From the IMG/VR virus record IMGVR_UViG_3300017748_000052, positions 1 through 31,902 of that record: DNA of 31,902 bases; one strand, written 5' to 3'. A program made the position numbers and the translations under genes. Positions 1-31,902 of the stretch are shown piece by piece. The notes beneath the pieces were generated by a model that searched no databases, had not been told where the DNA came from, and worked only from the letters and a program-made list of their open reading frames with translations. This DNA is from a virus. Position 1 is the first letter of the stretch. Each line of letters starts with the position of its first letter.

Positions 1-1
1 A

Positions 2-121
2 CAAGGCTATGATGTGATCAAAGCACAACTGCAAGGCAAGGAGGCAGGAGGATCTATACGTTCTTATATGAACGTTCGCAGGGCAATGAACCCCAAATAT
101 ACCCAATACCTACGCAAATAG
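2..121 (+). CDS. 3' end of an unknown gene (partial)
   Basis: An open frame enters from the left edge and runs 39 codons to a TAG at 119-121. The visible C-terminus is basic and ends with N-P-K-Y-T-Q-Y-L-R-K. No start is in the window and no family is recognisable from so short a tail. It lies on the same strand as everything downstream and is followed by a 219-base non-coding leader, so it probably closes a transcription unit. It could also be a chance open frame, but its codons and basic tail look protein-like. Confidence 0.5.
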   Translation, partial: QGYDVIKAQLQGKEAGGSIRSYMNVRRAMNPKYTQYLRK

Positions 122-340
122 CCGCATATAGCCCCAAACCACCCCAAAACCATGGTATATAGGGGGATATAGCCCATTTCTTTAACATACCCAAGCATAA
201 CGGTATATACAGCACCTTAAACCTATTTTCATTGTGAACAAAGATTTTTTGCTTATAGCACCTGGTTTGTATAGGATGGGCAAGCCCACGCAATCCTCCC
301 AGGAGGACACACAACAAATAGCACCAGAAACAATATTTAT
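122..340 (+). promoter_or_regulatory. Non-coding leader with two small palindromes and a late-box-like end
   Basis: No + strand frame of useful length is present. The stretch is C-rich and contains two near-adjacent dyads: TGGGC-AA-GCCCA at 277-288 and TCCTCC-CA-GGAGGA at 294-307. The octamer ATAGCACC occurs at 255-262 and 318-325, with a variant ACAGCACC near 209-216. The sequence ends in AATATTTATATG, whose ATATTTATA resembles the putative late box seen elsewhere but abuts the ATG at 341. The AGGAGG inside the second palindrome is too far from that ATG to act as an ordinary ribosome binding site. Function is not known; operator sites or a structured leader are possible. Confidence 0.35.
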
Positions 341-577
341 ATGAAATTGATCATTATGTGGAAAAAGTTACTATGGAAAAGGTTCAAAAAGATGTTTCAA
401 CGTCGCACCAAAGAAGACCAATTGATGAAGGAATATGACAGGCTCATACAACGAGCTCATGATGTCTCACATCATGATCGCAGGGCTTCAGACCTGTTGA
501 GAGGAGAGGCTGAGGACATCTGGACTCAGATCGAGACCCTGAGATTCAATGCCAGCTTTGAAAATGACAACACATGA
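341..577 (+). CDS. Lacal_2735-like small basic coiled protein
   Basis: A 78-aa protein with a very basic, Trp/Phe-rich N-terminus followed by a predicted helical hairpin. The pattern K-E-Y-x-x-L-I-x-x-A-H-x-x-S at residues 30-43, then N/D-R-x-A-S-D and a final E-A-E-D-I-x-x-Q-I-E-x-L, matches my memory of the Lacal_2735 family, small proteins of unknown function common in Bacteroidota. Family members usually begin close to the basic segment, so the in-frame ATG at 356 (M-W-K-K-L-L) may be the true start, giving 73 aa. Its stop overlaps the start of the Nudix gene as ATGA, so the two are probably translationally coupled. No enzymatic role is suggested. Confidence 0.55.
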   Translation: MKLIIMWKKLLWKRFKKMFQRRTKEDQLMKEYDRLIQRAHDVSHHDRRASDLLRGEAEDIWTQIETLRFNASFENDNT

Positions 578-984
578 AACTGTATCACATCATAGACACC
601 AAAACTGTCACTGCCATTCTCTGCACTTACAAAGGGCATATACTCACAACCCAGCGTAAAGATGGGCGGTGGAGCCTACCCAAAGGGCATAGGAAAATAG
701 GAGAAGATCTCATCACAGCTGCTCTTCGCGAACTGGCAGAGGAAACTGACATAAGACCTGATCCAGACGACTTGTCTTATCTAGGGGCAATGTCACATCC
801 TCGTCGCAACACTCCTGTGCATCTGTATCACACAGAGCTCCCTAATCCCATCATCCCTATATTAAATGATGAACATGTGGACTATCGTTGGTGCACTTAT
901 GATCAACTTCTGGCCATGCAGAAATCGGAACCCATTGACATCACTCTGGCAACAGCATATGAACGTTATCATGCACCTGCTTAA
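574..984 (+). CDS. Nudix hydrolase
   Basis: A 136-aa Nudix-family pyrophosphohydrolase, expected to cleave a nucleoside diphosphate linked to another group with Mg2+. The Nudix box (G-x5-E-x7-R-E-U-x-E-E-x-G-U) is visible from G38 to I60: G38, E44, then R52-E53-L54-x-E56-E57. The usual Gly near the end is replaced by Asp59. The length is that of a minimal single-domain Nudix protein. The substrate cannot be told from the sequence; phage Nudix proteins have been linked to dNTP or alarmone clean-up and to mRNA decapping. It overlaps its upstream neighbour by four bases and its downstream neighbour by 14 or 26 bases. Confidence 0.85.
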   Translation: MKLYHIIDTKTVTAILCTYKGHILTTQRKDGRWSLPKGHRKIGEDLITAALRELAEETDIRPDPDDLSYLGAMSHPRRNTPVHLYHTELPNPIIPILNDEHVDYRWCTYDQLLAMQKSEPIDITLATAYERYHAPA

Positions 985-1666
985 AGCTCTGCTCATCATA
1001 CTGCCCTGCATGGCCAATGCTCAATCCTGGAGCAGTGTACCACTGCCTGGATCTGGCCTGGACACCACTTATGCGAGTAATGGCTGGATCGTCGTAACCG
1101 CACAAGACTCTGATCCTCCCTGTACAGGCTGCGGTTCCTCCATGGCGTTATTATGGGATGAGTCCGCCACCGAAGGCTTTGATCCTCTGTTGGATTCCTA
1201 TACTCCTCCACTCCTGGATTCCATTATCATGGTGTTCTCAAATTTACCAAACTTCAATTTTTTCTCTTTACCAAACTTTGCTGGCCTCTCCATTCAATCC
1301 TTGGACACCTCCTGCCGCGGCGCCATCCAAATTGGCGTGCTGGCCTGGCGTGACTCTGCCATGCTCACATTCCATACCTCCAACCTATGGACCAAGATGT
1401 ATTTCCGTGATCAACTTCGTGGCGAATGCTTTATGGTGGACAGTGCTCTGCAATATGACTATATGAACACTCAGTTCGGATATCATGCTGAAATGGATGA
1501 TCGATTTCTGTTGAGTCCAAGACCTTGTGTGAGCACCGAGATTAGAGAACCAGATCAGGAATGTGAAGATGTGCAATACTATGATCTGCTTGGCAGACCT
1601 ATCAACCCGGAATCGGGGCTTCTGATCAGAGTCGCCTGTGGTATTGCTGAACTCATATTTATTTGA
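971..1666 (+). CDS. Secreted protein with T9SS-like C-terminal sorting sequence
   Basis: About 231 aa from the chosen ATG. An earlier in-frame ATG at 959 is possible; longer starts would read deep into the Nudix gene. The N-terminus M-H-L-L-K-A-L-L-I-I-L-P-C-M-A-N-A-Q-S is a good Sec signal peptide with an A-x-A|Q cleavage site of the kind usual in Bacteroidota. The middle has several Cys, including C-T-G-C, and is not recognised. The end, Y-Y-D-L-L-G-R-P-I-x(4)-G-L-L-I-R-V, strongly resembles the type A C-terminal domain that sends proteins through the type IX secretion system. This suggests a cell-surface or released protein made in a gliding or T9SS-bearing host. Its task is unknown. Confidence 0.6.
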   Translation: MHLLKALLIILPCMANAQSWSSVPLPGSGLDTTYASNGWIVVTAQDSDPPCTGCGSSMALLWDESATEGFDPLLDSYTPPLLDSIIMVFSNLPNFNFFSLPNFAGLSIQSLDTSCRGAIQIGVLAWRDSAMLTFHTSNLWTKMYFRDQLRGECFMVDSALQYDYMNTQFGYHAEMDDRFLLSPRPCVSTEIREPDQECEDVQYYDLLGRPINPESGLLIRVACGIAELIFI

Positions 1667-1667
1667 A

Positions 1668-1793
1668 ATGCAATATCTGTTAACACCATTCATACTATTA
1701 TATAAAGGCCTGAAGAGAGCCTGGCAATTTCACTGTCTCATTGAAGATCTGAAAGTGAAAGCCCAGGAGAAAGCTGGTCGTCTGTTCTTTTGA
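1668..1793 (+). CDS. Small ORF, 41 aa, unknown
   Basis: Starts one base after the TGA of the secreted-protein gene (TGAAATG) and ends with TGA at 1791-1793. The product begins with a short hydrophobic stretch (M-Q-Y-L-L-T-P-F-I-L-L-Y) and continues as a basic amphipathic helix ending K-A-G-R-L-F-F. Tight spacing and absence of any other frame here support it as a real gene, but it is short and unrecognised. It could be a small membrane-associated peptide. Confidence 0.4.
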   Translation: MQYLLTPFILLYKGLKRAWQFHCLIEDLKVKAQEKAGRLFF

Positions 1794-1802
1794 GCAAAAC
1801 CA

Positions 1803-1833
1803 TTGTAAGATTGGTTAGTTCGATATATATTAA
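1803..1833 (+). promoter_or_regulatory. Putative Bacteroidota-type promoter upstream of the internal-protein cluster
   Basis: TTG at 1803-1805, a 20-base spacer, then TATATTAA at 1826-1833, about 18 bases before the ATG at 1852. The spacer length equals that of the clearer copies at 5885 and 11083. It lies in the only non-coding gap (1794-1851) ahead of a long run of same-strand genes. Confidence 0.4.
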
Positions 1834-1851
1834 TAAACAGAAACTATCATT

Positions 1852-2781
1852 ATGAAGTTAAGCAAATTATTGAAAGAAGTAGCGACTGATCACGGATTTT
1901 CATTGAATGAAATAGATGGCGGTCAATTATTTGATTTCTTTTCCAGAAAGGGATATGAAGTTAAAGAGATCGGTGCAGAGAAAGATAGCGTACAAAAATA
2001 CGTCGTCGCAGATGAATCTGAGAATCAGTTTGTGCATTTTCAGTATAATAGATATACCGATGAATTTACTGTCAGTCAGATGAGCGGATATCGGATTGAC
2101 CAAAGCAAAGCCAATCGAGCAGGTATGAGAAGAAGTAGAGATGCTAGCGAAGTTGGCAAAACGGTTTACATGACTGATGGTAATTATACTCCAGTTGAAA
2201 TTGATGCGATGGAACTCAGAAATCTTGTAACGCATGTGATGACTGGTTTGGACAGAGAAGCCAAAGCACAGCAGGACTTCTATGCAAAGAATCCATTGGC
2301 TGATAACATTAATGAAGCTACTCAGTTCACAAAGCCTAGTCAGGATGGAGACATCTATTATTCTGAAAGAGAAGGAAAGGCGATAGGTATAAGAAAGGGT
2401 GATTCACTTTATCACCTATATGTTTATGATGGTACTCCGAAATTAGGCAAAGTGGCTAGATCAGATAGTCGATGGGAAAACATGGGGCCGGCTTCAAGAG
2501 GCTTGATGAGAGATTTAGCTATGAAAGGAGTAGGAGGACTATATACTAGCGATTCGGCTGAAGCGGATGCCCGTAAAATGATTCAGTTCGTATCTGATAT
2601 GACAGAATCAGTTAATGAAGAATCCATGGTGAACGAAAGACTTAACGTATCCAGAGATCTGCTTACGGCTCTGTACAAGGACAGAGGAGCCACTGCATTT
2701 GCGCAGATGATACTCGAATTAAGAGATGAGAATGCTTTGGATGATCTAGTAGAAGCATTGCAAAACCAATACACCATATAA
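1852..2781 (+). CDS. Unknown protein with capsid-targeting-like N-terminus
   Basis: A 309-aa protein not assigned to a family. The N-terminus M-K-L-S-K-L-L-K-E-V has the look of the T4 capsid-targeting peptide, with L7-x-E9 as a possible prohead-protease site. A second site of ideal form, I153-N-E155|A156, lies between a first acidic region and a middle segment with K-x-G-K-V-x-R-S-D-S-R-W-E. A linker E-S-V-N-E-E at 252-257, also found in the next gene, precedes a helical C-terminus. This layout suggests a protein packaged inside the head and cut into pieces during maturation. That role is inference from motifs and neighbours only. It is the first gene after a putative promoter. Confidence 0.6.
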   Translation: MKLSKLLKEVATDHGFSLNEIDGGQLFDFFSRKGYEVKEIGAEKDSVQKYVVADESENQFVHFQYNRYTDEFTVSQMSGYRIDQSKANRAGMRRSRDASEVGKTVYMTDGNYTPVEIDAMELRNLVTHVMTGLDREAKAQQDFYAKNPLADNINEATQFTKPSQDGDIYYSEREGKAIGIRKGDSLYHLYVYDGTPKLGKVARSDSRWENMGPASRGLMRDLAMKGVGGLYTSDSAEADARKMIQFVSDMTESVNEESMVNERLNVSRDLLTALYKDRGATAFAQMILELRDENALDDLVEALQNQYTI

Positions 2782-2794
2782 TAAAGACACTGAT

Positions 2795-3559
2795 ATGAAA
2801 AGAACAGATGTGATAAAGAAACTGCGTGAAATGCGCATCGATGAAAAGAAGATAGGCAAGCTGTCTTGGAAATTCTTGCCTGATCATTTGAAAATGGATG
2901 CTTTGTTGTCTGCGATCAAAGATCCGGATGAAGCTGAACAATATGTTGAGTTTGAGTGGGATGATCTTCCACCAGCCGTAACGCAGAACATGACATTGGA
3001 ATCAGTTAATGAAGGCCTGAAGTCAGTTCAGAAAAGAGACTGGGACAAGGCTGATGATGACCAAAAAGAAGAATGGTTATTACAAGCCTTTTCTGATCCT
3101 GATGATGCTGGACAATACATTGAGTTTGAGTGGGATGATCTTCCACCGGATGCTACTCAGAACATGACATTGGAATCAGTTAATGAAGGTAAAGATACCA
3201 TCAGTATGGACAGATTGAAAGAGATCATCAAAGAAGAGGTGATCAATGAAACAAGGAATCTGGACAAGATGCAATCCAAACTGCGTACAGTTGATAATGC
3301 GCAAGATGTGCTAAGAACATTACGAGACATCATATCTGACACTAATACATTCAATGGACAGCAGTTCACCAAGCTTGAGGACATCTATGAAGAGATCAGA
3401 GATCTGAAAAATGATTCTGGAATGAACATAGGAGATCTTGTGTCGCCGGCAATCCTGGCAGCGTTCAAAAAAGACATGGCAGAGATACCGACCGTACTTT
3501 CCATGCTCAGCGATCTTGAAGGTGATAGAGTATCTAAATACGCTGAATTTGGAGAATGA
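2795..3559 (+). CDS. Acidic tandem-repeat protein, possibly virion-internal
   Basis: A 254-aa protein with two 58-residue repeats in its first half. Both carry D-P-D-(E/D)-A-x-Q-Y-(V/I)-E-F-E-W-D-D-L-P-P and then T-Q-N-M-T-L-E-S-V-N-E-G (end at about 74 and 132). After the repeats comes R-L-K-E-I-I-K-E-E-V-I-N-E (140-152), which looks like a capsid-targeting peptide placed inside the protein, then a helical C-terminal part. The E-S-V-N-E linker links it to the preceding gene. Its last four bases overlap the next start (ATGA). No enzyme motif is visible. A structural or head-packaged role fits the neighbours but is not proved. Confidence 0.6.
   Translation: MKRTDVIKKLREMRIDEKKIGKLSWKFLPDHLKMDALLSAIKDPDEAEQYVEFEWDDLPPAVTQNMTLESVNEGLKSVQKRDWDKADDDQKEEWLLQAFSDPDDAGQYIEFEWDDLPPDATQNMTLESVNEGKDTISMDRLKEIIKEEVINETRNLDKMQSKLRTVDNAQDVLRTLRDIISDTNTFNGQQFTKLEDIYEEIRDLKNDSGMNIGDLVSPAILAAFKKDMAEIPTVLSMLSDLEGDRVSKYAEFGE
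2842..3015 (+). repeat. Tandem 174-bp coding repeat, unit 1
   Basis: First copy of a direct repeat with a 174-base (58-codon) period. The best conserved parts are around GAGTTTGAGTGGGATGATC (from 2948) and the stretch ending GAATCAGTTAATGAAGG (to 3015). Unit boundaries are approximate; similarity is weak in the first third. Confidence 0.65.
3016..3189 (+). repeat. Tandem 174-bp coding repeat, unit 2
   Basis: Second copy, offset by exactly 174 bases (GAGTTTGAGTGGGATGATC from 3122; GAATCAGTTAATGAAGG to 3189). Near-identity at the DNA level in two blocks suggests a fairly recent in-frame duplication or gene conversion. Confidence 0.65.
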
Positions 3560-4068
3560 AGTTAACCACCATCATAGAACAGATCATCACTGAAGTAGGA
3601 GAAGGTTCGGCTAAACCATATTCTTATAGTGTAAATGATAACGTCTTCAGAGGCAGCTCGAAAAATGTAACAGGTAGAGATGTTACCTTTACAACAGAAG
3701 ATGGAGATGATTACACAGTAAGCTTTGCTGCATATTATGGAGATCATTCAAATGCAGAAAAAAGAGGACCATATTTTAAAGTTGACTTTACTACGGTTGA
3801 TGAATATGGATACGAAGACGATGCTGAACGTGTTGTGAACAAAGGTCGATTATTCAGAGTGATGGCCACCATAGTAAAGGCTACCAAAGAATTTCTGAAC
3901 GACATTGATTACAAGGAAAAGGGCATCAAAACAATGCTGGTATTTCCTTCCAAATCCAAAAAGCGTGATCACAGACGTGCTAACCTTTACATGGCATATA
4001 TAAAGAAACATCTACCTACTTCTAACATCAAATATAATGGCCAAATAATTACGGTGACACTGAAATGA
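3556..4068 (+). CDS. Putative virion-internal protein, paralogue A
   Basis: A 170-aa protein, first of three adjacent paralogues. It starts M-K-L-T-T-I-I-E-Q-I-I-T-E|V-G-E-G-S-A-K-P-Y: a short amphipathic leader, an I-x-E cleavage-like site at E13, then the family signature. The core carries E-D-G-D-x-Y-x-V-S-F, V-N-K-G-R-L-F-R-V-M-A-T-I-V (about 95-108) and R-R-A-x-L-Y-M-A-Y-I-K-K-H-L-P (about 141-155). The leader is comparable to T4 internal proteins, whose N-terminal peptide takes them into the prohead and is then removed by gp21. No catalytic motif is seen. It overlaps both neighbours by four bases (ATGA), so the trio is one translational unit. Confidence 0.7.
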   Translation: MKLTTIIEQIITEVGEGSAKPYSYSVNDNVFRGSSKNVTGRDVTFTTEDGDDYTVSFAAYYGDHSNAEKRGPYFKVDFTTVDEYGYEDDAERVVNKGRLFRVMATIVKATKEFLNDIDYKEKGIKTMLVFPSKSKKRDHRRANLYMAYIKKHLPTSNIKYNGQIITVTLK

Positions 4069-4550
4069 TCAAGTTAAAGAACATATTACTTGAAATAGGC
4101 GAAGGTAGCGCAAAACCTTACAAATATAAGTTGACACGAACCGAGAGTGCCCCTGACTTTGGTGATTATTATAAACTCTATGAGTTTGTAACCGATTTAG
4201 ATACTCATTATGAAGTATCATTTGAAATAGAAGAAGATTTTTCAAAAGGTGAACCATGGGAGTTTATGAACATTGAATTTGGTGTAGATGAAAAAGATGG
4301 TGGAGGAATTTCTAATAAAATTGTAACTAATAAAGGTGAGTTGTTTAGGGTTATGGCTACAATAGTGGATATAACGAAAAGCATTTTGAAAGAGAGAAAA
4401 AACATAAAGCAGCTCGTATTCACCGGTGCTAAAAACCGAGGCGAAGATGATCAAAGAAGAAACAAACTTTATATGGCGTATATCAGAAAGCATGTACCTA
4501 ATATAAAGAACATAGAAGATGATGGAAGTGAAATAAGAGTTGATATATGA
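4065..4550 (+). CDS. Putative virion-internal protein, paralogue B
   Basis: A 161-aa protein, second and most divergent of the three paralogues. It starts M-I-K-L-K-N-I-L-L-E|I-G-E-G-S-A-K-P-Y, so its leader is three residues shorter and the candidate cleavage site is L8-L9-E10. It keeps the core N-K-G-E-L-F-R-V-M-A-T-I-V and R-R-N-K-L-Y-M-A-Y-I-R-K-H-V-P but lacks the E-D-G-D motif. The acidic middle differs from A and C. Four-base overlaps join it to A and C. A head-packaged role is inferred from the leader and the family context. Confidence 0.65.
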   Translation: MIKLKNILLEIGEGSAKPYKYKLTRTESAPDFGDYYKLYEFVTDLDTHYEVSFEIEEDFSKGEPWEFMNIEFGVDEKDGGGISNKIVTNKGELFRVMATIVDITKSILKERKNIKQLVFTGAKNRGEDDQRRNKLYMAYIRKHVPNIKNIEDDGSEIRVDI

Positions 4551-5773
4551 AACTAGTCAGCATACTCAACAATATTATCTCTGAAGTAGGTGAAGGTACA
4601 GCTAAGCCATATAACTACACTTCTATACAAGGTATACAAAGAAGTGATGAAGGCAATGGAGCACATGATACTTTCACGTTTAAAACAGAAGATGGTGATA
4701 CATATGAAGTGATGATGCATGCATTCTGGGGAGATAATTATCTTGCACAAAAACCTGTAGGTCCGCATTTCGAAATAGACTTCTGGGTTAAAAAAAGAGG
4801 TTCGGATACAAGAGATACGGACGTTGTTGTGAATAAAGGACGATTGTTCAGAGTGATGGCTACCGTAGTACAAATAGCCAAAGAATTCATGGATCTTGTC
4901 GATTACAAAGAAAATAATATAAATCAGTTAATCGTATCGCCTACAAAATCAAAAGGTGAATTTGATGACAGGCGCGCCAAATTATACATGGCTTACATCA
5001 AAAAACACTTACCTATCAAAGACATCAAATATGATGGCCATGAAATTGTAGCAACAATAAAAGAATCCGTTGATTTGTCTGAAGGTGTATATGATCCAGG
5101 AGTACTCAAAGCAGTATTTTTGGCAGGAGGACCTGGTTCAGGTAAAACATATATGGCACAGGAGCTGTTCTCATTCAATGCCGAGCGTATAGGAAGTGAT
5201 ACACCTTCCGGATTGAAATTTGTTAACACTGATCCGGCATTTGAATTCTATCTGAAGAAGCAAGGAGTAGATCCAAAGACGCTCCGATTCATGACTTCTG
5301 ATCAGTTTGACAAAGTGACAATGGGACCAGACTCTCCCAGAGAGAAGGCAAAGAAGCTCAGAAACATGCGACAGAAGTTCTTTGAGAAGGAGCGATTAGG
5401 TATGATCATTGATGGTACCGGAGATGACTTTGCAAAGATCAAAAAGAAGCGTGAGAGATTAGAAAAGCTTGGATATGACACTTATATGGTGTTCGTGAAC
5501 ACTGACATGGATGTAGCACTGCAACGCAATGCAGACCGGGAACGTAGTCTACCTGATGATCTTGTGACTGACATCTGGAAAGCAGTTCAGAACAATCTGG
5601 GCAAGTTTGCCAGACTCTTCGGTCAGGGACAGTTCTCCATTGTGGATAACACAGAATATGCTCCGCTCTCCAGAGAAGTGGACAAAGAGGTGCAACGATT
5701 TGTTCGTCAACCAATCCGTAATCCAATTGGTAAGAAATGGCAAGAAGCTGCCATTGAAATGAAGAAGCGATGA
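4547..5773 (+). CDS. Paralogue C fused to a zeta-toxin/PNK-like P-loop kinase
   Basis: A 408-aa two-domain protein. Residues 1-172 are the third paralogue: leader M-K-L-V-S-I-L-N-N-I-I-S-E13|V-G-E-G-T-A-K-P-Y, V-N-K-G-R-L-F-R-V-M-A-T at 95-106, and R-R-A-K-L-Y-M-A-Y-I-K-K-H-L-P at 142-156. Residues 188-370 are a P-loop kinase fold of the zeta-toxin/AAA_33 type: Walker A G-G-P-G-S-G-K-T at 194-201, a strand ending M-I-I-D-G-T-G at 286-292, and Arg-rich lid R-N-A-D-R-E-R at 327-333. The linker has I171-K-E173|S and L177-S-E179|G, both fitting the T4 prohead-protease rule, so the kinase could be released inside the capsid. Substrate unknown. No epsilon-type antitoxin is adjacent. Confidence 0.75.
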   Translation: MKLVSILNNIISEVGEGTAKPYNYTSIQGIQRSDEGNGAHDTFTFKTEDGDTYEVMMHAFWGDNYLAQKPVGPHFEIDFWVKKRGSDTRDTDVVVNKGRLFRVMATVVQIAKEFMDLVDYKENNINQLIVSPTKSKGEFDDRRAKLYMAYIKKHLPIKDIKYDGHEIVATIKESVDLSEGVYDPGVLKAVFLAGGPGSGKTYMAQELFSFNAERIGSDTPSGLKFVNTDPAFEFYLKKQGVDPKTLRFMTSDQFDKVTMGPDSPREKAKKLRNMRQKFFEKERLGMIIDGTGDDFAKIKKKRERLEKLGYDTYMVFVNTDMDVALQRNADRERSLPDDLVTDIWKAVQNNLGKFARLFGQGQFSIVDNTEYAPLSREVDKEVQRFVRQPIRNPIGKKWQEAAIEMKKR

Positions 5774-5856
5774 GCATTGCAGATCAAGGCTTCCTAATAG
5801 CATCTATCATTGCAATATCAGTGACATTGATCACATATCTACTGTTAAAAAAGTAA
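5770..5856 (+). CDS. 28-aa single-pass membrane peptide
   Basis: ATG at 5770 overlaps the TGA of the kinase gene (ATGA). The product is a short polar start, then about 19 hydrophobic residues (F-L-I-A-S-I-I-A-I-S-V-T-L-I-T-Y-L-L-L) and a K-K end, an archetypal single transmembrane helix. The overlap suggests coupling to the kinase gene. Function unknown; small phage membrane peptides can be exclusion or lysis-timing factors, but nothing here shows that. Confidence 0.5.
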   Translation: MSIADQGFLIASIIAISVTLITYLLLKK

Positions 5857-5884
5857 ACTTTTCTGAAAAAAAGTTACCATATGA

Positions 5885-5916
5885 TTTGGTATTACGAATA
5901 AAAGGTCTTATCTTTA
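5885..5916 (+). promoter_or_regulatory. Bacteroidota-type promoter TTTG-N20-TATCTTTA
   Basis: TTTG at 5885-5888, a 20-base spacer, TATCTTTA at 5909-5916, and the ATG at 5938. It shares the 16-mer GATTTGGTATTACGAA and the TCTTATCTTTA end with the promoter before uvsE. It matches the known Bacteroidota primary-sigma form (TTTG near -33, TAnnTTTG near -7), with the last G replaced by A. Confidence 0.6.
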
Positions 5917-5937
5917 AGTATAGATAAAAAGATAGAG

Positions 5938-6231
5938 ATGAAAAAGCTTAAAATAGGTGATAAGGTTCAGATGTACTTCTTAGGTGCAATTGAAGAAGGT
6001 ATTGTCTATGATAAGTCATCAGATTGGTACAAAGTTCGATTGAATGATGGAACCAATCTCCCTAGATCAAATTGGAAGAAGGCAATCTCTGACAGAGATG
6101 CTCGATTCTGGCACATTGTGTCATATGTAGGTAAAGGTAAAGTTTCTTCTACCGCCAAAAAGTCCATGGCGGGTCTGAAAGAAGCATTTGATAAACAGAA
6201 AGAATTCATTAAAGGTAAAATTCAAAAATAG
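5938..6231 (+). CDS. Unknown small basic protein, possible SH3-like fold
   Basis: A 97-aa basic protein. The first half, K-I-G-D-K-V-Q-M and a following I-V-Y-D-K-S-S-D-W-Y-K-V-R-L-N-D-G-T, has the strand-turn pattern of small KOW/SH3-like barrels. The second half is a lysine-rich helix. It directly follows the clear early-type promoter at 5885, so it is probably an early gene. No family is recognised. Start chosen at the only ATG between promoter and body. Confidence 0.6.
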   Translation: MKKLKIGDKVQMYFLGAIEEGIVYDKSSDWYKVRLNDGTNLPRSNWKKAISDRDARFWHIVSYVGKGKVSSTAKKSMAGLKEAFDKQKEFIKGKIQK

Positions 6232-6233
6232 TT

Positions 6234-6470
6234 ATGCAGGAATACAAATCATTCAAGACACAAAGATTTATGACCCGAGAAGATGCCATCCAGGCATTTG
6301 TGAAGAATTGGGGCTATGGTGAAAACTTTGCAGATCGTAACAAGTCCGAAGCTAAGTTTTGGACCTTGAATCGATTGCAGTCAGTATATGATGACCATTG
6401 TGAAAATTATCTGAAAACAGAACATGGTCGTAGTCGTAAGGAGAACATAAAGGAATCATATGTGGGGTAA
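6234..6470 (+). CDS. Unknown 78-aa protein
   Basis: Begins two bases after the preceding stop. The product is hydrophilic and aromatic-rich (A-F-V-K-N-W-G-Y-G-E-N-F), with a basic end (G-R-S-R-K-E-N-I-K-E-S-Y-V-G). It has no transmembrane segment and no recognised motif. Its end overlaps the start of the next gene by 11 bases. Probably co-transcribed from the promoter at 5885. Confidence 0.55.
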   Translation: MQEYKSFKTQRFMTREDAIQAFVKNWGYGENFADRNKSEAKFWTLNRLQSVYDDHCENYLKTEHGRSRKENIKESYVG

Positions 6471-6771
6471 AGCGCTTTGGAGATTGTATAAGATAATAGT
6501 TACTATTGGTATAGCAATCATTATAGCATTGATTGCATTTTCAATCTCCATGTTTGACCTCAAAGCCCAGTCACCTTATTTTCATACGTCTCAGAGTGAT
6601 ATAGAAAAAGTAGCTAAAAAAGATAGTTTCAGAGTTTCAACTGAAATTCTAAAAACTGAAGAAACGATGAATATCATATATCATCTTACAAAAGATAGTA
6701 TAGTAATCAGAGTTGGATATCTCCCAGATATGGACAAACCAGCTTGGATAAATTACAGAGAAGAAAATTAG
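6460..6771 (+). CDS. Small N-terminally membrane-anchored protein
   Basis: A 103-aa protein with a basic start (M-W-G-K-A-L-W-R-L-Y-K), one hydrophobic segment at about 12-31 (I-I-V-T-I-G-I-A-I-I-I-A-L-I-A-F-S-I) and a soluble tail that should face the periplasm. The tail starts near D-L-K-A-Q-S, which could be an A-Q type signal-peptidase site as in Bacteroidota. Function unknown. It overlaps the upstream gene by 11 bases. Confidence 0.5.
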   Translation: MWGKALWRLYKIIVTIGIAIIIALIAFSISMFDLKAQSPYFHTSQSDIEKVAKKDSFRVSTEILKTEETMNIIYHLTKDSIVIRVGYLPDMDKPAWINYREEN

Positions 6772-6787
6772 GATAATTGAAAAAAAG

Positions 6788-6798
6788 TTCTTAATTTA
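6788..6798 (+). promoter_or_regulatory. Weak promoter-like TTCTTAATTTA
   Basis: TTCTTAATTTA resembles the -7 part of the copies at 5909 (TCTTATCTTTA) and 8164 (TCTTATATTTA), shortened by one base. No good TTTG or TTG lies 19-21 bases upstream, so the call is weak. It sits just before the ATG at 6805. Confidence 0.25.
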
Positions 6799-6804
6799 AA
6801 GTAT

Positions 6805-7317
6805 ATGAAGAAATGTATATCCTGTGCAGAGCTTATACCAGAAGCTCGTTTGAAAGCATTACCAGATACCAAAGAATGTGTTCAGTGTTCATCAGAAGAA
6901 CGTAACATGGTGCGATCTGTTATTACTGGTAAGAACACTTATTCTGAAGTTGAAGTGATCAAGTCCAAAGAAGGTAAACAGAACATGAGCCGTATAGAAG
7001 GCCGAGGTAGAGTTGGATACGGTTCCATGTTGTACCGAGCCAAAGGATCGCAGTTAGATGTGACATCATATCTGACAGTGAATCGAGAGCCTCGCTATTA
7101 TCGACACGAAGGCACAGCTGATGATCTGAAACAGATCCATAAAAAGATTGATGACAACTTCAATTTGTTCTTTTCCCATGACATGAACAAGGCAATGCAG
7201 AAGAGTCTGAAGTACGTTAAGGAATGTTTAGATAGCCGAGTAATCAATTCTGTTCAATACCATAAGTTAAAAAAGATGATAAATCTAGTTCATAACGCCA
7301 ATGCAGTAACATCATGA
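6805..7317 (+). CDS. DksA/TraR-type zinc finger protein
   Basis: A 170-aa protein. The N-terminus holds C4-x2-C7 and C25-x2-C28 around I-P-E-A-R-L-K-A-L-P-D-T-K, which is the zinc finger of the DksA/TraR family. In DksA this finger helps bind the secondary channel of RNA polymerase, but here it is N-terminal and not preceded by the long coiled coil. The remaining 140 residues are basic and unrecognised, with S-R-I-E-G-R-G-R-V-G-Y-G-S-M in the middle and a helical C-terminus. It might act on host transcription or simply use the finger to bind nucleic acid or protein. Family call of the finger is firm; function is open. Confidence 0.65.
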   Translation: MKKCISCAELIPEARLKALPDTKECVQCSSEERNMVRSVITGKNTYSEVEVIKSKEGKQNMSRIEGRGRVGYGSMLYRAKGSQLDVTSYLTVNREPRYYRHEGTADDLKQIHKKIDDNFNLFFSHDMNKAMQKSLKYVKECLDSRVINSVQYHKLKKMINLVHNANAVTS

Positions 7318-7333
7318 AAATATTTATTTCCGA

Positions 7334-7528
7334 ATGCTTAGCTTGGAGAACATTTCGACCGGCGAACTATGCCTTGGATCAGAACTTGAATATTTCATTG
7401 ACGAAGAAAACATGACCGGTGATGTATATTTGGATGGCGATCTCATATATCAGGCAATGGATGTTGTCACAGAAGAAGCATTGCAACTTCAGTTACAAAA
7501 GGAATTTGTAATTAATATCATTGATTAA
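7334..7528 (+). CDS. Unknown small acidic protein
   Basis: A 64-aa, strongly acidic product (E-L-E-Y-F-I-D-E-E-N and repeated D/E) without Lys-rich segments or membrane helices. The sequence AATATTTATT at 7319-7328 partly matches the late box. No recognised family. An overlapping 33-codon frame from 7314 is a less likely alternative. Confidence 0.5.
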   Translation: MLSLENISTGELCLGSELEYFIDEENMTGDVYLDGDLIYQAMDVVTEEALQLQLQKEFVINIID

Positions 7529-7538
7529 CATATTTATA
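7529..7538 (+). promoter_or_regulatory. Putative late promoter box CATATTTATA
   Basis: Exact CATATTTATA, 15 bases before the ATG at 7554, with an A/G-rich AAAGGAAAGAG between them. The same ten bases recur at 10124, 16309, 18845 and 30180, each just ahead of a gene start. Confidence 0.6.
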
Positions 7539-7553
7539 TAAAAGGAAAGAGTC

Positions 7554-7739
7554 ATGACATCAAATGAGCTATACGAACAAATCAACGAATTTTATCTGGA
7601 CTTCAAAGAGAACCACGAAAAGTTTGTAAACAAAGGAACTAAAACAGCTTCTGTCAGAGCACGGAAAGCAATTGGCGAACTCAAAAAATTAGTCACTGCT
7701 TATCGCAAGGCATCTGTAGAAGAAAGTAAAAAATCATAA
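7554..7739 (+). CDS. Hc1-like (bacterial histone H1-like) protein
   Basis: A 61-aa protein resembling the Hc1 family, found in many Bacteroidota and in Chlamydia. The diagnostic part is K-G-T-K-T-A-S-V-R-A-R-K-A-I-G-E-L-K-K-L at about 27-46, followed by Y-R-K-A-S-V-E-E-S-K-K at the end; the first half is an acidic helix. Family members bind DNA or associate with the nucleoid. It is preceded by a good late box and a reasonable AGGAAAG ribosome site, so it is probably made late, perhaps for DNA condensation or packaging. It is also a host-range clue. Confidence 0.7.
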   Translation: MTSNELYEQINEFYLDFKENHEKFVNKGTKTASVRARKAIGELKKLVTAYRKASVEESKKS

Positions 7740-7741
7740 CA

Positions 7742-8122
7742 ATGAAATCTGATCAACTGATAAATATCATAAAAGAAGAAGTAAGCAAAATGCTTCAGGA
7801 ACAGAAAACTGGAGGTCTTTTAGACCCTAAGAACTTTGACCCTGTCAATCCAGATGTAGAGATACCAGGTTTTGGTACCATGGATCGAAACTCACTTCGT
7901 TTAGGCATTGTCAGTAGATTAGAAGGCGTACTGGATACAGCTAAAAATGCTGCTAAGGGAGGTCCGATGACATATAAGAATTATGAGAACATGTCAGCAT
8001 TGTTATCAGATAACAATGTTCTTCTCACAATGATCAGAACAGAAATTGCAGTTGCAGATGAACTTGAAGCAATGCGTAAGCGCGGAGGCCGCAGAACAAT
8101 TGCAATACCAAAACAATATTAA
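7742..8122 (+). CDS. Unknown protein with capsid-targeting-like N-terminus
   Basis: A 126-aa protein starting M-K-S-D-Q-L-I-N-I-I-K-E-E-V-S-K-M-L-Q-E, an amphipathic helix with I10-K-E12 and L18-Q-E20 as possible prohead-protease sites. The rest is Gly/Asn rich early and helical later, ending basic (R-K-R-G-G-R-R-T-I). It begins two bases after the Hc1 gene and so should be expressed from the same late box. Position and leader point to a virion component, but no family is recognised. Confidence 0.55.
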   Translation: MKSDQLINIIKEEVSKMLQEQKTGGLLDPKNFDPVNPDVEIPGFGTMDRNSLRLGIVSRLEGVLDTAKNAAKGGPMTYKNYENMSALLSDNNVLLTMIRTEIAVADELEAMRKRGGRRTIAIPKQY

Positions 8123-8140
8123 ACTTTTTTCACTTTTTTC

Positions 8141-8171
8141 TTGATTCTTTGGAAAAAAGGTCTTATATTTA
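8141..8171 (+). promoter_or_regulatory. Bacteroidota-type promoter TTG-N20-TATATTTA
   Basis: TTG at 8141-8143, a 20-base spacer, TATATTTA at 8164-8171, in the 69-base gap before the ATG at 8192. The stretch GGTCTTATATTTA closely matches GGTCTTATCTTTA of the 5885 promoter. The two T-tracts just before it (8125-8139) lack a hairpin. Confidence 0.5.
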
Positions 8172-8191
8172 AATTGTATCAAAAATAGGTT

Positions 8192-8407
8192 ATGACATAT
8201 TATATATCGAAAGTCAAGGTAGCTACGGACGGACCAAAAGGTGGCACAAAATGGTTGAATGAGACATATCTCGTAAGAGCAGCATCTGTAACGCATGCTG
8301 AGGAGTTAGTTTATAAAGATTTTGATGGAGCTCAAATGGATTTCGAAGTGAAGTCCGTAAGCGCATCTAAAATTAGTAAAGTAATTGATAACTCTCAAAT
8401 CCAATAA
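8192..8407 (+). CDS. Unknown 71-aa protein
   Basis: The product begins M-T-Y-Y-I-S-K-V-K-V and continues with alternating strands and one helix (A-A-S-V-T-H-A-E-E-L-V-Y-K-D-F), a small alpha/beta pattern seen in several uncharacterised phage proteins. It directly follows the early-type promoter at 8141 and ends one base before the next start. No function can be given. Confidence 0.55.
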   Translation: MTYYISKVKVATDGPKGGTKWLNETYLVRAASVTHAEELVYKDFDGAQMDFEVKSVSASKISKVIDNSQIQ

Positions 8408-8812
8408 ATGAAAGTACGTTATAAAGTAAATGATAAGGTAATATTTAATTATCAAGGAAAGAAACAAGTCGGCGTTATAACAAATGAACGTTATTCACAT
8501 AAGGCTTATAATTATGATCTTCGCGCTGAGAATGGATCTGGTTTCATCTGTGTTTTTGTAGATAAGAAACGTTCAGAAGGAATTCCCGATTATCCAATTA
8601 TCGACAGTAAACTAACAGATGCCTGGAATGAGTATGGATCTGGGACTACCAATCTTTGGGCCAATGCAAATGTTGGCCATACCAGAGCAAATTATCCAGA
8701 AGGCACAAAGTTAATTCCTGATGGTGATGTTGTTTACAAAAACAATCTTGAGATATTGGTCAATCACATTGAGCGACATAACAATTTAACTTTCACAAGA
8801 AGTCATGCTTAA
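8408..8812 (+). CDS. Unknown 134-aa protein, SH3/KOW-like start
   Basis: Begins immediately after the preceding TAA. The first 30 residues, K-V-R-Y-K-V-N-D-K-V-I-F-N-Y-Q-G-K-K-Q-V-G, look like a small barrel similar in style to the protein at 5938. The rest is polar with N-L-W-A-N-A-N-V-G-H in the middle. It overlaps the next gene by eight bases. No recognised family. Confidence 0.55.
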   Translation: MKVRYKVNDKVIFNYQGKKQVGVITNERYSHKAYNYDLRAENGSGFICVFVDKKRSEGIPDYPIIDSKLTDAWNEYGSGTTNLWANANVGHTRANYPEGTKLIPDGDVVYKNNLEILVNHIERHNNLTFTRSHA

Positions 8813-9083
8813 ATCAGAGCAGCATGTTAAGCGTTTATTTCCAGATGCGCGCCCCATCACTTATGAAGATGGGGTTCGTATCATGGATCATGACGTGTTC
8901 ATTGCAGAAGAGTATCTGTTTCCGGGAACATATGATCTGGAACAGGCTTGGGAGTACGCTGCTGTAGCATGTAAGACAACTCAGAACTTTAATCGTACTC
9001 ATCCACTAAGAATGGATCTTAGAACATTAGAAGCTAAGAAACATAGAATTTCAAGACGTAAAAGACGAGCATCAAAATGTTAG
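8805..9083 (+). CDS. Unknown 92-aa protein with basic tail
   Basis: The body has an acidic, aromatic first part (E-E-Y-L-F-P-G-T-Y-D-L-E-Q-A-W-E-Y-A-A) and ends in a strongly basic tail (K-K-H-R-I-S-R-R-K-R-R-A-S-K). The tail could bind nucleic acid. Overlaps of 8 bases upstream and 7 bases downstream place it in one operon with both neighbours. No family is recognised. Confidence 0.5.
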   Translation: MLKSEQHVKRLFPDARPITYEDGVRIMDHDVFIAEEYLFPGTYDLEQAWEYAAVACKTTQNFNRTHPLRMDLRTLEAKKHRISRRKRRASKC

Positions 9084-9850
9084 AAAAAATGAAGCAATTG
9101 CTAAGTTTTGATACTGTAGCAAAAGAGCAGCAGCGAGAACAAGAATTACAGCTGCTGATTAATGAAAATAAAGATACTGAAACAATCTTAGATTCTTCGA
9201 GTGAAAATAAATTTGTAGGACGTACTATAGATAATGGAGAACAAGATCTTCTAGAACCTGATCCAATATATAGTACAGAAATTGTTGGATATCCTAACAG
9301 ACAAGTTCAATATCATTTTTATTCTATTATTCAAAATTTTATTCCTATTGATCATAGTATCATTGAATTCGGCGCTGGACGGGGCGATTTCAGTATGTGG
9401 CATAAAATAACATATGGTAAATTTTTAGACTATATAGGTATTGAACAAGATCAAAAATTGATTGATGCCGGTAAAGAAATAAATGGTAATGATATTACAT
9501 TGCAATGTAGTGATTGGAAAAAGATAAAAAAATCTTTAATAAAAGATTGGTGCATTAATATAGGAGCTTTCAATAAATCTTATCATGACGAAGATGATCA
9601 TTTACAGTATACGAAAGATACTATTGAATTAATGATGGCTCATGCTAAAAAAGGCGTTGTCGTATCATTTACGTCGGATCAGTTTAACTTAACAGATGAA
9701 GATGTAAATCAAGGACTGCATCAATTCAATGCCGGAGAAATTTTAAATTGGGCATCTGAAAAATATAAATTAACAGCCGTGGATCATGTAGGTGCTTTGC
9801 AATATGGTCAATTTATTTTAATAATTTACAAAGAAATAGACAATGGGTAA
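9077..9850 (+). CDS. SAM-dependent class I methyltransferase
   Basis: A 257-aa protein. Residues 1-70 are a helical, Gln/Glu-rich segment without a motif. From about 80 a Rossmann methyltransferase fold begins: motif I I-I-E97-F-G-A-G-R-G-D104, motif II I-G-I-E123-Q-D, and a following acidic strand Q-C-S-D-W. The end Y-G-Q-F-I-L-I-I-Y-K fits the last beta hairpin. The N-P-P-Y or D-P-P-Y motif of adenine-N6 DNA methylases is absent, so a DNA target is not indicated; substrate unknown. It overlaps its neighbours by 7 and 8 bases and is more AT-rich than the genes around 6-7 kb. Confidence 0.7.
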   Translation: MLEKMKQLLSFDTVAKEQQREQELQLLINENKDTETILDSSSENKFVGRTIDNGEQDLLEPDPIYSTEIVGYPNRQVQYHFYSIIQNFIPIDHSIIEFGAGRGDFSMWHKITYGKFLDYIGIEQDQKLIDAGKEINGNDITLQCSDWKKIKKSLIKDWCINIGAFNKSYHDEDDHLQYTKDTIELMMAHAKKGVVVSFTSDQFNLTDEDVNQGLHQFNAGEILNWASEKYKLTAVDHVGALQYGQFILIIYKEIDNG

Positions 9851-10112
9851 TAACCGACTTAACAATTCATTTGCTTGGGGGACAAGTAAAACTAGGAAAG
9901 GCAAATTTTACAATTCAGTAGATTTTGAAGTCAATGCCAATCTTTTGGAACGAGATTATCAGCGAGATTTGGAAAATGCTAATATTGGTAAATTTTACAT
10001 AGGCAACAGTGTATTTGAATTGACTAGAGGAGAAATTGATCTTATCATGGATACATTATACCGAGCTAAGGATGCAACTGAGAAGAAGTATAAAATGGGT
10101 ATGCTGAAATAG
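9843..10112 (+). CDS. Unknown 89-aa protein
   Basis: Starts within the last bases of the methyltransferase gene. The product has a polar start (N-N-R-L-N-N-S-F-A-W-G-T), two strands ending Y-I-G-N-S-V-F-E-L, and an amphipathic C-terminal helix (R-G-E-I-D-L-I-M-D-T-L-Y-R-A-K). No family is recognised. It closes the run of overlapping genes that starts at 8192. Confidence 0.5.
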   Translation: MGNNRLNNSFAWGTSKTRKGKFYNSVDFEVNANLLERDYQRDLENANIGKFYIGNSVFELTRGEIDLIMDTLYRAKDATEKKYKMGMLK

Positions 10113-10123
10113 TAGATTATTTA

Positions 10124-10133
10124 CATATTTATA
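10124..10133 (+). promoter_or_regulatory. Putative late promoter box CATATTTATA
   Basis: Exact CATATTTATA ending only four bases before the ATG at 10138. If transcription starts about six bases downstream, as at T4 late promoters, the mRNA would be leaderless or nearly so. Confidence 0.5.
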
Positions 10134-10137
10134 TTAA

Positions 10138-10557
10138 ATGCAGAAAGACGCAATATACATAGAAGATTTTCTTTATTTTCATATGAAATTGTCTATACAA
10201 GGTAAGATAGAATTTGTATACGACTTATTAAAAAATGATGTGGCATCTGCCATTGAACGACATCTCAACATTGAAGAAGAAGAATTTATTGATGAGGCTG
10301 CTATATCAAATATAGAACCTTTGATTATTTCAGCTATCAAAATTGAAGATCAGATATTAGGCATAAGCATGTTAGGTAATGAGCTTTATTTAAATTCAGA
10401 TAGCTTGAAACTAATTAGGAAATATGTTAATAAGATGTGTTTTGATGGTCTAGTTCTAAGTAGAATGCGGCATAAAAAGAAATCAGAATATGATCCGATG
10501 CGTTTTTTCAGAGCATATGAAATAATAGGTCATGGTAGTCCAATTTCCATGAACTAG
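10138..10557 (+). CDS. Unknown 139-aa protein
   Basis: An acidic, mostly helical protein with alternating hydrophobic positions (F-V-Y-D-L-L-K-N-D-V-A-S-A-I-E-R) and a C-terminus with a basic patch (R-M-R-H-K-K-K). No membrane segment or known motif. Its start lies right at a late box, with no room for a ribosome binding site; the in-frame M at codon 16 (10183) is an alternative start. Confidence 0.5.
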   Translation: MQKDAIYIEDFLYFHMKLSIQGKIEFVYDLLKNDVASAIERHLNIEEEEFIDEAAISNIEPLIISAIKIEDQILGISMLGNELYLNSDSLKLIRKYVNKMCFDGLVLSRMRHKKKSEYDPMRFFRAYEIIGHGSPISMN

Positions 10558-10642
10558 ATATATATTAGAAATTGATTGGCACTGCGGGCCATTCTTTTTT
10601 ATTTTTATTTTTTAATTTTTAAATCATCTAAGGAGATTTATT
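10558..10642 (+). promoter_or_regulatory. AT-rich gap upstream of hsp20
   Basis: Contains the left arm of an inverted repeat (10574-10591), then a long T-rich stretch (10592-10621), then TAAGGAG at 10629-10635, one of the few strong Shine-Dalgarno sequences in the window, seven bases before the ATG. The repeat arm can itself fold as TGGC-N7-GCCA followed by TTCTTTTTT, a possible weak terminator for the upstream gene. Confidence 0.4.
10574..10591 (+). repeat. Left arm of inverted repeat around hsp20
   Basis: GATTGGCACTGCGGGCCA. The reverse complement of 11052-11067 is GATTGACTGCGGGCCA, identical apart from loss of two bases. Both arms are G+C-rich in AT-rich gaps and both are followed on the + strand by a T-tract. 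Confidence 0.65.
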
Positions 10643-11044
10643 ATGAGTACATTAGATTTACATCCATTCGATTTGATGTTCCGCAATTTTTTTGACAACG
10701 GAACAGAGTTCAGAACAGCATTAAACAGTAAGGTTCAACATCCAGTTGACATTTCAGAAACAGATGAAGGTCTGCAGATTGAAATTGCAGCAGTAGGTGT
10801 TGGCCGGCAGGACTTGGAGTTACAGACCCAAGGAGATACTTTACGAGTTGCTTACCGTAAAGATACTCGTCCTACACATGAGTATATCCATAAGGGTATT
10901 GCTCGCAGAAACTTTGACCTAGGTTGGAGACTAGCAAGAAAGTTTAATTTGGAAAAGATAGACGCCAAGTTAGACAAAGGGTTATTATGTATCAAGGTTC
11001 CTTTTACTAAGGAACAGGCTACGAAAAAAGTTTCTATCAGCTAA
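10643..11044 (+). CDS. hsp20: Hsp20 small heat shock protein
   Basis: A 133-aa alpha-crystallin/Hsp20 protein, an ATP-independent holdase that keeps unfolding proteins soluble. N-terminal part to about 34 with L-H-P-F-D-L-M-F-R-N-F-F-D; alpha-crystallin domain from about 35 with P-V-D-I-S-E-T-D-E-G-L, then G-V-G-R-Q-D-L-E-L and a final strand G-L-L-C-I-K-V-P-F. A canonical I-x-I/V C-terminal tail motif is not obvious, though V-S-I-S may serve. Related genes are usual in T4-like cyanophages and other marine phages. It stands alone between an inverted repeat, with its own strong ribosome site, as an independent cassette. Confidence 0.9.
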   Translation: MSTLDLHPFDLMFRNFFDNGTEFRTALNSKVQHPVDISETDEGLQIEIAAVGVGRQDLELQTQGDTLRVAYRKDTRPTHEYIHKGIARRNFDLGWRLARKFNLEKIDAKLDKGLLCIKVPFTKEQATKKVSIS

Positions 11045-11051
11045 ATGAGTT

Positions 11052-11067
11052 TGGCCCGCAGTCAATC
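11052..11067 (+). repeat. Right arm of inverted repeat around hsp20
   Basis: TGGCCCGCAGTCAATC followed by seven T. It is the near-exact reverse complement of 10574-10591 (16 of 18 positions, a two-base gap). The right arm starts seven bases after the hsp20 stop. Confidence 0.65.
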
Positions 11068-11082
11068 TTTTTTTCAATTAGA

Positions 11083-11114
11083 TTTGGTATTACGAAAAAT
11101 ATTTCTTATCTTTA
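11083..11114 (+). promoter_or_regulatory. Bacteroidota-type promoter for uvsE
   Basis: TTTG at 11083-11086, a 20-base spacer, TATCTTTA at 11107-11114, ATG at 11132. It carries the same GATTTGGTATTACGAA 16-mer as the promoter at 5885, so the element is longer than the two core hexamers. Confidence 0.6.
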
Positions 11115-11131
11115 TTATATAATAAGTAAGT

Positions 11132-12199
11132 ATGAGACTAGGATATGCATGTACTAACATGACCTTAACTAATCGTCCTAAGAAGTTAGGAGGTAGAATA
11201 ACGACATCAAGAACTTTGAGACAGGCCTCCTGGCAACCGACCTGGGATCTGCATAGAGTAGGCGAACTAGCACTTGCTAATGCCACTGACTTATTAGAAT
11301 ATCTGAAATGGAATGATGAGCACAGAATAACATTGTTTCGAGTTGGATCTGAAATTGTCCCATGGCATGATCATTTTGAACTAACAGATCTTCCTCAATA
11401 TGAAGAATTATCCGAAGCTTTGATGAAGGCTGGAGATTATGCTCGTGAGCATGGTCATCGTCTCACAACTCACCCAGGCCCATTTCATGTATTAGGTTCA
11501 CCCACTCAAGATGTAGTAGAAAGAAGTATTGTAAGTCTCGAAAGACATTCTGAAGTATTTGATTTGATGGGCTTTGAACCATCCCATGAAAATAAAATTA
11601 ATATTCATATCGGAGGAGCTTATGGCAATCACGAAGGCACTGCAGTGAGATGGATTGAAGGTTATAATCGATTATCAGATGCTTGTAGAGCAAGGCTAGT
11701 CATTGAAAATGATGATAAGAACAGTATGTACAGTGTGCGTATGTTATATGATTTATTCCATCGTGTTGTAGGAATGCCAATCACATTTGATTATCACCAT
11801 CATATGTTCCATCCAGATGGTCTTGATGAATATGAAGCATTACAGATGGCAGCAGATACATGGCCTTCAGATGTACGACAATGTACTCATTACAGTGAAT
11901 GCCGTACACATGAGAAACAACGAGACTTTGAAGAAATGATTCAGAAGCAGGGCTTGAGTTTGAATGAAGTTCAAGAATGGCCTGAATTGGCAAAAATAAA
12001 ACATAACATTGATAAGATCAGAAAACAAGCACATTCTGATTACATCTATGATGAAATCCGTACATATGGTATGGACTTTGATATTGTGGTGGAGGCAAAG
12101 GCAAAAGAATTAGCCGTTCTCCATTACAGACATATTTATCCTAAAAGCGAAACAAAGGTTTACAATGAAAGACAGAGAGAATACACTAAGACGGCTTGA
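11132..12199 (+). CDS. uvsE: UV damage endonuclease (UvsE/UVDE)
   Basis: A 355-aa metal-dependent endonuclease that nicks DNA 5' of UV photoproducts and starts alternative excision repair. The start M-R-L-G-Y-A-C-T-N is typical. TIM-barrel metal ligands are in place: H114 in T-H-P-G, H159 in I-H-I-G-G, E192 in V-I-E-N-D-D, D220 and H223 in F-D-Y-H-H-H, and H253 in T-H-Y-S-E. The usual H-P-(G/D)-Q-(F/Y) motif, whose Gln is part of the lesion-probing wedge, reads H-P-G-P-F here. The C-terminal 80 or so residues after the barrel are basic, helical and longer than in bacterial enzymes. Made from its own early-type promoter. Confidence 0.9.
   Translation: MRLGYACTNMTLTNRPKKLGGRITTSRTLRQASWQPTWDLHRVGELALANATDLLEYLKWNDEHRITLFRVGSEIVPWHDHFELTDLPQYEELSEALMKAGDYAREHGHRLTTHPGPFHVLGSPTQDVVERSIVSLERHSEVFDLMGFEPSHENKINIHIGGAYGNHEGTAVRWIEGYNRLSDACRARLVIENDDKNSMYSVRMLYDLFHRVVGMPITFDYHHHMFHPDGLDEYEALQMAADTWPSDVRQCTHYSECRTHEKQRDFEEMIQKQGLSLNEVQEWPELAKIKHNIDKIRKQAHSDYIYDEIRTYGMDFDIVVEAKAKELAVLHYRHIYPKSETKVYNERQREYTKTA
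12131..12140 (+). promoter_or_regulatory. Possible late box CATATTTATC inside the uvsE end
   Basis: Nine of ten bases match CATATTTATA. It lies inside the uvsE coding end, 24 bases before the ATG of the 57-aa ORF and ahead of the membrane-protein gene. Being inside coding sequence, it could be chance. Confidence 0.3.
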
Positions 12200-12338
12200 T
12201 GAAGCTGATAACATGGTTATGATTTTACAACAAACTGTAGAACGTAATATGCCAATTGATCGAGTAGAAGCATTATCACGATTAAAAGAGATAAGACGTA
12301 GAATACAATTTGTGACTGATCGCGTCACATCTAGCTAA
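12165..12338 (+). CDS. 57-aa helical ORF overlapping the uvsE end
   Basis: An ATG at 12165 opens a 57-codon frame that overlaps uvsE by 35 bases and then fills the otherwise empty stretch to the next gene, ending TAA at 12336-12338. The product is one long charged amphipathic helix (R-R-L-D-E-A-D-N-M-V-M-I-L-Q-Q-T-V-E-R then R-L-K-E-I-R-R-R-I). It reads like a genuine small coiled-coil protein, and no other frame covers the gap. Function unknown. Confidence 0.5.
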   Translation: MKDRENTLRRLDEADNMVMILQQTVERNMPIDRVEALSRLKEIRRRIQFVTDRVTSS

Positions 12339-12339
12339 T

Positions 12340-13329
12340 ATGAAAAAATTATTACCGTTTCTGATTACTATATCAGCATTGTCTATTTCAGGCTCTGCTG
12401 CATTCTTTTCAGTATTTGGTTTATCTAAGCTATTTGCAGGAGCTGCTACAGCTGTGATCATTATGGCAGGTACTCTGGAGGCTTCTAAGTTAATCATTGC
12501 AACATTATTGCATCAGTATTGGAAGAAGTTGAGTATATTGCTACGTGTTTATCTTACTATAGCGACACTTGTATTAATAATGATTACTTCGATAGGCATT
12601 TATGGCTTCTTATCTGCTGCGTATCAGCAAACGGCAAATGCATCATCAATGATTGACAAAGAGATAGCATTGATAGATAATCGTATAGAGTCTTTTGAAA
12701 AACAAAAGGATATAAAATCAGAATCATTGATTGGTATTGAAGAACGTATTGTACAATTAAATGAAGGTATTAATAATATTGAATACAGTTGGGTAGACAG
12801 AGATGGGGCTGGAGATCAGAGAGAACTGTTATCAAATCAATTAGAAATAGCAAATACAGATTATATCAGACTTACAAGTAAGATATCTGAACTAGATTCT
12901 ACCATTCTAACTTTGGAAAATGATCGGTTTGATGTTGAGATTGAATCTGATGTAGCTGCAGAGTTAGGTCCTTTGAAATACATATCAGAAATATCCGGGA
13001 AGCCGATGTCTCAGATAGTGAATATACTTTTACTTATTATTGTATTTGTTTTTGACCCATTAGCAATTTCACTCGTAATAGCCGCTAACCGTTCATTTGA
13101 AATAGCCTTTAATAAACCTAGTTCAAATAATAACGTAACAGAGACTACATCAAATAAGAACGTTACAGAAGCGGTACAGGATGTGATGGCAGAAGAACCT
13201 ACAGAGATAGAAGCAGATATAAATGATTTACCCGATATAGAAATAAAAGAGGTTGAAGATCAACAAGAAAATGAAAAGCCGGCTAAGAAGAAACAAAAAA
13301 TTCATAGATCGGGTGGTTATTGGTTCTAA
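12340..13329 (+). CDS. Coiled-coil membrane protein with four transmembrane helices
   Basis: A 329-aa protein. Hydrophobic segments lie at about 5-27, 30-55 (with F-A-G-A-A-T-A-V-I-I-M-A-G-T-L-E-A-S-K-L) and 66-92. A long charged coiled coil follows at about 100-205, then a fourth membrane helix at about 224-250, and a polar tail with acidic then basic ends. Proteins of this layout occur in T4-like marine phages as uncharacterised membrane proteins. The A-G-T-L-E-A-S-K motif buried in helix 2 is distinctive. The coil should be periplasmic or cytoplasmic depending on topology. A role in host envelope takeover, exclusion or lysis control can be imagined but is not shown. Confidence 0.65.
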   Translation: MKKLLPFLITISALSISGSAAFFSVFGLSKLFAGAATAVIIMAGTLEASKLIIATLLHQYWKKLSILLRVYLTIATLVLIMITSIGIYGFLSAAYQQTANASSMIDKEIALIDNRIESFEKQKDIKSESLIGIEERIVQLNEGINNIEYSWVDRDGAGDQRELLSNQLEIANTDYIRLTSKISELDSTILTLENDRFDVEIESDVAAELGPLKYISEISGKPMSQIVNILLLIIVFVFDPLAISLVIAANRSFEIAFNKPSSNNNVTETTSNKNVTEAVQDVMAEEPTEIEADINDLPDIEIKEVEDQQENEKPAKKKQKIHRSGGYWF

Positions 13330-13338
13330 ATTTAATTA

Positions 13339-13848
13339 ATGAAAACAAAGTTCAAAACTAAAACAATTGATGGTGAACGGTATATGATATGCCGTAATAG
13401 TGTAGCTGATAAAAAACATTGGTCTTGGCCTCATCTAATGGATGGTGATCGATGTGATAGATATTCAGTAGTGTCAGGTGACATTACATCAATACTATGT
13501 TATAAATGTACAATGAAGACAGTACCAAAGCCTAAAATTAACAAAGGTTATGTTTCGTCCGGCCGGCCTCGAGGATGGCAATTCATGAAGGAGTTTGTTG
13601 ACAAGGAAGGTAATGTATTTCACAAAGGTGTTGAGCAGCCGAAACTAAAAGGTAAATTCAAACCTACTGAGATTAAGCCATCTAACAAAAAGAAGTTGTC
13701 AAAGAGAGAGAAGGCAGAACTTGAATTGAAACTTCAGACACAATTGGCATTTCATAGAGGAGCAATGAAGAAGGCAACTCTGAAAAAAGATATCAAAGCT
13801 CATCACGTCAAATTGTCTAGAATTCAACGTAAGTTGAAAAAGCTTTAA
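13339..13848 (+). CDS. Basic Cys4 (zinc-binding-like) protein
   Basis: A 169-aa basic protein. Its N-terminal third has C18, C39 and C54-x2-C57, arranged as a possible zinc site, with H-W-S-W-P-H-L-M-D-G-D-R-C-D between. The rest is lysine-rich, with K-K-K-L-S-K-R-E-K-A-E-L-E-L-K-L leading into a basic helix that ends R-I-Q-R-K-L-K-K-L. Nucleic-acid binding is plausible from charge and Cys pattern, but no family is recognised. It follows the membrane protein by nine bases and ends 40 bases before the ClpP gene. Confidence 0.5.
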   Translation: MKTKFKTKTIDGERYMICRNSVADKKHWSWPHLMDGDRCDRYSVVSGDITSILCYKCTMKTVPKPKINKGYVSSGRPRGWQFMKEFVDKEGNVFHKGVEQPKLKGKFKPTEIKPSNKKKLSKREKAELELKLQTQLAFHRGAMKKATLKKDIKAHHVKLSRIQRKLKKL

Positions 13849-13854
13849 CCTTTC

Positions 13855-13885
13855 TTTGATAATTGATCTTTTTTTCATATATTAA
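13855..13885 (+). promoter_or_regulatory. Possible promoter TTTG-N19-TATATTAA
   Basis: TTTG at 13855-13858, a 19-base spacer, TATATTAA at 13878-13885, and the ATG already at 13889. A start site at the usual distance would make the mRNA leaderless, or the first ATG may not be the start. TATATTAA is the same -7 form as before 1852. Confidence 0.35.
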
Positions 13886-13888
13886 GAT

Positions 13889-14503
13889 ATGAAAGATCTT
13901 TACGGCGAATCCAGTCCTTCTAAAATCATGAAAGAACTAAACACAGAGACTGGTCATTTATATGAAATGCTTAATCATCAATTAGGAACACTGATTGATT
14001 ATGATGACTCAATTATATATCTGAATGAGGAAATAACTGATAGCAGTGTTACAGATTTTATTATTCGCATGCGAAGTTTACTTCAATATCGAGCAGATAA
14101 ACAAGCTCCTGTTAATATTTTGATTGACTCGCCTGGCGGTGATGTATATGCTACTTTAGGTATCATTGATTACATCGAACAACTGGATGTGAAAGTAAAT
14201 ACTCTTTGCCGCGGTAAAGCATTTTCAGCAGCAGCCATCATATTAGCATGTGGTACTGGGACTAGAATGTGTAGTAAACGTAGTACGGTTATGTTACATC
14301 AGACATCAAGTTTTTTAGGAGGTAAGATGTCAGATATATCTGCGTTTTTAGAGAATGTAAAAATGTTAGAAAATACTATTTATGATTTACTAGCAGAAAA
14401 AACAAAGAAAGATACATCTTTCTGGAGAGATAACATGAAGTCAGATATGTTCTTGACATCTGACCAATTGTTATCATATGGTTTAATTGATCAAATAATT
14501 TAA
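13889..14503 (+). CDS. clpP: ClpP-like serine protease
   Basis: A 204-aa S14-family protease. The catalytic triad is visible: S113 in R-G-K-A-F-S-A-A-A (G-x-A-x-S context), H137 in M-L-H-Q, and D186 in K-S-D-M-F-L-T; the S-P-G-G loop is at 81-84. Length fits ClpP. Cellular ClpP forms a 14-mer barrel fed by ClpX or ClpA; no ATPase is encoded nearby, so it may use host ClpX or act on unfolded substrates. Similar proteins occur in many T4-like marine phages. Head maturation protease is an alternative role, since ClpP-fold proteases serve that job in other phages, but no head gene is adjacent. Confidence 0.85.
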   Translation: MKDLYGESSPSKIMKELNTETGHLYEMLNHQLGTLIDYDDSIIYLNEEITDSSVTDFIIRMRSLLQYRADKQAPVNILIDSPGGDVYATLGIIDYIEQLDVKVNTLCRGKAFSAAAIILACGTGTRMCSKRSTVMLHQTSSFLGGKMSDISAFLENVKMLENTIYDLLAEKTKKDTSFWRDNMKSDMFLTSDQLLSYGLIDQII

Positions 14504-15256
14504 ATGTTAACAGCAGAACAAATACATCAGAATTGGGAAACGTTTCAATCACAAATAAAAGAACTGTTCCCGGGCAGATCTGATAATTTAACTAAACTTT
14601 ATGATGACTTAGGTGAACGAATGGCATTGGCCCCTGCATCATCTATATCTCATTTTCATAATGCTTTCGAAGGTGGTTATATAGATCATATATTACGTGT
14701 TATGGAATTTGCAAACATGTTATATGATGTTTATGAGAAAGCAGATATGGACATGCATGGCTTCACAAAAGAAGAACTCATGTTTGCAGCTGTCCATCAT
14801 GATTTAGGCAAAATCGGATTTCCTGGAGATGGTGGAGAAATTTATCAACCAAATGACTCAGAATGGCATAGAAAAAATCAAGGTCGTATGTATAAGATCA
14901 ATGAGAACAATCCATTCACCATGGTTCCAGATCTGAGCATTTGGTTGTTACAGAAATATGGTGTTGAAATGTCTTGGAATGAGTTTCAAGCAATTCGTAT
15001 TCATGATGGTCTATATGATGAAGGTAATCGGCCATATTTCATTTCCAGATCAGAATCTAGTAAATTGAAAACTAACATGGTAATGATTTTACATCAGGCA
15101 GATATGATGGCATCTAGAAAAGAATATGAAGCATATCGAAATACCAAACCATCGAGCTCTATACCAAAACGATCGGCAAAAACAGGTAAGAGTAATATTT
15201 CATCATCTAACAAAACAATGAACACAAAAGACATGTTCAATGACTTATTTGGATAA
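14504..15256 (+). CDS. HD-domain phosphohydrolase
   Basis: A 250-aa protein starting right after the ClpP stop. HD-domain metal ligands are H-x-x-R in I-D-H-I-L-R-V (H66 region), the H-H-D-L-G-K motif at about 104-109, and a later I-H-D-G-L-Y-D plus H-Q-A-D-M in the C-terminal half. HD proteins cleave phosphate esters of nucleotides or small molecules; the substrate is not set by the motif. The last 40 residues are Ser/Lys rich and probably disordered. This gene is set just before a small membrane protein and the late sigma factor, an arrangement I associate with T4-like marine phages. Confidence 0.8.
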   Translation: MLTAEQIHQNWETFQSQIKELFPGRSDNLTKLYDDLGERMALAPASSISHFHNAFEGGYIDHILRVMEFANMLYDVYEKADMDMHGFTKEELMFAAVHHDLGKIGFPGDGGEIYQPNDSEWHRKNQGRMYKINENNPFTMVPDLSIWLLQKYGVEMSWNEFQAIRIHDGLYDEGNRPYFISRSESSKLKTNMVMILHQADMMASRKEYEAYRNTKPSSSIPKRSAKTGKSNISSSNKTMNTKDMFNDLFG

Positions 15257-15259
15257 ATT

Positions 15260-15544
15260 ATGATAGCAGCAGTAATTACAATATTAGCATTATTATTAGC
15301 TTCAGTTTTATTGAATTTCAATCAAATGCGAAAACAGGAAAAACTAGAAGAATATATTGAAGAGTTGGAAAATTCCAATACCAATTATTACACATTTTAC
15401 AATGATCTAAAAAAAATGTCTAATGAATCTTATTCTCGTATGCGACAAATTGATCGATTGGGTTCATTTGAATCTGATGATGAAATTGGTTTCATATTTG
15501 AAGACATTAAATTGATAATAGAAGAATTAAATAGAAAATTTTAA
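15260..15544 (+). CDS. Small membrane-anchored coiled-coil protein
   Basis: A 94-aa protein with an N-terminal membrane helix (about 2-19, A-A-V-I-T-I-L-A-L-L-L-A-S-V-L-L) and then a soluble helical part: L-E-E-Y-I-E-E-L-E-N-S-N-T-N-Y-Y, R-Q-I-D-R-L-G-S-F-E-S-D-D-E-I-G-F. The D-x-L-G-S-F-E-S-D-D-E-(I/V)-G-F signature recurs in small proteins of T4-like marine phages beside gene 55. Function unknown. Its stop overlaps the sigma factor start by one base (TAATG). Confidence 0.6.
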   Translation: MIAAVITILALLLASVLLNFNQMRKQEKLEEYIEELENSNTNYYTFYNDLKKMSNESYSRMRQIDRLGSFESDDEIGFIFEDIKLIIEELNRKF

Positions 15545-16302
15545 TGAGTGGTGTAGATCAGTTTTACGAATGGTATAGGACCGAAGGTCAGTTGAAAGAA
15601 TTAGAACTTTCAAAAAATAAAAAATATAAGCGTCAGTATTTCACGTTTATAACTGAACAAGCGATACATGCTTATAATACAGAAGAAAATAAATACAAAC
15701 GTGATAAAGTTTTTAAAGACTATATTAATTATCCATTTCATAAATTGGTGGAAAATGTATATCACACTTTCAAGTTCACATACTTCGATGTCCCATATGA
15801 AGATGTGCAGAAAGAAGTTGTGGCTTTCATGACAGAAAAAATTAGTAAGTTTCAGCCAGGCAAAGGAAAGGCATTCTCTTATTTCACTATCATAGCTCGA
15901 AACTATTTAATTATACAGAACAATTCAAATTATAAAAAACTCAAAGCACGGACTACTACAGATGCTATTGATATGGAACGTGATCTTGGAACTGAAATGA
16001 ATTTGTCAGAACACCAGGAAAGTTTGAAAGACTTCATTGATCTTTGGGTTAAATGGTATGATGAAAATCTGAATAAGCATTTTTCCAACGAACGAGATAT
16101 TCAGATTGCTGATACAGTATTGGAACTATTTAGATTACGTGCTACGTTAGAAAGTTTCAATAAAAAAGCTTTGTATATTCTGATTAGAGAACGTACAGGA
16201 ATGAAAACGCAGTTCATTACCAAGGTTGTTAACATCATGAAGGGTCAGTTCGAACTGATGTACAAAGAATACCTCCGAACAGGCCAGTTAATAGAACTAT
16301 AA
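15544..16302 (+). CDS. 55: Late-transcription sigma factor (gp55-like)
   Basis: A 252-aa sigma-70-like factor. The region-2 core is at about 60-125: K-L-V-E-N-V-Y-H-T-F-K-F, then E-V-V-A-F-M-T-E-K-I-S-K-F-Q-P-G-K-G-K-A and F-S-Y-F-T-I-I-A-R-N-Y-L-I at 111-123. T4 gp55 (185 aa) replaces the host sigma factor, binds the late -10 box and is stimulated by gp33 and the sliding clamp. Here the C-terminal half is longer. The hydrophobic end (G-Q-L-I-E-L) could be the clamp-binding tail, but this is a guess. It should read the CATATTTATA boxes found before the late genes, including one seven bases after its own stop. Confidence 0.8.
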   Translation: MSGVDQFYEWYRTEGQLKELELSKNKKYKRQYFTFITEQAIHAYNTEENKYKRDKVFKDYINYPFHKLVENVYHTFKFTYFDVPYEDVQKEVVAFMTEKISKFQPGKGKAFSYFTIIARNYLIIQNNSNYKKLKARTTTDAIDMERDLGTEMNLSEHQESLKDFIDLWVKWYDENLNKHFSNERDIQIADTVLELFRLRATLESFNKKALYILIRERTGMKTQFITKVVNIMKGQFELMYKEYLRTGQLIEL

Positions 16303-16308
16303 CGGTTT

Positions 16309-16318
16309 CATATTTATA
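16309..16318 (+). promoter_or_regulatory. Putative late promoter box CATATTTATA
   Basis: Exact match in the 27-base gap between the sigma factor and the first baseplate-region gene, 11 bases before the ATG at 16330. It should drive 16330-18831. Confidence 0.65.
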
Positions 16319-16329
16319 GAAAAGAGTCT

Positions 16330-16746
16330 ATGAGTACTGAATTTGAACTGTTTAAGGGAACTACCTTTTCTGACTTAATGAAGGATATATATCACAATTC
16401 TAAACGTAAGTCTAGACAGATAGAAGGTCTTATTAAAGAACTACAACCAATGATCAATAATGTCGGCGATGCCACAGTTATTGTCCCTATGATTAAAGAT
16501 TATCTCGAAGTATCAGTTAAGAACGATGACGCTCTAGTCAAATTAGCAGCCGTTGTACAACGTTTAGTTGCCGGCAGTAAAAAAGATGATGAAGGAAGTT
16601 TGTTGTTAACGGATGATGAGAGAGATCAACTTCTCAAGACAGCTGAGGAAGAAATTGAGAAGATAAAATCAGGAGAAGAAGATGATAGGAACAATAGGAA
16701 CAGCCGAAGTAATAACATCGGATCTGTCGACAATCCAGAAGAGTAA
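16330..16746 (+). CDS. Unknown baseplate-operon protein
   Basis: A 138-aa protein starting M-S-T-E-F-E-L-F-K-G-T-T-F. The body is helical (I-E-G-L-I-K-E-L-Q-P-M-I, V-P-M-I-K-D-Y-L-E-V-S-V) and the last 30 residues are acidic then Asn/Arg/Ser rich (D-R-N-N-R-N-S-R-S-N-N), probably disordered. Proteins of this kind precede gp5 in T4-like marine phages; a hub or assembly role is likely from position only. Its last 65 bases are also coding for the start of gp5 in another frame. Confidence 0.6.
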   Translation: MSTEFELFKGTTFSDLMKDIYHNSKRKSRQIEGLIKELQPMINNVGDATVIVPMIKDYLEVSVKNDDALVKLAAVVQRLVAGSKKDDEGSLLLTDDERDQLLKTAEEEIEKIKSGEEDDRNNRNSRSNNIGSVDNPEE

Positions 16747-17683
16747 AACTACACGTACAGAAATACCGCAGGGGACAGTTCTAGTTCGCATCCGTGGCGG
16801 TTCTATACGTGGTGGTAAAAGAATAGTACAGGCCTGTCCTTTTAATTTAAATTTCTATAAAGTTCCATTACCAGGCGAAATAGTTTTGGTAATGCATGCA
16901 ATAGATGGTAATACAAATACTATTGTCGGTGATAGAACATATTATCTAAATGTTTTATCTACATATCATTCTGTTAATAGTAATAAATTGCCTAATCATT
17001 CGGAGATAACGGCTGAAGAAGGAATATTGGATGTGGGATTATCAGTTGAAAATCCTACAATCACAAGAGATGACAATATTTCATTTCAAGAACGTGACAT
17101 TATACCTATACAACCATATGAAGGTGACATGATTCTGCAGGATCGTTATGGATCTGCTATCAGATTTTCAGGTACAGTATTACCAGCAACCGGGTATCAG
17201 CAAAGGCCATTTTGGAGAAGTGAAAATGCTTCTGATCCAATTGTTACAATTTCCTGTGGTTTGCAAACAGGAGGTAATTACTATACCATTGAAAATCCTG
17301 ATGACACTGCCAGTAGTATTATAATGTCATCTAAACAAAAAATAAATTCAACTACACTATCACAATCTAATATTGGACGTACTGTAAAATCGCTTTCCAG
17401 ATACGAAAATTCGCAGATATTATTAACAGCAGATCGTTTAGTATTCAATTCCAAACGAGATGAAATAGTATTATCAGCAAAGAACACAGTATCAATTGCA
17501 ACACCTAACTGGGCAATGGATATGGATGAATTGTTTGATATCTTGGAAGGTGTATTAACAGAATTGTCGAATCTGACACGTGGTACTGATAGTTTTGCAA
17601 CCGGCGTAGGACCTACCGGCCCTGCCACCAATCTTGGAGCATGTGCCAACTTGTTGCAAAGATTGAGGAGAATGAGACAGTAA
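16682..17683 (+). CDS. 5: gp5-like baseplate hub/spike protein without lysozyme domain
   Basis: A 333-aa protein. The N-terminus to about 110 looks like the gp5 OB-fold (V-L-V-R-I-R-G-G, K-V-P-L-P-G-E-I-V-L-V-M, I-V-G-D-R-T-Y-Y-L-N). The segment G-D-M-I-L-Q-D-R-Y-G-S-A-I-R-F-S (about 143-158) is typical of these hub proteins, followed by beta-rich sequence that probably forms the spike. T4 gp5 carries a lysozyme domain between OB-fold and beta-helix; no such domain is present, and a separate peptidase gene follows. The start at M-I-G-T-I-G overlaps the previous gene by 65 bases but suits the family; there is no later good ATG before the OB-fold. Confidence 0.75.
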   Translation: MIGTIGTAEVITSDLSTIQKSKTTRTEIPQGTVLVRIRGGSIRGGKRIVQACPFNLNFYKVPLPGEIVLVMHAIDGNTNTIVGDRTYYLNVLSTYHSVNSNKLPNHSEITAEEGILDVGLSVENPTITRDDNISFQERDIIPIQPYEGDMILQDRYGSAIRFSGTVLPATGYQQRPFWRSENASDPIVTISCGLQTGGNYYTIENPDDTASSIIMSSKQKINSTTLSQSNIGRTVKSLSRYENSQILLTADRLVFNSKRDEIVLSAKNTVSIATPNWAMDMDELFDILEGVLTELSNLTRGTDSFATGVGPTGPATNLGACANLLQRLRRMRQ

Positions 17684-18831
17684 TGCCTTTAGACAAAGAC
17701 AAATTGCAGGAAAGCTTGGTAACCATTTTCTCTGACATAAATTTTGATACTACATCAAAAGAAAAATTTTTAGAGATTTTTGATGCTATAGTAGAATATA
17801 GCCGCGGGGTTGTGCCGCCTTCTGCGTCGGTAGATGTTGCCGGCGAAATCATTTCAGGTCTTTTACAAGCCTTTCCTGGAGGTCTTTTTTCTGATGGCAT
17901 TAGATTACTTGAAAGACAATTACCTAGATTTGCCAAAAGTGTTGCGTTGGGAATGCTACCATTATATAAAGGTAAGGCGCCTTCCCAGGCTTTGACAAAT
18001 CGTATCAAGACTGTAATGGCAGACAATGCAGCAAAAGGTAAGACTACTGTTGAATGTGCCGAGTCCATGGCTGATGTTTTACATGATTGGTTTTCAACGG
18101 GCACAGCTGAAGCTACTCCTATTGCTTTAGGATTGCCGCCAACAGTACCTTCTTGGAGTATTGGTGAATTAAAAAGAAACGATTTAGAATATACTGAAGA
18201 CGATTATTCTGGTATAAAATACCGACCCGAAGATAGTGTAGGACATCCAAATGCTAATAGAGTAAGGAGAATATTAAGAGCATTTAGATTTGGCGAAAAA
18301 GGAAGGCGTATAACTAGAAAGCTTGTTGGCGAAATTTCCAATGGTGGTGATATAACAGATCTAATGGCTAGTTGGACTATATTTGCATTGAATGAAATAA
18401 AAAGAGAATTGCCAATGGTTGAGGTTGCTTTGACCGGAGGAAATGATGAGTTTCATCAAAGATTAGGATATGTAAGTAATCATACTAGAGGAGTGGCTAT
18501 GGATTTTGTCGTTAAGCCTAGAGCATATGTAACAAGAGTTGCTAATATTTTACATGGTATAGCCGGATCTTCTAACAATGTTAGACCAGATGGAAAACCT
18601 ATTTTCAGATTCATAGATGAATATAATCACCCCTCTTCAGCAGCATCTGGTCCGCATTTTCATATGACCGTACATCCTATTCCGCCTGATAGTCAGGAAT
18701 CGCTCTCACGTGCAGCAAGATCAGCAAGGTTAATATCTAATGGAACAGTGACTGAACGTGCATGGTTAGGCAATGTGTTCATATTTGAAGAATCTACTCA
18801 GTCATTGATAGTTGAACAAAGACAAGGATAA
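17683..18831 (+). CDS. Baseplate-associated M15-type peptidase
   Basis: A 382-aa protein joined to gp5 by a one-base overlap (TAATG). An alternative ATG at 17641 lies inside gp5. The first 150 residues are helical and unrecognised. The C-terminal domain has the zinc site of M15 D-Ala-D-Ala/L-Ala-D-Glu peptidases: S-N-H267-T-R-G-V-A-M-D274-F and G-P-H-F-H327-M. Such peptidases cut peptidoglycan cross-links. Placed directly after a hub protein without lysozyme, it is most likely the tail-borne enzyme that opens the cell wall at injection. It could instead be a lysis endolysin, but its late baseplate operon position argues for the tail. Confidence 0.75.
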   Translation: MPLDKDKLQESLVTIFSDINFDTTSKEKFLEIFDAIVEYSRGVVPPSASVDVAGEIISGLLQAFPGGLFSDGIRLLERQLPRFAKSVALGMLPLYKGKAPSQALTNRIKTVMADNAAKGKTTVECAESMADVLHDWFSTGTAEATPIALGLPPTVPSWSIGELKRNDLEYTEDDYSGIKYRPEDSVGHPNANRVRRILRAFRFGEKGRRITRKLVGEISNGGDITDLMASWTIFALNEIKRELPMVEVALTGGNDEFHQRLGYVSNHTRGVAMDFVVKPRAYVTRVANILHGIAGSSNNVRPDGKPIFRFIDEYNHPSSAASGPHFHMTVHPIPPDSQESLSRAARSARLISNGTVTERAWLGNVFIFEESTQSLIVEQRQG

Positions 18832-18844
18832 TTCCGTTACATTT

Positions 18845-18854
18845 CATATTTATA
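18845..18854 (+). promoter_or_regulatory. Putative late promoter box CATATTTATA
   Basis: Exact match in the 36-base gap after the peptidase, 13 bases before the ATG at 18868. It should drive the long unit 18868-30166. Confidence 0.65.
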
Positions 18855-18867
18855 GTAAAGTAATACT

Positions 18868-19284
18868 ATGGGTAAATTTACACAAGCTTTAAGGCAAATG
18901 ATCAGACAGGAAATGAGAGATGTTCTAACTGAGGAACTTCTGCCTATACTGAAAGATGTGTTATCAGAACAACGACAGCCAATGCCTGCCAAATCACAGC
19001 GCAGAAAGCCTGCTTCGAAAAAGACATTTTCAAAGAATTCTATTCTGAATGATATTTTAAATGATACAGCAACGTCCACAAACTTCACTGAAATGAACAC
19101 AGGTCCATTAGTTGAATCTGGATTGAGCATGATGAGTTCAGAACCAGATGTTACTCCAATGACTGACATTGATGGTAAGCCTGTTGATGCATCAAATGAA
19201 GCCGTTGCCAATGTTTTAAACATCATGAACAAGGATTATTCTGCTCTGATGGCAGCCATTGACAAAAAGAAGGGCCGTAGATAA
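18868..19284 (+). CDS. Unknown protein before gp25
   Basis: A 138-aa protein. The first 30 residues are an amphipathic helix (R-Q-M-I-R-Q-E-M-R-D-V-L-T-E-E-L-L-P-I-L-K), the middle is basic (S-Q-R-R-K-P-A-S-K-K) and polar, and the end is A-N-V-L-N-I-M-N-K-D-Y-S-A-L-M followed by a K-K-K-G-R-R tail. No enzyme motif. Its TAATG overlap with gp25 by one base places it in the wedge operon. I recall comparable unknown proteins in this place in marine T4-like phages. Confidence 0.6.
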   Translation: MGKFTQALRQMIRQEMRDVLTEELLPILKDVLSEQRQPMPAKSQRRKPASKKTFSKNSILNDILNDTATSTNFTEMNTGPLVESGLSMMSSEPDVTPMTDIDGKPVDASNEAVANVLNIMNKDYSALMAAIDKKKGRR

Positions 19285-19859
19285 TGGCTAGACCGATCTA
19301 CAGGATAGAACCATTTACCACAACACCTAATGTTGCAATAGGTATAAAACTGCCATTCAATAAAGCCGCGGCAGCATTTTCTGAAACATCAAATTATGCG
19401 TCCGGATCTTCTAATGGAGGGTCAGTTTTTGTACAATCGTATACAACGTTAGAACAAGTAACGAGTAATATCAAATCATTATTATTAACTAGAAAAGGTG
19501 AGCGTTATATGCAACCTAATTTAGGAACTGATATTTTTGATACTCTTTTTGAAAACTTGACTAATCAAACTCTATCAGTTTTAGAACAATCAATTAAAAA
19601 AGATTTTAAATATTGGTTACCATATGCTACTTTAAATAATTTATTAGTATCTGAGGATAGGGTATTAGCAAGACTTAATATTAAATTTGATGTATCAGTC
19701 ACTACATTGGGAGCTAACATAATAATTAATGTATTGTTAGATGAAGAAGCAATACTACAGATTGATACACAAGAAACCTCTATTGCAGATACTGTACAGC
19801 AATCATTCCAATTAGTTCCGATTAGTTCAGCTCCTGTCACATCGCCGGGTACATATTAA
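19284..19859 (+). CDS. 25: Baseplate wedge protein gp25
   Basis: A 191-aa gp25/GPW family protein, part of the inner baseplate and the point where sheath polymerisation begins. The family core is clear: I-K-S-L-L-L-T-R-K-G-E-R-Y-M-Q-P-N-L-G at about 69-87, followed by T-D-I-F-D-T-L-F-E and the strand L-L-V-S-E-D-R-V. It is longer than T4 gp25 (132 aa) by a Ser/Gly-rich N-terminal part and a Pro/Ser tail. It is followed after 13 bases by gp6, its partner in the wedge. Confidence 0.88.
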   Translation: MARPIYRIEPFTTTPNVAIGIKLPFNKAAAAFSETSNYASGSSNGGSVFVQSYTTLEQVTSNIKSLLLTRKGERYMQPNLGTDIFDTLFENLTNQTLSVLEQSIKKDFKYWLPYATLNNLLVSEDRVLARLNIKFDVSVTTLGANIIINVLLDEEAILQIDTQETSIADTVQQSFQLVPISSAPVTSPGTY

Positions 19860-19872
19860 TGAGATATGAATT

Positions 19873-21729
19873 ATGACACAAATTAAAAAAGAAGTAAAAT
19901 ATTTGAATAAAGATTTTGCCCAATTTCGGCAAAACCTAATCAATTTTACGAAAAATTATTTTCCTGATACATATAGCGATTTCAATGAGACATCGCCAGG
20001 TATGTTGTTTATGGAAATGTCATCATATGTAGGCGATGTGTTATCATATTATACAGATACAGCATTTCGAGAATCGATATTAAGTTTAGCTCAAGAGCGT
20101 AGTAGTATAATTACATTATCAAAATTATTCGGTTATGATGCTAGAAATTTTTCTGCAGCTACTGGTAAATTAGATGTGTATCAATTAGTGCCAGCAAAAG
20201 GTTCGGGGACATCTATTGAGCCGGATATGAGATATGCATTATCAATAGCAACCGGTATGACAGTAACATCAGATGCTGACACTTTATATAGAACAGTGGA
20301 ACCTATCGATTTTAATAATGACCCAGAAATATCTGTTTATGAGTTAAATGCGTCAGGAAATGTAGCAAGATATCTACTTAAAAAAGAAGTTGATATAGTA
20401 TCTGGAGAAATAAAGACTGAATCATTTACATTCAATGAACCTAAAGCTTATGACAAAATTGTATTGACAGAAGATAATGTTATTGATATTGTAACTATTA
20501 AGGATTCAGCTGAAAATAATTGGAATGAAGTAGATTATCTAGCTCAGGATACTGTATTTGATGATATTTTAAATGTACCATTTAACGATCCGACACTTAG
20601 TCAATTCAGATCGAGTGTCCCTTATATTTTAAAATTGAAGAAAACGCCTAGGAGATTTGTAACTAGAACTAGAGCTGATAATAAAGTTGAAATACAATTC
20701 GGATCTGGTATTAGTTCCGATGCTGATGAAGAAATTATCCCAAATCCAAAAAATGTTGGTTTAGGACTTGAATATTTAAGAAGAACGACAAATAACAATT
20801 TAGATCCTTCAAATTTTTTATACACAAGTACTTATGGTTTAGCACCTAGTAATACTTCTCTAACTGTAACTTATACAATTGGAGGTGGGATAGATGATAA
20901 TACTGGAGTAAATACTATAACTGAAGTAGTTGATGTAACTTATCTCAATGAAGGATCTACTGTAAATTTAGATGATACTAAAGAGACGTTAGCGATAATT
21001 AATCCGATGCCAATTACCGGCGGTGGTGATCGGGAATCAATTGAAAATATAAGACAAAATGCAATTGCAAGTTTCGCAGCACAGAATAGAGCCATTACAA
21101 GAGAAGATTATATTAGTAGAATTTATGCAATGCCGCGGCGATTCGGATCTGTTGATAAAGCTTATATTATTGGTGATACGCAGATTAATACATATGATCA
21201 AAGTTATCCTAGTTATACTATTCAGAATCCATTAGCATTAAATCTTTATGTTTTATCATTAGATGAGAATAAAAATCTAACGCCGGCAAATTTAGCCGTT
21301 AAGGAAAATATAAGAACATATCTATCCGAATATCGAATGTTAACTGATGCTATTAATATAAAAGATGCTTTCATTGTAAATATCAGTTTAACTTTTGAAA
21401 TCATAGCTAGACCGAATTATAATTCAAATCAAGCAATTTTGAATTGTATTGAAAGATTAAAAGTATTATTTAATATTGATAGAATGCAAATAAATGCCAG
21501 TATTGATTTAAATGCTATCAAAGCAGATTTGGATTTAGTTGAAGGTGTCCAAACAGTTACAAGTTTTGAAATTCAAAATAAATTTTCAACATCTGATGGG
21601 TATTCTGGAAATGTATATGATATTGCAGGTGCAACTAAACATGGAATATTATATCCAAGTTTAGATCCATGTATTTTTGAAGTAAAATATCCAAATCAGG
21701 ATATTGAAGGTAGAACTGTAAATGTATAA
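19873..21729 (+). CDS. 6: Baseplate wedge protein gp6
   Basis: A 618-aa protein close to T4 gp6 (660 aa), which joins neighbouring wedges into the ring that holds the inner baseplate together. The N-terminus is characteristic: F-A-Q-F-R-Q-N-L-I-N-F-T-K-N-Y-F-P-D, E-T-S-P-G-M-L-F-M-E-M-S-S-Y-V-G-D-V, then Y-Y-T-D-T-A-F-R-E-S. The C-terminal half has N-A-I-A-S-F-A-A-Q-N-R-A-I-T-R-E-D-Y (about 396-413), the gpJ-like part. Neighbours gp25 and the next structural gene are in the same unit. Confidence 0.88.
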   Translation: MTQIKKEVKYLNKDFAQFRQNLINFTKNYFPDTYSDFNETSPGMLFMEMSSYVGDVLSYYTDTAFRESILSLAQERSSIITLSKLFGYDARNFSAATGKLDVYQLVPAKGSGTSIEPDMRYALSIATGMTVTSDADTLYRTVEPIDFNNDPEISVYELNASGNVARYLLKKEVDIVSGEIKTESFTFNEPKAYDKIVLTEDNVIDIVTIKDSAENNWNEVDYLAQDTVFDDILNVPFNDPTLSQFRSSVPYILKLKKTPRRFVTRTRADNKVEIQFGSGISSDADEEIIPNPKNVGLGLEYLRRTTNNNLDPSNFLYTSTYGLAPSNTSLTVTYTIGGGIDDNTGVNTITEVVDVTYLNEGSTVNLDDTKETLAIINPMPITGGGDRESIENIRQNAIASFAAQNRAITREDYISRIYAMPRRFGSVDKAYIIGDTQINTYDQSYPSYTIQNPLALNLYVLSLDENKNLTPANLAVKENIRTYLSEYRMLTDAINIKDAFIVNISLTFEIIARPNYNSNQAILNCIERLKVLFNIDRMQINASIDLNAIKADLDLVEGVQTVTSFEIQNKFSTSDGYSGNVYDIAGATKHGILYPSLDPCIFEVKYPNQDIEGRTVNV

Positions 21730-21731
21730 TT

Positions 21732-22856
21732 ATGTATAGACTATTTTACGCTGAAAGCGATGCTACTATTTATGAAAGATTCACTGAACGTAATACCGGT
21801 GTGGATCAAATATTAGAACTTATTAAAATATCATCAGCATCATCTGCTTTTTCTAATACTTTGAATACTAGAATCTTAATAAATTTTGGATCAGAAATTA
21901 ACACATTACGCAATGCAGTGAACGCTGGAAAAATTCCGCCAATCGGTAATTCAGCAAATTCAGCATCTGTATTTTTAAAAATATTTGCTACCGAATCAGA
22001 AGATTTGTTACGCAGTTATAGTTTAGAAGCTTATCCGGTATCCGAATCCTGGACAAATGGTAATGGTATGTTTTCTGATACACCGGAAACACGTAATGGA
22101 TGTTCGTGGTTATATAGATCTGGTACTCCTAATGCAGTAACATGGAATACTACGGTTGCTCATTCAAGTGGCGACGGGTCTGCTACTAATACTAATGGCG
22201 GAGGAACCTGGATTACTGGATCTACGTTTGAGGCATCGCAATCATTTCAAAATGAAGTGCCGGATATAAGAATGAACGTGACAGACATAGTTAAGCATTG
22301 GGTAGATGAAGATATTACTAACAATGGTTTCATTGTAAAACGTTCTAAAACCGATGAATTATCGGGTGATACGTTAGGTACAATTAAATTTTATGGTAGA
22401 GAAACACATACAGTATTTGTACCGAGATTAGAAGTAGCATTTGATAATACATCTTTTGCAGATACAAGTTCAGCTGAAATCGCATCTGAAACATTTGTGC
22501 CGTATTTTAAAAATATAAGAGATGAATATAGGACAAAGGATATAGCAAAGTTTAGGATCGGCGTACGTCCTGAGTTCCCGAGTAAATCATATGTAACATC
22601 ATCATTCTTTCTTACAGGTAATAGATTACCAACATCAAGTTTTTACAGTATTTTAGATTCAGTTACTGATGATGTAATAATTCCTTTTGATGAGACGGCC
22701 ACAAGAATAGATTGTGATTCAAATGGAAGTTTCTTTAAACTGAGAATGGATTCCTTTTTTCCAGAACGTTTTTACAAGATAAAACTAAAAATAGAAAGAG
22801 ATTCAGGCGATGATGTACAGACATTTGATGATTTTTATTTTAAAGTAGTTAAATAA
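21732..22856 (+). CDS. Virion structural protein with DNRLRE-like domain
   Basis: A 374-aa protein, two bases after gp6. The start, E-S-D-A-T-I-Y-E-R-F, N-T-G-V-D-Q-I-L-E-L and a string of short beta strands through V-T-D-I-V-K-H-W-V (about 185), resembles DNRLRE/Thr-rich beta domains found on cell-surface and phage particle proteins. The C-terminal part is beta-rich and ends D-D-F-Y-F-K-V-V-K. By position it belongs to the baseplate or tail. I cannot equate it with a specific T4 gene (gp7 and gp8 lie here in T4). Confidence 0.6.
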   Translation: MYRLFYAESDATIYERFTERNTGVDQILELIKISSASSAFSNTLNTRILINFGSEINTLRNAVNAGKIPPIGNSANSASVFLKIFATESEDLLRSYSLEAYPVSESWTNGNGMFSDTPETRNGCSWLYRSGTPNAVTWNTTVAHSSGDGSATNTNGGGTWITGSTFEASQSFQNEVPDIRMNVTDIVKHWVDEDITNNGFIVKRSKTDELSGDTLGTIKFYGRETHTVFVPRLEVAFDNTSFADTSSAEIASETFVPYFKNIRDEYRTKDIAKFRIGVRPEFPSKSYVTSSFFLTGNRLPTSSFYSILDSVTDDVIIPFDETATRIDCDSNGSFFKLRMDSFFPERFYKIKLKIERDSGDDVQTFDDFYFKVVK

Positions 22857-22862
22857 CAAGTT

Positions 22863-25505
22863 ATGCCAAATACTTTTTTCTTAAACGCCGCAAATAACAC
22901 ATCACCTGCCGAACCTTTTGCGATTAATGGTTATTATCCATTATATTTCACAGAATTTGCAGCTAGAGCAGCTTCGCCATATAACGACTATCATACTCAT
23001 ATGTTAAACAATATTGTTTATTATATGCCAAATAGTTTCGGGCAACAAGGCGTCCCGCAATTTCATGGTAATTATACTGGTAGTAATACTCCAACAGGTA
23101 TTATAATAGCTGATAGAAATGATGTTGGTACTTTATCATTGGACACGCAGACCAATGAATATGCTTTCTATCAATTGCAACAGACAGTGCCGACATCTAA
23201 TAATACTGTTCTTCAAGACGTATTAGACCCGGGTTTCAATCATTTTATACAAGAAGATGAAGTATTAGAACCTGGTCAAAGTAAAATTTTCATTGCTAAC
23301 AAAGCTATCGATTTAGTAGATATACATGATAGTTATATTAGATTTGGACCTCACAATTTAGCATCAAATAATTTTATTGTAGATGATGTATTTTGTGTTT
23401 TTTATATAGAAGAGGGCGTTGCAAAACCTATACCAAATTACAAAACATTGGACGTAATGTTAGTGGAAGACGGACAAACATATAGTTCAATTATTGTAGC
23501 TGAAGATGCTGATTTCACAACATTTGATATGTCATTAGATGGCACAACATTTTTCAGTTCTGTAGCAAATCCGTATGATGAGTTCATAGCTCGTTCAATG
23601 CCAGACAGATCATCTGAATGGAATTATGACATCAGATTCAGAACTGGATATTTACCTGTTACTCCATTTGTCAGAGACCCGGGCGATTATATTTTATCTG
23701 TTTCGGTAGTTGGCGTACCAACAATACAGACACAATATGCCCCACGTGTATTTCAGGATCAGACATTTAATGAAAAAATGAGAGAAAGATTCGAAGGTCA
23801 GATGGTAATTCTGGATTGGCCGAACGTGTCTGGAAATTGGTCTGATGATGAAGTGGCAAATTTCACATCAGTACAAGCTGATGATCTAGTAAACAATTTA
23901 CGTATGATGGTGCATGGTCATTGGAAACAAGTTACTGATGTATTTGTTATCAAAAAATATGCATATGTTAATGACTATGACATATCAAGATATGGTGCTG
24001 TTCAACCAAACCCGACAGAAAATATAGTAGGCGCTGAAGGACGTTACGGTGAAACAGGTCTAATCAATATTATGTGTGATAATGGCAGTATTTCAATTAT
24101 AAGATCAATGTTACCAGAAGGAGTATCTAGTACTAATCAAACTGATACTGCATTAGAATTAGAGCCTGTATGGAACGCCTTTCCGCATATCTTAACATCG
24201 GACGGTGGTACTGATCCAGGAGATGACGGTAATCCAGGACTTGACTTAGCTGAATATAACAATTACATAGATTTTGAATCACATGGTTATGACATGTTCA
24301 GTAAGACAGAGCTGCAACCATATGAACCGCCCGGGTCTATAAAATATTATCCTGAAAATAGATTCAATGATTATACGTTACAAGCTATACAGCAAGGACA
24401 AATTGATGCTATACGCGATTCACTGAGTGATTTATTTGTAAGGACTGCTACTATCTTAAATTTAGCACAGATAAGTTATGATTCATATAACAGGCCAATG
24501 ATCGATGAAATAAATGAAATGTTTGATGGTAATAATAGTGCCATCTTCAACTCATTGGTAGTATCCTCCGGCCAATGGAAATTGAAACGTTTAAAAAACA
24601 ATGGAAATGTTGTAAATGTTGCGACGAATAGAAACTTCTTCAGATGTTTATCAGATACCGGTCAAGCCTTAGATGAATTATCAGATAATGATATTGATGA
24701 TATACTAGGTTTTGGCTGGGGACGAATTTGGAATGATAGCTTTAACATAGGTGACATTCCAGCAATTTTCGGGACTCCGTTAGCAACACCATTGACAAAT
24801 ATAACTAACAATTCCATAGCTGCACTGAGAACAGACATCACTAATCTTCAATCTATCAACATACCAGGTTATGGTTCTATACTTGGCAATGTCGCAGTAC
24901 CTAATATAACAGTTGTAGGTCAAGGGACGTCTGTTACATCTTATACTGTTTCTGTTGATATCCAAGGACCTACACCTGATAGTAATTTTTCTGGACATGA
25001 TACCACTAACTTAAACAGACGTACATTAAGACGTTTATTGTGGCGTGATGATTATGTAAATTTATTGATATTTAATCAGATCAAAGATCAATATGCTACA
25101 TTTAAAGCTGTCGCATCATTGATTGATACATATAGATTCATTACCGGAGATTTACTAACATCTGCAACTGATGTCATGAATTATATTGATCAGTTAATTA
25201 CTACCGCGACATCTCCTTCAGAAATGCAAACTGCATATGATGCTCTATTAGCATTGAATTCAGTTTTAGATAATCAAATAACATCTGGAATATTTTTCAT
25301 ACCTGCATTTTTGCGAACAGAGGCAAGGCAATATGAACGACAAAATTTAATCGCGCAATACAATGCAATACAGTTAGTACGTAGAAGATTATTTACAGAT
25401 ACGCAGGGAAAGGATTTCTTTTTCAATTTTCCAGCAGAATCTGCCACTGAATTGAATAATGCTCAACCAAATGGATTTGTTTACGATAATTATATAAGGA
25501 GTTAG
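22863..25505 (+). CDS. Large baseplate/tail structural protein, 880 aa
   Basis: An 880-aa protein with an early motif Y-H-T-H-M-L-N-N-I-V-Y-Y-M-P-N (about 42-57), repeated in kind in unknown structural proteins of marine T4-like phages. Its first 400 residues are beta-rich; residues about 480-700 are helical; about 700 onward again mixed with a helical Y-x-A-F-K-A-V-A type stretch. There is no enzyme motif. Position after gp6 in the same operon suggests an outer-wedge role like gp7, but this is inference. Confidence 0.6.
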   Translation: MPNTFFLNAANNTSPAEPFAINGYYPLYFTEFAARAASPYNDYHTHMLNNIVYYMPNSFGQQGVPQFHGNYTGSNTPTGIIIADRNDVGTLSLDTQTNEYAFYQLQQTVPTSNNTVLQDVLDPGFNHFIQEDEVLEPGQSKIFIANKAIDLVDIHDSYIRFGPHNLASNNFIVDDVFCVFYIEEGVAKPIPNYKTLDVMLVEDGQTYSSIIVAEDADFTTFDMSLDGTTFFSSVANPYDEFIARSMPDRSSEWNYDIRFRTGYLPVTPFVRDPGDYILSVSVVGVPTIQTQYAPRVFQDQTFNEKMRERFEGQMVILDWPNVSGNWSDDEVANFTSVQADDLVNNLRMMVHGHWKQVTDVFVIKKYAYVNDYDISRYGAVQPNPTENIVGAEGRYGETGLINIMCDNGSISIIRSMLPEGVSSTNQTDTALELEPVWNAFPHILTSDGGTDPGDDGNPGLDLAEYNNYIDFESHGYDMFSKTELQPYEPPGSIKYYPENRFNDYTLQAIQQGQIDAIRDSLSDLFVRTATILNLAQISYDSYNRPMIDEINEMFDGNNSAIFNSLVVSSGQWKLKRLKNNGNVVNVATNRNFFRCLSDTGQALDELSDNDIDDILGFGWGRIWNDSFNIGDIPAIFGTPLATPLTNITNNSIAALRTDITNLQSINIPGYGSILGNVAVPNITVVGQGTSVTSYTVSVDIQGPTPDSNFSGHDTTNLNRRTLRRLLWRDDYVNLLIFNQIKDQYATFKAVASLIDTYRFITGDLLTSATDVMNYIDQLITTATSPSEMQTAYDALLALNSVLDNQITSGIFFIPAFLRTEARQYERQNLIAQYNAIQLVRRRLFTDTQGKDFFFNFPAESATELNNAQPNGFVYDNYIRS

Positions 25506-25507
25506 CA

Positions 25508-28500
25508 ATGGCATTACAAAGATTTTCAAATTCAGAACAAATTATTTCAACTCCCACTGCATTGGTCGCATCTACTTGGTTACCACAGCACGTACAATTG
25601 CTTAATCCAACCACTGTCACAGTAGTACCTGATGTCGGAGTCGGTCTTCCATATTTAGAAACTAATACATCCATAGTCGTTGAAATGCATGTATATGCTC
25701 CGAGTGAAAATGTCATAGACCCGGTGGCTGATACTTATTTAGCTGGAGGTATAATTACAGATTATTATATTGAAAGTAATGAAATAATAATCAATTACAA
25801 TAATGAATTAGAACAATTAGGTATAACAAGAGGCTTATTTGAAGTTGTAATTAATGTTTATAGAAATATTTTAGGAGATTTTTCATCTCAACCTTTCATA
25901 GTCAAAGACATTTCACCTGATCGTAGAGAGGTGCATTTATCATTAAATGAAACAGCTAGAATTTTTGCTAATGATATAAATAATTTTCTAGATATCGGTG
26001 TTACTAATGCATATACTCAAAATGTATATCAAACAACAATCAATCCAAATACAAATTATGAAGAAATAGTTTATTTCAATGGACAGCCTGTAATAGATAA
26101 CATTTTAAATTACACAATAGCTGTTGATAATTTATTCATAAATTTTGGTGAAAATGAATTATATAGAATTATCAATAAAGCATTATGGACCAGTCCTACT
26201 GACATTGTTTTAAGATTATATCAGCCATTACCTGAATCAATTATTGATAATAGTTTTTGTTTTATTGTAGAATTGATATCTGATTCACTAACAGATAATA
26301 TTGACTTATCTTTCTTAGATCAGCCGGATATTTTAAATACACTCCGTAGTGCTAATTTTGAAAATTATACAGCCGGTACTGTCACTGAAACTGATTTTGC
26401 TAACTATAATGATATACTAGAAGGTTCATTATCGGTATCAGAACAAGTTTTAAATTTATTTGTTACTAAATCATTTGATGATAGAATTAATATCGATTAC
26501 AGTGGATTTCAGAATTTTGTATTTTATTCATCAGCAGAATCGAGAGTTCAAAATTTTAAAGATAAATTAAATCTTATTCAGATTTATGATCAGCAGTTAA
26601 CTATTCTGGGAGGTGCTACTGCTACTACTAATAACGCTTTATCTAATAACATTAAAATTTTAACTTCAAAGAAAAATGATGTCATTGGAAAATTTGATGG
26701 TTTTGAACGTTATTTGTATTATGAACCCACCGGTAGCCTGTTTACAAAATTTTCGCAGTATGTTGATGATAATATGGTGGTCGAAGGAGGCCTCATCGGC
26801 GCACAAGAATATAGATTATCATCTTGGCCTAAACATATTGTAAATGGAAAATTTGTATTACATCATACATCATCTAGTTTAGCTACAAATTGGTATAATT
26901 CTGCAATCGCTACTGCATCGCTATTTGATAGTGAAAATGATAATGCATTAGTAAAAACAGTTCCAGAATTTATTACAGATGATGCTAATAATGATCAGTA
27001 TGTGAAATTTATTAATATGATCGGCCATCATTATGATGTTATATATGCATATGTAAATAATATTACAGATGTTTATAATGATGAACATCATCCTAAATTA
27101 GGTCAACATAAAGATACTTATTATGAATTAGCTCAATCGTTAGGATGGCAATTATCAAATGGAAATCAAGCTACAGCTTTGTCACAATATGCGTTAGGAG
27201 TTGATTCTGGATCTGGCGCTTATGCACAAACTGGATCTTTATTTTCTAAATCTAATGAAGATCTTACAGCTGAAATATGGCAGCGAATGTTTAATAATTT
27301 ACCATATATCTTAAAGACAAAGGGAACGAAACGTGCTATACATGCTATAATGAACATTTATGGCATTCCGCAGACCTTATTAAGTATTCGAGAATATGGC
27401 GGGCCTAAAGTCGGAGAAGATGAGCCAGTTTTAATTGAAGATAGATTTACATATGCATTGCAGTTTAATTCTGGATCAAATATAAACTTTGCCGCTGAAT
27501 ATATAAGTTCAAGCTTTGATACAAATGTTGGACCAGGCGGATTAGACCGAGGCGAAATACCTATTATAAAACGTGAATTTAGATTTAGACCTGATCAATT
27601 GCAGAGCATGCAATTATATAATAGAGGTGGTTCACATACAGGACTATTATCAAGAATAGCATTACAATATACTGGATCATATTCGGGAAGTAATAGATAT
27701 GGAAGAATATTATATGCCGTGTCTGCGCCCGAACAAGGTACTAGTTTCTCTGGGGCATCTGAATTTGTTCCTTTATATGATGGAGATTTTTGGAATATCA
27801 CAGAATATTATTCTACTGATGCCGATCATTTTAATACTGGATCAAATACTAATACAACATATTCAGTAGAAGTACAGAAAGCATCTGATTTTATAACAGG
27901 AAAGGTGATACATACTGCTAGTATACATCTGACACCTACAGATAATGGGCATTATAGCTCTTGGGCCTCTGCTAGTAATACATTAGTTCAATTCCTAGGC
28001 ACATATCCAAACTTAGGTAGTAATAGTTATGGCGTGGCAAATGCTATTCAAACATTAGGCGGGGCCGAAGCTAATAATACCTTTTCAGGGTCAATACAAG
28101 AATATAAAGAATATGTAGAAGACTTTAAGAAAGAGACATTTGATATTCATACACTTAATCCTAGTTCTTATGTCTCATCATTATCAGCTACCGGATCATT
28201 TGATACATTAGTAAGGCATTATCCATTAGGTACTGAACTATTAGCAGTTGATAGATCGCAAGGATCTGGGCTAATTGTTTCATCATCTCATCCTGCTCAG
28301 TCAAGGAATGATTTCAGTCCGACATATGGACAATATGGAAATACATTTGCGACTGCATCTGGATTCTCAACTCCTTTGAATAGTCTCAGAGGTAATTATG
28401 TACCTGTTGAAGAAACATATTATGTACAAGGCATATCTTTAGGTGGATCACTGCCAAGGTCCGAGAAAATAAGAATAGAAGAAAATAATTTGTTCGGTAC

Positions 28501-30166
28501 ATTATCGCCAGAAAGAACGTCTGAAATATCTAGATTTGATAGAGCACCATTGGATAGTAATAGATTAGGATTGTTTTACTCGTTAGCTGATCAGATTAAC
28601 AAAGATATTTTTAATCATGTAGGCGATGTATCATTAGATAACTTTGTCGGCGATCCTGATGATGAGTTTGAAAATGAATATCCTGACTTATATAATTTTA
28701 GTAAACAATATTGGAAAAAGTTTAATCAAAGAAATGATCTCAACGCATTCGTCAGAGTATTTACTCAATTTGATTTTGGAATATTTAGCCAATTCATTCA
28801 GACAATACCAGAACGTGTAGACGAAGTTACAGGGTTATTAGTAGAACCTCATGCGTTAGAACGTAGTAAAATACAAATAACTAAAAGACCGACATTCGAA
28901 GATTTATATAAAGAAGCTGAATTGAGAGTGACACATTCTCTTTTCCCTACTTCAGAGATTGTTAACATACCACAAGGTGAAATTAATGATCCTACTCAGA
29001 TTTCAGCTGAAACAATTTATCATTTGAATGACAATGGCATGTTAGATGCCGGCAATAGATTCGGGCAAATAAATGTATATCATAATACAGCTAGTGATTA
29101 TTGTACTATTGAAATCAATCCTGTAGATGAACAGCCATCTATCACAGCTTCTATCTCTGCTATTTATACTATTAAAAATGATTCTTTATCATCTGGATGG
29201 AGTAATATATCGAGTATAAAAACTGATGACACATCATATGCCACTCCAATATCAATTGCTGAATCATCATCCGCAGATAGTTTGAGAATACAAATTGATA
29301 CATCTTCGCCGTATGAAACTATTAGAGATTTTCATTTAGATATTTTACATTCCAGACAGTCTGATGGAGGATTTTCACCATTCAGATTAGATGCTGCTAT
29401 TATGACGACACCAGAAAATATCGAAGCTGAAGATCAGAAATTCTTCGATGGTACCAGATTTATTGAACATCGATCAGGAAGTTTTGTCGGCCGAAATATT
29501 CAAGAAAAAATATTAATAGCTGATTATAGCGCGTCAGCTTTTCGTAATGATAGATTTAGTTTTGAAAATGTCAGAGTCAATCCATTTACAATGATGACAT
29601 TTGATTTGATATTTTCAGTGACAGGGTCATATACACAATCATTACAAGTAGATAAAGTTTCGATTATACAAGATATTAGTAAGGTTTGCCATAGTCCTAT
29701 ACAACAACAGGTACAGGAATGCCGGCCAAGTACAATTTATAAAAAGAAAATTTATCATTTTGGTAGTCAAACTAAAACTTTTGAAAACAAATATAAACTT
29801 GATGCTGATAGATATGCTAGCCAGTCACAAGGTCTATTCTATAGTAGTTCTTTAGGAGTAGCTTGTTATATGGATGATTTTTTCACTGATATGGAAAATT
29901 TAACATTTAATGGTTGCAAATTGACCGGCCCAGGTATAAATTTACCATCTAATGATACTGCAATTAATAGTTCACCGGTTGTTGAAGTTTATATTACTAA
30001 TCCAAATCAAATGAATTATGCTAATCTTGCTACCGCTGAAACTGCCGGTGGTAATATTTCAGTCAATATAGGTGGAAGGCCTCCTAGACCAGTTACTCAG
30101 CAGGCATCACCATTCAATCCGGGACTAATAGTTAATACTAATACAAATCAAGGTTATGGAGGCTAA
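25508..30166 (+). CDS. Giant baseplate/tail structural protein, 1552 aa
   Basis: The longest gene here, started by a good ribosome site (TAAGGAG at 25495-25501). About 598-640 hold L-P-Y-I-L-K-T-K-G-T-K-R-A-I-H-A-I-M-N and Y-G-I-P-Q-T-L-L-S-I-R-E-Y-G-G, a signature of marine-phage baseplate proteins reminiscent of tail protein I. From about 650 to 900 the run (F-Y-A-L-Q-F-style strands, S-I-H-L-T-P-T-D-N-G) looks like a LamG/concanavalin-type sandwich that could bind glycans. The final third is Ser/Asn-rich with a tail of G-G-R-P-P-R-P. Fits an outer baseplate or fibre-attachment protein; exact T4 counterpart unclear. Confidence 0.6.
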   Translation: MALQRFSNSEQIISTPTALVASTWLPQHVQLLNPTTVTVVPDVGVGLPYLETNTSIVVEMHVYAPSENVIDPVADTYLAGGIITDYYIESNEIIINYNNELEQLGITRGLFEVVINVYRNILGDFSSQPFIVKDISPDRREVHLSLNETARIFANDINNFLDIGVTNAYTQNVYQTTINPNTNYEEIVYFNGQPVIDNILNYTIAVDNLFINFGENELYRIINKALWTSPTDIVLRLYQPLPESIIDNSFCFIVELISDSLTDNIDLSFLDQPDILNTLRSANFENYTAGTVTETDFANYNDILEGSLSVSEQVLNLFVTKSFDDRINIDYSGFQNFVFYSSAESRVQNFKDKLNLIQIYDQQLTILGGATATTNNALSNNIKILTSKKNDVIGKFDGFERYLYYEPTGSLFTKFSQYVDDNMVVEGGLIGAQEYRLSSWPKHIVNGKFVLHHTSSSLATNWYNSAIATASLFDSENDNALVKTVPEFITDDANNDQYVKFINMIGHHYDVIYAYVNNITDVYNDEHHPKLGQHKDTYYELAQSLGWQLSNGNQATALSQYALGVDSGSGAYAQTGSLFSKSNEDLTAEIWQRMFNNLPYILKTKGTKRAIHAIMNIYGIPQTLLSIREYGGPKVGEDEPVLIEDRFTYALQFNSGSNINFAAEYISSSFDTNVGPGGLDRGEIPIIKREFRFRPDQLQSMQLYNRGGSHTGLLSRIALQYTGSYSGSNRYGRILYAVSAPEQGTSFSGASEFVPLYDGDFWNITEYYSTDADHFNTGSNTNTTYSVEVQKASDFITGKVIHTASIHLTPTDNGHYSSWASASNTLVQFLGTYPNLGSNSYGVANAIQTLGGAEANNTFSGSIQEYKEYVEDFKKETFDIHTLNPSSYVSSLSATGSFDTLVRHYPLGTELLAVDRSQGSGLIVSSSHPAQSRNDFSPTYGQYGNTFATASGFSTPLNSLRGNYVPVEETYYVQGISLGGSLPRSEKIRIEENNLFGTLSPERTSEISRFDRAPLDSNRLGLFYSLADQINKDIFNHVGDVSLDNFVGDPDDEFENEYPDLYNFSKQYWKKFNQRNDLNAFVRVFTQFDFGIFSQFIQTIPERVDEVTGLLVEPHALERSKIQITKRPTFEDLYKEAELRVTHSLFPTSEIVNIPQGEINDPTQISAETIYHLNDNGMLDAGNRFGQINVYHNTASDYCTIEINPVDEQPSITASISAIYTIKNDSLSSGWSNISSIKTDDTSYATPISIAESSSADSLRIQIDTSSPYETIRDFHLDILHSRQSDGGFSPFRLDAAIMTTPENIEAEDQKFFDGTRFIEHRSGSFVGRNIQEKILIADYSASAFRNDRFSFENVRVNPFTMMTFDLIFSVTGSYTQSLQVDKVSIIQDISKVCHSPIQQQVQECRPSTIYKKKIYHFGSQTKTFENKYKLDADRYASQSQGLFYSSSLGVACYMDDFFTDMENLTFNGCKLTGPGINLPSNDTAINSSPVVEVYITNPNQMNYANLATAETAGGNISVNIGGRPPRPVTQQASPFNPGLIVNTNTNQGYGG

Positions 30167-30179
30167 TTCAGTGTTAAAG

Positions 30180-30189
30180 CATATTTATA
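30180..30189 (+). promoter_or_regulatory. Putative late promoter box CATATTTATA
   Basis: Exact match in the 41-base gap after the giant protein, 18 bases before the ATG at 30208, with ACGAGGA serving as ribosome site. Confidence 0.65.
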
Positions 30190-30207
30190 CAAAATAAACG
30201 AGGAACC

Positions 30208-30924
30208 ATGGGATATTTAAATAATTCGACTATCACAGTAGATGCAATACTTACAAAAAAAGGTAGAGAAGTTCTTGCGAGAGGTCAAAATCAATTTAAT
30301 ATTTCTCATTTTGCATTAGCAGATGATGAAATAGATTATGATCTTTATAACGTAGATCATCCGCTCGGTACTGCCTTTTATGGAGCAGCTATTGAAAATT
30401 TACCTATAACTGAAGCATTGACTGACGAAACTCAGATGATGAAATATAAATTGATAACTTTACCAAGAGGTACGCAGAGATTGCCTATCATTGATGTAAG
30501 TATCAATGCAGTAAATGGTGTATCAGGAGATAATTTCCAATTAATACCTTCCACATTAAACTTTACTGGGGCAAATGCTAATTACGGATATACAATTGTT
30601 ATTAATGATTCAAATGTCGTTCAAGGAACAGTTGTTACAAATGCGCCTGCAATTTCCGGTGTATATGCAAATCCAGTAGCTGCCGCGGCGGGACAGAATC
30701 CAGGTGGTATGGCAACCTTTGGTCCTATGACATCTACAATTGCAACCTTCATAGGAGATGCAGGTTCAACTCAACAATTATCAGGTTTAGGTTTTGCCTT
30801 CACTCTGAGACATCCAAGTGTTAGCGATCCGACAGCTCGTGATATAAATACAAGCATTACAATATTTGGAAATGAAACTGGTGGATTTTTAACATTACCA
30901 ATTACTATCAGATCTACACCATAA
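30208..30924 (+). CDS. Virion structural protein, 238 aa
   Basis: Starts M-G-Y-L-N-N-S-T-I-T-V-D-A-I-L-T-K-K-G-R-E, then F-A-L-A-D-D-E-I-D-Y-D-L-Y-N and H-P-L-G-T-A-F-Y-G-A-A-I-E-N-L-P. This N-terminal signature recurs in structural proteins of T4-like marine phages. The C-terminal 120 residues are Gly/Ala/Thr-rich beta sequence with a probable Ig-like or barrel fold. It has its own late box and so may be needed in higher amounts than the proteins before it. Precise place in the particle unknown. Confidence 0.65.
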   Translation: MGYLNNSTITVDAILTKKGREVLARGQNQFNISHFALADDEIDYDLYNVDHPLGTAFYGAAIENLPITEALTDETQMMKYKLITLPRGTQRLPIIDVSINAVNGVSGDNFQLIPSTLNFTGANANYGYTIVINDSNVVQGTVVTNAPAISGVYANPVAAAAGQNPGGMATFGPMTSTIATFIGDAGSTQQLSGLGFAFTLRHPSVSDPTARDINTSITIFGNETGGFLTLPITIRSTP

Positions 30925-30948
30925 AAAATTAAAAAAAGATATAGTCAT

Positions 30949-31902
30949 ATGAGAACAGCTTTGTCATTAGCAAGAGAACAATTTGGCAGCAACATGCCAA
31001 TGCATTTTGTGTTACCAGGATATGGCGGTGGGGCAGCTGCTGCAGCAACTGGTTTAGGAGCCGGGGTTGGAGGGGCTGCGAATACCGGTAATTTGCCTAC
31101 TAACACAAATTTAGGTACATTTGTCGGTGGGGGTCTAAGCATGGCCGGTAGTACCACAGCTTTTAGTACAGGAATATATACTGCATTTGATCCTAACAAT
31201 GATATCTTAACTGATATTCAGGAAGAAGTTACCAGAGGATTGTTTACAGGTAATACAGGTAGTTTAGTTACTATGTTTACGAGTTCATTACTGACAGCTA
31301 CTCAGAAAACATATTATCAGGAAATCTGTTCCTTTGGAGATCCTGCCGCAGCACTAAATGCTAACACAGAATTATCAATTGCATACGGACATTTTGGGGG
31401 TTCAGGATCTAGAGATTTGACAGGTAATTTAAATAATGATACGCCGACGAGAGGTATCTATTCACAATATGCTCAGATTTTATTACCTCCGGGAGATCGT
31501 AGATTTACATTTAATGGTGTAGACAGTAATTCAGTTTATGTATTGAATTTTAATCGATCTAAATTTCGTGAAAGAATTGATGCTGGAAATTTTGAATTGA
31601 CATTAGCTAGATTATCAGGATCGTTAGGTAATGCAATTGCGAATCATGAACATACGGGATCAGCTGTCACAGTATCAGGCGATGGTAGATATGTACAGAT
31701 TGTCGATGATTCATCAGCTACTAATCCTACAATAGGCGAATTTGGACCAATTTATAATTTAGTATCAGGTACGTTAGATAATACCACTCAAGGTCAGGTT
31801 ATTCATAATCCAACCAGTCCAGTATATTATGGACTTCTTTATCCTCATTTAGGTATCGCTGTTCTAAATGCTGAACAATTAGATGCAAATTATAGCACCG
31901 GC
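30949..31902 (+). CDS. Virion structural protein (partial, runs off the window)
   Basis: From the ATG at 30949 the frame stays open for 318 codons to the last base. The first 80 residues are Gly/Ala-rich (G-Y-G-G-G-A-A-A-A-A, G-A-G-V-G-G-A) and look flexible. Then a folded part follows with Y-G-H-F-G-G-S-G-S-R-D-L-T-G-N-L, R-G-I-Y-S-Q-Y-A-Q-I-L-L-P-P-G-D-R-R-F and Y-V-L-N-F-N-R-S-K-F-R-E-R. The last set resembles unknown structural proteins of marine myoviruses. It follows the 238-aa protein by 24 bases, with no late box in between. Confidence 0.65.
   Translation, partial: MRTALSLAREQFGSNMPMHFVLPGYGGGAAAAATGLGAGVGGAANTGNLPTNTNLGTFVGGGLSMAGSTTAFSTGIYTAFDPNNDILTDIQEEVTRGLFTGNTGSLVTMFTSSLLTATQKTYYQEICSFGDPAAALNANTELSIAYGHFGGSGSRDLTGNLNNDTPTRGIYSQYAQILLPPGDRRFTFNGVDSNSVYVLNFNRSKFRERIDAGNFELTLARLSGSLGNAIANHEHTGSAVTVSGDGRYVQIVDDSSATNPTIGEFGPIYNLVSGTLDNTTQGQVIHNPTSPVYYGLLYPHLGIAVLNAEQLDANYSTG

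Follow-up and report, generated by a model that had tools for sequence, protein, structure and literature searches.

Three paralogous genes in a phage fragment

The window analysed here, that is, the whole stretch of DNA under study, is a 31.9-kb virus record, a fragment without a head module; at its right end lie genes which look like those of a T4-type baseplate. It carries three genes, ORF1 to ORF3, which are joined by ATGA overlaps and encode one and the same domain three times. The features of the locus are given below, with a slash for a predicted cut and with the evidence in brackets.

1852-2781, + strand: upstream ORF with a similar leader, MKLSKLLKE/V; candidate cargo belonging to this run of genes (sequence)
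2795-3559, + strand: upstream ORF overlapping ORF1; candidate cargo or core protein (sequence, inference)
3556-4068, + strand: ORF1, 170 aa, a leader of 13 aa and a DUF6934-like domain (sequence, paralogue comparison, model, relatives)
3556-3594, + strand: ORF1 leader MKLTTIIEQIITE, predicted cut E13/V14 (sequence, domain-copy junctions)
4065-4550, + strand: ORF2, 161 aa, a leader of 10 aa and a DUF6934-like domain (Pfam DUF6934, 31.5 bits, cut-off 27)
4065-4094, + strand: ORF2 leader MIKLKNILLE, predicted cut E10/I11 (sequence, domain-copy junctions)
4547-5773, + strand: ORF3, 408 aa, leader, domain, 7-residue linker ESVDLSE and P-loop kinase (sequence, Pfam, PHROG)
4547-4585, + strand: ORF3 leader MKLVSILNNIISE, predicted cut E13/V14 (sequence, domain-copy junctions)
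5075-5086, + strand: predicted internal prohead-protease site L177-S-E179/G180 (junction conservation, 69 kinases)
5084-5770, + strand: kinase body, predicted to be released by the cut at G180 (AAA_33, Zeta_toxin; model pLDDT 91.9)
5126-5149, + strand: Walker A motif GGPGSGKT (sequence)

The paralogy spans about 170 residues, the other two copies being 36% and 51% identical to ORF1, and it stands above chance in a genome search (E values of 8e-49 and 5e-27). The ATGA junctions, three motifs shared by the copies, the GGPGSGKT of the third one and leaders of 10-13 residues ending in [IL]xE on all three ORFs had been described in a sequence-only reading of this DNA, and all are indeed there. That the leaders are amphipathic, as was also proposed, holds for ORF1 and ORF3, with hydrophobic moments at the 95th and 96th percentile, but not for ORF2, which reaches the 70th only. 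The AF2 model has low confidence across the ORF1 leader. The ORF at 2795-3559 contains an internal repeat, both copies of which close with MTLESVNE/G.

A conserved junction in front of the kinase

Relatives of the kinase are found in at least 597 stretches of viral contigs and, among isolate phages, in HTVC008M, Melnitz and Atu_ph07 (PHROG 2071, 'ATPase', and PHROG 12810), where the same kinase, at about 37-45% identity, shows the same xE/G junction and, unlike that of ORF3, stands alone with its own leader or has other fusion partners. A direct search of the isolate-phage collection with ORF1 gave no match. We compared 69 distinct kinases from phage contigs, 59 of the leader type and 10 internally fused. 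Exactly at the border between the variable leader and the conserved kinase body, P1 is Glu in 69/69 and P1′ is Gly in 68/69, while P3 is restricted to hydrophobic residues (L53, I13, V2, M1) and P2 is random (3.3 bits). All 10 kinases that are fused to something upstream retain an internal [LIV]xE site, nine of them as xE/GxxD and one as LTE/A, and the L-S-E/G of ORF3 fits this invariant junction. As the patterns used for retrieval, KAxFxAGG and GYDxxxxF, both lie inside the kinase, its conservation is not a selection effect. In the kinase model residues 1-8 are disordered, and order begins at about the site (model residues 10/11). The junction predicts mature N-termini at G9 in HTVC008M and G10 in Melnitz and, for Atu_ph07 AUZ94865, one directly behind MKWNDLNE and another at the G of VTE/GVND.

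Two cuts had been proposed between the domain and the kinase of ORF3, creating new N-termini at S174 or G180, and the numbering of both residues is correct. The second site is the junction common to all the kinases; the first, I-K-E/S, is present as letters, but it overlaps the 'IK' that belongs to the C-terminus of the domain (other copies of which end, at the stop codon, in VTLK, AILK or ATFK), and it is not conserved. Since the linker is only ESVDLSE, and I-K-E/S is partly made of domain residues, G180 is the predicted new N-terminus, and a cut there is likely on comparative grounds. The invariant Glu could also be a structural N-cap instead of a cleavage site. The domain is unrelated to the kinase and has a different fold, yet it shows the same junction: [LIMV]xE/[IV]G occurs in 36 standalone and 18 internal domain copies, including some inside polyproteins, where conservation of P1 is in part selection because the search pattern included E-[IV]-G, P3 being unaffected.

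Leaders and relatives

A glutamate in the context [IL]xE is found near the N-terminus of 10/38 ORFs of the window, and we rejected the plain rule as proof of packaging, as it is too frequent, with a background of up to 30%. Leader sharing was measured as the number of non-homologous protein pairs whose first 18 residues are similar, with internal positions counted likewise as background. Within the window 0/896 such pairs lay above a similarity threshold of 30 (background 0-1); the leader motif taken there alone would be weak evidence, the signal becoming strong only when relatives are added. At a threshold of 34, the pairs numbered 36 versus 0-1 in relative G006, 19 versus 0 in G007, 11 versus 0 in G002 and 4 versus 0-1 in G005. 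Leaders thus measured appear to be modular, of a type specific to each phage and placed on dissimilar bodies; in T4, likewise, it was through their leader signal that many ip genes came to light (PMC12373910).

The arrangement of the domain varies among relatives, with a copy number of 1 to 5. In contig L005 five tandem copies precede a protein of unknown type, then one resembling cupredoxins and finally a kinase that stands alone, and nearly all proteins of this row start with MKxI..F..FI.E. L006-L008 have two copies each, and L009-L011 one, with MKHVKLFEELINE/IGD, or a sequence close to it, as leader. The domains of ORF1, ORF2 and ORF3 are each closest, by eye, to a different copy of L005, which places their divergence before the fusion: the paralogues are old. 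As for the protease, gp21 is found in G005 (4.5e-32), the closest contig to the window having a head module, and in G007 (5.4e-13), together with gp23 in both, and a gp21-type protease gene is also present in HTVC008M, Melnitz and Atu_ph07.

Nature of the domain and of the kinase

ORF2 scores above the Pfam cut-off for DUF6934 (PF22028), and the model of this family matches 24/32 members of the domain family at E values up to 1; ORF1 gave no match to it in Pfam. The papers searched do not mention DUF6934. The structure-based search that had been proposed for the shared domain (model pLDDT 82) returned GNAT-like proteins (AtaT2 in Foldseek, 8e-3; VIA Z 8.5 to Elp3), but with a score near the background range. 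The order of strands and helices in the model fits GNAT; its CoA motif, Q/R-x-x-G-x-G/A, is not recognizable by eye in the segment, which reads N-K-G-x-L-F-R-V-M-A-T. From the model, it is possible that this DUF6934-like domain has a GNAT-type fold. The 'RNA polymerase ADP-ribosylase' of an Aeromonas phage, matched in Foldseek, along with a similar layout, had raised the idea of homology to the N-terminal domain of T4 Alt, which we discarded with profile-profile hhalign P-values of 0.2-0.4. A matched 681-aa protein of Shigella phage MK-13, taken for Alt, was also set aside: this phage is an Ackermannvirus, and its protein carries no name.

The fusion of a P-loop kinase to the third copy is borne out by Pfam, with AAA_33 (3.1e-8) above Zeta_toxin (PF06414; 1.8e-7, 31.3 bits for a cut-off of 22.3), and by PHROG 12810 (1.2e-38). 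GGPGSGK, Asp and Arg residues are invariant among the kinases, and the enzyme is apparently intact. Its specific identity as a zeta toxin, after the label 'zeta-toxin-like' given at the outset, is not supported. A true toxin of this type, packaged and injected, would phosphorylate UDP-N-acetylglucosamine and so stop host cell-wall synthesis; besides the Pfam match, this is favoured by the best PDB match, which is zeta toxin both by sequence profile (8.6e-5) and by Foldseek (1e-6). VIA-align, in contrast, puts the polynucleotide kinase CthPnkp first (Z 15.6, rmsd 2.9, 164 aligned) and the seryl-tRNA kinase PSTK next (15.3), with zeta toxin (13.2) and T4 PNK (12.8) below; all four share the P-loop kinase fold with ORF3, at identities of about 20% or less. 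Zeta toxins bind UDP-GlcNAc by a motif E-G-T-x-R, and the kinase segment for it reads D-G-T-G-x, the Arg position being unconserved. We find a true toxin unlikely, and the substrate might, as a weak preference, be a nucleic-acid end or a nucleotide rather than UDP-GlcNAc. A regular repair pair of kinase and HAD phosphatase, on the pattern of T4 PNK, was rejected, a HAD-type motif being found in only 3/80 kinase loci, fused in one (L107).

Related proteins in virions

The published report on cyanophage S-CREM2 lists gp6, gp13, gp14, gp154 and gp136 among the non-structural or unassigned proteins detected by mass spectrometry of virions (Table 3; PMC10665884). Their leaders are MKDFDSFLEE/, MKDLHSFLTE/, MKRFDAFLTE/, MKNFSSFLTE/A (gp154, a cytidylyltransferase) and MQTFSMFFSE/, respectively. 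Of the proteins with a leader of the MKxFxxFLxE type and E10, 5/5 were detected, under a motif that we sharpened after inspection of the data; the plain [IL]xE rule gives 11/26 detected versus 18/126 (p 0.002). Virion-associated enzymes with this type of leader include a SAM hydrolase, an APH-like kinase and the cytidylyltransferase. The authors leave contamination open for these proteins, and the sections consulted contain no description of the leader; a leader shared in this way argues against contamination. The gp149-179 region of S-CREM2 has neither the kinase nor the DUF6934-like domain. The cytidylyltransferase is of the same class as the partner fused to the kinase in L108 and L127, and the single 1181-residue chain of L108 (kinase, PAP2, NTP_transf_2 and CTP_transf) links the kinase covalently to an enzyme class present in S-CREM2 virions. 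In Atu_ph07, counting along the record makes the kinase CDS 53, a numbering which agrees with the relative order of gp123, gp125, gp132, gp140 and gp141 in the paper; the kinase is positioned inside the cluster CDS 31-76, for which 29 proteins detected in virions are reported there (PMC6102473). The same chain holds domains matching that of the window by predicted structure (rank 22).

Discussion

Taken together, these observations make a well supported, though indirect, case that the three genes encode cargo of the phage head, as had been proposed from the letters alone: the junction in 69/69 kinases, its presence on an unrelated domain, the sharing of leaders and the S-CREM2 virions speak for it, while I-K-E/S as a second site and a specific zeta-toxin identity are not supported. 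We infer packaging, cleavage and injection, and consider it probable that these proteins travel in the head. In a fuller form, the products of ORF1-3 would be T4-type internal head proteins, loaded by their leader, cut in the prohead and injected with the DNA, a reading in which we have good confidence. The N-terminal leader would bind the prohead core and carry the protein inside, as T4 precedent and leader sharing suggest; a gp21-type protease would cut after [IL]xE and free the domains, as the conservation of the junction implies. ORF3 would be cut at L-S-E/G as well, yielding the domain and the kinase as separate mature proteins from one gene. By analogy with T4 alone, the mature proteins would remain with the DNA and pass into the new host when it is infected; there the kinase may phosphorylate a small molecule or a nucleic-acid end before the phage genes are expressed.

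Proteins loaded by the same leader might also act in assembly, as prohead-core or structural helpers (scaffold, DNA condensation), with no need of injection or of action in the host. Neither leader nor site tells cargo and core apart: in T4 the prohead protease also processes gp67, gp68 and gp22 (PMC5694885), and MKIKTFNQFITE/A, a leader of this same type, is found on a head-module protein of G007. A P-loop kinase that appears intact is nevertheless hard to explain as scaffold, and the variable copy number is unlike that of essential core proteins, so that we see here a rather improbable alternative. Least likely of all, ordinary cytoplasmic infection proteins, whose leader is a conserved amphipathic helix of other role with [IL]xE as coincidence, would suit the frequency of this motif near N-termini and that of cytoplasmic P-loop kinases in phages, but not the constant P1 Glu beside a random P2, retained internally in fusions, nor the junction on an unrelated domain, the leaders shared by unrelated proteins or the S-CREM2 virion data.

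Seen as head cargo, the genes have their precedent for leaders, cleavage and injection in T4 (PMC9026906, PMC5694885, PMC12373910). IPI-IPIII, like the proteins proposed here, have a leader of about 10 residues ending in [IL]xE, are encoded by clustered genes and are cut by gp21 (PMC9026906, PMC12373910), and they place one leader type on unrelated bodies, as do the relatives. Unlike these unrelated bodies, one domain is repeated here, one of its copies continues into an enzyme, with an internal site between the two, and the phages are marine. T4 Alt is a packaged ADP-ribosyltransferase cut at ITE-6 and LTE-619 (PMC5694885), and gp21 itself has a predicted site at LIE-9. The N-terminal part of Alt is duplicated in alt.-1 and alt.-2, a repetition akin to that of the window genes, but the enzyme is a kinase here, and there is no significant sequence match between the domain and Alt. 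What would be new with respect to T4 internal proteins is a widely distributed kinase cargo with a conserved internal cut site.

The distribution of the junction suggests that many marine phages may have this kinase on board their particles and pass it on to the host they infect next. A more tentative extension, to which we would give slightly less than an even chance, is that many T4-like marine phages deliver a modular kit of enzymes in the form of precursor polyproteins, which the prohead protease would cut into separate enzymes inside the capsid prior to injection; the kit would comprise, among other members, this kinase, the DUF6934-like domain and nucleotidyltransferases. Phage cargo besides DNA has been described for a small number of systems, chiefly T4. 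With a readable tag, followed by an invariant cut site, it would be possible to list cargo directly from sequence in uncultured phages and to predict the exact mature N-termini; tag and site also offer an explanation for the recurrent kinases and nucleotidyltransferases of cyanophage virion proteomes, where contamination stayed possible.

In Atu_ph07 (L014:366-6623), at least five adjacent paralogues have in common the leader M[KR]W[EN][QD]L[TN]E, together with a YRGM...SF.C motif that looks, by eye, ADP-ribosyltransferase-like, and the last of them is fused to the kinase and to two DUF6934-like domains. Long proteins of 964-1252 aa, encoded in four further loci (L145, L149, L156 and L171), begin with a leader (MNLITE/ or MNQLTKFLVDGILNE/, the slash marking the predicted prohead-protease cut), followed by a CTP-transferase-type motif and by one or two DUF6934-like domains placed at xE/VG sites. 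Ten of 80 kinase loci (for example L012:4242-5474, and L086, L097 and L102) encode, close to the kinase, DUF6267 proteins with a KWDGAP motif reminiscent of nucleotidyltransferases or ligases; these frequently have the leader MYSFKQYLNE/A.

Leaders of the MKxFxxFLxE type stand on virion-detected proteins of S-CREM2 (OR473000; loci L205, L206 and L208): a SAM hydrolase, an APH-like kinase, a cytidylyltransferase and a Cas9-like nuclease. In the nuclease the leader reads ...LRFASFMAE and is preceded by an N-terminal extension, which may mean that the start codon is wrongly placed. The sections of the source paper examined make no mention of this leader. In L005, a plastocyanin/azurin-like protein (7640-7966; Copper-bind match, 6e-16) has a leader, MKYIKVYEKFINA, of the same type as its putatively head-packaged neighbours.

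In the window itself, one protein (2795-3559) contains a duplicated unit of the FSDPDDAGQYIEFEWDDLPPDATQNMTLESVNEG type, both copies closing with ESVNE/G. Further along, an ORF similar, by eye, to UV-damage endonuclease (11132-12199) lies near small-heat-shock-like (10643-11044) and ClpP-like (13889-14503) ORFs.
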